A stretch of 46,003 nucleotides of DNA. Origin: Clostridia bacterium. GTDB lineage: Bacteria; Bacillota; Clostridia; Christensenellales; Aristaeellaceae. Within the stretch, counting starts at the first letter, position 1. The number at the start of each line of letters is the position of its first letter. The stretch lies in the NCBI GenBank assembly GCA_017547805.1, contig JAFYOR010000082.1:1-46003 (forward strand), read 5' to 3'. Below are positions 1 through 46,003 of the stretch, piece after piece. Below the pieces are notes generated by a model. That model did no database searches, was not told the DNA's origin, and was given only the letters and a program-made list of their open reading frames with translations. The translations under genes were made by a program, and so were the position numbers.

Positions 1-4
1 AAAG

Positions 5-31
5 AGACTCCACAGATGTGGAGTCTTTTTT
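5..31 (+). terminator. Intrinsic terminator-like hairpin at the left edge
   Basis: A perfect 9-10 bp stem (agactccac / gtggagtct, tiny loop) is followed by six T. It either ends a transcript that begins outside the window or is the 5' module of the structured RNA that follows, because a hairpin plus T tract also stands directly before the second RNA copy. Confidence 0.75.
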
Positions 32-33
32 CA

Positions 34-202
34 TTTACAATCCGGTATCTGCAATTCTCCCGGGGCATCTTAGTCAAGTACATGCAATGTACTTGGCTAG
101 GTTCGATCATGGCGGCGTCCAGTGGACGCAATGAAGCCATGGTCGAACTGCCCGGGAGCGCTTATTACAGAACAGCATTCCAACAATTGTTGGGGTGTTT
201 TT
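34..202 (+). ncRNA. Structured RNA of unknown family, copy A
   Basis: No convincing coding frame is present. The sequence folds by eye into a closed three-way arrangement. P1 pairs 57-64 (ctcccggg) with 151-158. P2 pairs 72-83 with 87-98, 12 bp with one G-U. P3 pairs 101-113 with 136-148, 13 bp with one G-U, and holds an inner hairpin 115-120/124-129. A hairpin with T tract (176-202) follows. Residues 34-59 are identical to 205-230 in copy B, and P2 is kept with changed bases (T74-G96 becomes C245-G266), which argues for selection on structure. I could not assign it to a known family. The strand is inferred from the T tracts. Confidence 0.6.
176..202 (+). terminator. Intrinsic terminator between the two structured RNA copies
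   Basis: The stem runs from 176 to 197 around the palindrome ccaacaattgttgg (180-193), including two G-U pairs, and is followed by five T. It sits between copy A and copy B, at the same place relative to the conserved 26-nt block as the hairpin at 5-26. Confidence 0.7.
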
Positions 203-204
203 CT

Positions 205-416
205 TTTACAATCCGGTATCTGCAATTCTCACGGAGCATTTCAGCCAAGTACAGCAATGTACTTGGCTAGTTTCGGACCTCTCCGCCGCCAGTGGGATCG
301 AAGCCTGCCGATGCCTGTGGCAGAAACAGGCGGGCGGAGCATCGGCAATCGCAAGGAGCGCTTGCGCGACTATGCGAGTCCCCCGGAGTGAAGGAGAGGG
401 ACGAACTGCCCGGGCA
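205..416 (+). ncRNA. Structured RNA of unknown family, copy B (expanded P3)
   Basis: This copy shares the identical 26-nt block (205-230), the P2 hairpin (243-253/258-268, all Watson-Crick) and the end motif cgaactgcccggg with copy A. P3 is re-formed at its base (270-275 with 402-406, one bulge) and extended by cctctcc/ggagagg (278-284/393-399), but it is enlarged by about 100 nt. The added part carries a hairpin 307-314/339-346 enclosing cctgt/acagg. P1 is not clearly conserved. No terminator follows. It could be a functional variant or a copy with an inserted hairpin element. Nothing else is evident up to about 540. Confidence 0.5.
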
Positions 417-543
417 CAAATAAATGAGAGTAATTGTCAACGCTTCTTGAAGACCTATATATGAATAAGAAAGATATATTCGTGAATGAATGACGCATTC
501 GTTACGAAAATTGAGGAAGCTCTGATATGAAAGCAAAATGAGG

Positions 544-571
544 TTGTCATAGGAATGCAAATTGTGATAAT
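544..571 (+). promoter_or_regulatory. Sigma-A type promoter of the GNAT-Nudix-MazG unit
   Basis: The -35 TTGTCA (544-549), a 16-bp spacer and -10 GATAAT (566-571) with an upstream TGT (extended -10) lie about 30 bp before the acetyltransferase start. Confidence 0.65.
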
Positions 572-601
572 CTAGGTAAAAGAATAATATGTGAGGTTGA
601 T

Positions 602-1114
602 ATGCTGCACCTGAAGAAAGCTTGTTTTGAAGATATCGAAAAGGAATATGCATTTGTACGCGATATGCCTGTCGACGAAAATGGGCTGACGAATCCATGG
701 AGCGGTATTTCTTTTGAGGATTTCTCAGCAACTGCACTTCCTCAAATGATTGCCTTTTCTAAGGGCGAGAATCTGCCTGAAGGATTTGTTCCTGAAACCT
801 TTCTTTTCTTGTGGAACGATGATGTGATTGTCGGACAATTCAGAATCCGTCATTATCTCTGTGAATCATTGCGGATGGGCGCAGGGCATATAGGATACTA
901 CATCGGTAAGGAGTATCGCAGAAGAGGATATGGAAAAGAAGGGCTCAGACAATGCCTTGAATACGCCAGCAAGATTTTTCCGGAAGATGAGATCTATCTT
1001 CGGGTCAATCGGGATAATATCGCATCGCTGCGAGTGATGCTTGCTAATGGCGGATACATTCATCATGAAGATGAAATGAAGATATATGTGCGCATTCGAA
1101 AGCAGGAGATATAA
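602..1114 (+). CDS. GNAT family N-acetyltransferase
   Basis: This 170-residue protein fits one GNAT fold. The acetyl-CoA pyrophosphate loop motif R/Q-x-x-G-x-G/A is seen as RRRGYG at residues 106-111, after the strand GAGHIGYYIG. It would transfer an acetyl group from acetyl-CoA to an amine; the substrate cannot be read from the sequence. The ATG start has a TGAGG ribosome binding site and a promoter 30 bp upstream. The stop is one base from the GTG of the Nudix gene, so the two are probably cotranscribed. The GNAT assignment is firm and the substrate unknown. Confidence 0.85.
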   Translation: MLHLKKACFEDIEKEYAFVRDMPVDENGLTNPWSGISFEDFSATALPQMIAFSKGENLPEGFVPETFLFLWNDDVIVGQFRIRHYLCESLRMGAGHIGYYIGKEYRRRGYGKEGLRQCLEYASKIFPEDEIYLRVNRDNIASLRVMLANGGYIHHEDEMKIYVRIRKQEI

Positions 1115-1115
1115 A

Positions 1116-1589
1116 GTGAAAGACTGGCTGTTTTCTGGTAAGGATTATGTATGCGACTTGCGCGTTGCGGGCGTGCTTGTCCGCGATGGAAAAATGCTTG
1201 TGCAGCGAGAATGCTCGGGACATGAATTTGCAATTCCTGGCGGCCATGTGAAGATTGGTGAAATGATGTCGGACAGCCTCATGCGAGAGTTTCGTGAAGA
1301 GACTGGCGCTGATATTGTGCTCAAAAGGATTCTCTGGACGGAGGAGTGCTTTTGGGAATATCAGGGACGAAAAGTACACAGCATCACATTCTATTATCTG
1401 ATAGAATTGAGCGATGATTCGGATGTTCCCGACAATGGAAAAATGATTCCTCAGAAGGATAATCCCGACATTTTGCTTGGATGGATGCCTGTGGAACGGC
1501 TGGGGGATATAACGATCTATCCGGCGTTCATTCGGGAAGAAATCCATCATCTGGAAAAGGAAATCCGCCATTTTGTCACATACGCGTGA
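1116..1589 (+). CDS. Nudix hydrolase
   Basis: The 157-residue product contains a full Nudix box at residues 43-65 (G-x5-E-x7-REFREETGA), matching GX5EX7REUXEEXGU. Such enzymes hydrolyse nucleoside diphosphates linked to another moiety with Mg2+. Housecleaning of a modified nucleotide is possible, but the substrate is unknown. I chose the GTG at 1116 because GGAG at 1105-1108 is spaced 7 nt before it. An in-frame ATG at 1086 would overlap the acetyltransferase by about 30 bases and lacks a ribosome site. The next gene, a MazG-like fusion, is another nucleotide-cleaning enzyme. Confidence 0.9.
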   Translation: MKDWLFSGKDYVCDLRVAGVLVRDGKMLVQRECSGHEFAIPGGHVKIGEMMSDSLMREFREETGADIVLKRILWTEECFWEYQGRKVHSITFYYLIELSDDSDVPDNGKMIPQKDNPDILLGWMPVERLGDITIYPAFIREEIHHLEKEIRHFVTYA

Positions 1590-1606
1590 GAAAGGAATGG
1601 ACATAT

Positions 1607-2422
1607 ATGACGATCAATGAATACCAGAAGCTGGCGATGCGCACGCTCAATCCGCAGCTTTCAAAGAGAGATGTCCTGATCAATGGCGTAATGGGGCTTT
1701 GTGGAGAAGCGGGAGAAGCCATTGACATCGTAAAAAAGCACCTTGCTCAGGGACACGAACTTGACCGGGATAAACTGATCAAGGAGCTTGGCGACGTTGC
1801 GTGGTACCTTGCGGAGACAGCCCATGCCCTTGATGTGCCGCTTGAAGCGGTGCTCGAGGGGAATATTGCAAAGCTCAGAGCGCGTTATCCGCAGGGATTT
1901 GCTGCTGAGAAATCGCTGCTCAGGGAGGATGACTGGCAGATCAAGCGCGCCGATATCTCAGATGCGGACGAGATCTATGCGCTGTATCGCAGTCTGATGG
2001 ATATGCCACACAGCACGTGGGATGAGGAGTATCCGTCAAAAGATATTGTCGAGCATGACTTGCAAAACGAAGTCATTCTGATTATGCGTGATCATGATGG
2101 GAAGATCATTGCAGCGATTGCTGTCTGTGATGATGAAGAAGATTTTGACGATGCGAGCATCAATTGGTATAAGGATGTCAGCCGTTTTGGCTGTTTGGCG
2201 CGTTTGGGTGTGGATAAGCAGCATCAGGGAAAAGGCATTGCAAAGAAGATGCTTCTCTCTGCAATGGATTTATGCAGAGAGAAGGGCTGCGATGCTGTGC
2301 GCTTCCTCGTTTCCAAGAGCAATCCTGCGCCGCAGCGCGCATATGCAAAGCTGAATTTCGATATCTGCGGGGAAGTGAATCTCTACGAACATCAATGGCT
2401 ATGCTATCAAAAGCGCCTCTAA
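1607..2422 (+). CDS. MazG-like pyrophosphohydrolase fused to GNAT acetyltransferase
   Basis: Two domains lie in one 271-residue chain. Residues 1-105 resemble MazG-like nucleotide pyrophosphohydrolases, with the metal-binding pairs E34/E37 (GEAGEA) and E60/D63 (KELGD). Residues about 110-271 form a GNAT domain with the acetyl-CoA loop QHQGKG at 205-210. The ATG at 1607 has AAAGGA 10 nt upstream; a longer frame from 1481 would overlap the Nudix gene. The first domain would cleave an NTP to NMP plus pyrophosphate and the second acetylate an unknown amine. No stop or ribosome site separates the domains, so the fusion is real in this sequence. It forms an apparent operon with the GNAT and Nudix genes. 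Confidence 0.85.
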   Translation: MTINEYQKLAMRTLNPQLSKRDVLINGVMGLCGEAGEAIDIVKKHLAQGHELDRDKLIKELGDVAWYLAETAHALDVPLEAVLEGNIAKLRARYPQGFAAEKSLLREDDWQIKRADISDADEIYALYRSLMDMPHSTWDEEYPSKDIVEHDLQNEVILIMRDHDGKIIAAIAVCDDEEDFDDASINWYKDVSRFGCLARLGVDKQHQGKGIAKKMLLSAMDLCREKGCDAVRFLVSKSNPAPQRAYAKLNFDICGEVNLYEHQWLCYQKRL

Positions 2423-2424
2423 TC

Positions 2425-2453
2425 TTGTTAAAGCATGCAATTCATGGTATAAT
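2425..2453 (+). promoter_or_regulatory. Sigma-A promoter of trmB
   Basis: The -35 TTGTTA (2425-2430), a 17-bp spacer and a perfect -10 TATAAT (2448-2453) preceded by TGG (extended -10). The -35 overlaps the end of the upstream gene. Confidence 0.8.
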
Positions 2454-2488
2454 CACAATGAATTATGCCTTTGGAGGGAAGCTTTCCC

Positions 2489-3244
2489 ATGCACATGAGA
2501 ACTAAAAAATGGGCGAAGCCGGAACTGGCGGTTTGCCCGTATTTTCAGGAAGATGCGACCAAGCCGCGCGGGAACTGGCGTGCGCTGTTTAAGAAGGATC
2601 AGCCGCTGTATCTGGAGCTGGGCTGCGGTAAGGGCGTATCCACCGCTGCGATGGTCTATGACAATCGGAATGTCAATTTCATCGCGATGGATATTACCTG
2701 CAATGTTCTTGGCGATACGCGCCGCAATATAGCCGCAACATACGGCGAAGAGCCAGTCGACAATGTGATCATCACGCGCCACGATATCGAGTTTATCCGC
2801 AATGTGTTTGCACCGGAAGACCGGATCGAGCGGATTTATATCAATTTCTGCAATCCGTGGACGAAGCGGCCGAAGTATGCCAAGCGACGCCTGACGCATC
2901 CGCGGCAGCTGATGCAGTATCGTGATTTTCTCGTAGACGGCGGAGAAATCTGGTTCAAGACGGACGATACGCCGCTGTTTACCGATTCCCTGCCGTATTT
3001 TGAAGCCTGCGGGTTTGAGATGCGCTACATGGTCAGCGACCTGCATGCCGCAGGATTCACGCCCAATTATATCAGCGAGCACGAGAAAATGTACACAGCC
3101 AAGGGTGTGCCGATCAAGTTTGTGATCATGCGGAAGAAACCCGGACATGTTGAGCTCGATCCCGTTCGCTATGTGATGCCTGGTGCGTTTGCAAGGCTGC
3201 GCATGGAAGCGGAAGCGCGGGAAACGGAGAACGACTGCGAATAA
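2489..3244 (+). CDS. trmB: tRNA (guanine-N7)-methyltransferase
   Basis: TrmB makes m7G at position 46 of tRNA using S-adenosylmethionine in the cytoplasm. The 251-residue product begins MHMRTKKWAKPEL, like other Firmicutes TrmB proteins, has the SAM motif ELGCGKG at residues 43-49 and the family stretch NFCNPWTKR (usually NFxDPWPKK). I chose the ATG at 2489 because GGAGGG at 2473-2478 lies 10 nt before it. The in-frame ATG at 2465 precedes that ribosome site. The Cys in place of the usual Asp in the NFxDPW motif is a minor oddity. Confidence 0.92.
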   Translation: MHMRTKKWAKPELAVCPYFQEDATKPRGNWRALFKKDQPLYLELGCGKGVSTAAMVYDNRNVNFIAMDITCNVLGDTRRNIAATYGEEPVDNVIITRHDIEFIRNVFAPEDRIERIYINFCNPWTKRPKYAKRRLTHPRQLMQYRDFLVDGGEIWFKTDDTPLFTDSLPYFEACGFEMRYMVSDLHAAGFTPNYISEHEKMYTAKGVPIKFVIMRKKPGHVELDPVRYVMPGAFARLRMEAEARETENDCE

Positions 3245-3270
3245 GCTGCCAAAGAAGAAGGAATGCGAAC

Positions 3271-4146
3271 ATGTTTGCCATCATTTTTAATCCGGTTTCC
3301 GGCAGGGGCAAGGCAGAGAGCCTTGCGGGAATGATCGTTCAGGAGCTTGAAAAGCGGGGAGAGACAACGCGTCTGTATCCCACAAAAGCGCAGGGCGATG
3401 GAACCAACGAAGCGCAACTGGCGCTTTCTGACGGCGCGTCAGACTTCGTTTGCATCGGAGGCGACGGCACGCTGAGCGAAGTTGTCAGCGCTGTTGCAGG
3501 CAGCGGCGCGATGCTGTATATTGTGCCGACCGGTACGGGCAACGATTTTGCCCGCGTGCTCGGGCTGCCCAAGGAACCGATGAAGGCATTCATGGCGCAG
3601 CTTGATGGCGAAGCCGCCGCGCTTGACTGCGGAATGATCAATGGAAGGCCTTTTCTCAATGTTGCCGGCTCTGGATTTGATGTAGAGGTTCTGCGGCGGA
3701 TGGAGGAGCTTAAAGCGACCTATCCCGGTCCCAAGGCGTACCGCAAAGCTGTATTTGCCACGCTTGGACAATTCACGGCGTTTCATGCGGAGATTTCGGT
3801 TGATGACGGTCCGTTTGAATCCGTGAAGACGACCATTATCGAGATCGCCAACGGACAGTACATCGGCGGCGGCATGCGCGTCGCTCCCGGTGCGAAGCCG
3901 GATGACGGCCTGTTCAGTCTTGTGATTGTCAATAAAGTGCCGCGTTGGTCGGTTCCGTTCCTGCTACCGCTGTTTATCGGCGGCCTGCATGTGCATCTCC
4001 CGGTTGCGCGTGTACAGAGTGCGAAAAAGGTGGTCATGCGGTCGAAAAACATGGTTGTTGAAGTCGACGGTCAGCTCGCGCAGATGGATGAGGCGCGGTT
4101 TGAGATCATGGAAGGCGCGATCCGCGTCAAGCGCCTGAAAAACTGA
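3271..4146 (+). CDS. Diacylglycerol kinase family lipid kinase (YegS/BmrU type)
   Basis: The 291-residue protein has the DAGK catalytic hallmarks: NPVSGRGKA near the N-terminus, the nucleotide-binding GGDGT loop, and PTGTGNDFAR. Members phosphorylate diacylglycerol or related lipids with ATP at the membrane. In Firmicutes one such protein (DgkB) recycles diacylglycerol from lipoteichoic acid synthesis, but several paralogues exist and I cannot say which this is. The ATG has AGAAGGAA 9 nt upstream and lies 26 bases after trmB, so the two are probably cotranscribed. A terminator follows. Confidence 0.88.
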   Translation: MFAIIFNPVSGRGKAESLAGMIVQELEKRGETTRLYPTKAQGDGTNEAQLALSDGASDFVCIGGDGTLSEVVSAVAGSGAMLYIVPTGTGNDFARVLGLPKEPMKAFMAQLDGEAAALDCGMINGRPFLNVAGSGFDVEVLRRMEELKATYPGPKAYRKAVFATLGQFTAFHAEISVDDGPFESVKTTIIEIANGQYIGGGMRVAPGAKPDDGLFSLVIVNKVPRWSVPFLLPLFIGGLHVHLPVARVQSAKKVVMRSKNMVVEVDGQLAQMDEARFEIMEGAIRVKRLKN

Positions 4147-4153
4147 TTTGAAC

Positions 4154-4185
4154 GCGGAATGCCGGTGCGCATTCCGCTTTTCTTT
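4154..4185 (+). terminator. Intrinsic terminator after the lipid kinase
   Basis: A 9-bp stem (gcggaatgc/gcattccgc, 4154-4162/4169-4177) with a 6-nt loop is followed by an interrupted T tract (ttttcttt). Confidence 0.75.
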
Positions 4186-4214
4186 CACCATCCAGAATTG
4201 AGAGGTGGATGCTT

Positions 4215-4802
4215 GTGAACACATCGTGGCCAACCCTGACACAGACGGTCTTTTCCTGCGAAAAATGCAGACTCTGCCAGACGAGAACCAACGTGGTGCT
4301 GGGCGAAGGAAATCTGCATGCGCCGCTGATGTTCATCGGAGAAGGGCCGGGGCAGCAGGAAGACCTGAGCGGCAGACCGTTTGTCGGCGCAGCAGGACAG
4401 CTTCTGGATAAAATGCTCGGCGCCATTGGTCTTAAGCGGGAACAGGTTTATATCTGCAACATCGTCAAATGCCGTCCGCCGGGCAATCGTGTGCCGGAGG
4501 CGGATGAACGGGCAGCCTGCATGGGCTATCTGCGCGAGCAGGTGGCGCTGGTTAGGCCGAAAGTCATCGTTTGCCTTGGCTCTACGCCGGCGCGAACGCT
4601 TCTGGGCGAAGATGTGCGCATCACGCGAGATCGCGGCGTATGGAGACTGAAAAAGGGCGTCTGGTTTATGCCGACCTTCCATCCGGCGGCGCTTTTGCGC
4701 GATGCGGACAAAAAACGTCCGGCATGGGAGGATTTCAAGGCCATTCGGGATAAACTGATCGAACTGGGCGTATATGAAGGAACGCATGAGCCGCGCGGGT
4801 GA
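4215..4802 (+). CDS. Uracil-DNA glycosylase, family 4 (Fe-S type)
   Basis: The enzyme removes uracil from DNA to start base excision repair. The 195-residue chain has the family 4 motifs GEGPG (42-46) and HPAALLR, and four cysteines placed as expected for a 4Fe-4S cluster: C15, C18, C86 (in VKCRPPGNR) and C102. GTG at 4215 is preferred because GAGGTG (4202-4207) lies 7 nt before it. The ATG at 4209 is only 1 nt from that site. A second uracil-DNA glycosylase of another type follows 42 bases later. Confidence 0.9.
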   Translation: MNTSWPTLTQTVFSCEKCRLCQTRTNVVLGEGNLHAPLMFIGEGPGQQEDLSGRPFVGAAGQLLDKMLGAIGLKREQVYICNIVKCRPPGNRVPEADERAACMGYLREQVALVRPKVIVCLGSTPARTLLGEDVRITRDRGVWRLKKGVWFMPTFHPAALLRDADKKRPAWEDFKAIRDKLIELGVYEGTHEPRG

Positions 4803-4844
4803 TGAAGCCGCACGGGCAATGCTGCGCTGAGATTTGGAGGAAAG

Positions 4845-5414
4845 ATGGAAAAACTGAAAGGGGAATTGCGCGCGCTGATTGCCGGCGTGATGCCGGGAAG
4901 GGAGAATGCGCTGGTATTCGGCGAAGGCCCCAAATCGCCGAAGCTGATGCTCATCGGCGAAGCGCCGGGTGAGCAGGAAAGCCTTCAGGGGCGGCCTTTT
5001 GTCGGGAAGGCTGGAAAGAACCTTGATCATTTTCTGGAGCTTGCAGGTCTTGCGCGTGAAGAGATCTATATCTCCAATGTCGTCAAATACCGTCCGACAA
5101 AGACGGGAAAGACCGGACGAATCTCCAACCGCCCGCCGACGCGCGAGGAGATTGCGTTGTTTTCTCCATGGCTGCTGCGGGAGATTGAGTGGGTTTCTCC
5201 GCAGATGATTGCCACCCTTGGCAACGTACCGCTCAAAGCGCTGACGGATGCAGGCGCGACGATCGGGCAGATGCATGGTCGGGTGATTGAAGCCAATCAG
5301 GCGAACAGGCCGCTTTTCGCGCTGTATCATCCGGCAAGCCTGATTTACAACCGGTCTTTGACGGATGTTTACGAAAATGACGTGCTGCTGCTTGCGAAGC
5401 TGCTCAGAGCGTAA
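4845..5414 (+). CDS. Uracil-DNA glycosylase superfamily protein without Fe-S cysteines
   Basis: This 189-residue protein shares the glycosylase motifs GEAPGEQE (39-46), the RPFVGKAG segment and the C-terminal HPASLIYNR with the gene before it, but it contains no cysteine at all. NVVKYRPT replaces the NIVKCRPP of the Fe-S enzyme. It probably still binds DNA and excises a damaged base, with fold stability not depending on a cluster; substrate range is inferred. The ATG has GGAGGA 6 nt upstream. It follows the family 4 enzyme in the same transcript. Confidence 0.82.
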   Translation: MEKLKGELRALIAGVMPGRENALVFGEGPKSPKLMLIGEAPGEQESLQGRPFVGKAGKNLDHFLELAGLAREEIYISNVVKYRPTKTGKTGRISNRPPTREEIALFSPWLLREIEWVSPQMIATLGNVPLKALTDAGATIGQMHGRVIEANQANRPLFALYHPASLIYNRSLTDVYENDVLLLAKLLRA

Positions 5415-5523
5415 CGATAGGGTGTTTTTTTGAACGCGAAAACGTATATTTGAGACAAAAACTCTTTTGTATTGCAGAGCTATATGCTATGCTGAATGTA
5501 CAGATGAGAAAGGAGGAAAGCCT

Positions 5524-6006
5524 GTGATTGAACTGCTGATTGCAAATCTTCCGATGGTGCTCTGTCTCATGATGGGCATGGCGCTGATGATCGTCGAGGT
5601 TTTTCTGCCGGGATTCGGTCTGCCCGGGATTTCGGGCATTGCTTTGGTGGGCATCGGTGTCGTGATTGCCGGAATTAACTATGGCGCAGTCACCGCCGTC
5701 GGATTGCTTCTTGTGCTGATTGCGGTGCTTGCGGTGGTGATTTCTCTCGTGCTGAATCATGTGGTTCGCGGCGGGGGAAACTCTAAGATTTTTCTGCGCG
5801 AAACACAGGATCTGAATCCCCAGGAGGACATGAAGGCGTTTGTCGGCCGCAAAGGCGAAGCCAAGAGCATGCTGCGTCCGGCAGGAATCGGCGACTTTGA
5901 CGGTGTTCGCCTTAATGTTGTCACAGAAGGCGGTTTCGTGGACGCCGGAACGGCGATAGAAATCGTCAATGTCATTGGCAACAGGATTATCGTTAAACCC
6001 TGCTGA
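5524..6006 (+). CDS. NfeD-like membrane protein
   Basis: The 160-residue protein has three to four hydrophobic segments in residues 1-85 followed by an OB-fold-like C-terminal half ending in NRIIVKPC, the plan of short NfeD proteins. NfeD genes typically sit next to flotillin genes, as here (floA 61 bases downstream), and are thought to act with them in membrane microdomains. The GTG at 5524 has a consensus AAAGGAGG 7 nt upstream; a longer frame from 5467 has no such site. Confidence 0.85.
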   Translation: MIELLIANLPMVLCLMMGMALMIVEVFLPGFGLPGISGIALVGIGVVIAGINYGAVTAVGLLLVLIAVLAVVISLVLNHVVRGGGNSKIFLRETQDLNPQEDMKAFVGRKGEAKSMLRPAGIGDFDGVRLNVVTEGGFVDAGTAIEIVNVIGNRIIVKPC

Positions 6007-6067
6007 GGTTTCTGGTATCCAAATGAGAAGGCGTCCATAAGAATGGACAGATGAAAGGGGAAGACAT

Positions 6068-7042
6068 ATGGGAAGCGGAATTATTGTAATCTTTGTGATC
6101 CTTGTCGCGCTGATTGTGTTTCTGAGCTTTGTGCCGCTGGGGCTGTGGATTTCTGCGCTGGCGTCCGGTGTGCATGTTTCGATCTTTACCCTTGTTGGCA
6201 TGAGAATCCGCCGTGTTTCTCCGGCGAAGATTGTCGCGCCGCTCATCAAGGCGGAGAAAGCTGGTCTTAAGATGACGATCAGCAAGATGGAAGCACATTA
6301 TCTGGCCGGCGGCAATCTTGACCGCGTGATCACTGCGCTCATCACGGCGCGCGGCGCGAACATTCGTCTGGATTTCCCTGAGGCATGTGCAATTGACCTT
6401 GCGGGCCGCGACGTGCTGCAGGCAGTGCAGATGAGCGTCAATCCCAAGGTCATTGAAACGCCGGTCGTCGCCGCAATTGCCAAGGATGGCATTGAGCTGC
6501 GCGCAAAGGCGCGCGTCACCGTACGCGCGAATATCGAGCGGCTTGTCGGCGGCGCGGGCGAGGAAACCGTCGTTGCGCGTGTCGGCGAGGGCATTGTTAC
6601 CACCGTCGGCTCTGCCGATTCCCACAAGGCGGTTCTGGAAAACCCGGACCTGATCAGCCGCACGGTGCTTGACAAAGGTCTTGACGCGGGTACCGCGTTT
6701 GAGATTCTTTCCATCGACATCGCGGATGTGGATGTCGGCCGCAACGTGGGCGCTCAGCTGCAGATGGACCAGGCGGAGGCGGATCGTCGCATCGCGCAGG
6801 CGAAGGCGGAGGAACGCCGCGCGATGGCTGTTGCGCACGAGCAGGAGATGAAGGCCGCGGCACAGGAACAGCGCGCAAAGGTTATTGAAGCCGAGGCCGA
6901 GGTTCCCAAGGCGATGGCCGCTGCGCTGCGCGAAGGCAAGCTTGGCGTGCTTGATTACTATCAGATGCAGAATGTCATCGCCGATACCAGCATGCGCGAG
7001 TCGATCGCCGGCATGGGCACTGCGCCCACTGCGAAGAAGTGA
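6068..7042 (+). CDS. floA: Flotillin-like protein FloA
   Basis: FloA scaffolds functional membrane microdomains. The 324-residue product has an N-terminal membrane hairpin (about residues 4-45), an SPFH/band-7 region containing RGANIRLDF and [14 protein letters not shown], and a long Ala/Glu-rich coiled coil (about 230-295; [18 protein letters not shown]). The C-terminal part [17 protein letters not shown] is typical of YqfA/FloA. The ATG has AAAGGGG 9 nt upstream. The nfeD gene precedes it, as in many Firmicutes. Confidence 0.93.
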
Positions 7043-7074
7043 TCAGGGAAAATGACCGGTGGAGGTGAAGGACG

Positions 7075-7611
7075 ATGGAAGACCTTCTCAGTCTGGTTGT
7101 CATTATTCTGTATTTCGTCATTTCTGCATCGGCATCGAAGAAAAAGAAGGAAAAGAAGAGACAGAAAAGGCAAGCCCAAAGCCGTCGCGTTCAGTTTGAA
7201 CAGGCATTTGAGCAGGTCATGGAACAGGTTCAGAAAAGCGCAGAGAAAGCCAGACAACCGCATCAGGCGGCTGCGCCAACTGCTCCCGCCGTGCCAAGCA
7301 TGGGGCGCGGAGAGGGGGAGGATCCCTGCCATGAGGGGATGCTGGGCGAAGAACGCGCTTCGATGCATGTCAGAGCAGTGACGCAAAGCCAGATGGCCGT
7401 CGCTGCGGAAGGCGAAGATCCCTGCCATACCGGAAGCGCTGTGCTTGAAATGGACGATCTGGAACCCTCCCCGATTGTGCGGTCGCCGATTTTCAATACG
7501 GAGGATCCTGATGAATTCGCGCGGGATGTGATGCGCGGCGTGATCATGAGCGAGATACTGAACCGCCCGGGCGCCAGACGCGGCTTTACGGGTATGAAAC
7601 GAGGAGCATAA
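7075..7611 (+). CDS. Unrecognised small membrane protein with duplicated EGEDPCH motif
   Basis: I do not recognise a named family. The 178-residue protein has one hydrophobic N-terminal segment (about 4-20), then a Lys/Arg-rich stretch (KKKKEKKRQKRQ), which suggests an N-terminal anchor with a cytoplasmic body. GEDPCHEG and GEDPCHTG are two copies of one motif about 43 residues apart, each with a Cys-His pair that could bind metal. The C-terminal tail (DPDEFARDVMRGVIMSEIL) is amphipathic. GGAGGTG lies upstream of the ATG, and it sits between floA and a LytTR regulator that starts right after its stop codon. Confidence 0.7.
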   Translation: MEDLLSLVVIILYFVISASASKKKKEKKRQKRQAQSRRVQFEQAFEQVMEQVQKSAEKARQPHQAAAPTAPAVPSMGRGEGEDPCHEGMLGEERASMHVRAVTQSQMAVAAEGEDPCHTGSAVLEMDDLEPSPIVRSPIFNTEDPDEFARDVMRGVIMSEILNRPGARRGFTGMKRGA

Positions 7612-8376
7612 ATGGAAAACGAGATTCGCGTCGTTATCGCTGATGACGAAGAGGGCATGCGCATGATTCTGCGCAAAATGATTGCCCGAGCAGAAGGGTT
7701 TACCCTTTGCGCGGAGGCGACAAATGGCCTTGAACTGCTGGAACTGGTTGAAAAGCATAAGCCTCATGTCTGCTTTCTCGATGTGGAAATGCCGGGAATG
7801 ACTGGCCTTGAATGCGCTAAATCCATCCAGGACACGGATCCGCAGACGATCATCGTCTTTGCAACGGCGCATGATGACTACATGGCGCAGGCGTTTGAAG
7901 TGTATGCGTTTGACTACATGGTCAAGCCCTTCAAGCTCGAACGCGTAATGAAGACGCTGGAACGCATCCGGAGCGTCAAGCTGCAGATGCCGCGGACGGA
8001 TGCGGAAAAAGGCGCGCTGAAGGCGCCGAGAATCGGCGCGGCGGTGAGCGGGCGGATCATGCTCCATCACAAAGAAGGTGTGAACTTCGTCAATCAATCG
8101 GATATTCTGCTTGTGCAGCGGGAGAATCGCTCCACTGTTCTGTATGCGACGGATGGACGCCGATTTGAAACGAGTGAAGCGCTTGGCGATGTGGAAGACA
8201 GGCTCAATCCGCAGATCTTCTTCCGCTGCCATAAATCGTATATCATCAACCTCAATGTGATTGACAGCATCACGCCCTACGGCCGATGGACCTATGTGGT
8301 GCATCTGAATGGAACCAGCCAGGATGCGCTGATTACGCATGAAAAGTACGAAGAGCTGGAAAGAATGTTTTCCTGA
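7612..8376 (+). CDS. LytTR family response regulator
   Basis: The 254-residue protein has an N-terminal receiver domain (about 5-120: acidic pocket IADDEE, phospho-acceptor in FLDVEMPG, switch Thr in FATAHDD, Lys in VKPF) and a C-terminal LytTR DNA-binding domain (about 150-250, with FFRCHKSYIINL). LytTR regulators often control cell envelope or autolysis genes. No histidine kinase is nearby, so it is an orphan here. The ATG is adjacent to the upstream stop with AGGAG 5 nt before it, indicating translational coupling. Confidence 0.92.
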   Translation: MENEIRVVIADDEEGMRMILRKMIARAEGFTLCAEATNGLELLELVEKHKPHVCFLDVEMPGMTGLECAKSIQDTDPQTIIVFATAHDDYMAQAFEVYAFDYMVKPFKLERVMKTLERIRSVKLQMPRTDAEKGALKAPRIGAAVSGRIMLHHKEGVNFVNQSDILLVQRENRSTVLYATDGRRFETSEALGDVEDRLNPQIFFRCHKSYIINLNVIDSITPYGRWTYVVHLNGTSQDALITHEKYEELERMFS

Positions 8377-8426
8377 ATGAAAAAAGGCTGAGTGCGTAAA
8401 GAGGCATTGCTAAGAGAAACAAAAAA

Positions 8427-8453
8427 CGAGCGAAGTGATCTTCGCTCGTTTTT
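8427..8453 (+). terminator. Intrinsic terminator after the LytTR regulator
   Basis: A 9-bp stem (cgagcgaag/cttcgctcg) with a tgat loop is followed by five T. Six A precede it, so it could also work in the other direction. Confidence 0.85.
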
Positions 8454-8535
8454 GCTTGATCGTAAGGCGCTGAAAACCTCAAGCGCGCATCGGCGCATCC
8501 GCTGCTCTTTGCATATGCAGGAAAGAAATATAAAG

Positions 8536-8561
8536 AAAAACCCCTCCTGCAAGAGGAGGGG
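8536..8561 (-). terminator. Intrinsic terminator of rpsT
   Basis: On the minus strand, cccctcct/aggagggg (8 bp, 5-nt loop) is followed by five T, 17 bases after the rpsT stop codon. Confidence 0.88.
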
Positions 8562-8577
8562 AAGAAGACGAAAGAAA

Positions 8578-8820
8578 TTACTCGCCCTTGGCCAGGACGC
8601 GAGCCATACGAGCCTTCTGGCGGTTGGCAGCGTTCTTGGAGATGACGCCCTTCGCGGCAGCCTTGTCGACAGCGGCGGTAGCGGCAACCATGGCCTCAAC
8701 AGAGACGTTGGTGTTGAACTTCTTGAGCGCGGTCTTGGTGGCGGTCTTCACCATCTTGTTGCGCATGGTCTTGTGCTCGGTAACGGAAACGCGCTTGATA
8801 GCGGACTTGATATTCGGCAT
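8578..8820 (-). CDS. rpsT: 30S ribosomal protein S20
   Basis: S20 binds 16S rRNA early in small-subunit assembly. The 80-residue, Lys/Arg/Ala-rich protein starts [11 protein letters not shown] and carries [13 protein letters not shown] near the end, as in the bacterial family (usual length 80-90). GGAGGG stands before the ATG on the minus strand. It is a single-gene unit with its own promoter and terminator, and a probable small RNA or leader lies just upstream. Confidence 0.96.
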
Positions 8821-8862
8821 GAGAATTTCCCTCCAGAATGTTCTAAATAATCAACAGCGAAC

Positions 8863-8891
8863 AGTATATCAGAGACGATCACGGATTGCAA
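8863..8891 (-). promoter_or_regulatory. Sigma-A promoter of rpsT
   Basis: On the minus strand, -35 TTGCAA (8886-8891), a 17-bp spacer and -10 TATACT (8863-8868) lie about 40 bases before the start codon. Confidence 0.75.
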
Positions 8892-8931
8892 GCCGCGAAA
8901 CAAAAATGAACAAAAATTCATAATTGGCCGC

Positions 8932-9048
8932 AAAAAAACCCGCCCTCCGCAGACTCCGCTGGAAGAGGGAGCAGCATGACGAATGCCGCACCAGCGTAGT
9001 GCGCGACCCTGCTCGGTGCCGCGGTCTGTCGAAGAAACCGATCTCAGA
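8932..9048 (-). ncRNA. Probable small RNA or attenuated leader upstream of rpsT
   Basis: The stretch is non-coding and is bounded on the minus strand by a near-consensus promoter (9055-9083) and by an imperfect GC-rich hairpin followed by seven T (8932-8938). The predicted RNA is about 117 nt. By eye it has a 5' hairpin closed by gtctg/cagac and a central part where gcacc can pair with ggtgc or gagcag with ctgctc; these are mutually exclusive pairings. It does not show the SRP, tmRNA or RNase P signatures I know. It may be an independent sRNA or a leader whose terminator attenuates rpsT. Confidence 0.55.
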
Positions 9049-9054
9049 CAGTTC

Positions 9055-9083
9055 ATTATAAGCATTCAAGTTAAAAAAGTCAA
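9055..9083 (-). promoter_or_regulatory. Sigma-A promoter of the RNA upstream of rpsT
   Basis: On the minus strand, -35 TTGACT (9078-9083), a 17-bp spacer and a perfect -10 TATAAT (9055-9060) are present. It is among the strongest promoters in the window, yet no gene begins within 200 bases. Confidence 0.75.
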
Positions 9084-9208
9084 GCGGTGATTGAGATTTT
9101 TTCGAAAGAAAAGAGATATTCAGGCAACTTTTCTGCGCGCCGGACGCCGCGGCGCATAAACCGTCCGCCAATGGATCAGTCTATGGACAAACGAACGGAG
9201 GGATGTCC

Positions 9209-9343
9209 ATGAAGGAGCGCCAGAATCTGATCATGTTTACGCTGGAGGCTGTGCCGAGACCGGGATCAAGGGAAACGCGCGTGAAATGCTTGCCGGATGC
9301 AAAAGGAATCCGAAATATCTGGAGGACGGAAAATGAGCAATGA
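9209..9343 (+). CDS. Possible 44-residue small protein before spoVAC
   Basis: The frame starts with ATG, has GGAGGG 5 nt upstream, and ends with its TGA 11 nt inside spoVAC in another frame, an arrangement that would couple translation. The product (MKERQNLIMFTLEAVPRPGS...) is basic, has no membrane segment, and I do not recognise it. It could be a leader peptide or chance. A weak sigma-G-like pair (GCATA at 9154, CAGTCTA at 9177, 18 apart) lies upstream. Confidence 0.35.
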   Translation: MKERQNLIMFTLEAVPRPGSRETRVKCLPDAKGIRNIWRTENEQ

Positions 9344-9776
9344 TTATGCAGCGCGCTATCAGGCAATGGTAAGCCGTCTGGCACCCAAAAGCGACATGCT
9401 GAACGGAATCCTGCGCGCGTTCTTTGTCGGCGGATTGATCTGTATGATCGGTCAGGCGATTAACGACTTATATAATTACGGCATGTGCCTTGGCGCGGAC
9501 GCTACGGCTGCGGCAACGAGCATAACGCTGATTGTGATCTCCGCTCTCCTGACCGGCGTGGGTGTGTATGACAGGATTGGCAAATTCGCCGGTGCGGGAA
9601 GCATCGTGCCGATCACAGGTTTTGCCAACAGCGTGATTGCACCGGCGATGGAATTCAGGCGTGAAGGTCTGGTCATGGGCGTTGGCGCGAAGCTATTCAC
9701 GCTTGCCGGTCCGGTGCTGGTGTATGGGATCAGCAGTTCGGTGATCGTCGGGCTGATCGTCTGTCTGTTAAAATGA
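9333..9776 (+). CDS. spoVAC: Stage V sporulation protein AC
   Basis: SpoVAC is a membrane part of the SpoVA channel that moves dipicolinic acid during spore formation and germination. The 147-residue protein has several hydrophobic helices and the family signatures AFFVGGLICMIGQ and GAGSIVPITGFANSV. The ATG at 9333 is supported by GGAGG at 9320-9324. An in-frame ATG at 9297 lacks a site. In most spore-formers spoVAC, AD and AE are contiguous. Here a terminator and a glycosidase unit separate it from spoVAD. Confidence 0.94.
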   Translation: MSNDYAARYQAMVSRLAPKSDMLNGILRAFFVGGLICMIGQAINDLYNYGMCLGADATAAATSITLIVISALLTGVGVYDRIGKFAGAGSIVPITGFANSVIAPAMEFRREGLVMGVGAKLFTLAGPVLVYGISSSVIVGLIVCLLK

Positions 9777-9781
9777 TTGTG

Positions 9782-9812
9782 AGCGGCTGCAGCGATGCAT
9801 GCCGCTTCTTTT
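9782..9812 (+). terminator. Intrinsic terminator after spoVAC
   Basis: The stem agcggc/gccgct encloses tgca/tgca with a one-base bulge and a gcga loop, followed by tctttt. It would separate spoVAC from the genes downstream. Confidence 0.65.
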
Positions 9813-9893
9813 GCTGGTAAGGAATGCATGGATGCAGAAGACGCCGGTAATGAACGCCAGCGTCCCAAGAATAGCCGGATTGGGAATTCCTGC

Positions 9894-9922
9894 TTGCCAT
9901 CCAACCGTTAAACCTCTATAAT
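9894..9922 (+). promoter_or_regulatory. Sigma-A promoter of the GH2 glycosidase
   Basis: The -35 TTGCCA (9894-9899), a 17-bp spacer and a perfect -10 TATAAT (9917-9922), 60 bases before the start codon. Apart from this promoter and the terminator I see nothing certain in the 206 bases before the gene. Confidence 0.8.
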
Positions 9923-9982
9923 GAATCGTAGAAAGAACCGCAAAGCGAGCGACTTAGACTTTTGCGATAAATGGAGGTAACA

Positions 9983-11707
9983 ATGATGAACAGAAGCATT
10001 CCGCGCCCGGAATATCCGCGTCCGCAGTTTGTTCGCGATGGATGGATGAACCTCAACGGCGAATGGCAGTTTGAGATGGATCAGGGGGATTCGGGCCGCA
10101 AGCGCGGGCTTGTAGAAAAGGGGGCGCTGGAGGGGCGCATTGTGGTGCCCTTCTGTCCGGAAAGCAAGCTTTCCGGCGTTGGATATACGGACTTTATCCG
10201 TGCCGTCTGGTACAGACGGACGTTTACCCTGCCTGAGCAGGCGAAGGATAAGCACGTGCTGCTTCACTTTGGCGCGGTGGATTATCTTTGCGAAGTGTGG
10301 GTGAATGGCAAGAGCGTCGGTACGCACAAGGGCGGATATACGTCGTTCAGCTTTGACATCACCAACGCCCTTTGCCAAGGGGAAAATGTGCTGACTGTCT
10401 GCGCACAGGATGATACGCGCAGCGGGCATCAGCCCAGCGGCAAGCAGAGCTACAAATACGAATCCTTCGGCTGCTTCTACACCAGAACGACGGGCATCTG
10501 GCAGACGGTATGGCTTGAATGGGTGGACCCTGTTTACATGAAGGAAATCTACATCACGCCGCATGCGAAGCAGGGCACTGTTTCTGTCCGCGTGGTGACC
10601 GGCGGCGCGTGCATGCTTCGTGCTGCGGCGTCCTTTGATGGAAAGCCCATGGGAGAAGGCTGCGCGCTTTCCGACGGCGGCGCGGCGGAAGTAACGATTG
10701 CGCTTGAAGAAAAGCATTTCTGGAATGTCGGAGAACCCAAGCTTTATGATCTGACGCTTGAACTGGTTTGCGGCGAGAAGGTCACAGACCGTGTGGAGAG
10801 CTATTTTGGTCTTCGCAGCGTCTGGTTTGATGGGCTGCGCTTCATGATCAATGACCGACCGGTTTTTCAGCGGCTTGTGCTGGATCAGGGTTTTTATCCT
10901 GACGGCATCTATACCGCGCCCACGGATGAAGCGCTGCGCGGCGATATTCAGTTGTCCATGGCGATGGGCTTTAACGGTGCACGTCTGCACGAAAAGGTAT
11001 TTGAGGCGCGCTTCCTCTATCATGCGGATCATCTGGGATACCTGTGCTGGGGCGAGATGGCAAACTGGGGCCTTGATCACAGTGAAGATGCGGCGCTGGC
11101 GGACTTCCTTAACGACTGGATCCCGGCTGTCAAGCGGGATTACAGCGCGCCGAGTATTGTTGGCTGGTGCCCGTTCAACGAAACGTGGGATTATCAGGGC
11201 CGCGCTCAGCGCGATGACGTCCTGCGCATGACCTATCGGATCACCAAGGCGATCGATCCGACGCGTCCGTGCATCGATACGTCCGGTAATTACCATGTGG
11301 AAACGGATGTTTACGATGTGCACGATTATCTGCAGGATGTGGATGGCTTCCGGGAACGCTATGGCGCCGGCGCGCCGCTGATGTATGAGCGGTTCAAGGA
11401 TCGCCAGAACTACATCGAGGGTCTTCCGGCGTTTGTCAGCGAGTACGGCGGAATCTGGTGGAGCGATACGGACGAAAGCGGCTGGGGATATGGCGAACGC
11501 GTGAAGAGCCGCGAGGAATTCATCGAGCGATACAAGGGACTGACACAGGCGCTGCTGATGAATCCGGAACACTTTGGCTTCTGCTATACGCAGCTGACCG
11601 ACGTCGAGCAGGAACAGAATGGCCTGTACACCTACGACAGAAAGCCGAAGTTCCCGCCTGAGGTGATTCACGCAATCAACAGCCAGAAGGCAGCGAGCGA
11701 GGAATAA
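9983..11707 (+). CDS. Glycoside hydrolase family 2 (beta-galactosidase/glucuronidase type)
   Basis: The 574-residue enzyme has the GH2 order: a sugar-binding jelly roll (about 10-190, with RRTFTLP and VDYLCEVWVNGKSVG), an immunoglobulin-like domain, then a TIM barrel. The acid/base Glu is E400 in PFNETWD and the nucleophile E487 in SEYGG. It has no signal peptide, so it should act in the cytoplasm on imported glycosides. The exact sugar (galactoside, glucuronide or mannoside) is not evident. GGAGG precedes ATG 9983 by 5 nt; ATG 9986 is equally possible. It has its own promoter and terminator and lies between spoVAC and spoVAD. Confidence 0.9.
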   Translation: MMNRSIPRPEYPRPQFVRDGWMNLNGEWQFEMDQGDSGRKRGLVEKGALEGRIVVPFCPESKLSGVGYTDFIRAVWYRRTFTLPEQAKDKHVLLHFGAVDYLCEVWVNGKSVGTHKGGYTSFSFDITNALCQGENVLTVCAQDDTRSGHQPSGKQSYKYESFGCFYTRTTGIWQTVWLEWVDPVYMKEIYITPHAKQGTVSVRVVTGGACMLRAAASFDGKPMGEGCALSDGGAAEVTIALEEKHFWNVGEPKLYDLTLELVCGEKVTDRVESYFGLRSVWFDGLRFMINDRPVFQRLVLDQGFYPDGIYTAPTDEALRGDIQLSMAMGFNGARLHEKVFEARFLYHADHLGYLCWGEMANWGLDHSEDAALADFLNDWIPAVKRDYSAPSIVGWCPFNETWDYQGRAQRDDVLRMTYRITKAIDPTRPCIDTSGNYHVETDVYDVHDYLQDVDGFRERYGAGAPLMYERFKDRQNYIEGLPAFVSEYGGIWWSDTDESGWGYGERVKSREEFIERYKGLTQALLMNPEHFGFCYTQLTDVEQEQNGLYTYDRKPKFPPEVIHAINSQKAASEE

Positions 11708-11741
11708 CGCGCCTGATAATCAGCAATATTATGAATAAGCA

Positions 11742-11772
11742 GGCTGCCGGGATTTGCCCGGCAGCCGTTTTT
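11742..11772 (+). terminator. Intrinsic terminator after the GH2 gene
   Basis: A perfect 10-bp stem (ggctgccggg/cccggcagcc, 5-nt loop) is followed by gttttt. Confidence 0.9.
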
Positions 11773-11946
11773 GCCAAAAGAATGCATAATCCCTTCGCCT
11801 GTGTATAGAAAATACGGGAATGAATGAGTGCTTTTGATGAACATGCGGATATTGCCCGCAGTTGCAAGACATCCATTACACTTGGGCATAAATCGGTTGT
11901 CAGCGGCGCATACTGCAGACAGATCAGCAATGCGCGGAGGCGATGG

Positions 11947-12987
11947 ATGATGAGCAGACGAATCGGCAGGCAGACGGTGATGCTGAAAAACGCACCGGGC
12001 GTTACGGCATGGGCGAGCGTTGCCGGACAAAAGGAGCATGACGGCCCGTACGGAGCACTATTTGATGCGGTAATCAGCGATGAACTCAACGGCGAAAGTT
12101 CGTTTGAGGCGGCAGAGCGAAGCATACTTGAAAAGGCCATCAAGCTATGCGCACTGAAAGCAAACCGAAAGCTTGATGAAGTTCAGATGCTGCTTGCCGG
12201 AGACCTGCTCAATCAGATCATCTCTGCCGGCTTTGCTGCGCGCAATCTGGCGATTCCTTTTTACGGACTCTATGGCGCATGCTCTACGATGTCTGAATCG
12301 CTGTCGCTGGGCAGCATGATTGCCGACGGCGGCTTTGCCGACAGGATGATCTGCGCGACATGCAGCCACTTCTGTACGGCGGAGCGGCAGTACCGTGCGC
12401 CGCTGGAACTGGGTAATCAGCGCACGCCGACCGCGCAGTGGACAGTGACAGGCGCCGGCGCGGTGATGGTCAGTTCCGGCGCGGCAGCCCGACAGGACAG
12501 GATTGCTTTGACGCATACGACCTGCGGACGGGTGATTGATCTGGGCATTACGGATCAGAACAATATGGGCGCGGCTATGGCGCCGGCCGCGGCGGATACG
12601 CTGACGGCGCACTTTGACGATACGGGCAGAGGCTTTGATGACTTTGATCTGGTGGTAACGGGCGATCTGGGTATTCTGGGACGCGAGCTGTTGATCAGGC
12701 TGCTTGATGAAAAGGGAATCCGGGTTAAGGAAGAACGCCTGTTTGACTGCGGCAGCGAGATTTTCGCGAAAAGGCAGGATACACATTGCGGCGGAAGCGG
12801 ATGCGGATGCGCGGCGAGTATGCTTTGCGCGCATATTCTGCCGCAGCTGTATACTGGACGGCTGAAAAGGGTGCTGTTTATGGCGACCGGCGCGCTGCTC
12901 AGCCCGACGACGACAATGCAGGGGGAAAGCATACCGGGCGTTGCGCATGCTGTTGTTTTTGAACACAGGGAGGAGATTCCGGGATGA
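11947..12987 (+). CDS. spoVAD: Stage V sporulation protein AD
   Basis: SpoVAD is the thiolase-fold dipicolinate-binding protein of the SpoVA complex. The 346-residue product matches the family throughout: KEHDGPYGALFD, LLAGDLLNQ, YGACSTMSES, SSGAAA, MAPAAADT, GGSGCGC and ATGALLSP. The ATG at 11947 has GGAGG (11936-11940) 6 nt before it; ATG 11950 is also possible. The frame is open from 11824, but that part has no match to the family N-terminus. Its end overlaps the spoVAE start by 4 bases. No clear promoter was seen in the 175 bases after the GH2 terminator. Confidence 0.95.
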   Translation: MMSRRIGRQTVMLKNAPGVTAWASVAGQKEHDGPYGALFDAVISDELNGESSFEAAERSILEKAIKLCALKANRKLDEVQMLLAGDLLNQIISAGFAARNLAIPFYGLYGACSTMSESLSLGSMIADGGFADRMICATCSHFCTAERQYRAPLELGNQRTPTAQWTVTGAGAVMVSSGAAARQDRIALTHTTCGRVIDLGITDQNNMGAAMAPAAADTLTAHFDDTGRGFDDFDLVVTGDLGILGRELLIRLLDEKGIRVKEERLFDCGSEIFAKRQDTHCGGSGCGCAASMLCAHILPQLYTGRLKRVLFMATGALLSPTTTMQGESIPGVAHAVVFEHREEIPG

Positions 12988-13361
12988 AGATCATGGACAT
13001 ACTGCTTATGTATATCAAGGCGTTTACAGTTGGCGGCGTGATCTGCAGCATCGGTCAGGTACTGATTATGAAGACGAAACTCACCAGCGCCAGAATTCTC
13101 GTGGGCTATGTGACGGCGGGTGTGATTCTTGGCGCGCTGGGGCTGTATAAACCGCTGGTCGATTTTGCCGGAGCGGGCGCGACCGTCCCGCTGACAGGAT
13201 TTGGCTATCTGCTTGCCAAAGGCGCAATTGACGGGGCGGAATCACAGGGAATTCTCGGCGCGTTTACCGGCGGGGTGATTGCCGGTGCGGCAGGCATTTC
13301 GGCGGCGGTTTTCTTCGGGTATCTCGCTGCCTTGCTTTTCAAGCCAAAAATGAAATCATAG
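12984..13361 (+). CDS. spoVAE: Stage V sporulation protein AE (AEB type)
   Basis: This 125-residue membrane protein of the SpoVA channel has four hydrophobic helices and the signatures FTVGGVICSIGQ and GAGATVPLTGFGYLL, which resemble those in SpoVAC. The ATG overlaps the spoVAD stop (ATGA), so translation is probably coupled. The larger Bacillus set (spoVAA, AB, AF) is not present next to it. Confidence 0.93.
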   Translation: MKIMDILLMYIKAFTVGGVICSIGQVLIMKTKLTSARILVGYVTAGVILGALGLYKPLVDFAGAGATVPLTGFGYLLAKGAIDGAESQGILGAFTGGVIAGAAGISAAVFFGYLAALLFKPKMKS

Positions 13362-13393
13362 AAAGCGGAGAAGCCGCTGAATAGAATCAAGAC

Positions 13394-13422
13394 GAAGGCG
13401 GAGGAAATTCTGCCTTCTTTTC
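13394..13422 (+). terminator. Intrinsic terminator after spoVAE
   Basis: An 8-bp stem (gaaggcgg/ctgccttc with one G-U, 8-nt loop) is followed by ttttc. Confidence 0.65.
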
Positions 13423-13510
13423 ATGCAAAATACGCCGCAGATGATGGGACTCCCAAAGGAAAGCCAAGCGATGCAAAGCGGGATAATGATGAAAAGGCTC
13501 AGCTTTTCTG

Positions 13511-13534
13511 TCAGGCAGAGGACTTCTTGCCTGA
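13511..13534. promoter_or_regulatory. Inverted repeat over the -35 of the dprA-metH promoter
   Basis: TCAGGCA (13511-13517) and TGCCTGA (13528-13534) form a 7-bp inverted repeat with a 10-bp gap. The right arm covers the -35 box at 13527-13532. Half-sites about 17 bp centre to centre fit a dimeric repressor, but the repeat could also be a transcript hairpin. No regulator is identified. Confidence 0.4.
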
Positions 13535-13555
13535 TAATGCGCTTTGCGCTATAAT
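13527..13555 (+). promoter_or_regulatory. Sigma-A promoter of the dprA-metH operon
   Basis: The -35 TTGCCT (13527-13532), a 17-bp spacer and a perfect -10 TATAAT (13550-13555), 30 bases before the start codon. I saw no S-box or cobalamin riboswitch between it and the gene; there is no room for one. Confidence 0.75.
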
Positions 13556-13585
13556 AGAACCACTTGTTTGTGAGGGGGGAGCGCT

Positions 13586-15220
13586 GTGTACGAAGAAAAG
13601 ATGGAACGCATCTGTGCGCTCCTTTGCCTTTTGAGCGCAATAGAGTCTGCTCAGGATGATCCTGCCCCCCTGAACAGGCGCAGGGTTCACGCTATGCTGC
13701 GCGCAGGCGCGCTTGAAGGGCTTGTCCTCAGAAAGGTGAAGGGCCTGTCGGCGCAGACGTTTGCGCGCGCACAGAAGCTGCTTTCGCGTGCTTCTGCGGT
13801 TTTTGCGCGTGTACAGGCGTATCATGCGCAGGGATACCGCATTCTTTTGGAAGGCGATGCCTGTTGGCCGTCTCAGCTTGAGAAGCTTGGGGATGACCGT
13901 CCGCTGTATCTTTTTGCCAGAGGTAACCTGTCTTTGCTTGAAGGAAAAAAGGCGGCTGTTGCCGGAAGCCGCGAGATTTCCGGCGCAACGCGGGAAAAGG
14001 CGGAGGCGGTCGGGCGATGCCTTGCGCGCAATGGACTGGTGCTTGTCAGCGGCGGCGCGTGGGGCGTGGACAGCGCTGCAGCGAAGGCTGCGCTGTCCAT
14101 GGGCGGCGGCGTAATCGTGGTTCCTGCGATGAGCGCTGACGATTTCTTCCGATACGAAAAAAACTGCAGGGATTGTGAGAAGGGTAGGCTGCTTCTTCTT
14201 TGCGAAACGCCGCCGGACGAGCCTTTTTCTGCGGAAAAAGCGCTTACGCGCAACCGTACGATTTATGCGCTGGGCGACGCGGCGATGGTCGTCGCGGCGA
14301 GAAGCAGAATCGGCGGCAGCTGGTCAGGCGCGTATACTTGCCTGAAGCGCAGCCTCAGTCCACTGTATATTCTGGATGAAGAGGGACGGGAATTTGAAGG
14401 CAATGCCGCGCTGATTGCGATGGGCGCCAGGCGTATGCAGATCCTCCGGGACGCAGAGCGGGAAGAACTGATCCTGCAGGAACCGGATGAGATATTCTTA
14501 GACCGTCTTCGCGAGAGGCAGAGTAAGCCGACGCTGCTGCGCATTTCTGTGCCGATTGAGTCGATCCCGCGCAGCGAGCTGCTCCGCTGTCTTGGGTGGC
14601 GGGGACAGACGCTGGATGAACAGGTGCTGTCGCAGATTGAAAAGGCGGAGCAGATGGCGCTTGAATGTATCGAGCCGGTCGCCATGATTGGTGAATTTGA
14701 GCTTGAAAACGTCGGGGTGCTTTCGGGTACCGGTTTTAAGCCCGAGGGAGAAGCCGCGGCGCTCCTGCTTGACGGCTGTCAAGGGGCAGCGCTGATGGCG
14801 GTGACGCTCGGTGCGAAAAGCGAGCGACTGTTCCTTCGCGTTCAGGCGACGGATAAGGCGCTTGCGCCGGTTCTGGATGCGGCGCTCAGCGCTGCGGTGG
14901 AAGCGGCGGCGGACAGGGTGAGCGAGATCATCAGCCAGCGCGCCGGCGAAAGAGGAAGGCAGACAACCGGACGATTCTCACCGGGATATGGCGATATGCC
15001 GATGAAGCAGACGGGCGAAATGCTGGACGTGCTGCGCTCGGCGGAGCGAATCGGCTTGACTGTGTCCTCAAGCGGGCTGATGATGCCCAGAAAATCGGTT
15101 TGTGCGATCATAGGCGAAGGAACAAACATCAAAGGAAATACAAAAAACGGATGCGCATTTTGTACGCGCCGGGATAGCTGCCGGGACAAGGGAATGTGTG
15201 CATGCGCGGCGGAGGAATGA
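13586..15220 (+). CDS. DprA-like SLOG domain fused to MetH reactivation domain
   Basis: This 544-residue protein joins two parts. Residues about 85-265 resemble the DprA/Smf Rossmann (SLOG) domain: DACWPSQLEKL, VAGSR, SGGAWGVD at 155-162 (usually SGGARGID), TRNRTI at 221-226 and GGSWSGAY. The DprA winged-helix C-terminus is absent. Residues about 318-512 match the B12-dependent methionine synthase activation domain: ELLRCLGWRGQ, VTLGA, RFSPGYGD at 463-470 and MPRKSV. A Cys cluster follows (C523, C526, C532, C538, C540). The next gene is a MetH lacking exactly this domain, so the C-terminal half probably re-methylates inactive cob(II)alamin in trans. The role of the SLOG half is unknown. The GTG start has GAGGGGGG 6 nt upstream. 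No internal stop, ribosome site or start separates the parts. Confidence 0.88.
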   Translation: MYEEKMERICALLCLLSAIESAQDDPAPLNRRRVHAMLRAGALEGLVLRKVKGLSAQTFARAQKLLSRASAVFARVQAYHAQGYRILLEGDACWPSQLEKLGDDRPLYLFARGNLSLLEGKKAAVAGSREISGATREKAEAVGRCLARNGLVLVSGGAWGVDSAAAKAALSMGGGVIVVPAMSADDFFRYEKNCRDCEKGRLLLLCETPPDEPFSAEKALTRNRTIYALGDAAMVVAARSRIGGSWSGAYTCLKRSLSPLYILDEEGREFEGNAALIAMGARRMQILRDAEREELILQEPDEIFLDRLRERQSKPTLLRISVPIESIPRSELLRCLGWRGQTLDEQVLSQIEKAEQMALECIEPVAMIGEFELENVGVLSGTGFKPEGEAAALLLDGCQGAALMAVTLGAKSERLFLRVQATDKALAPVLDAALSAAVEAAADRVSEIISQRAGERGRQTTGRFSPGYGDMPMKQTGEMLDVLRSAERIGLTVSSSGLMMPRKSVCAIIGEGTNIKGNTKNGCAFCTRRDSCRDKGMCACAAEE

Positions 15221-15223
15221 ACG

Positions 15224-17572
15224 ATGGCTACTAAAGAGATCACGATACTGGACGGTGCAATGGGCACCATGCTGCAAAAGTCGGGGCTGCGCCTTGGGCA
15301 GAGGCCGGAAACGCTCTGCATCAGCGCGCCGGAAACGGTCTTAAGCATTCATCGCGCCTATGTCGACGCCGGCGCGCAGATGATTCTATCCAACACATTC
15401 TGCGCCAATGCGCACAAGCTTGACGGAACCGGCTTTGCGGTTTCGGAAGTTGTGCGCGCTGCGGTGCGTACGGCGAAGAGGGCCTGTGAGGGCAGCGAAT
15501 GCCGGGTTGCGCTTGATATCGGTCCGATTGGCGAACTTCTTGAACCGCTGGGAACGCTGAGTTTTGATAAGGCGTATGCGCTGTTCAGGGAAATGATTGC
15601 TGCTGGCTGCGAGGCGGGTGCGGACGCCATTTTCTTTGAGACATTTTCAGACCTGAACGAGCTGCGCGCGGGCGTGCTGGCAGCGAAGGAAAGCTGCGAT
15701 TTGCCTGTTTTCGCGTCCATGACGTTTGAAGCGAGCGGCAGGACGTTCCTTGGATGTCGGGCGGATGCGGCGGCGATGGCGCTGACGGCGCTTGGCGTGA
15801 GTGCGGTGGGCGTCAACTGTTCGCTCGGGCCGGTTGAAGTTACTCCGATTCTCGCGTCGATGCGCAAGGTTACGGATCTGCCGCTGATCCTGAAGCCCAA
15901 TGCCGGTCTTCCGGATCCGCAGACAGGCGCATATGACATGACGCCGTCTGCGTTTGCAGCGGCCTGCTTGAAGCTTCTTGATCTGGGCGCGGTATTTGTC
16001 GGCGGCTGCTGCGGAACAACGCCGGAATTCATCCGTGCACTGAAAGATACGCTTGGCGGGAAACTGGTCAGCTGGGAAGGAAAGCGGCTGCCCGGCGTCT
16101 GCTCCGCGCATCAGGTGTGCGCATTCGGCGGCATCCGGGTTATTGGCGAGCGGATCAATCCGACGGGTAAAAAGCGCTTTGCACAGGCGCTGAAGGAGAA
16201 CGATCTTGGCTATATCGTCGCGCAGGCGATCGAGCAGCAGGACGCTGGCGCGCAGATTCTGGATATCAATGTCGGCCTTCCGGGAATCGATGAGGCGGCG
16301 ATGATGAAAAAGGTCGTTACCGCTGTCAGCGGCGTGTGCGATCTGCCGCTGCAGATTGACTCGTCCAGTCCGCATGTAATCGAGGCGGGTTTACGCGCTG
16401 CGCCCGGAAAATGCCTGATTAACAGCGTGAATGCCACGAAGGAATCGCTTGACGCCGTGCTGCCGCTGGCGAAAAAATACGGCGCGGCGATTGTCGGTCT
16501 TACCCTGGGCGAAAACGGTCTTCCTGTCAGCGCGAAAGAGCGCGTGGAGCTCGCCGGACGGATTATCCGCTCGGCGCAGGAGGCGGGCATTCCGACAGAG
16601 GATATCGCCATCGATTGCCTGACGCTGACGGTGTCCGCGCAGCAGGATCAGGCGCGTGCAACGCTTGATGCGGTGACAAGGGTGCGCAGGGAATACGGAG
16701 TTGAAACCGTGTTGGGCGTGTCCAACATCTCTTTCGGCCTCCCGCAGCGGCAGCATGTGACGCAGGCGTTCCTGACGCAGGCGCTCTGCTGCGGATTGAC
16801 GCTGCCCATCGTCAATCCCAACAACGAGGAAGTGATGAATGCAATTTCCGCCTGCCGTGTGCTTAGCGGCGAAGACGGTGGATGCATGCAGTATATTGCG
16901 CGCCATGCGCAAAAAAAGGAAGCGGCGGTTTCTTCCGCGGCTGCATCCGTTCAGGTCACCATCGGGGAAGCGATTGAAAAGGGACTCAGGCGGGAGGCGG
17001 GGGAACTTGCCCGCGAACTGCTGAAAACGAGAGACCCGCTTGAACTGGTGGAGCAGGAACTGATACCGGCGCTGGACCGCGTCGGCGTGGCATATGACCG
17101 TCAGGAGGTTTTCCTGCCGCAGCTGATGAATGCGGCTGCCGCTTCCGGCGCCGCGTTTGAGGAAGTGAAGAAGGTCATCGCAAACAGCGGTCAATCCGAA
17201 CGCGAACGCGGCGTCATCATTCTTGCAACTGTGGAAGGCGATATTCACGACATCGGCAAAAACATCGTGGGCACGGTGCTTGAAAACTACGGCTACCGTG
17301 TGATTGATCTGGGGCGAGATGTCAAGGCGGAGCGCGTGGTTGAGGCGGCCAAAGCACATCATGCGGACATGGTCGGCCTTTCTGCGCTGATGACGACGAC
17401 TGTTCCCGGCATGGAGAGAACGATTCTTGCGCTGCGCAGCGCAGGCGTTCATGTGCCGGTCATCGTCGGCGGTGCGGTGCTTACAGAGGAATACGCGGCG
17501 AGAATCGGCGCTGATTACTATGCGAAGGACGCCAAGCAATGCGCGGACATTGCCCGCAGCGTGCTGGGATAA
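15224..17572 (+). CDS. metH: Cobalamin-dependent methionine synthase, lacking reactivation domain
   Basis: The enzyme methylates homocysteine with methyl-THF through cobalamin. The 782 residues hold, in order, a homocysteine-binding barrel (about 1-285; zinc ligands in VNCSLG and GGCCGTTPE), a pterin-binding barrel (about 305-560; VIGERINPTG, DINVGLPG), the cobalamin cap (about 570-655) and the B12 Rossmann domain with GDIHDIGKN, whose His coordinates cobalt. The chain stops after the B12 domain, whereas E. coli MetH has about 1227 residues including the AdoMet reactivation domain. That domain is on the protein just upstream. GGAGGA precedes the ATG, which lies 3 bases after the upstream stop. 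Confidence 0.93.
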   Translation: MATKEITILDGAMGTMLQKSGLRLGQRPETLCISAPETVLSIHRAYVDAGAQMILSNTFCANAHKLDGTGFAVSEVVRAAVRTAKRACEGSECRVALDIGPIGELLEPLGTLSFDKAYALFREMIAAGCEAGADAIFFETFSDLNELRAGVLAAKESCDLPVFASMTFEASGRTFLGCRADAAAMALTALGVSAVGVNCSLGPVEVTPILASMRKVTDLPLILKPNAGLPDPQTGAYDMTPSAFAAACLKLLDLGAVFVGGCCGTTPEFIRALKDTLGGKLVSWEGKRLPGVCSAHQVCAFGGIRVIGERINPTGKKRFAQALKENDLGYIVAQAIEQQDAGAQILDINVGLPGIDEAAMMKKVVTAVSGVCDLPLQIDSSSPHVIEAGLRAAPGKCLINSVNATKESLDAVLPLAKKYGAAIVGLTLGENGLPVSAKERVELAGRIIRSAQEAGIPTEDIAIDCLTLTVSAQQDQARATLDAVTRVRREYGVETVLGVSNISFGLPQRQHVTQAFLTQALCCGLTLPIVNPNNEEVMNAISACRVLSGEDGGCMQYIARHAQKKEAAVSSAAASVQVTIGEAIEKGLRREAGELARELLKTRDPLELVEQELIPALDRVGVAYDRQEVFLPQLMNAAAASGAAFEEVKKVIANSGQSERERGVIILATVEGDIHDIGKNIVGTVLENYGYRVIDLGRDVKAERVVEAAKAHHADMVGLSALMTTTVPGMERTILALRSAGVHVPVIVGGAVLTEEYAARIGADYYAKDAKQCADIARSVLG

Positions 17573-17586
17573 GGCAGGAACGCGGG

Positions 17587-19371
17587 ATGACAAAACGAGA
17601 ACAAATGAAAAGGGCGCTTTCCAAAGGCGTTCTGCTCTTTGACGGAGCAACGGGAACGTATGCCAAAATGCTCTCCGGTTTTCCGGAAGGACCGGTTGAG
17701 CAGGCATGCCTGACCGCGCCGCAGCGTGTTACTGCGCTGCATAAGGCATATCTTGACGCCGGCGCGGCAATGATCAAGACGAATACGTTTGCCGCGCATC
17801 CCGGCATGGCGGCAGAGGATGAAAAGCAGCAAAGTGGAATCATCCGGGCGGCATACGCGCTTGCAAAGCAAGCGGCAGAGGAATACCATGCGCATGTGTT
17901 TGCAGATATCGGTCCTGCCTTGCATGGAGAGGATCCGGCTGCTGCCTATTGCCGGATGGCGAATGAATTCCTGTCAGCCGGTGCGGATTGCTTTTTGTTT
18001 GAGACGCTGCCCGATGATAAGGGCATCCGCGAAGCGGCAGCCTGTATCCGGGCGGTCAGACCGGATGCGTTCATCGCAGTTTGTTTTGCAGCCGGTCCGG
18101 ATGGATATACGAGAACGGGAGAATCGGTTCAGATCCTCCTGCGCGGTATGGACGAATGCGCGGACATTGACGCGGTGGGACTCAATTGCATCTGCGGCGC
18201 ATACCACATGCGCAGTCTGCTGGAAAGACTGGACGGCACCAGAAAGACTCTCATCGCCATGCCCAATGCTGGTTATCCGCATCTGGTTGACGGGCGTCTG
18301 TATTATGACAGCGATCCCGCGTATTTTGCTGAACAGACGGCGGGCTGCATCGCATCCGGCGCGGGGATCGTCGGCGGATGCTGCGGCACGACGCCGGCGC
18401 ACATTGCGATGCTATCAAAACTGATCGCACACAGCGGCGTAGAGAAGGAAGAACAGCAGAGCGAAGCGGCGAGCGTAAAGAACGACTGCGGCAGCAAAAT
18501 TCTCAGAAAACTGCGCGCAGGGGAAAAGCCCATCCTTGTTGAGGTGGATCCGCCGCGAAGCGCGCAGATCGGCGGCTTTATTGACGGCGCAAAGCGGCTT
18601 GTTTCTCAGGGGGCGGATGCCATCACCATCGCCGATTGTCCGATTGGACGCGCGAGAATGGATTCAAGCATTCTGGCTTGCAAACTGACACGGGAATACG
18701 GCATTGAAACGATACCGCACATGACCTGCAGGGACAGGAACATCAACGCGACAAAGGCGCTGCTGCTGGGGCTTTCCATGGAAGGCGTAAGAAACGTGCT
18801 CGTCGTTACGGGCGATCCTGTGCCATCCGGCGACAGGGAAAGCGTAAAAGGCGTTTTTCAGTTCAATTCAGGCGTTCTGGCGCGCTTTGTCACCAGCCTT
18901 TGCGCAAGCGGCGAGGCGGAAGCATTCTTTTTGTGCGGCGCTTTGAACGTTAATGCGCAAAACTTCGATGCGGAGCTTAAGCGCGCGCTGCGAAAAGAAG
19001 CTGATGGCGTACAGGCTTTCCTGACACAGCCTGTGCTCAGCGAACGGGCGGCAGATAATCTGCGCCGTGCGCGGGAAGTGCTTGGAGGATATCTGTTTGG
19101 CGGACTGTTCCCCATCGTCAGCAGGAAGAATGCGCTGTTCATGGCCAGCGAAGTGGCAGGTATCGAGCTGGATGAACGGATTGCGCCTGCCTATGACGGG
19201 CTCAGCCGGGAACAAGGGGAAGCCATGGCGATCCGGCTGTGTATGGATGCAGCTGAAAAGATCCGCCCGTACGTTGACGGGTATTACATCATGACGCCGT
19301 TTCAGCGTTTCAATCTCGTTGCGGAACTGACCAGACGGCTCAAAGCACAGGAAGAGCATGCGGCTGAATAA
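17587..19371 (+). CDS. Bifunctional homocysteine S-methyltransferase/5,10-methylene-THF reductase
   Basis: The 594-residue protein fuses a homocysteine methyltransferase barrel (about 1-285; LFDGATGT, zinc motif GGCCGTTPAH) to a methylenetetrahydrofolate reductase (about 305-594; ILVEVDPPR, VTGDP, FLTQPVL, GLFPIVSRKN). This is the architecture of Bacillus YitJ. The reductase makes methyl-THF, the methyl donor MetH uses, and the first domain can methylate homocysteine itself from another donor. The ATG at 17587 lies 14 bases after metH; its ribosome site (AGGA) is modest. The pair therefore supplies and consumes methyl groups in one operon, which ends at a strong terminator. Confidence 0.92.
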   Translation: MTKREQMKRALSKGVLLFDGATGTYAKMLSGFPEGPVEQACLTAPQRVTALHKAYLDAGAAMIKTNTFAAHPGMAAEDEKQQSGIIRAAYALAKQAAEEYHAHVFADIGPALHGEDPAAAYCRMANEFLSAGADCFLFETLPDDKGIREAAACIRAVRPDAFIAVCFAAGPDGYTRTGESVQILLRGMDECADIDAVGLNCICGAYHMRSLLERLDGTRKTLIAMPNAGYPHLVDGRLYYDSDPAYFAEQTAGCIASGAGIVGGCCGTTPAHIAMLSKLIAHSGVEKEEQQSEAASVKNDCGSKILRKLRAGEKPILVEVDPPRSAQIGGFIDGAKRLVSQGADAITIADCPIGRARMDSSILACKLTREYGIETIPHMTCRDRNINATKALLLGLSMEGVRNVLVVTGDPVPSGDRESVKGVFQFNSGVLARFVTSLCASGEAEAFFLCGALNVNAQNFDAELKRALRKEADGVQAFLTQPVLSERAADNLRRAREVLGGYLFGGLFPIVSRKNALFMASEVAGIELDERIAPAYDGLSREQGEAMAIRLCMDAAEKIRPYVDGYYIMTPFQRFNLVAELTRRLKAQEEHAAE

Positions 19372-19400
19372 GCGGCGGACATAAAAACGGCTGTAAAAAG

Positions 19401-19443
19401 AAACGCCCCGCACAGCGAAGAAAAGACGCTGTGCGGGGCGTTT
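19401..19443. terminator. Bidirectional intrinsic terminator
   Basis: A 14-bp GC-rich stem (19404-19417/19427-19440) is flanked by aaa and ttt, giving 17 paired bases. It lies between two convergent genes and can serve both. Confidence 0.9.
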
Positions 19444-19457
19444 ATGCTTGAAAGAGA

Positions 19458-21452
19458 TCAGTCGGTCAGATAAGTATAGCGGACGGTCAGACGGGGCATT
19501 GTGTCATACATACCGTACACATCGCCGTAAATGCGATAACGGGTTCCTTCGACCCAGGTGGTCTTGGAGCTGTTTTCAAGCATGACCAGCTTTTCAAAGT
19601 TCTCGTCGCCGATGTTCATGACAGCCATCTGCGGCGCAGTACTGATGATGCGCTGAATCGTACCGGTACCCATATAGATGGTGCCCTTACGCATGTTGAT
19701 GTAGTTGATCAGGTCGGTATACTGACCTGCCAGGTCCCATGCGCGGCGCGTGTAGATGTCGGCGTTGGGCATGTAGTAGACCGTATGCGTGATGGAGGAA
19801 TCGGCGCGGCCTTCATAGGAGGCACGGATGACGATCTGGTTATTGCCCAGCTCCGTGAACTTGGGGACGAAACTGAATTCGCCGGTTTCGAAATTCTGCA
19901 CGAGATCGCGGTGCGGGAAATCGACGGTGATTGTCGCGCCGGGAAGCGTTGTGCCGCTGATGCTGGGGATATTCATCTTTTTGCGTTCCTCAGCGGTTGC
20001 GTTGTTGTAAGTTTCCGGCGAGATATATTCATAGTTCCATTCCACAATAACGGTGGGAACCAGCTCAAGCGGGATTTCCTGCTCCGGACGGTGGAGCTTG
20101 ATTTCCATCTTTGTTTCGCGGCAGTATTTGCTCTTGACGGAAATGGAGATCGTGTTGTCGCCGACGGGGAGAACCGGAACGTTCTTGGATACATTGCCCG
20201 TATCGCGGATGAGCGTTGAAACGTTCGTGCCGTCGATGATGACCGTGGAACCCAGCTGTACGTTCAGGCGCACTTCGTAGATGGAAACGCCGACCTCCGC
20301 ATAGGGCGTAGAGGGATTGAGCAGATAGACGGGAGATGCGGGTACATCGATGGTATAATGCACCTGCTCCAGTGCATACTGCTCACCTTCCTGAGAGTGA
20401 CGGATATAGGGCGTGATGGTCACGTCCATGGTATCGGTTTCAACGGCTGTGGCAAACGTGGAGGACTCCGTGTCGTACCACATGTAGTCGGGAATGGAAA
20501 TGGTCACCTTTCCGTCGGAAATGACGTAGGAGGTCTGCGTTTCACGCAGATAAACGGTGGCGTTTTCCTTGCCGTAGATGGTCAGGATGTGCGTGGGGTG
20601 TCCGTCCTGTGTGGTGGATGCGTGAACGGTGACTCTGGCTTCGTTGTCCTTCCGGGTCTGTTCATCCTGCGTGATGACGAAGCGGCGTGCAAAGTAGATG
20701 CCGGCAACGATGACCGCGCCGAAAGAAAGAAGGATGATCAGGAGAATCAGGAGCACTTTTCCTGCGCGCTTTGCGGGCGTGCTGGAGGCAAATACCTCAT
20801 TATCGCGATGCTTTTTTCCGGATGGCACGCGGCGCGGCATGACGGCGTCTTCGCTGACGCGCGGTTCATGCTCTTCCTCATAGCCGTCGTAGTAATACGG
20901 CGCATGCGGATCATCATCGTCATAGGCGATGGGCTGCTCCGCGGGGTTATCGCTGAAGTAGCCGAGGTCTCTTTCCTGGGCGGAGCGGGGCGTGGAATGG
21001 GCGCCGCCTGATACATACTCATCCTGCCGAAGCTGCTGGCGGCGGCGAATTGCAGCATCGTCTCCGGCGTACTGCGCGGAGTCTTCCGTTTCGCTCTGCG
21101 GACGGATGATTTCCACTTCCTGCATGGAGCGGCGTACGCTGTCGGCGTGGCTTTTCATCTGGTCAAGACGGCTGCGTCCCCGCTGACGGCGATGGGCAAG
21201 CTGCTCAAGCTCGTCGGTCAGGTCGCTGCGAACGACGCGGTCAGGATCATACATCGGCTCCTCGTCCGGAACCTCGGGCGTGATCTCCGTGTCGCGCTCG
21301 TCAAACTCCATAACCTCCAGAAAAGGCTTCTTCTTGTGCATGGATTCTTCCCATGAAGCTTTCTTTGGCGTATCGTCGGTGAGCGGACGCCCGCAGCGGT
21401 TGCATCGGGGGAGATATGCCTGATTCCAGGCGCCGCATTGAGGACACTTCAT
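19458..21452 (-). CDS. Zinc-ribbon protein with one membrane helix and a large outer region
   Basis: I do not recognise a characterised family. The 664-residue chain starts with a zinc ribbon (CPQCG...CNRCG, residues 3-21), then an acidic, low-complexity cytoplasmic stretch to about 230, one hydrophobic helix (about 232-254, VLLILLIILLSFGAVIVAGIYF) and about 400 outer residues that look like repeated beta-sandwich domains (GATITVDFP, LGSTVIIDG, VGDNTISISV). The plan suggests a sensor or scaffold at the cell surface. The minus-strand ATG at 21452 has TGGAGG 11 nt upstream, and the zinc ribbon starts right there; the open frame continues 11 codons further up. It is a single-gene unit. Confidence 0.8.
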   Translation of the reverse strand: MKCPQCGAWNQAYLPRCNRCGRPLTDDTPKKASWEESMHKKKPFLEVMEFDERDTEITPEVPDEEPMYDPDRVVRSDLTDELEQLAHRRQRGRSRLDQMKSHADSVRRSMQEVEIIRPQSETEDSAQYAGDDAAIRRRQQLRQDEYVSGGAHSTPRSAQERDLGYFSDNPAEQPIAYDDDDPHAPYYYDGYEEEHEPRVSEDAVMPRRVPSGKKHRDNEVFASSTPAKRAGKVLLILLIILLSFGAVIVAGIYFARRFVITQDEQTRKDNEARVTVHASTTQDGHPTHILTIYGKENATVYLRETQTSYVISDGKVTISIPDYMWYDTESSTFATAVETDTMDVTITPYIRHSQEGEQYALEQVHYTIDVPASPVYLLNPSTPYAEVGVSIYEVRLNVQLGSTVIIDGTNVSTLIRDTGNVSKNVPVLPVGDNTISISVKSKYCRETKMEIKLHRPEQEIPLELVPTVIVEWNYEYISPETYNNATAEERKKMNIPSISGTTLPGATITVDFPHRDLVQNFETGEFSFVPKFTELGNNQIVIRASYEGRADSSITHTVYYMPNADIYTRRAWDLAGQYTDLINYINMRKGTIYMGTGTIQRIISTAPQMAVMNIGDENFEKLVMLENSSKTTWVEGTRYRIYGDVYGMYDTMPRLTVRYTYLTD

Positions 21453-21601
21453 TGATCGGAGAACCTCCATAAAATAGTTTAACAAATAAAAATTCGCCGT
21501 ACAGAACGAAAATCCTTCTTTTGATTGACGGCGCAGAAGCTGGCGCCGGAGAAAATGACTGAAAAAGCCTGGAAAGTCGTCAAGAAGTCAGCAGTCAGGG
21601 C

Positions 21602-21631
21602 TTGTTATCGCCGGTGATTTGGTGGTATAAT
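21602..21631 (+). promoter_or_regulatory. Sigma-A promoter of the small membrane protein gene
   Basis: The -35 TTGTTA (21602-21607), an 18-bp spacer and a perfect -10 TATAAT (21626-21631) preceded by TGG (extended -10). Confidence 0.7.
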
Positions 21632-21662
21632 AGACGCACTATGAACCTGGAGGATATTGGAT

Positions 21663-22196
21663 ATGATGGATAACTTCAAGGAAGATATTGCCGTAAACCG
21701 CAGGCCGCTTTTAAACAACCTGCTCTACGCCATGGCGTGGGTGCTCATCGTCATCTTTGGCGCATATGCGCTGCTGATGCTGCAGGTTGTGATGTATGCT
21801 TTTGACGTCTTTTCGCTGGTGACGACCGTTATCGCTGCGGCGGTTGCGATTCTGCTTTTTATTTATAAAGATAATCTCAAGCTGGAATATGAATATACGT
21901 TCACCAATGGCTCCCTTGACTTTGCCAAGGTGCTTCGCGGCGCCAAGCGCAAGGAGCTGGGCAGCATGACCGTCGCCAATGTTTCTGCCTGCGGTCATGT
22001 CGCGCATGACAGCTTCCAGCGCTTCCTGTCCATGAAGGACGTGAAGAAGAAGAACTGGTTCCTCAACCGTGACGGTAATCTGTTCTATTTCTACTATGTC
22101 AAGGAAAACGAGAAGAACATGATCATCATCGAGCCGAGCGAAGACATGGTCGAAATGATCAAGCGCTATCTGCCCGTGGGCGTGTATCAGGGCTGA
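21663..22196 (+). CDS. Small two-helix membrane protein, possibly DUF6106-like
   Basis: The 177-residue protein has two hydrophobic helices (about 20-65) and a cytoplasmic C-terminal half with EYEYTFTNGSLDFAKVL and the ending MIIIEPSEDMVEMIKRYL. These recall an uncharacterised clostridial family I remember as DUF6106, but I am not sure of that name. The ATG at 21663 lies 9 nt after GGAGG (21649-21653); an in-frame TTG at 21657 is too close. It has its own promoter and a hairpin after it. The function is unknown. Confidence 0.7.
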   Translation: MMDNFKEDIAVNRRPLLNNLLYAMAWVLIVIFGAYALLMLQVVMYAFDVFSLVTTVIAAAVAILLFIYKDNLKLEYEYTFTNGSLDFAKVLRGAKRKELGSMTVANVSACGHVAHDSFQRFLSMKDVKKKNWFLNRDGNLFYFYYVKENEKNMIIIEPSEDMVEMIKRYLPVGVYQG

Positions 22197-22219
22197 TTGT
22201 AAGGAAGAACACTGCAATT

Positions 22220-22254
22220 GCTCTCCAGTGTGGCGTGCCATTCTGGAGAGCTTT
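22220..22254 (+). terminator. Hairpin, probable weak terminator before the NifS gene
   Basis: The stem gctctccag/ctggagagc (22220-22228/22243-22251) holds an inner tggc/gcca. Only three T follow, so termination may be incomplete and the downstream genes, which lack an obvious promoter, may depend on read-through. Confidence 0.5.
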
Positions 22255-22286
22255 CCATCTGTAATGAGGCATAAGGGGAATCTTTT

Positions 22287-23438
22287 GTGATTTATCTTGA
22301 CAACAGCGCGACGACCCGTCCGTTTGACAGCGTGATTGAGGTCACTGTGCGCAGCATGAGCGAGGCGTACTTCAACGCGTCTGCAGCATATAAGCCCGCG
22401 CTTGATGTGGAGAAGGAAATGCGCGCTTGCCGAAAGGCCATCGCCATGGAGGTCGGCGCGGCGGAAGATGAAGTGCTTTTCACCAGCGGCGGCACGGAAG
22501 GAGATAATCTTGCGATCCTTGGCGTGGCACAGACGCTGAGAGAGAAGGCGAATTTCGTCTGCAGCGAGATTGAGCATCCTGCGGTGCTGGAAACGATCCG
22601 ACGCGTGGAAAAGCTAGGACACGAGGTGCGCGTGATGCCCATCGGCCCGGATGGCGTTGTCGATCTTGCGGCCTGCGCCGAGCTGATTGATGAAAAGACA
22701 GCGTTTGTCAGCTGCATGCAGGTGTCAAACGAGACCGGTGCCATTCAGCCTGTGGAAGAGATTGCGCGCATCGCGCGCGCGAAGAACGCAGATGTGATTG
22801 TTCATGTGGACGGCGTACAGGGATTTATGCGCGTGCCGATGCACATGGGAAAGATGGGCGTTGATCTGTACGCGCTGAGCGCACACAAGATTCACGGCCC
22901 TAAAGGCGTCGGTGCGCTTGTGGTCAAAAAGCGCGTGCGCCTTGCGGCGCAGATGACCGGCGGCGGACAGGAAAAGAACCTGCGTTCCGGCACTTACAAT
23001 TCGGCGGGGATTCTCGCCCTGCACGCTGCGGTAAAGGAAATGGCTGCCAGAAGGGCGGAAGTTGCCGCATTGGGCGCGATGAAGGCGCACCTTTGGCAAA
23101 GGCTTTGCGGCGTGGCGGGCGTTCGGGTAAACGGTCCGATGCCTGGCGATGCAGCCAGCGCGCCGCACATCCTGAGCCTGTCCTTTGACGGCGTTCGCGG
23201 AGAAGTGATGCGCAATGCGCTGGAGGGCGCGGGCATTCTGGTTTCTACCGGTTCCGCCTGTGCATCGCACAAGCAAAAGGTCAGCACTTCGCTGCGTGCG
23301 ATGGGCCTGACGCAGGAGCAGGCGGACGGAACGATCCGCGTGAGCCTTGGTCTTCACAACAGGATGGAAGAAATGGACGCGGCAGCGGATCAGATGATCA
23401 GGATGTTTGCGCTGCTGAGCAAGTATAAGAGGAGATAA
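22287..23438 (+). CDS. Cysteine desulfurase (NifS/IscS family)
   Basis: This PLP enzyme takes sulfur from cysteine as a persulfide. The 383-residue chain has YLDNSATT at the start, GGTEGDNLA, the PLP Lys in SAHKIHGPKG, and the catalytic Cys in STGSACASH. The GTG start has AAGGGGA upstream. It ends 2 bases before thiI, and this NifS-ThiI pairing is known to supply sulfur for 4-thiouridine in tRNA. That role is inferred from the neighbour. Confidence 0.93.
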   Translation: MIYLDNSATTRPFDSVIEVTVRSMSEAYFNASAAYKPALDVEKEMRACRKAIAMEVGAAEDEVLFTSGGTEGDNLAILGVAQTLREKANFVCSEIEHPAVLETIRRVEKLGHEVRVMPIGPDGVVDLAACAELIDEKTAFVSCMQVSNETGAIQPVEEIARIARAKNADVIVHVDGVQGFMRVPMHMGKMGVDLYALSAHKIHGPKGVGALVVKKRVRLAAQMTGGGQEKNLRSGTYNSAGILALHAAVKEMAARRAEVAALGAMKAHLWQRLCGVAGVRVNGPMPGDAASAPHILSLSFDGVRGEVMRNALEGAGILVSTGSACASHKQKVSTSLRAMGLTQEQADGTIRVSLGLHNRMEEMDAAADQMIRMFALLSKYKRR

Positions 23439-23440
23439 GC

Positions 23441-24589
23441 ATGAGGGAGATTCTTCTGGTTCGCTATGGCGAAGTGTTTCTGAAGGGACAGAACCGCCCC
23501 TTCTTTCTCAGAAAGCTGGTCGATCACGTCAAGGATGCGACCCGTGAGGTGGGCGGCAAGGTCTGGCTGAGCGACGGCCGCATTTACGTATCCGACTTTA
23601 ACGATATCGACGAGGCGATGCGCCGCGTGTCCCGTGTGTTCGGCGTACACAGCGTCAGCCGTGCGATTGAGATGGACAAGGGTGACTTTGAGGCCATCTG
23701 CCGTCAGGCGGCGGAGCTGATGCGTCCGCTTAAGGGCACGTTCAAGGTGCTGGCGCGCCGCAGCGACAAGCACTATCCGCTGGATTCTCCGGCGATTATG
23801 CGCCAGGCCGGCGGCCATGTTCTGCACAATGTGCCGGGGCTGGAGGTTGACGTCAATAACCCCGATCATGTGCTGATGATTGAGATCCGCGATCATGCGT
23901 ATCTGTCCGTCGGCCGCATCGAGGGCGTCAACGGCATGCCCATGGGCACCAACGGCAAAGCCTGCCTGCTGCTTTCCGGCGGCATTGACAGCCCGGTTGC
24001 CGGCTTCATGATTGCAAAGCGCGGCGTTGAGCTGTGCTGCGTGCATTATCATTCCTTCCCGTACACCAGCGAGCGCGCGAAGGAAAAGGTGCTGGATCTC
24101 GCCCGTATTCTCAGCGAGTACTGCGGAAAGATGCGAGTATACGTTGTTCCGTTCACCGAGATTCAGATGGAAATCCACGAAAAGTGCCCGGATAACCTGA
24201 CGACGCTGATCATGCGCCGATACATGATGCGCATTGCGGAAATCTTTGCCCGGAAGGACGGCGCGCAGGCGCTCATCACCGGCGAATCGATCGGACAGGT
24301 CGCCAGCCAGACGATGGAAGCGCTCGGCTGTACGGATGAGGTTGTGGGCATGCCGATCTTCCGTCCGCTGATCGGTATGGACAAGAGCGAGATCATCGAG
24401 CGTGCGGAAAAGATCGGCACGATGGAAACCTCCTCTCTTCCGTATGAGGATTGCTGCACGGTCTTTACGCCCAAGCATCCGGCGACCCATCCGCGCAAGG
24501 ACATTGTCCGCAAGGCGGAGGAGAAGCTTGACAGCGAGGCGCTCATCGCCGCTGCTGTTGAAGGAACGGAAGTCATTGAACTGGGCTAA
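23441..24589 (+). CDS. thiI: tRNA 4-thiouridine synthase ThiI
   Basis: ThiI adenylates U8 of tRNA and inserts sulfur from a cysteine desulfurase persulfide. The 382-residue protein has an N-terminal ferredoxin-like and THUMP region (about 1-165), then a PP-loop ATP pyrophosphatase domain with SGGIDSPVA and the CGK...TGESIGQVASQT stretch. The rhodanese domain of E. coli ThiI is absent, as usual in Firmicutes. It starts 2 bases after the desulfurase stop, so the two are coupled. Confidence 0.95.
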   Translation: MREILLVRYGEVFLKGQNRPFFLRKLVDHVKDATREVGGKVWLSDGRIYVSDFNDIDEAMRRVSRVFGVHSVSRAIEMDKGDFEAICRQAAELMRPLKGTFKVLARRSDKHYPLDSPAIMRQAGGHVLHNVPGLEVDVNNPDHVLMIEIRDHAYLSVGRIEGVNGMPMGTNGKACLLLSGGIDSPVAGFMIAKRGVELCCVHYHSFPYTSERAKEKVLDLARILSEYCGKMRVYVVPFTEIQMEIHEKCPDNLTTLIMRRYMMRIAEIFARKDGAQALITGESIGQVASQTMEALGCTDEVVGMPIFRPLIGMDKSEIIERAEKIGTMETSSLPYEDCCTVFTPKHPATHPRKDIVRKAEEKLDSEALIAAAVEGTEVIELG

Positions 24590-24612
24590 AACGCTATAAA
24601 CGCACATAGGAT

Positions 24613-24640
24613 AACGCAGAGCCAACGCTCTGCGTTTTTT
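24613..24640 (+). terminator. Intrinsic terminator after thiI
   Basis: A 10-bp stem (aacgcagagc/gctctgcgtt) with a 4-nt loop is followed by a T tract. Confidence 0.88.
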
Positions 24641-24694
24641 GTTTGGCGCAGAGCGCCGGATGGTGGTCTGTTTTTGCATAAAGGAGTGGGGAGC

Positions 24695-25591
24695 GTGACA
24701 TGGAGAAGAACGCTGGATGCCAATCTTTGCGGGAGAGTCCGTGATCAGCTGCTTGAAATGCCGGCGGAAAGGGCGGAGATGCTCAGGGAAATCAGGATCA
24801 GGCGAGGGCAAAAGATTTGCTGGGTGTTTTCGGATGGATACAGGCAAACCGGCGGCGCAGTAACGGCACAGGAAATGGATGCGCTTTTGAGCGCATTATG
24901 CGGACATGCCCGCTATGCGTATGAAGAGCAGATGGCAAAAGGATATATTCCGCTTGGGCATGGGCATCGTGCGGGCGTCTGCGGACAGGTTGTGTATGAA
25001 AACGGCAGAATCGCCAGAATGAGTGACATAACGTCCGTATGCATCCGAATTGCCAGACGGATTGTGGATGCGGGCAGGCCGATCCGGCCGCTGCTTTTTG
25101 TGCAGGGGCGTCCATCGCGCGTTCTGCTTATCGGGCCGCCGGGCAGCGGGAAGACAACGGTGCTTCGGGATACGGCGGAATACCTTGCGCGGGAATGCGC
25201 GCTGCATGTGGCTGTGGCGGACGAGCGGGAGGAAATCATGACGGCAGAATGCGGCGTCGGCTGTGACGTGCTGCGTGGGGCGGATAAGGCGGATGCGGTC
25301 GAGCTGCTCCTTCGAACGATGTCTCCGCAGGTGATTGTATGCGATGAGATCGGAAAGGAGCAGGATGCCGAGGCGATCATGAATACGGTGACAGCAGGCG
25401 TGGGCGTGCTGGCCAGCGCACATGCGTCGACTTTTTCTGAAGCGATGAATCGGCCGGTGCTAAAGGAACTGATGGGGAATCATGTGTTTGACTGGTATGT
25501 GCTGCTTGCGCCATTTGGTCGCTGCGTCGGCGTAATGGATGCAAAGGGAAAGGAGCTTAATGAACAATGGGAAGCATGGATGCAGCGGTGA
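24695..25591 (+). CDS. spoIIIAA: Stage III sporulation protein AA
   Basis: SpoIIIAA is the ATPase of the mother cell-forespore channel, related to secretion ATPases. The 298-residue product has Walker A GPPGSGKTT at residues 147-155 and the Walker B-like VIVCDEIGKEQD. GTG at 24695 has GGAG (24683-24686) 8 nt upstream; an in-frame TTG (24674) precedes that site. It heads an eight-gene set in the usual order. In Bacillus this operon uses mother-cell sigma-E; I could not find a convincing sigma-E box here. Confidence 0.94.
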   Translation: MTWRRTLDANLCGRVRDQLLEMPAERAEMLREIRIRRGQKICWVFSDGYRQTGGAVTAQEMDALLSALCGHARYAYEEQMAKGYIPLGHGHRAGVCGQVVYENGRIARMSDITSVCIRIARRIVDAGRPIRPLLFVQGRPSRVLLIGPPGSGKTTVLRDTAEYLARECALHVAVADEREEIMTAECGVGCDVLRGADKADAVELLLRTMSPQVIVCDEIGKEQDAEAIMNTVTAGVGVLASAHASTFSEAMNRPVLKELMGNHVFDWYVLLAPFGRCVGVMDAKGKELNEQWEAWMQR

Positions 25592-26094
25592 TGGCGCTTG
25601 CAGGGTCAAGCGCGATTGGTTTTCTTCTGGCGGATGGCGAGCAGAAGCGGCTTGGGTGGGTTGTGGCGATGAGGCGCTGTCTGCTCCGGCTTGGCGACAT
25701 CATCCGGTATGAACGATGCGGGATCAGCGCGCTGCTCAGGACGATTGAACTCACCGGCTCTGCGCAGGAAAGGGCGCTGACGCGGCTGCTCCATGCCTGT
25801 GCAGCCGAGATGGAGCGACGCGATGTGCCGCGGCTCAGCTTTATTTATGCTGAAAAGAGCGCGAAGCTGGCGGAATATGGCGTGCTGAGCAATGCGGACC
25901 GGGAGGCATTTGAGCAGGTAATGAGTGAACTGGGAAACAACGGACTCCGGGAACAGCTGCGGCTGATTGAAACGGCGGATGGGCGCCTTTTGCAGCGGGA
26001 GGCAGCGCTGCGTAAAGAAGGCGCTGCGCGGGCAAGGTTGATCAGAACGCTGGGCGTATGCTGCGGGGCGGGAATGTTCCTCGTTCTGGTATAG
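25567..26094 (+). CDS. spoIIIAB: Stage III sporulation protein AB
   Basis: This 175-residue membrane protein resembles the type II secretion F-like family. It has a hydrophobic segment near the N-terminus, the EQKRLGWVVAMRRCLLRLGDIIRYE region typical of SpoIIIAB, and a C-terminal helix (CCGAGMFLVLV). It overlaps spoIIIAA by 25 bases. The ATG has AAGGAG 11 nt upstream. It is probably anchored in the outer forespore membrane with the other SpoIIIA proteins. Confidence 0.9.
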   Translation: MGSMDAAVMALAGSSAIGFLLADGEQKRLGWVVAMRRCLLRLGDIIRYERCGISALLRTIELTGSAQERALTRLLHACAAEMERRDVPRLSFIYAEKSAKLAEYGVLSNADREAFEQVMSELGNNGLREQLRLIETADGRLLQREAALRKEGAARARLIRTLGVCCGAGMFLVLV

Positions 26095-26108
26095 GAGGAG
26101 GCAGTCGG

Positions 26109-26306
26109 ATGAACGTGGATCTTTTGTTTCAGATTGCGGGCGTGGGTATCCTTGTTTTCGCGGTCAATCAGGTGCTGCAGAAGGCAGGAAGGGAAGACAT
26201 CGCCGTGCTGGCGTCGGTGGCAGGTCTTGTCGTGGTGCTGTTCCTTGTTGTGGATCTGATTGCGCAGCTGCTCAATAACGTTAAGAGCATCTTTGGACTG
26301 TACTGA
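26109..26306 (+). CDS. spoIIIAC: Stage III sporulation protein AC
   Basis: A 65-residue protein with two membrane helices. The sequence LLFQIAGVGILVFAVNQVL followed by KAGREDIAVL is characteristic of SpoIIIAC. The ATG at 26109 sits after GGAGGAGG; an open frame from 26058 has no ribosome site. It is part of the spoIIIA membrane complex. Confidence 0.93.
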   Translation: MNVDLLFQIAGVGILVFAVNQVLQKAGREDIAVLASVAGLVVVLFLVVDLIAQLLNNVKSIFGLY

Positions 26307-26319
26307 GCAGGGGGAGAAG

Positions 26320-26706
26320 ATGGATTGGCTCAGGCTCCTGGGGCTTGCGCTGCTGACGGCCGGGCTGACGATGATTCTTCGGCAGCTGTATCCGCCGGTC
26401 GCGTCGGCGCTCGGCGTTGTATTCGGCGCAATGATGCTCTGTGCGCTTTTGCCGGTGATACGGGAATACGTCGCAGCGGTTGCGCTGTTTTTGGATGGCA
26501 TGTCGCTTGGCGGGCAATACGCAGAAACGATGCTCAAAGCGATGGGAATCGTTCTGCTCACACAGCTCTCCAGCGAAGCCTGCCAGGAATTGGGCGCGCC
26601 GGGAATTGCGCGTTACGCAGAGTTTTGCGGACGCATAGCGCTGCTGGGCGTCGCTGTTCCCGTTTTCATTTCCCTGACTGAAATGGCGGTGGATGTGCTT
26701 AAGTGA
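26320..26706 (+). CDS. spoIIIAD: Stage III sporulation protein AD
   Basis: A 128-residue membrane protein with three or four helices, close in kind to SpoIIIAC. The motifs LRQLYPPVASALG and LLTQLSSEACQELG match the family. The ATG at 26320 has GGGGGAG 3-4 nt upstream and follows spoIIIAC by 13 bases. A longer in-frame start at 26260 would lie inside spoIIIAC. Confidence 0.92.
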   Translation: MDWLRLLGLALLTAGLTMILRQLYPPVASALGVVFGAMMLCALLPVIREYVAAVALFLDGMSLGGQYAETMLKAMGIVLLTQLSSEACQELGAPGIARYAEFCGRIALLGVAVPVFISLTEMAVDVLK

Positions 26707-27863
26707 GGCGAATGTATGGCTGTTTGGCGGCGGCATTGATAGCGGTGCTTCTGCTGCCTGTTCCGGCTGCCGGGCAGGAGAAGGCGGATATGGCTGCCGG
26801 CGTGCAGACGGTGCTTGACGGGCTTGACTTTACGCATACTCAGGATATTCTTCTGATCATCCCCGGAAATGAGGGTGTGATGAACATCAGAGAAGCGGTT
26901 GCTGCAATCGCATCCGGCAAAACGATCAGCGCAGAGGCGCTGATGGAGTCCCTGCTGGAGGGGTTTTTTGTCCGCTTTGGCGAGATGAAAGCGACGATGC
27001 TGGCCATCATGCTGCCCGTGCTGCTTTCCGGAATACTGATGAACGCGCTGAGCGATGCAAAAAACACCCTGAAAGACATGAGCAGAACGGCATGCTTTGT
27101 GCTTGTGTTCGTTCCCGTGATCGGATTGGTTGTCAATGAACTTGCACACACGCGACAAACAATCATTCAGATGACGTCTCGCATGGACAAGCTTTTGCCC
27201 ATGCTCCTGACGCTGCTGACCGCATTGGGGGGAAGCGCGTCCAGCGCTTTTTTGCATCCCGTCGTCATTGCGGCAAGCGGCAGCATGGTGTTTCTGGCGA
27301 GGGAGGTTGTGCTGCGGCTGGTGATGTGCACCTGTGCTGTGACGGCGGTGAACAGGCTTTCCGGCGGGACGCATCTTACGCGGATGGCGCAGCTGCTGCG
27401 CAGCGCGGTGTGCTGGCTGCTGGGCGTCAGCTTCACCGTGTTTCTCGGCGCGATGTCCCTTCAGGGGATCTGCAGCGCATCAATCGACGGCGTGGCGATT
27501 CGCGCGGCAAAATATGCTGTGGATAACTTTGTTCCCATCATCGGCGGCATGTTTTCCGATACGATGGACACGCTGGTTGGCTGCACGCTGATCGTCAAAA
27601 ATGCGCTTGGAGCGGCGGCGGCAATTGCGCTGCTTGGCGTGCTTGTTTCGCCGCTGCTTGGGACGGCGGCGTCGGTTTTTATGCTCAAACTCTGCGCAGC
27701 GCTGCTTGAGCCTGTTGCCTCTCAGGAGATTGTTGCGGCAATCTGTGACTTCGCCAGAACCATTGTTCTGTTCTTTGTGACGATGCTCTGCGTTGCGACG
27801 ATGTATTTTCTCTTAATCGTTCAGGTGCTGCTGGTGGGCAATCTGACGGTAATGCTCAGGTGA
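26703..27863 (+). CDS. spoIIIAE: Stage III sporulation protein AE
   Basis: The 386-residue multi-pass membrane protein of the feeding-tube complex begins with a signal-like segment (AAALIAVLLLPVPAAG), then about seven hydrophobic helices and the conserved region DNFVPIIGGMFSDTMDT. The GTG at 26703 overlaps the spoIIIAD stop by 4 bases. ATG 26712 is an alternative start. Confidence 0.92.
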   Translation: MRRMYGCLAAALIAVLLLPVPAAGQEKADMAAGVQTVLDGLDFTHTQDILLIIPGNEGVMNIREAVAAIASGKTISAEALMESLLEGFFVRFGEMKATMLAIMLPVLLSGILMNALSDAKNTLKDMSRTACFVLVFVPVIGLVVNELAHTRQTIIQMTSRMDKLLPMLLTLLTALGGSASSAFLHPVVIAASGSMVFLAREVVLRLVMCTCAVTAVNRLSGGTHLTRMAQLLRSAVCWLLGVSFTVFLGAMSLQGICSASIDGVAIRAAKYAVDNFVPIIGGMFSDTMDTLVGCTLIVKNALGAAAAIALLGVLVSPLLGTAASVFMLKLCAALLEPVASQEIVAAICDFARTIVLFFVTMLCVATMYFLLIVQVLLVGNLTVMLR

Positions 27864-27878
27864 TGAGGTGAATCGGGT

Positions 27879-28085
27879 ATGATCAGCTGGATCATCCGGC
27901 TTTGCGCGCTGTGCTCAATGAGCGCCTTGATGCAGATGATCGTGGGGAACGACGCAGCAAAAGGAGCGCTGAAAACCATCTGCGGCCTGCTGATGCTTCA
28001 CATGACGTGCGAAAGCGCGCAGCAGATGATGCAGGAAATGGCATGCGGCGACCTGATGCAGATGATGTCATGGCTGGTCAAGTGA
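27879..28085 (+). CDS. spoIIIAF: Very short stage III sporulation protein AF
   Basis: Only 68 residues long, against about 200 in Bacillus. It keeps the N-terminal part with two hydrophobic helices (SWIIRLCALCSMSALMQMI and GALKTICGLLMLHM), but the long soluble domain is missing. The stop is 14 bases before spoIIIAG, so there is no room for a frameshifted remainder. The ATG has GAGGTGA about 8 nt upstream. Identity rests on position in the operon and the helix pattern. It may still work as a membrane subunit. Confidence 0.75.
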   Translation: MISWIIRLCALCSMSALMQMIVGNDAAKGALKTICGLLMLHMTCESAQQMMQEMACGDLMQMMSWLVK

Positions 28086-28099
28086 GGTGAGTGAAGAGG

Positions 28100-28471
28100 A
28101 TGAATAAGCTGCGCGCGGTGCTTACGCCGCAGGTTCTGCTTCTTCTTATTCTGATGATGGCGGCTTTTGTGATGCTGACAGGACCTGAGCGCAGCGAACA
28201 AAGCGATCTTGAAAAAAGAATCGCGGATACGCTTTCAGCGGTCGACGGAGTCGGCAAGGTTCGTGTCGTGATCGCCACACGAACGGAGAAAACAGAGTCT
28301 GGGGTCGGCCTTTCAAGCGGACAGCCAAAACAGATTCCTTGCGGTGCTGTCGCTGTGGCGGAGGGGGCAGAGAATCCGTGGATTCAGGCGCAGCTGATCG
28401 ATGCCCTGTGCGCGCTGCTTGGCTTGCCCGCATCGGCTGTGAGTGTGATTTCAGGAGGGAATTCAAGATGA
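28100..28471 (+). CDS. spoIIIAG: Short stage III sporulation protein AG
   Basis: SpoIIIAG forms a large ring in the forespore channel. This 123-residue version (Bacillus about 229) has one N-terminal helix (VLLLLILMMAAFVML) and a single ring-building domain: LEKRIADTLSAVDGVGKVRVVIAT and a C-terminal LIDALCALLGLPASAVSV. The insert and outer beta-ring region of the longer proteins are absent. The ATG at 28100 follows GAGGTGA by 9 nt; the GTG at 28091 is too close. Its stop overlaps the spoIIIAH start. Confidence 0.85.
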   Translation: MNKLRAVLTPQVLLLLILMMAAFVMLTGPERSEQSDLEKRIADTLSAVDGVGKVRVVIATRTEKTESGVGLSSGQPKQIPCGAVAVAEGAENPWIQAQLIDALCALLGLPASAVSVISGGNSR

Positions 28472-29073
28472 AAACGCAGATGCAAATAAAAACAGACCCA
28501 AAGTCTCTATTTAATTCTGAGGACTCACCTGCTTGGACGACGAACAGACAGAGAACAAACAGACGGTTAAGCGCACCGAAAAAAGGAAAGCGGAGAATGC
28601 TCTGCGCATGCCTGATTGGCATATTGGCAATCAGCGGTTATGTCGGTGCGGACCGGCAGCAGACAGCGCAGATGACGGCGGCGCCGGTTGTCAGAAGGAG
28701 CGGGCAAGAGACTCCGTACGATGGCATGTCCTTTGAAGATATCCGTCGAAGACAAAGCGAGAACAGAAAGCAGGAATTGTCAATTCTCGCCGATGTGATT
28801 GACGATGTGACGGTCAATCAGGCGACACGCGATCAGGCGAACGAGCAAAAGCTGCAGATTATCGAATGCATGGAAATGGAAACGAAAATCGAAACGGCGC
28901 TGGCGTATCTGGGATATGCACAGACTGCGGCGGTATATACTCAGGACCATGTCATGGTGATCCTGAAAGAAAACGCGCTTGAACAGGAGGAATCGGTGCG
29001 CGTGATTGATGCGGTCGGCAGCATATCCGGATGCGAAGCAAAAGATATCAGGATCATTCTCGCAAAAAAATGA
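28468..29073 (+). CDS. spoIIIAH: Stage III sporulation protein AH
   Basis: SpoIIIAH is the mother-cell partner that binds SpoIIQ of the forespore. The 201-residue product has a basic N-terminal tail, one membrane helix (about 45-60, LCACLIGILAISGYVG) and a C-terminal ring-building domain (ECMEMETKIETALAYLGYAQTAAVY and ending GCEAKDIRIILAKK). The ATG overlaps the spoIIIAG stop by 4 bases and has AGGAGGG 8 nt upstream. It ends the spoIIIA operon. Confidence 0.92.
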   Translation: MKTQMQIKTDPKSLFNSEDSPAWTTNRQRTNRRLSAPKKGKRRMLCACLIGILAISGYVGADRQQTAQMTAAPVVRRSGQETPYDGMSFEDIRRRQSENRKQELSILADVIDDVTVNQATRDQANEQKLQIIECMEMETKIETALAYLGYAQTAAVYTQDHVMVILKENALEQEESVRVIDAVGSISGCEAKDIRIILAKK

Positions 29074-29082
29074 GGAAGAAGA

Positions 29083-29111
29083 TTGTGCGGCGGCGCAAAA
29101 TCTGATATACT
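29083..29111 (+). promoter_or_regulatory. Sigma-A promoter of the asp23-amaP unit
   Basis: The -35 TTGTGC (29083-29088), a 17-bp spacer and -10 TATACT (29106-29111), 32 bases before the start codon. Confidence 0.65.
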
Positions 29112-29142
29112 AATGTATAACCATAGGGAGGTGTTCTTGAAT

Positions 29143-29685
29143 ATGAACGAAAACATGACCATTGACATGGAAAGAGACCAGGAAAGCGGTCAGATCACAT
29201 ACGCAAATGAAGTCATCGCTACCATCGTCAGCGTGGCGACGAGCGAAGTGGAAGGCATCTCCGGCATTGCCGGCACGGTATCCCCGCTCTCCGGACGCAT
29301 GAACAAGGGCAAGATTCCGCGTGGCGTCCGCGTTGATATGAACGGCGGCGACGTCAGCGTTGACGTCAGCGTGACGGTCGACTATGGCATGCCGATCCAG
29401 AAGGTGGGCCGCAGCGCGCAGGAAAACGTGCGCAAGTCCATCGAGTCAATGACCGGCCTCCATGTTGACAAGGTTGATCTGCATGTTGTCGGCGTCAGCT
29501 TTGAGAAGGAAAATCAGGAGATGCTCCAGAGCCAGAAGCTGGCTTCCATTTCTGTGGATGATTCTGCGCATGACGAGCCGGAAGAGACGAAGGAAGAACC
29601 GGTCGTCGTCGAACTTGTTCAGGAAGAGTCTGTTTCTGTCGCCGATCTTGAAGACGGCGAGGAAACCGAAAAGGAAGAGGAATAA
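29143..29685 (+). CDS. Asp23/Gls24 family envelope stress protein
   Basis: The 180-residue protein has the Asp23 core (about 10-135: GQITYANEVIATIVSVATSEVEGISG, RGVRVDMNGG, VDYGMPIQKVG) and an acidic Glu/Val-rich tail. Asp23 proteins coat the inner face of the membrane through AmaP, whose gene follows. The ATG at 29143 is 9 nt after GGGAGGTG; an in-frame TTG at 29137 is possible. Confidence 0.92.
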   Translation: MNENMTIDMERDQESGQITYANEVIATIVSVATSEVEGISGIAGTVSPLSGRMNKGKIPRGVRVDMNGGDVSVDVSVTVDYGMPIQKVGRSAQENVRKSIESMTGLHVDKVDLHVVGVSFEKENQEMLQSQKLASISVDDSAHDEPEETKEEPVVVELVQEESVSVADLEDGEETEKEEE

Positions 29686-29723
29686 CGCGCTTTTGATGTA
29701 CTGCTCATAAGGAGGAATACGTT

Positions 29724-30707
29724 TTGAGACATCCCGTACGAGACCGTTTGGTCATGCTCATTTATGCGCTGGCAAGTTTCTGCGCTGCGGCGCTTCTGAT
29801 TGCTGTAATGATGGGACGCATCGCCGCGGATAAGTTTAGCGCTGTCGCTGCCGCCTTTACTGCGCTTCCGCAGAAAACGGCGACGATTGTGATGATTGCC
29901 GCCTGCGTGATTCTCATTGTACTGGGCTTCTCGCTCCTTTGCGCAATGCTTCCGCCGAAGAAGAAGCGTTCCAGCAGCTTTGCCATTCAGCAGAATGAGA
30001 ACGGGACGGTTCGTATTTCGCTTAAGACCATCGATGCGCTGGTTAGCAAGTGCCTTGCCCAGCATGCCGAGCTTAAGGTCGTGACTTCCTCTCTTTTCAG
30101 CGACGAAGAGACGGTTCGTGTCGATGTACACATTGCGCTGCTGACAGACATCAGCATGCCGCTGGCGATTTCTGCGCTGCAGAAGCAGATCACTCGATAT
30201 GTTGAAGCCTGCACCGGCGTCAACGTAAAGGAAGTCCGCGTGTTTGTGGATGCGGCGATGCCGGGCGGAGAGAAGGCGCAGCAGTCTCAGTATGCGCTGC
30301 CTGCTTCTATCCTTGGCGGTGAAGCTGCCGAGCCGGACGAAGAAGCTCCGGTAGAAGAAGAAGCTCCGGCAGCTGAAGAGGCGCTGACTGCTGAAGAAGC
30401 CCCGGTCGTCGAAGAAGCCCCGGTCGCCGAGGAAGCCCCGGTTGCTGAAGAAGCCCCGGTTGCTGAAGAAGCTACGGTTGCTGAAGAAGCCCCGGTTGCT
30501 GAAGAAGCTCCGGTAGAAGAGGAAGCTCCGGCCGCTGAGGAAGCTCCGGCCGCTGAGGAAACCCCGGCTGCTGAAGAGGCTCCGGCTGCCGAGGAAACCC
30601 AGGCCGCTGAAGAAGCCCCAGCTGCTGAAGAGACTGCCGAGCAGGAAGAAAAGGTTGAAGAACCGGTGAAGAAAAAAGGTTTCTTCGGCCTGTTTGGTAA
30701 GAAATAA
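29724..30707 (+). CDS. amaP: AmaP-like Asp23 membrane anchor with acidic repeat tail
   Basis: AmaP tethers Asp23 to the membrane. The 327-residue chain has two N-terminal helices (about 10-32 and 52-75), a cytoplasmic domain with the Asp23-like features [18 protein letters not shown] and [14 protein letters not shown], then a long low-complexity tail of [12 protein letters not shown] units (about 207-306) and a basic end ([12 protein letters not shown]). The tail is the unusual part. The start is TTG with AAGGAGG 8 nt upstream. It is followed by DUF2273, as in other Firmicutes. Confidence 0.85.
30343..30639 (+). repeat. Degenerate tandem repeat coding EEAP(V/A)(A/E)
   Basis: About 15 units of 15-18 nt (gaagaagccccggttgct type) encode glutamate-, alanine- and proline-rich residues within the AmaP-like gene. 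Several neighbouring units are nearly identical in DNA, which points to recent slippage expansion. Confidence 0.9.
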
Positions 30708-30727
30708 GGACAAGCGAGGCGGACAGA

Positions 30728-30967
30728 ATGGATTTTAAGAACTTTTTCAGCCAGATGCTGACCCCTGGAACGGTGCCCTGCACGCTGTTCGGTGCGGCAA
30801 TTGGTCTGGTTTTTGCCGTGCTGTGCATGACCCTCGGCGTTTTGAAGGCGCTGCTGATCGGCGTATTCTGCCTGATCGGCGCGTTTATTGGCGGCGTGAA
30901 GGACAAGATGGGCTTCATTAAGAAGATTCTTCTGTTCTTCCATAAAGACGATTCTCAAGTTTATTAA
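30728..30967 (+). CDS. DUF2273 small membrane protein
   Basis: The 79-residue protein has two hydrophobic helices (about 14-60; GAAIGLVFAVLCMTLGVLKAL and IGVFCLIGAFIGG) and a basic C-terminal tail. Small DUF2273 proteins accompany Asp23 and AmaP in Firmicutes, probably in the same membrane complex. It is 20 bases after amaP. Confidence 0.82.
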   Translation: MDFKNFFSQMLTPGTVPCTLFGAAIGLVFAVLCMTLGVLKALLIGVFCLIGAFIGGVKDKMGFIKKILLFFHKDDSQVY

Positions 30968-30989
30968 GCAGATCGGAGCTAAAGAGAAA

Positions 30990-31394
30990 ATGGCACGTCC
31001 TATTGCACGTGAAGCTGCCATGCAGCTGGTTTTTGAACAGATTTTTGGTGGCGTTGGCGAAACAGAAACGCTGGTTGACCTCATTGATTATCGTCCTAAT
31101 GACAATGATCGCAGCTATATTGATATGGTGGTTGCCGGCGTTCATGAGCATGAAAAGGAACTTGATGAGGAAATCGCAGCCTGCCTGCGCGGATGGACCA
31201 TCGAGCGTCTTTCCCGCGTGGATCTGGCGATCCTGCGCCTTGCCGTGTTTGAGATGAAGTACAGCGAGATCCCGGCGGCAGTTTCGATTAACGAGGCTGT
31301 CGAGCTGACCCGCAAGTATTCCAGCGAACAATCCTGCCCGTTTGTCAATGGCGTTCTGGGAACGATCAGCAGAAAGATGGCGGCGAAGGCATGA
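30990..31394 (+). CDS. nusB: Transcription antitermination factor NusB
   Basis: NusB binds boxA RNA with S10 in rRNA antitermination. The 134-residue product is normal in size and contains AREAAMQLVFEQ at the start and the conserved RVDLAILRLAVFEM and AVSINEAVELTRKYSS near the end. It opens the long housekeeping run. Its stop overlaps the next gene by 4 bases. Confidence 0.94.
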   Translation: MARPIAREAAMQLVFEQIFGGVGETETLVDLIDYRPNDNDRSYIDMVVAGVHEHEKELDEEIAACLRGWTIERLSRVDLAILRLAVFEMKYSEIPAAVSINEAVELTRKYSSEQSCPFVNGVLGTISRKMAAKA

Positions 31395-32347
31395 TCAATG
31401 CGGTACTGGGAATTGACACCAGCTGCTATACAACATCTGCAGCATTGGTGTCGCTTGAAGGCGAGATTCTCGCTTCGTCAAGACGGCTTCTGACGGTGGA
31501 AGAGGGAGAGCGCGGACTTCAGCAGTCTCAGGGTCTTTTTCAGCATGTCAGAAATCTGCCGCAGATGATCGAAAACGTCTTTGCGGATGCTCCGCAGGCG
31601 AAAATCGCTGCGATTTGCGCCAGCACGCGTCCCAGACCCGCAGAGGAATCGTATATGCCCGTGTTCAGAGCGGGAGAAAGTCAGGCGCGCGCAGCGGCAG
31701 CAATGCTGCGCGTGCCTTTTTATCCTGTCAGCCATCAGGAGGGACACGTTCGCGCTGCGATGGTGGGTGCGGGCGTCAAGGCGGATAAGCCGTTTCTTGC
31801 GCTCCATCTTTCCGGCGGTACGACGGAGATTCTCCTTTGTGATCATGGACAGATTACGCTTCTTGGCGGCAGTCTTGACCTGCATGCAGGTCAGCTGGTT
31901 GACCGGATGGGCGTGAAGATGAATATGCCTTTCCCGGCAGGACCTTCGATGGAGAAGCTGGCGATGCGTGCGCAGGCCAAAGGACTGATCGGCGTATCGA
32001 TCAAAGGTGTCGATTGCTGCTTGGCCGGCGCGGAAAACAAAGCGACAAAGTGGCTTGAAACCGGCTGCATGACAAAGGAAGAGATTGCAGCCGAGGTGTT
32101 TGATTTTATTGCCCGAACGGTATACCGGCAGATTGAGGCGGCGTGCGAAAGCACGGGTGTCAGGCAGGCGCTGCTTGCCGGCGGTGTTGCATCCAGCACG
32201 CATCTGCGCTCGATTCTGGAAAAGCGGGCAAGGAAGCGTGGGCTGCACTGCAGTCTGCATTTTGCAAAGCCGGAGCTTTCAGGCGATAATGCGGTCGGCG
32301 TTGCACTGCTTGGCGCACAGGCGTACTATGACAGGCAGATTATCTGA
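31391..32347 (+). CDS. TsaD/Kae1-like paralogue (M22 family)
   Basis: The 318-residue protein has the ASKHA fold of TsaD: GIDTSCYTTSAALV (phosphate 1), the metal-binding HQEGH, LHLSGGTTE (phosphate 2) and GGVASSTHLR (adenosine). It differs from the true tRNA t6A enzyme, which has GIETSCDET and HxEGH in a longer context, and is shorter. Paralogues of this type occur next to nusB/folD in several Clostridia. Their function is not established to my knowledge. Translation is coupled to nusB (ATGA overlap). Confidence 0.82.
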   Translation: MINAVLGIDTSCYTTSAALVSLEGEILASSRRLLTVEEGERGLQQSQGLFQHVRNLPQMIENVFADAPQAKIAAICASTRPRPAEESYMPVFRAGESQARAAAAMLRVPFYPVSHQEGHVRAAMVGAGVKADKPFLALHLSGGTTEILLCDHGQITLLGGSLDLHAGQLVDRMGVKMNMPFPAGPSMEKLAMRAQAKGLIGVSIKGVDCCLAGAENKATKWLETGCMTKEEIAAEVFDFIARTVYRQIEAACESTGVRQALLAGGVASSTHLRSILEKRARKRGLHCSLHFAKPELSGDNAVGVALLGAQAYYDRQII

Positions 32348-32367
32348 CAATACAGGGAGGAATCCAT

Positions 32368-33216
32368 ATGCCTGCGGTTAAGATGGATGGCTCGGCATTG
32401 GCGAAAAAGACCCGTGCTGAGCTGGCTGTAGAAACACAGAGGATGAAGGAAGAGGGCATTGAGCCCCATCTGGCGGTCATTCTTGTGGGAGACGATCCGG
32501 CCAGCACAGTTTATGTGCGCAATAAGGAGAAGGCCTGCATCCAGACGGGCGTGCGCTCGACGGTGATCCGTCTTGGGAATGAATGCGACCAGGCGACGTT
32601 GGAAGAGACGGTTTCCCGTCTCAATGCCGCGCCGGATGTGCATGGTATTCTTGTTCAGCTTCCGCTACCCAAGCATCTGAATACCGCGCGTGTGCTTTCT
32701 CTGATTGACCCTAAGAAGGATGTCGACGGATTCCATGCGGTGAACTGCGGTCTGCTGCTCAGCGGACGGGAGGGATTTGTCCCCTGTACGCCGCGCGGCG
32801 TGATGGAAATCCTTGCTGAGTACGGCATTGATCCGAGAGGAAAACATGCGGTGGTCGTCGGCCGCAGCAATATCGTGGGCAAACCGATGGCCCTTCTGCT
32901 GCTTGGCGCAGATGCAACGGTCACGATCTGCCATTCCAGAACAGTGGATTTGCCGTCCGTGACGCGCAGCGCGGATATCCTGATCGCAGCGGTTGGCAGA
33001 CGCGGCTTTATTACCAAAGATATGGTTAAGCCGGGTGCGGTGGTGATCGATGTGGGCATCAACCGAAAGGAAGAGGGCGGCGTCTGCGGCGATGTGGAGC
33101 CTGACGTTGCCGATGTTGCCGGATACATGACGCCGGTGCCCGGCGGCGTTGGTCCGATGACAATCGCTATGCTGCTCAAGAATACGCTTGATGCGGCGAG
33201 AAGATATGGCGCATAA
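32368..33216 (+). CDS. folD: Methylene-THF dehydrogenase/methenyl-THF cyclohydrolase
   Basis: FolD interconverts methylene- and formyl-THF with NADP. The 282-residue chain has VYVRNKEKAC (catalytic Lys), VQLPLPKHL, DVDGFHAVNCG and the NADP loop VVVGRSNIVGKP, plus TPVPGGVGPMT at the end. It is of normal length. GGAGG precedes the ATG. It feeds the same folate pool used by the methionine genes elsewhere in the window. Confidence 0.96.
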   Translation: MPAVKMDGSALAKKTRAELAVETQRMKEEGIEPHLAVILVGDDPASTVYVRNKEKACIQTGVRSTVIRLGNECDQATLEETVSRLNAAPDVHGILVQLPLPKHLNTARVLSLIDPKKDVDGFHAVNCGLLLSGREGFVPCTPRGVMEILAEYGIDPRGKHAVVVGRSNIVGKPMALLLLGADATVTICHSRTVDLPSVTRSADILIAAVGRRGFITKDMVKPGAVVIDVGINRKEEGGVCGDVEPDVADVAGYMTPVPGGVGPMTIAMLLKNTLDAARRYGA

Positions 33217-34408
33217 GCTGACGCTGAGCATTTCCCAGCTCAACGAGTACATTCGCAGGGTTGTGCAGCAGGATCCTATGCTGCATGGCTTATCGATACG
33301 CGGAGAAATCAGCAATCTCAAGCTGCACCAGACAGGAACGCTGTTTTTTACACTCAAGGATGAAGACGCTGCGATCAGTTGTGTCATGTATCCACAGGCG
33401 GTGCAGGGGCTTGCCTTTGCGCCGTTTGATGGTATGAAAGTGACTGCAGCTGGCAGTATTGGATACTATACCCGTGGAGGTCAGCTTCAGTTTTATGCAG
33501 ACAGTCTTCAGACGCAGGGCGTCGGTGCGCTCTATGAGCGATTGATGGCGCTGAAGGCGAAGCTTTTGCAGGAAGGGCTTTTTGACAAAGAAAACAAAAA
33601 GCCGATCCCTGAGTTTGTGAACACAATCGGTGTGGTATCCTCTCCGACGGGCGCAGTCATTCATGATATCCTCAGCGTTGCGCTGCGGCGCGATCCGCAG
33701 GCGCGCATTCTGCTTTGTCCTGTCAGGGTGCAGGGAATCGGCGCGACTGACGAAGTGGTGCAGGCGATTTCGCTGCTTGAGCGGATGAGCGATGTGAGCG
33801 TGATCATCGTGGCGCGTGGCGGCGGCTCAATTGAAAACTTGTGGACATTCAACGAGGAAGCTGTTGTTCGCGCCGTTGCGGGCTGTTCAAAGCCGGTTGT
33901 ATCCGCCGTGGGGCATGAAACGGACGTAACGCTGTGCGATCTGGCAGCGGATATGCGTGCGCCGACACCGTCTGCTGCGGCGGAATGCGTCGTGGTTGAG
34001 CGGGCAGAACGGCTGGCGAGGATGGATCAGCTTGAGCAAAAGCTTGCGCAGATGATGTGCCAGCGCATGGAGGCGGAAGCACGCCGACTTGATTTCATCA
34101 GTCTGAGGCTTTCTTCGATGCATCCGGGACGTGTCCTTGAAAGCGAAGAGAAGCGCCTGAAAGGATTGGAAAAGCAGCTTGAAGACGCTGCGCTGCGGCG
34201 AATTGCGCAGGAAGAACAGCGCGCTGAACAGGCTGCAACTGCGCTTGAATTGCTCAATCCCTTTCGCGTGCTGTCGCGGGGATATGCGATTGTCAGGCGG
34301 CAGGAACGCGTTATTTCCGGAGCAGCGCAAGCGGCTACGGGAGATATCCTGACGATTCAGATGCATGACGGCAGCATTCATGCCGGCGTGATTGACAGGG
34401 AAGAATAA
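33206..34408 (+). CDS. xseA: Exodeoxyribonuclease VII large subunit
   Basis: The 400-residue subunit degrades single-stranded DNA with XseB. An N-terminal OB fold (SISQLNEYIRRV, IRGEISNLKLHQTGTLFFTLKDE) is followed by the catalytic region (GVVSSPTGAVIHDI, ARGGGSIENLW, SAVGHETDVTL, ADMRAPTPSAAAE), a coiled coil and RGYAIVRR. The ATG at 33206 overlaps folD by 11 bases; an in-frame ATG at 33188 lies further inside folD. XseB follows directly. Confidence 0.96.
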   Translation: MAHKLTLSISQLNEYIRRVVQQDPMLHGLSIRGEISNLKLHQTGTLFFTLKDEDAAISCVMYPQAVQGLAFAPFDGMKVTAAGSIGYYTRGGQLQFYADSLQTQGVGALYERLMALKAKLLQEGLFDKENKKPIPEFVNTIGVVSSPTGAVIHDILSVALRRDPQARILLCPVRVQGIGATDEVVQAISLLERMSDVSVIIVARGGGSIENLWTFNEEAVVRAVAGCSKPVVSAVGHETDVTLCDLAADMRAPTPSAAAECVVVERAERLARMDQLEQKLAQMMCQRMEAEARRLDFISLRLSSMHPGRVLESEEKRLKGLEKQLEDAALRRIAQEEQRAEQAATALELLNPFRVLSRGYAIVRRQERVISGAAQAATGDILTIQMHDGSIHAGVIDREE

Positions 34409-34421
34409 AGGAGAACGGGCG

Positions 34422-34649
34422 ATGGCGTCGAAAAAGAAACAGAGGATGTCCTTTGAAGAGGGCATGCAGGCGCTGGAAGGCGTGATTGCCGCGATGAGCG
34501 ACGGCAGCCTTTCTCTGGAAGAGTCCATCAAGGCATATGAAGAGGGCGCCGCGCTTTGTGCGCAGCTCAGAAATATGCTAAGCGAACACAAGAAACGCAT
34601 TGAACAGATTGATCCCCAGACAGCAGAAATTACAGCATTTGAGGAGTAA
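34422..34649 (+). CDS. xseB: Exodeoxyribonuclease VII small subunit
   Basis: The 75-residue helical protein contains MSFEEGMQALEGVIAAMSDGSLSLEESIKAYEEG, cut here by family consensus positions 13-46, which is typical of XseB. It binds the XseA coiled coil. The ATG at 34422 lies 8 nt after AAAGGAGA; a longer frame overlaps xseA. Confidence 0.94.
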   Translation: MASKKKQRMSFEEGMQALEGVIAAMSDGSLSLEESIKAYEEGAALCAQLRNMLSEHKKRIEQIDPQTAEITAFEE

Positions 34650-34652
34650 ACC

Positions 34653-35564
34653 ATGGGATACGGCGAAGCATATGGCCGCTATGTCGGCATGATTGAAGAA
34701 ACGCTTGAAAAGCTCCTTGGCGAGCAGCAGCAGGAGTGCCCCTGTGACGGCGGAATTCCGGCGCATCTTTGCGAGACGATGCGTTACAGCCTGCTGGCAG
34801 GCGGAAAGCGGGTTCGGCCGGTGCTGCTGCTTGCGGCGTGTGAGATGCTGGGCGGCGACATGGCGCAGGCGCTTGTTCCTGCTGCCGCGCTGGAGATGAT
34901 TCACACCTATTCGCTGATTCATGATGATCTGCCCGGTATGGACGACGATGATTACCGCAGGGGCAGACTGACCAATCATAAGGTGTACGGCGTAGGTCAT
35001 GCGATTCTTGCCGGCGATGCGCTGCTCAATTACGCCTACGAATGCATGCTTGAAAACGCAACCGCTTATCCGGAGAACCTTACCGGGCATGTCCGCGCAG
35101 CTTGTGCGATTGCTACGCGGGCGGGCGTTGGCGGCATGATTGCGGGGCAGAGCCTTGATCTGCTCAGCGAGCATATGCCTCCGGATGCGGATCGCCTGCT
35201 GTATATTCATACGCATAAAACAGCGGATCTCCTTACCGCGCCGTTGCTTGCTGCGGCGTATATTTGCGGCGCAGATGAGGAGCAGGTTGCTGCGCTGAGC
35301 CGCTTTGGTTATCATGTGGGCATTGCGTTCCAGATCGATGATGATTTGCTCGACGTGCAGGGAGACGCCAAGGAAATGGGCAAACAGACCGGCATGGATG
35401 CGCAGCGCGGCAAGATGACGTGGCCGTCTCTTGTCGGCGTGGATGGCGCAAAGGCACGCTCCGCTGCTGCGTGGGATGAGGCGCTGGATGCGCTGAATAT
35501 CTTTGGCGAACGCGCATGGTTTATGCGTGAGTTTGCCGCGAAGCTTCGCGCCAGAACAAACTGA
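34653..35564 (+). CDS. ispA: Geranyl/farnesyl diphosphate synthase
   Basis: It condenses isopentenyl diphosphate with allylic diphosphates to C15. The 303-residue chain has GGKRVRPVL, the first Asp-rich motif HDDLPGMDDDD, GDALLNYAYE, and the second motif QIDDDLLD. The position between xseB and the OLE RNA/dxs region is the classic Firmicutes isoprenoid cluster. It begins 3 bases after xseB. Confidence 0.95.
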   Translation: MGYGEAYGRYVGMIEETLEKLLGEQQQECPCDGGIPAHLCETMRYSLLAGGKRVRPVLLLAACEMLGGDMAQALVPAAALEMIHTYSLIHDDLPGMDDDDYRRGRLTNHKVYGVGHAILAGDALLNYAYECMLENATAYPENLTGHVRAACAIATRAGVGGMIAGQSLDLLSEHMPPDADRLLYIHTHKTADLLTAPLLAAAYICGADEEQVAALSRFGYHVGIAFQIDDDLLDVQGDAKEMGKQTGMDAQRGKMTWPSLVGVDGAKARSAAAWDEALDALNIFGERAWFMREFAAKLRARTN

Positions 35565-35577
35565 CGGAGGAGTACGA

Positions 35578-36024
35578 GTGAACGTAATTCGAGATTTTTT
35601 CAGCAACCGGGTTGTGCTGGCTGCTTTTGCCGCATGGGCAATTGCGCAGGGCATCAAGGTGATTCTGACGCTGATTATCACCAAGAAGTTTGATATGTCG
35701 CGCCTCGTCGGTTCCGGCGGCATGCCCAGTTCGCATTCGGCGCTTGTCTGCGCGATGGTGACGTCCATTGGCTATGCGGAAGGGTTTTCATCCTCTGTAT
35801 TTGCGCTTGGCGCCTGTTTTGCGGCGATTGTGATGTATGATGCGGCCGGCGTTCGCCGTTCTACGGGAAAGAATGCCGCTGTGCTCAACCATCTGCTTGA
35901 TGGTCTCGCGGGAAATGGATTTGTCTTTGACGAAGAACGCCTCAAGGAGCTTGTCGGCCATACGCCGGTTCAGGTTGTGGCGGGCGCACTGCTGGGTATT
36001 CTCGTAGGAACGCTGATCGGATGA
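35578..36024 (+). CDS. DUF212 / divergent PAP2 family membrane protein
   Basis: The 148-residue protein has three or four hydrophobic segments and the motif GGMPSSHSALVCA, the divergent PAP2 phosphatase signature, followed by YDAAGVRRSTGKNA and HTPVQVVAGALLG. It may act on a polyprenyl or lipid phosphate, which would fit its place after ispA, but this is inference. The GTG at 35578 has GGAGG 7 nt upstream. The OLE RNA gene follows. Confidence 0.88.
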   Translation: MNVIRDFFSNRVVLAAFAAWAIAQGIKVILTLIITKKFDMSRLVGSGGMPSSHSALVCAMVTSIGYAEGFSSSVFALGACFAAIVMYDAAGVRRSTGKNAAVLNHLLDGLAGNGFVFDEERLKELVGHTPVQVVAGALLGILVGTLIG

Positions 36025-36055
36025 GCAGTACTTGTCAATCTGCACGCAATTTGTG

Positions 36056-36084
36056 TTGCATAGGCTTGACAGGCATGGTATAAT
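36056..36084 (+). promoter_or_regulatory. Promoter of the OLE RNA gene
   Basis: The -35 TTGCAT (36056-36061), a 17-bp spacer and a perfect -10 TATAAT (36079-36084) with TGG directly before it (extended -10). It would start RNA near 36091. A TTGACA at 36065 is too close to the -10 to act as its partner. Confidence 0.75.
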
Positions 36085-36090
36085 TATTCT

Positions 36091-36691
36091 CAGGTGGTGC
36101 AGTATTCTAGTCAGCAAAGTCTGTTCTGAAGACGGGGCTAAAAATCCGTTAAAGGGCATATCGATGAAGTTCCTGGTATTGGCTGCTGACGCCCAGTCGG
36201 GGGTCGATGCTGGGAGTAAGAATTATGGGCGACCGTCAATGGCATGGCGGAGAACGACCCATTTTTCGTGGAGGCATGGCGCGCAAGCGACATGAAAACC
36301 TGCATGGTGGTACAAAAGCTACCTGCAGTGTAGCCTGCCTTGAGTGGGTGCGGCGGATCATGGATCCACGCGCGGCAACCAAAAGCTTACGGAAGCCGAT
36401 GCGATTGCCATGTGAAACCGTGGCTGCAAAAGAGGCTAGGAATGGACCGACGCTGCCGAGGAAAGCTCCTAGACTGTCGATGAGGATATGGCAGAGATTA
36501 CAGTGTGGACTCAGTGGTAATTCGGTCCCACGTTCGGAAACGGCGTGGCGTTTGCTTTCAAGGGAAACCGCTCTTATGGCGACAGGGAGTAGCGAATGGG
36601 GAAATCCTACCGAACCTAAGCCGCAAGGTTTATTTGTCGTATCACCACCTTCTTTTGACAATTTGCCCACGGTTGAATCGTGGGCTTTTTT
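36091..36691 (+). ncRNA. ole: OLE RNA (ornate, large, extremophilic)
   Basis: A stretch of about 600 nt without a credible gene lies between isoprenoid genes (ispA, then DUF212) and a gene for an OapA-like membrane protein followed by dxs, which is the known genomic context of OLE RNA. Its length fits the class (about 600 nt). It has its own promoter and ends in a terminator hairpin (36665-36691). OLE RNA forms a membrane ribonucleoprotein with OapA and is linked to cold, alcohol and Mg2+ stress tolerance. It lacks the RNase P, tmRNA and SRP signatures I know. Family assignment rests mainly on context and size; I could not align it to the consensus. Confidence 0.85.
36665..36691 (+). terminator. 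Intrinsic terminator at the OLE RNA 3' end
   Basis: A 7-bp stem (gcccacg/cgtgggc) with a 7-nt loop is followed by six T. It lies 100 bases before oapA, so oapA must depend on read-through or another start. Confidence 0.88.
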
Positions 36692-36790
36692 ACCTTATTG
36701 CGAATTTTGTGCAGCACAGCGATCTTTGCCATGGCAAAGCTGATCAGCAAGAAGGGAATATGCTGGTTTCAAATAACGGGAGAGAAGAAT

Positions 36791-37378
36791 TTGAGTAGTG
36801 AAAGTACGCTGAGCAAGAAAGAAAAGGCGAAGCAAAACCAAAAACGATGGGTGCTGACGGTTGTCATCCTGTCGTTTGCGCTGTCCATCGTGATGTCGTT
36901 TCTGACCAGTCTGTTTGTGGAGTCGGCCGGACTGTTCGTTGCGCTGCTTGCGCTGATTATGCTGGTGCTGCTGGGCATCATTACGGACATCATCGGCACG
37001 GCGGTTACTTCTGCCGAGGATCAGCCGTTTATTGCCATGGCCTCAAAGCGCATTGCAGGCGCTAAGCAGGCGCTTCGCCTGATCCGCATGGCAGAAAAGG
37101 TTTCCAGCCTGCTCAATGACGTCGTTGGTGATATTGTCGGCATTGTTTCCGGTTCGGCTGGTTCTGTCATCGCGCTTTCGCTGGTGAAGCTTGGCGTTCC
37201 CGGAACGGTTGCTTCGATCCTGATTGCTGCATTCACCTCTGCATTCATGATTGGCGGCAAGGCGTACGGAAAAGGCTTTGCCATAGAGAACAGTTCGAAG
37301 ATTGTCCTGCAGGTTGGCAGGTTGATGGCGCTGTTTGAAATGAAGAAAAGGAAGAAAAAGCGTGCAAATCGAAGATAA
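36791..37378 (+). CDS. oapA: OLE-associated protein OapA-like membrane protein
   Basis: OapA is the membrane protein partner of OLE RNA. The 195-residue product has a basic N-terminus (KKEKAKQNQKRW), hydrophobic helices at about 21-42, 47-70 and 120-155, a DVVGD (residues 110-114) that fits the D-x-x-x-D motif reported for OapA, and a very basic end (KKRKKKRANRR) suited to RNA binding. I chose TTG 36791 because GGGAGAG at 36778-36784 lies 6-7 nt before it. An ATG at 36680 lies inside the OLE terminator. Assignment uses position and these features. Confidence 0.85.
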   Translation: MSSESTLSKKEKAKQNQKRWVLTVVILSFALSIVMSFLTSLFVESAGLFVALLALIMLVLLGIITDIIGTAVTSAEDQPFIAMASKRIAGAKQALRLIRMAEKVSSLLNDVVGDIVGIVSGSAGSVIALSLVKLGVPGTVASILIAAFTSAFMIGGKAYGKGFAIENSSKIVLQVGRLMALFEMKKRKKKRANRR

Positions 37379-37391
37379 GGAGGGGCTGAAG

Positions 37392-39266
37392 ATGAAGATT
37401 CTGCCGGAGATTCATGAACCCGGTGATGTCAGACGGCTCTCTTGTCAGCAGTGCGAGATACTCGCCGGTGAAATCCGCCAGACGATCATCGATACTGTGT
37501 CAAGGCAGGGCGGACATCTGGCCTCCAATCTTGGCGACGTTGAATTGACCATCGCGCTGCATCGGGCATTTGAAAGCCCGAAGGATAAAATCATTTTCGA
37601 TGTTGGTCATCAGATTTATGCTCACAAACTCCTGACCGGACGGCTGGAGCAGTTTTCTACGCTCAGATCATATCAGGGAATGAGCGGCTTCCCCTGCCGC
37701 GCGGAGAGCGAACACGATCTCTTTGACACAGGCCACTCGTCAACCGCGATCTCCATGGCGCTGGGCCTTGCCCGGGCGCGGGATCTGAAGGGCGAGGATC
37801 ACCATGTTGTTGCGATCGTCGGCGACGGCGCGCTGACCGGCGGAATGTGCTACGAGGCGATGAACGATGCGGGCAATGGAAAGAGCCGCCTGATCGTCGT
37901 GCTGAACGATAACGAAATGTCGATTTCCAAAAACGTCGGCGCGTTGTCGGTGCATTTCAGAAATCTTCGTGCCAGCGCTTCGTGGTATGGCGGTAAAAAG
38001 CGAATCAGGCAGGTTCTTGAATGTGTTCCTCTGCTGGGCAAGCCGATTGCGCATGTGATTGAAAAGGCGAAGGACATGGTAAAGTCCGTCGTTACGGAAG
38101 GCGAGCTGTTTGAAGCGCTCGGTTTTCGCTATCTTGGTCCGTTTGACGGACATAATATCGATGAGATGACGCATGTCTTTGAGGAAGCAAAGCAGATCGC
38201 CGATACGCCTGTATTGATTCACATGATCACCAAAAAAGGCAATGGCTATGATCTTGCGGAGCGTCAGCCGGAGAAATTCCACGGTGTGGCGCCTTTCCGC
38301 GTGGAAAACGGTCTTCGCCGCAAACAGAGCAGTCATGAAAGCGCTGCGCAGGCGGCGGGTAAGGGACTGGTCGCTATCGCGGCGGAGGATCAGCGCGTCG
38401 TTGCCATTACGGCTGCCATGGCCGGAGGCACAGGTCTTTCCGAGTTTGAAACGTATTATCCCGAGCGGTTTTTTGACGTCGGCATCGCCGAGCAGCATGC
38501 TGTCAGCATGGCGGCAGGCCTTGCCAGAGACGGGCTCAGGCCGTATTTTGCGGTGTATGCGACGTTCATGCAGCGAGCATATGACCAGCTCGTGCATGAT
38601 GTATGCCTGCAGAATTTGCCGGTGTGCATTCTTAACGATCATGCGGGTTTTGTTGGCGACGATGGAAAGACGCATCATGGCGTTCTGAGCGTACCGATGA
38701 TGCTGAGCATTCCGAACCTGACGATTCTTGCGCCGCGCGATACGCAGGAGATCAGAAACTGCGTCCGGGCGTCTCTGACGATTGAAGGTCCGTGCGTGAT
38801 CCAGTATTCAAAGGACGGCATTGCGCCCTATGCCCAAGCGACCGATGGAAAGCCGTTTGAAATCGGACGCTGGCAGCAGCTGCGCGCCGGAGGCGACTGC
38901 ACAATCCTCGCGTATGGACGCATGACGAAGCATGCCATGGAAGCGGCGCAGATACTTGCAAAACGCGGGATTGAGGCGGAAGTAGTGGACTGCTGCTCGA
39001 TCAAGCCCATGGATATGGCGTATCTTAAGCGCCTGTTTGAACGCGATGCCGTGCTGATCACCGTCGAAGAGGGCGAAAAGATCGGCGGCTTTGGCAGCGA
39101 GGTGGCTCGTGCCTGCGTCGATCATGGGGCAAAAGCGCCTGCTGCGATCATTGGCATTGAGAACCGCTTCGTCGCGCACGGTACGGTGGATCAGCTGCTG
39201 GAGGAGTGCGGACTCAAGAGCGAACAGATTGCCCAACGCATTGCAGCGGTACTGAAAGCGGAGTGA
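37392..39266 (+). CDS. dxs: 1-deoxy-D-xylulose-5-phosphate synthase
   Basis: Dxs makes DXP from pyruvate and glyceraldehyde-3-phosphate with thiamine diphosphate, the first step of the MEP isoprenoid pathway. The 624-residue chain has HQIYAHKLLTGR, the ThDP motif GDGALTGGMCYEAMNDAG, the catalytic Glu in VGIAEQHAVSMAAG and PFDGHNID. The ATG at 37392 has AAGGAGG 7 nt upstream; a GTG at 37362 would overlap oapA and has no site. It supplies the precursors for IspA in the same cluster. Confidence 0.96.
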   Translation: MKILPEIHEPGDVRRLSCQQCEILAGEIRQTIIDTVSRQGGHLASNLGDVELTIALHRAFESPKDKIIFDVGHQIYAHKLLTGRLEQFSTLRSYQGMSGFPCRAESEHDLFDTGHSSTAISMALGLARARDLKGEDHHVVAIVGDGALTGGMCYEAMNDAGNGKSRLIVVLNDNEMSISKNVGALSVHFRNLRASASWYGGKKRIRQVLECVPLLGKPIAHVIEKAKDMVKSVVTEGELFEALGFRYLGPFDGHNIDEMTHVFEEAKQIADTPVLIHMITKKGNGYDLAERQPEKFHGVAPFRVENGLRRKQSSHESAAQAAGKGLVAIAAEDQRVVAITAAMAGGTGLSEFETYYPERFFDVGIAEQHAVSMAAGLARDGLRPYFAVYATFMQRAYDQLVHDVCLQNLPVCILNDHAGFVGDDGKTHHGVLSVPMMLSIPNLTILAPRDTQEIRNCVRASLTIEGPCVIQYSKDGIAPYAQATDGKPFEIGRWQQLRAGGDCTILAYGRMTKHAMEAAQILAKRGIEAEVVDCCSIKPMDMAYLKRLFERDAVLITVEEGEKIGGFGSEVARACVDHGAKAPAAIIGIENRFVAHGTVDQLLEECGLKSEQIAQRIAAVLKAE

Positions 39267-39272
39267 TAGACA

Positions 39273-40091
39273 ATGAGTGATAAAAAAAGGGTAGATGTCG
39301 CGCTGGTGGAGCGCGGCCTGGCGGCAAGCCGTGAGAAGGCGCAGGCGCTCGTGATGTCCGGCGTGGTGTATATCGGCGAAAATAAGGTCACGAAGGCCTC
39401 TGCCACGGTGACCGCTGAAGATGAGCTGATTGTCAGGCAGACCGGAACGGGTTATGTTTCGCGCGGCGCGCTCAAGCTTGAAAAAGGACTGAAGGTTTTT
39501 GCCTATGATCCCACCGGCGTGGTGGCGATGGATCTTGGCGCTTCGACCGGCGGCTTTACGGATGTATTGCTGCAAAACGGCGCGCAGCATGTCTATTCCA
39601 TCGATGTCGGATATGGACAGCTTGACTGGAAGCTGCGCAACGACCCGCGTGTAACGGTTATGGAAAGAACCAATGCCCGTTATCTCAAGGCGGAGGATCT
39701 GCCGCTTCATCCGACACTGGGCGTCATGGATGTTTCCTTTATTTCCATCACAAAGATCCTTCCTGCGGCTGCGCAGATCATGGGAGAGGACGGAGCGTTT
39801 ATTTCCCTCATCAAGCCCCAGTTTGAAGCGGGGCGTGATCGCGTGGGCAAGAAAGGCGTCGTGCGCGATGCGCAGGCACACCGCGATGTGATTATGGAGA
39901 TTTTGGCGTTCATAGATCAGGAAATGGGCTGGGCTGCGCAGGCGCTGTCCTTTTCGCCGATTAAGGGGCCGGAAGGCAATATCGAGTTCCTTGTTTACAT
40001 CCTGCCAAGAAGCAGGGCGACGCATCAGGTGACGGCCGATGAGGTGAATACCGTCGTTGAGCAGGCGCATGTTGCTCTCAAGGAAGCGTAA
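39273..40091 (+). CDS. tlyA: TlyA family rRNA 2'-O-methyltransferase
   Basis: The 272-residue protein has an N-terminal S4 RNA-binding domain (about 1-62, VDVALVERGLAASREKAQALVMSG) and a SAM-dependent FtsJ-like domain (about 80-265; MDLGASTGGFTDVLLQNGA, DVSFISI, IKPQFEAGRDRVGKKGVV). Relatives methylate the 2'-O of ribose in 16S and 23S rRNA; in this clade the exact target is not certain. It lies 6 bases after dxs, in the usual dxs-tlyA-nadK-argR-recN order. Confidence 0.93.
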   Translation: MSDKKRVDVALVERGLAASREKAQALVMSGVVYIGENKVTKASATVTAEDELIVRQTGTGYVSRGALKLEKGLKVFAYDPTGVVAMDLGASTGGFTDVLLQNGAQHVYSIDVGYGQLDWKLRNDPRVTVMERTNARYLKAEDLPLHPTLGVMDVSFISITKILPAAAQIMGEDGAFISLIKPQFEAGRDRVGKKGVVRDAQAHRDVIMEILAFIDQEMGWAAQALSFSPIKGPEGNIEFLVYILPRSRATHQVTADEVNTVVEQAHVALKEA

Positions 40092-40119
40092 ATAATTGAG
40101 AATGGAGGCGCACCAGACT

Positions 40120-41001
40120 GTGAACAGCGTTTTGTATGTTCTCAATACGAAGAAACCAGCGGTCTATTCGTCTGTCAACGAATGCGCCTTGCTGTGCATG
40201 CAACGGGGGATTTCCATCAGCTTTCTGAAAGAGGATGAGGAATCTCTGGCTGCCAATCTGCCGAATATCCTGAATCAGTGCGGAATTATCAGACGGCCTG
40301 CGTACGGTCAGTTTGATGCGATTTTCGTCTTTGGCGGAGATGGGACGATGCTTCATGCACTGGATGCGTTTGTTGAATGCGACATACCGATGCTGGGCAT
40401 CAATCTGGGCAGAATGGGCTTTCTGCTGGAAACAGAGGTCACGGACCTTGAAGAGACGATTGATAAGCTGCTGAGCGGCGCGTACGTCATTGAACGGCGC
40501 ATGATGCTCAAGGTTGAAGGATACTGCAGCGGAACGCGGATTGACGCCTATGCCACCAATGACGTGGCGGTATCCCGCGGTCTCTCTCAGCGGATGATTG
40601 CGGTGGACGCGTTTGTTGGCGATATTCTGGTGGATCACTATATTGCCGATGGCGTTGTGCTCGCCAGTCCGACAGGTTCAACCGGCTATTCGCTTTCCGC
40701 CGGCGGTCCGATTGTCAGTCCGGACGTGCAGTGCTTTATTCTCAATCCGATTTGTCCTCATACGCTGACCTCGCGGCCAATCGTGCTTTCCAGCGATGCA
40801 TGTGTTCGCCTGAAGCTCAATATGAACGAAATGAGAGAAGGCGTACAGCTGTCCATCGATGGACAGTCGGTATGCACGATGGCCAACTATGAAGAGATTC
40901 GGATTCGCCGATCCAGCCACGACGCTATGCTGATCAGGTTTCCGAAGGAAAGAAACTATTTTTCATTACTAAAGAGTAAATTGTCCCAATGGACACTATA
41001 A
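40120..41001 (+). CDS. nadK: NAD kinase
   Basis: NadK phosphorylates NAD to NADP. The 293-residue chain has FGGDGTMLHAL, TNDVAVSRG and SPTGSTGYSLSAGGP, the three family motifs. The GTG at 40120 lies 11 nt after GGAGG (40104-40108), and its product starts VNSVLYVLNTKKPA, matching relatives; an in-frame TTG at 40096 precedes that site. Confidence 0.95.
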   Translation: MNSVLYVLNTKKPAVYSSVNECALLCMQRGISISFLKEDEESLAANLPNILNQCGIIRRPAYGQFDAIFVFGGDGTMLHALDAFVECDIPMLGINLGRMGFLLETEVTDLEETIDKLLSGAYVIERRMMLKVEGYCSGTRIDAYATNDVAVSRGLSQRMIAVDAFVGDILVDHYIADGVVLASPTGSTGYSLSAGGPIVSPDVQCFILNPICPHTLTSRPIVLSSDACVRLKLNMNEMREGVQLSIDGQSVCTMANYEEIRIRRSSHDAMLIRFPKERNYFSLLKSKLSQWTL

Positions 41002-41022
41002 AATGAAAGGGGATTGCTGATC

Positions 41023-41472
41023 ATGAAGGCGAAACGTCAGGCGGTGATTCGTGAAATTGTTGAAAAGCAGTGCATTCAGACCCAGGAGGAGCTCGCCGAA
41101 GCGCTCTGCGCACGCGGCATGGTTGTCACGCAGGCCACTGTTTCGCGCGATATCAAGGAAATGCATCTGTTTAAGGTGCTTGCTGAAGATGGCAGTTATC
41201 GCTATGCGACGATGGAACGCGAGAACCAGACGACCAATGACCGTATGATCCGCATGCTCTCTGATTCGGTGCTGGATATGGCATCTGCCAACAATCTGAT
41301 CGTAATCCATACGCTGCCGGGAAGCGCGCATGTTGCGGCTGAGGCGATTGATTGCCTGAAATGGCCGGACGTGCTGGGAACGATCGCCGGCGACAATACG
41401 ATTCTGGTGATTGTCCGCAGCAATGAGGAAGTGGATGACGTCATCAGGCGGTTTAAGGGAATTGTGAAATAA
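41023..41472 (+). CDS. argR: Arginine repressor ArgR
   Basis: ArgR senses arginine as a hexamer and controls arginine genes. The 149-residue protein has an N-terminal winged helix (about 1-70; TQEELAEALCARG, VTQATVSRDIKEMHL) and a C-terminal oligomerisation domain with LPGSAH and GTIAGDNTILVI, the arginine-binding region. The ATG has AAAGGGGA 9 nt upstream. No arginine biosynthesis gene is near; its place before recN is a conserved Firmicutes arrangement. Confidence 0.95.
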   Translation: MKAKRQAVIREIVEKQCIQTQEELAEALCARGMVVTQATVSRDIKEMHLFKVLAEDGSYRYATMERENQTTNDRMIRMLSDSVLDMASANNLIVIHTLPGSAHVAAEAIDCLKWPDVLGTIAGDNTILVIVRSNEEVDDVIRRFKGIVK

Positions 41473-41484
41473 CAGGAGGACGCT

Positions 41485-43230
41485 ATGCTGCTGCAGCTGA
41501 GCATTCATCATCTGGCGCTGATTGATGAAATGACGATCGATTTTGCCCCCGGAATGAACGTTTTGACGGGCGAAACGGGCGCCGGCAAATCGATTGTTGT
41601 CGATGCCGTGAATCTTGTGCTCGGCGAGAGGGCGGCAAAAGAGCTTATTTCGGCCGGAGAGATGAAGGCACGCGTGGAAGCGGTCTTTGATATTACCGAT
41701 AATGCGCAGGCAAAGGCGCTGCTCAGCGAGATGGAACTGGACGCGGAGGATGACATTGCGTCGATTTCCCGTGAATTAACCAGCGCAGGAAAGAATATCT
41801 GCCGCATCAATGGAACAGTTGTTCCGCTGGCGAAGCTCAGGCAGATTTCTGCCCAGCTGCTGGATATTCACGGTCAGCATGAGCACCAGCTTCTGCTGGA
41901 CAGCCGCAATCATGTCGGCTATCTGGACGGATACGCGGCGGACGAAATCGGACCTCTGCTTGAAAAAACGCAGCAGCTTTACGGCGAATGGCGCGGCATA
42001 AAGACGAAGCTGGAACGCATGCGCAAAAGCGTTGCAGAAAGGGAACAGCGCATCGACATGCTGCGCTTTCAGTATGATGAACTGAAAAACGCCCGCCTGA
42101 TTGCCGATGAGGAGATTGAACTGGAGCGGCAGAAGGTGTTCTATCGCAATGCAGGGAAGATCACCTCGGCATTTGAAGAGGCGGCGGCGCTCCTGCTCGG
42201 CGGCGCAGTGGATAGCGGCGCCGTGGACATGCTGCGGGAAAGCGTGGAGGCGCTTTCTCCGGTGGCTGCGCTGGATGAAAAATACGAGGCAATATATGCA
42301 AGGCTCGACGGCTTGTATTATGAGCTGGAGGATGCAGCGCGGGATCTGAGCGCGCTGAGTGATGAGATGGAGTTTGACGAGGAAGAGGCGGATCGGGTTG
42401 AAGCGCGACTGGATCTTCTGCGCAGGCTCAGCCGGAAATACGGTCCGTCCACCAGAGAGATGATCAGATATCGGGATTCGATTTCTGCACAGCTTGAAGA
42501 AATGGAAGACTCCGACGGGGCGATGGAGCGGCTTGAAAAGGAACTGCGTCAGGCGACGAAGGCGCTTAAGGCGGTCAGCGAACAGTTGACGCAGGCGCGC
42601 ATGGAGGCGGCTAAGCGGTTTGAGAAAAGCATCGAAACCCAGCTTCGCGATCTTGGCATGAAGAACGTGCGCCTGGCAATGGACTTTGCGCCGCTTGGCG
42701 AGGGTGAACGGTTCTGGGAACGCTTCAGCGCTCAGGGCGTTGATCAGATTGAAATGCTGTTCTGCGCGAACCTTGGGCAGCCGATGCGTCCGCTTGCCAA
42801 GGTAGCATCCGGCGGCGAACTCTCGCGTATCATGCTGGCGCTCAAAAACCTGCTTGCTCAGAAGCCGGGAATTCCGCGAAGCATGGTGTTTGATGAAATC
42901 GATACCGGCATCAGCGGCCGGACGGCACAGGTTGTTTCCGAAAAGATGACGCAGATCGGCGATCATCATCAGGTCATCTGCGTCACTCATCTGCCGCAGA
43001 TTGCAGCGATGGCGGACGAACAGTTCCTTGTGCGCAAGCATGATATCAACGGCGTGACCCGAACGGTCGTGCTCAGGCTCGATGAGCAGCAGCGTGCGCA
43101 GGAGCTTGCCAGAATGGTCGGCGGCGCAGACTGTGAAAGTGAAACCAGCATCCGGCATGCGTATACCATGCTGGAGGATGCGAAGTCACGCAAAAAGGCG
43201 CTTCGTGAGGCGTTTGCGGGGCAGGCGTGA
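41485..43230 (+). CDS. recN: DNA repair protein RecN
   Basis: RecN is an SMC-like ATPase in double-strand break repair. The 581-residue chain has Walker A GETGAGKS at 29-36, a long coiled-coil middle (about 155-390), the ABC signature ASGGELSRIMLALK and Walker B VFDEIDTGISG. GGAGG lies before the ATG, 13 bases after argR. A terminator closes this long run. Confidence 0.96.
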   Translation: MLLQLSIHHLALIDEMTIDFAPGMNVLTGETGAGKSIVVDAVNLVLGERAAKELISAGEMKARVEAVFDITDNAQAKALLSEMELDAEDDIASISRELTSAGKNICRINGTVVPLAKLRQISAQLLDIHGQHEHQLLLDSRNHVGYLDGYAADEIGPLLEKTQQLYGEWRGIKTKLERMRKSVAEREQRIDMLRFQYDELKNARLIADEEIELERQKVFYRNAGKITSAFEEAAALLLGGAVDSGAVDMLRESVEALSPVAALDEKYEAIYARLDGLYYELEDAARDLSALSDEMEFDEEEADRVEARLDLLRRLSRKYGPSTREMIRYRDSISAQLEEMEDSDGAMERLEKELRQATKALKAVSEQLTQARMEAAKRFEKSIETQLRDLGMKNVRLAMDFAPLGEGERFWERFSAQGVDQIEMLFCANLGQPMRPLAKVASGGELSRIMLALKNLLAQKPGIPRSMVFDEIDTGISGRTAQVVSEKMTQIGDHHQVICVTHLPQIAAMADEQFLVRKHDINGVTRTVVLRLDEQQRAQELARMVGGADCESETSIRHAYTMLEDAKSRKKALREAFAGQA

Positions 43231-43293
43231 CGATGGACGGCGGGGTGCGCGGCATTGCCAAGCGTAAGCAGCCTGCTTGATGAATGAATAAAG

Positions 43294-43325
43294 AAAGTCC
43301 GAAGCGATGCTTCGGACTTTTTGTT
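43294..43325. terminator. Bidirectional intrinsic terminator after recN
   Basis: A perfect 12-bp stem (aaagtccgaagc/gcttcggacttt) with a 3-nt loop and T tract lies between the convergent recN and vanW-like genes. Confidence 0.9.
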
Positions 43326-43353
43326 ATGGTTGCTTTGTCATTCGGACTGAAAA

Positions 43354-44433
43354 TCAGAGGCTTCCTTTGCGGATGCAGATGCACAGCGCACCGTTTTGCA
43401 CCGTGCAGTCAAAATAGACAGGAAAGTCAAAATCATTGCGGAATTCAAGATTCAGCGTATCAGCACCAACAGCTGCATCAACGCCGTGCGGCGCATATTT
43501 GGCGCCGCTGGGGCCGTGCGGGCGGCGATAGAGAATGGTCATGCCGTCGGGCAGCTGAAGCAGCGCGTTGTAAAGCGTCGTGGAAACCTGACAGGTACCG
43601 CCGCCATAACCTGCAACCGTGGAGCCGTTGATCAGGACAGGGGAAGGCATGTAACCGCGGCTTTTTCTGTAAGGTCCGGCGGTTTTGTTGAAATCAAAGG
43701 CTTCTCCAGGCTGATAGGTCTTGCTGATGTAATTGCAGCCGACCTTGAGATTGACCATGCGTCCCGAATTCAGCTCACTCTCCTCCGTGGAGTAGAACGT
43801 GGTGAAAGCGGCGATGATGTCGCCATCGTCTGCGTAATCAACATCAGGAGAGATGGGCGTCAGCTCCTTGATATCACCGACATACATGTAGCCGACCACG
43901 CGCTTATAGGGGATTACCGCCCAGCCATCCACAACATGCCAAAGACTGATGCGCGTGTCAGCGGGATAAGTTTCGATAATCTCAGCATCTGCCGTCGGCT
44001 CTGCACGAAGCGGTGCATCCTGAGCGGTAATGGCGATAAAGCGGTTCTGAATCACGCCGTAAGGCCATGTGTTGCCGTTTACGGGTTCAATTTCAACGAC
44101 GTTATGCCGTCCGATATAGTAGACGCCCACATCGTCATCCCAGCAGAAGAGCCAATGCTGATCAAAACCAAAGATGTTGACACGCGCGCGCTCTTTCAGC
44201 CCGCCCACAGCAGCGCTGTCCTTATCGGGCAGACTGCGCATGGTCAGACCGATGGAAGTGCGCCCGGTGTAAAGGATTCTTGGTTTTCCGTTTGCATCTG
44301 CGTTGACCATGACATCCTCAAGACACACCGCCCAGCCGGTATCCTTGACGGTGACTTCGTTATCCGCCCAGGCATGGACGGGAAGCAGTAACAGCATGAT
44401 CATGAGAAGAACAGCATAGGAATGGTATCGCAC
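43354..44433 (-). CDS. VanW family protein with SH3-like domains, exported
   Basis: The 359-residue protein has a signal peptide (1-23, LLMIMLLLLPVHAWA), two SH3-like regions (about 55-115 and 130-190; APLRAEPTADAEIIETYPADTRI) and a C-terminal VanW domain with GEAFDFNKTAGPY and GGGTCQVSTTLYNAL. VanW proteins are linked to glycopeptide resistance clusters, but most occur elsewhere in cell envelopes with unknown roles. There is no van cluster here. The start is GTG with GGAGG 7 nt upstream on the minus strand. Confidence 0.88.
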   Translation of the reverse strand: MRYHSYAVLLMIMLLLLPVHAWADNEVTVKDTGWAVCLEDVMVNADANGKPRILYTGRTSIGLTMRSLPDKDSAAVGGLKERARVNIFGFDQHWLFCWDDDVGVYYIGRHNVVEIEPVNGNTWPYGVIQNRFIAITAQDAPLRAEPTADAEIIETYPADTRISLWHVVDGWAVIPYKRVVGYMYVGDIKELTPISPDVDYADDGDIIAAFTTFYSTEESELNSGRMVNLKVGCNYISKTYQPGEAFDFNKTAGPYRKSRGYMPSPVLINGSTVAGYGGGTCQVSTTLYNALLQLPDGMTILYRRPHGPSGAKYAPHGVDAAVGADTLNLEFRNDFDFPVYFDCTVQNGALCICIRKGSL

Positions 44434-44467
44434 AAACTTGCCTCCGAGGAAGATAATAAATCACTTT

Positions 44468-44496
44468 ATTATACAGCCAAAATGGATGGAGCGCAA
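44468..44496 (-). promoter_or_regulatory. Sigma-A promoter of the VanW gene
   Basis: On the minus strand, -35 TTGCGC (44491-44496), a 17-bp spacer and a perfect -10 TATAAT (44468-44473). Confidence 0.7.
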
Positions 44497-44530
44497 GCAA
44501 ATGGAAGAACTTTTCTGCTGGAGGGGGATC

Positions 44531-45001
44531 ATGGCATATAGTCTTTTGCTCAGGGATACATCCGAGAATGTGGTTGGATACGCGCTTGCGGACGGATCGC
44601 AGCTCTGTATCCGGATCGCGGGCAACGCGGCGCAGGCTCAGGCAACGGTGAGTGATGGCATGGCGGAAAAGCGTATGCCTATTGTTTGTGACGGACGTGA
44701 GCAATTCTTCCCTTGGGAAAGGGAAAGACGGATAGAATGGATCGTGATCGAAGCGTGCGGAAACGTTCTTGCGCATGGCGGGAATGTGATGGAAACGAAA
44801 AAGAGAAAAACGGAACTTCCAAAGGAAAATAATGAAGATGAATGCAAAATAAACGGTGCTGAGAACGTCTGTATAGAGAGTCAGAATAATCCGGTTTTCT
44901 CCAGGCTGCAAAGAAGATGGCCGCCGCCGCCATGCTGGCCTTCAGCGCAATATCGTGAGGGAATGTGGAAAGAGGGAAAATCAAGTGATTGTTCGCAATG
45001 A
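44531..45001 (+). CDS. Unrecognised protein with C-terminal RWPPPPCWP motif
   Basis: I do not recognise a family. The 156-residue product starts with beta-strand-rich sequence (YSLLLRDTSENVVGYALAD, IEWIVIEACG), then a charged low-complexity linker (KKRKTELPKENNEDE) and a C-terminal tail with RRWPPPPCWPSAQYREGMW, a compact aromatic/proline segment that looks conserved rather than random. The ATG at 44531 lies 5 nt after GGAGGGGG. The frame opens at 44438, but no site supports an earlier start. Its end overlaps the opposing small gene by 21 bases. Confidence 0.6.
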   Translation: MAYSLLLRDTSENVVGYALADGSQLCIRIAGNAAQAQATVSDGMAEKRMPIVCDGREQFFPWERERRIEWIVIEACGNVLAHGGNVMETKKRKTELPKENNEDECKINGAENVCIESQNNPVFSRLQRRWPPPPCWPSAQYREGMWKEGKSSDCSQ

Positions 45002-45247
45002 CTGACGGGCGGCGTGCACAGCATTTTGATGACGCTTTTTGATGTCGGTGATGTAATGCGTTCTGACTGTCGGAATGGAGGATTGGAGAGGATGCGGAGG
45101 CGATAGAGGCGCGGCAGCATTATCGGATGCGTGATCGTGTTTTTCCTGCGCGACAGCACTGTACAGGTCGTATGCTGTTGTGTATACGGAGGGGTGTTTC
45201 GGCTTGCTCTGCTTCAGCAGCGCATAAGGCGACAGGGGTTCAATCAT
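44981..45247 (-). CDS. Possible 88-residue small protein
   Basis: The minus-strand frame starts with ATG and has AAAGGAG spaced 7 nt, a strong site. The product (MIEPLSPYALLKQSKPKHPS...) is soluble, with a Pro/Ser-rich middle and a basic helix at the end (THYITDIKKRHQNAVHAARQ). A modest promoter (TTGCAT, 17 bp, TATCCT; 45285-45313) lies upstream. I do not recognise it. Nothing else coding is evident in 45002-45400. Confidence 0.5.
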   Translation of the reverse strand: MIEPLSPYALLKQSKPKHPSVYTTAYDLYSAVAQEKHDHASDNAAAPLSPPHPLQSSIPTVRTHYITDIKKRHQNAVHAARQSLRTIT

Positions 45248-45355
45248 GGTTTTGCTCCTTTCTTTCTTGGCGGATATCTGCTACAGGATATGCACAAAGG
45301 ACGCTTGATGCAACGCTGAAAAGACCGCAGAATTACAGCTTTTGGCGAAAAAGGA

Positions 45356-45384
45356 TTGAGAAAAAAGGGAATATCCTGTATAAT
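45356..45384 (+). promoter_or_regulatory. Sigma-A promoter of the last gene
   Basis: The -35 TTGAGA (45356-45361), a 17-bp spacer and a perfect -10 TATAAT (45379-45384), 36 bases before the start codon. Confidence 0.8.
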
Positions 45385-45419
45385 AGTTCTATACATTGTT
45401 CGAAAGAGGTGTACGATCT

Positions 45420-46003
45420 TTGGATGAAAAGATGAACGATATGAATCAGCCGCGCAGGAGAAGGCGCAGAGCGACGCAGACGCCTGACATGGAGCAGACC
45501 GTCGCGCCGCAGCCTGAACAGCCGCTGGAAGAACCTTCCTACATTCCTGAGGGCTTATTCGATGAGGACTCCTTTGATGATGAATATGATGTTGAAGAAG
45601 ATGACATCATCGAAGAAGAATATGAGAGTAAAGCAAAGAAGAAAGGGAAAGGCGGATGCCTGATTGCAGCGCTTGTTGCTGTGCTTCTGGTTTGCGCGGC
45701 TGCTGCAGCGCTTTGGTTCGCGTTCCCGCAGAAGAGCCGTGATCTGATCAATCAGGCTGCTGATTCAATTGGCATGACGATGCCGTTTATGACGCCGTCG
45801 CCGGTACCAACAGCAACGCCTTCGCCGATACCGACCGCTGAACCGACTGCAACGCCGACGGCTGAACCGACTGCAACGCCGACGGCTGAACCGACCGCGA
45901 CGCCTACGGTCGAGCCGACTGCGACGCCGACGGTAGAACCGACCGCGACGCCGACGGCTGAGCCGACCGCGACGCCGACGGCTGAGCCGACCGCGACGCC
46001 GAC
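45420..46003 (+). CDS. Membrane protein with acidic N-terminus and PTATPTAE repeats (partial)
   Basis: The gene runs off the right edge; 194 codons are visible. It has a basic start (QPRRRRRRA), an acidic low-complexity stretch (DDEYDVEEDDIIEEE), one hydrophobic helix (about 81-100, CLIAALVAVLLVCAAAAALWF), then an 8-residue repeat of Pro, Thr, Ala and Glu/Val starting about residue 139. The plan is a cytoplasmic N-terminus with an outer stalk. The TTG at 45420 lies 9 nt after GAGGT (45406-45410); ATG 45432 is too far. Function cannot be told without the missing C-terminal part. Confidence 0.75.
   Translation, partial: MDEKMNDMNQPRRRRRRATQTPDMEQTVAPQPEQPLEEPSYIPEGLFDEDSFDDEYDVEEDDIIEEEYESKAKKKGKGGCLIAALVAVLLVCAAAAALWFAFPQKSRDLINQAADSIGMTMPFMTPSPVPTATPSPIPTAEPTATPTAEPTATPTAEPTATPTVEPTATPTVEPTATPTAEPTATPTAEPTATP
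45836..46003 (+). repeat. 24-bp tandem repeat encoding (A/V)EPTATPT
   Basis: About seven units of 24 bp (gctgaaccgactgcaacgccgacg with third-position changes) run to the window edge. The encoded stretch is Pro/Thr-rich and probably forms an extended stalk outside the membrane. Confidence 0.9.

Follow-up and report, generated by a model that had tools for sequence, protein, structure and literature searches.

A probable lineage-specific fusion of an antitoxin-type SLOG protein to a methionine synthase reactivation protein, within a genus-level linkage to metH

What is a DprA-like domain doing in a protein for the repair of methionine synthase? The question is raised by a window of 46,003 nucleotides (contig JAFYOR010000082.1 of a Clostridia bacterium, family Aristaeellaceae, assembly GCA_017547805.1), in which a single forward-strand reading frame (13586-15220, GTG start, 544 aa, no internal stop) joins a DprA-family SLOG core to a MetH reactivation domain. 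An original prediction from the letters alone had proposed this two-domain arrangement, and Pfam, phmmer and a profile of 25 stand-alone reactivation proteins all agree with it. A full-text search found no paper, genome and transcriptome papers aside, on a DprA-like protein in methionine synthase reactivation.

The DprA-like half (aa 1-283; 13586..14434, + strand) comprises an N-terminal helical part and an SLOG/Rossmann core, and was delimited with PF02481, the PADLOC PsyrA profile, AlphaFold2 and Foldseek. Residues 80-283 matched Pfam DNA_processg_A (PF02481; E 7.9e-34, 117.1 bits) and residues 91-244 matched DprA 3uqz in a phmmer search of the PDB (E 3.5e-15). An AlphaFold2 model of the whole fusion had a pLDDT of at least 90 in each 10-residue block over aa 1-280, and the best Foldseek matches of this modelled half were DprA 3uqz and ShosA 8zva. 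Structure prediction, which had been suggested for both halves, thus gave a good DprA/ShosA fold for the first but a poor model of the second, for which a mixed alignment is the suspected cause, and the reactivation half consequently rests on sequence.

The assignment to the DprA family stands, but the half is of the PsyrA/RqlI antitoxin type by profile and tree and not a canonical DprA. Its score with TIGR00732 was 102.3 bits against a cut-off of 191.15, and the 12 canonical DprA rows formed their own side of the tree with support of 100/100. It is not the recombination mediator; that DprA is encoded elsewhere in the window genome, where a stronger DprA match was found (235.2 versus 120 bits). 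The best PADLOC match was to PsyrA (E 3.8e-52), with ShosA at E 1.8e-24. In a tree rooted by midpoint only, from which L072 was excluded because of its wrong-strand ORF, the half belonged to a metH-linked clade of 14 members (support 100/99) beside 11 PsyrA-type rows (93/81), the two sets being grouped at 100/100 against canonical DprA. The PsyrA profile scan of these 11 rows relates to L047 only (E 5.7e-85), the others being labelled by the tree and, for seven, by a PsyrT neighbour. Most PsyrA-type relatives carry a GG[ST]WxGA motif, seen in the alignments as GGSWSGA at aa 243-249 of the fusion protein (14312..14332, +), where the canonical DprA rows are of SGA, SGS, SGG or SGT type. Within its clade the fused half sits on the longest end branch (0.94), which could reflect relaxed constraint.

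Passages of PMC4670107 and PMC9122126 describe DprA-like proteins as the antitoxins of the RqlHI, ShosTA and PsyrTA systems. When ten large ORFs beside PsyrA-type genes were picked by size and position, seven matched PsyrT (E below 1e-216) and the other three had no PADLOC match at E 1e-5. No full-length match to PsyrT/RqlH, the helicase-PRTase, was found in the 14 genomes that carry the metH-linked subfamily, all of them drafts, and among the 29 genomes of the genus G002 alone gave one. In 27 others the PsyrT match was confined to about the first 375 of 689 positions, as is expected of a general RecQ-type helicase, and G013 had no match. In view of the lack of a full-length PsyrT in these drafts, the metH-linked proteins look like orphans of the PsyrA family. 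The C-terminal tail Q-[ILVM]-[STND]-[LMF]-[FL] was found in 10 of the 11 PsyrA-type rows (L047, L058, L071, L096, L097, L099 and L110-L113), the eleventh having its end cut by a contig end, in 2 of the 14 metH-linked rows and in 1 of the 12 canonical DprA rows. L043 and L051 are cut by contig ends, and the missing tail of L051 is uninformative. We presume a resemblance between the tail of the PsyrA-type rows and a sliding-clamp binding motif.

The second half (aa 322-544; 14549..15217, +) is of the TM0269 type, its GTG at 14549 lying at about the start of the separate genes of relatives. Residues 326-510 matched 1j6r of Thermotoga maritima in a phmmer search of the PDB (E 9e-12), and the profile of 25 stand-alone proteins found the same structure at E 8.5e-29. 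The match of residues 460-510 to Met_synt_B12 (PF02965; E 5.6e-5, 23.1 bits) falls just under the 25-bit cut-off, and the score is 25.9 bits once the neighbours in frame are included. Within this stretch lies RFSPGYGD (an R-x-S-x-G-Y-x-D motif, aa 463-470; 14972..14995, +), whose R, S, G, Y and D are invariant in the 25 aligned proteins and which aligns with R-x-x-x-G-Y of E. coli MetH (1msk), a motif that we take to be the AdoMet site. A terminal Cys cluster, predicted at the outset, is present as C-x2-C-x5-C plus CxC (C523, C526, C532, C538 and C540; 15152..15205, +), but it is general to the stand-alone reactivation proteins aligned: C-x2-C-x4/5-C closes 24 of the 25, and the remaining one ends before the cluster. 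The 1j6r match ends upstream of the cluster; as a guess, these cysteines might form a metal or Fe-S site particular to MetH repair in clostridia.

The adjacent metH (15224..17572, +) encodes 782 aa with the Pfam domains S-methyl_trans, Pterin_bind, B12-binding_2 and B12-binding. It ends with the last of these and is without the activation domain, as had been noticed originally. Reactivation of T. maritima MetH requires TM0269, to go by the title of Huang et al. (2007), cited in PMC7857596, and, according to passages of PMC5764234, other bacteria can have the reactivation domain as a protein of its own. The reactivation half looks, from its sequence, to be an ordinary member of the family of TM0269, the partner of a MetH without that domain. 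It is very probably this C-terminal half that carries out reactivation, and by analogy with known relatives, the Thermotoga pair TM0268/TM0269 among them, the action in trans that was presumed from the start is likely. Among 40 loci (L033-L072) picked by match to the window protein, metH adjoins the reactivation gene in all 30 that have that gene; it does so too in four class loci (L133-L136), and the pair turned up again in the loci inspected from the order and the class. The gene after metH (17539..19371, +) encodes a bifunctional homocysteine S-methyltransferase/MTHFR (NCBIfam NF006396, 540.7 bits against a cut-off of 453) and is likely the next gene of the metH operon. Control of the cluster by a riboswitch was considered and rejected, as neither the window nor 14 loci gave a SAM or cobalamin riboswitch at gathering score. 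Elsewhere in the window an OLE RNA was matched over its full length (RF01071, 474.9 bits; 36078-36664, +), flanked by ORFs read by eye as ispA-like and dxs-like; the ORF next to it at 36680-37378 may encode the OLE-associated protein.

Relatives of the DprA-like half showed that its place ahead of metH is shared by many genomes of the genus. The subfamily, taken at E 3e-110 or better, was found in 14 of 300 family genomes, all of them among the 29 of the genus, the next scores being about 1e-50; in a sample of 396 genomes of the order that score was reached only in the window genome (G000) and G021. Among the carriers, L088 bears the name Candidatus Ventricola intestinavium in its record, and several are entered as coming from animal rectum. 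The gene closely precedes metH in 13 of the 14, and in 11 of these the reactivation gene stands between the two or is fused. Ten congeners (L033, L034, L035, L036, L037, L038, L040, L041, L043 and L044) have three separate genes, the dprA-like gene first, then the reactivation gene and then metH; the start of the reactivation gene lies anywhere from about 10 bases ahead of the dprA-like stop to about 41 bases beyond it. The concern that homologues might always be split and have unrelated neighbours holds for the splitting, but the neighbour is mostly conserved.

The genes upstream of the DprA-like gene vary, with a similar-looking divergent gene in six loci and others elsewhere; those in the window and in L034 we assume to be spoVA-like. 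With ORFs called mechanically in 11 loci, the nearest upstream one of at least 110 aa was divergent in eight and ran in the same direction as the DprA-like gene in L035, L042 and L045; in L039 there was only a 115-aa ORF and in L037 the ORF lay 1.6 kb away. As the upstream ORF is mostly divergent, the DprA-like gene may open a transcription unit in many of these genomes. In the closest pair of genomes dN/dS was lowest for metH (0.11), with the reactivation gene at 0.18 and the DprA-like gene at 0.21; a more distant pair, in which the reactivation gene was saturated, gave 0.10 for metH and 0.23 for the DprA-like gene. The DprA-like gene is thus under purifying selection in one close pair.

The linkage has exceptions. 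The reactivation gene was not found in G001 (L039) or G013 (L042), where the DprA-like gene lies directly ahead of metH; G012 (L103) has metH, and neither of the other two genes was found; G021 has the DprA-like gene, and neither metH nor the reactivation gene was found. These are drafts with completeness of 76% (G001), 78% (G013), 84% (G012) and 94% (G021), and the PF02965 profile is weak, having also missed the reactivation gene of G002. A RamA-like substitute for the missing reactivation gene was entertained for these genomes and rejected, as PF14574 was not found in the drafts of G001, G012 and G013. The window genome itself has a match to this RamA-like domain, RACo_C_ter, at G000:C66:67971-68633, with one inner TGA. 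The metH of G013 (L042, 6717-9070) is split over two frames at about residue 490, which points to an error or to decay of the gene. Across the 29 genomes metH was present in 13 and absent from 1 of the carriers, versus 10 and 5 of the others, an association that was not significant (one-sided p 0.10, or 0.08 leaving aside G024, where the contig starts within the reactivation gene). In a metH tree, which leaves out L048, L050, L055, L106, L107 and the two-frame L042, the DprA-linked rows did not fall on one side (3 changes) and G012 and G024 were interspersed.

The explanation that accounts best for these observations, and to which we give about an even chance, is that two neighbours in the metH cluster of the genus have fused, the DprA-like part being an accessory subunit and the C-terminal part the reactivator. 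An SLOG protein of PsyrA/RqlI type, without a PsyrT helicase partner, would have come to sit ahead of metH, and a lineage-specific fusion would then have joined it to the reactivation gene next to it. When the cobalamin of MetH is oxidised to cob(II)alamin, the TM0269-type half, with AdoMet bound, would dock on the B12 domain of the separate MetH, whose cofactor would be reduced and remethylated. The DprA-like half would most likely serve this methionine-synthase machinery as a ligand-binding or docking subunit, which the fusion would fix to the reactivation protein in a ratio of 1:1. Any action of the DprA-like half on MetH is an inference, and the case for a working link between the two is about evenly balanced.

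The strongest rival, which we consider rather less probable and yet a serious contender, is that the DprA-like protein is a passenger, an orphan of PsyrA type with a DNA- or nucleotide-related job of its own, and that its fusion was a neutral accident in one lineage. The exceptional genomes fit such an account, G021 with neither metH nor the reactivation gene found and G001 and G013 with no reactivation gene found, as do the weak co-occurrence of the subfamily with metH, the PsyrT helicases among the neighbours of PsyrA-type relatives and the retention of the tail, as QISLF or QLTML, in two of the subfamily. A passenger would not be expected, however, to keep its place in 13 genomes though the genes upstream differ, or to have lost in 12 of 14 members the tail of its PsyrA-type relatives. 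An extension of the preferred reading, in which an antitoxin-type SLOG protein was domesticated at the head of the operon as a subunit or regulator of the cobalamin-dependent methionine synthase and in one species fused to the reactivation domain, which could make methionine and AdoMet supply responsive to DNA or phosphoribosyl stress by way of a nucleotide-like signal, is offered tentatively and is more doubtful than the passenger.

A further rival, which we regard as unlikely, is that the genes are separate here too and that an error of sequencing or assembly has erased a stop codon or altered the frame in the junction. The fusion is known from one draft genome of 113 contigs that is 83% complete, and a single open frame for both halves was found in that genome alone of the 29. 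Near-whole-protein matches in 100 genomes (own genome included) were otherwise limited to G018 and G025, both with internal stops, the remaining matching genomes giving two adjoining frames. No further fused copy was found among 391 class genomes at E 1e-25, so the idea of the fusion as a clostridial feature is not upheld. Used as a lone query against genome contigs, the protein gave no match. Class matches in G938, G795 and G890 appeared to begin at the DprA-like end and continue into the reactivation gene; no DprA-like gene was found at these loci or that of G850 (tblastn E 1e-3, 6-7.5 kb), and no reactivation gene or metH within 9 kb of the DprA-like matches in G685 and G817.

An error at 14500-14550 had been suspected in the original prediction, and the suspicion was well placed insofar as the split relatives stop and restart at about this point, but the junction in the window (aa 284-321; 14435..14548, +) is open and in frame across 38 codons and may be what was once the tail of the DprA-like protein, now translated on into the following gene. 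Its GC3 of 0.69 compares with 0.61-0.68 in the flanking coding parts. Because the two genes lie in different frames in some split congeners, a single indel at this place could be enough to unite them in the assembled sequence, and a common frame alone does not dispose of such an indel. In 9 of the 10 split congeners, and in 21 of 23 examined genes overall, the reactivation gene has a Shine-Dalgarno match of 4 nt or more ahead of it, whereas none precedes GTG 14549 or any other in-frame ATG or GTG over aa 271-350. The measure is crude, since a chance match was seen at 21% of 193 internal start-like codons, and some rare CTG, ATT and ATA codons near the junction do have a 4-nt match, as an artefact would allow. 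The second gene seems, unlike those of the congeners, to have been stripped of its own initiation signal, and this favours a true fusion and disfavours the artefact.

Improbable as well, to a similar degree, is the gating suggested originally, by which the SLOG half would bind a nucleotide or cofactor and switch the attached reactivation domain on or off: the half is fused to the reactivation gene and adjoins it in relatives, and LOG proteins solved with AMP are among its weaker structural matches (5zbk, E 6.1e-5; 5zbl, E 9.8e-4), but the DprA-like gene also occurs in G001, G013 and G021, where no reactivation gene was found, which is some evidence against any role in gating or reactivation, and with 13 of the 14 subfamily members unfused gating would have to work in trans.

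What has been found is a lineage-specific fusion set within a broader association, at genus level, of metH with an antitoxin-type SLOG protein; it is smaller than it first looked as a fusion and more interesting as gene order. If the link is functional, a DprA-like protein of antitoxin type has been recruited into core metabolism, and the fusion found in nature points to its partner, something difficult to predict for an orphan SLOG protein. The more enduring puzzle is the retention, in many species of the genus, of an antitoxin-like gene just ahead of metH.

Among known systems, canonical DprA/Smf shares the SLOG core with its G[ST]R, SGxAxGxD and RN motifs, but the window protein is below the TIGR00732 cut-off and falls in a separate tree group, and its genome has a stronger DprA elsewhere. 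ShosA (8zva, 9vzo) is a DprA-like antitoxin with a structural match to the modelled half at E 1.6e-14, but its profile match is weaker than that of PsyrA. PsyrA and RqlI come closest in profile, share the same side of the tree and the GG[ST]WxGA motif, and differ in that the window protein is without the tail, is linked to metH and belongs to a subfamily whose 14 genomes gave no full-length PsyrT. A C-terminal HTH is described for RqlI in a passage of PMC4670107, whereas no Pfam HTH was found in the window protein, L036, L039 or the PsyrA-type L047; as L047 is also without it, this absence does not separate metH-linked from PsyrA-type proteins. For the other half the counterpart is TM0269 (1j6r), with which it shares the family over aa 326-510, the R-x-S-x-G-Y motif and a gene beside a MetH without the domain. 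It differs in that the 1j6r chain, of 214 aa, lacks a DprA-like part, that its match stops before the Cys cluster and that, judging by the paper's title, TM0269 lies downstream of its MetH (TM0268), whereas the reactivation gene of the window lies upstream of metH.
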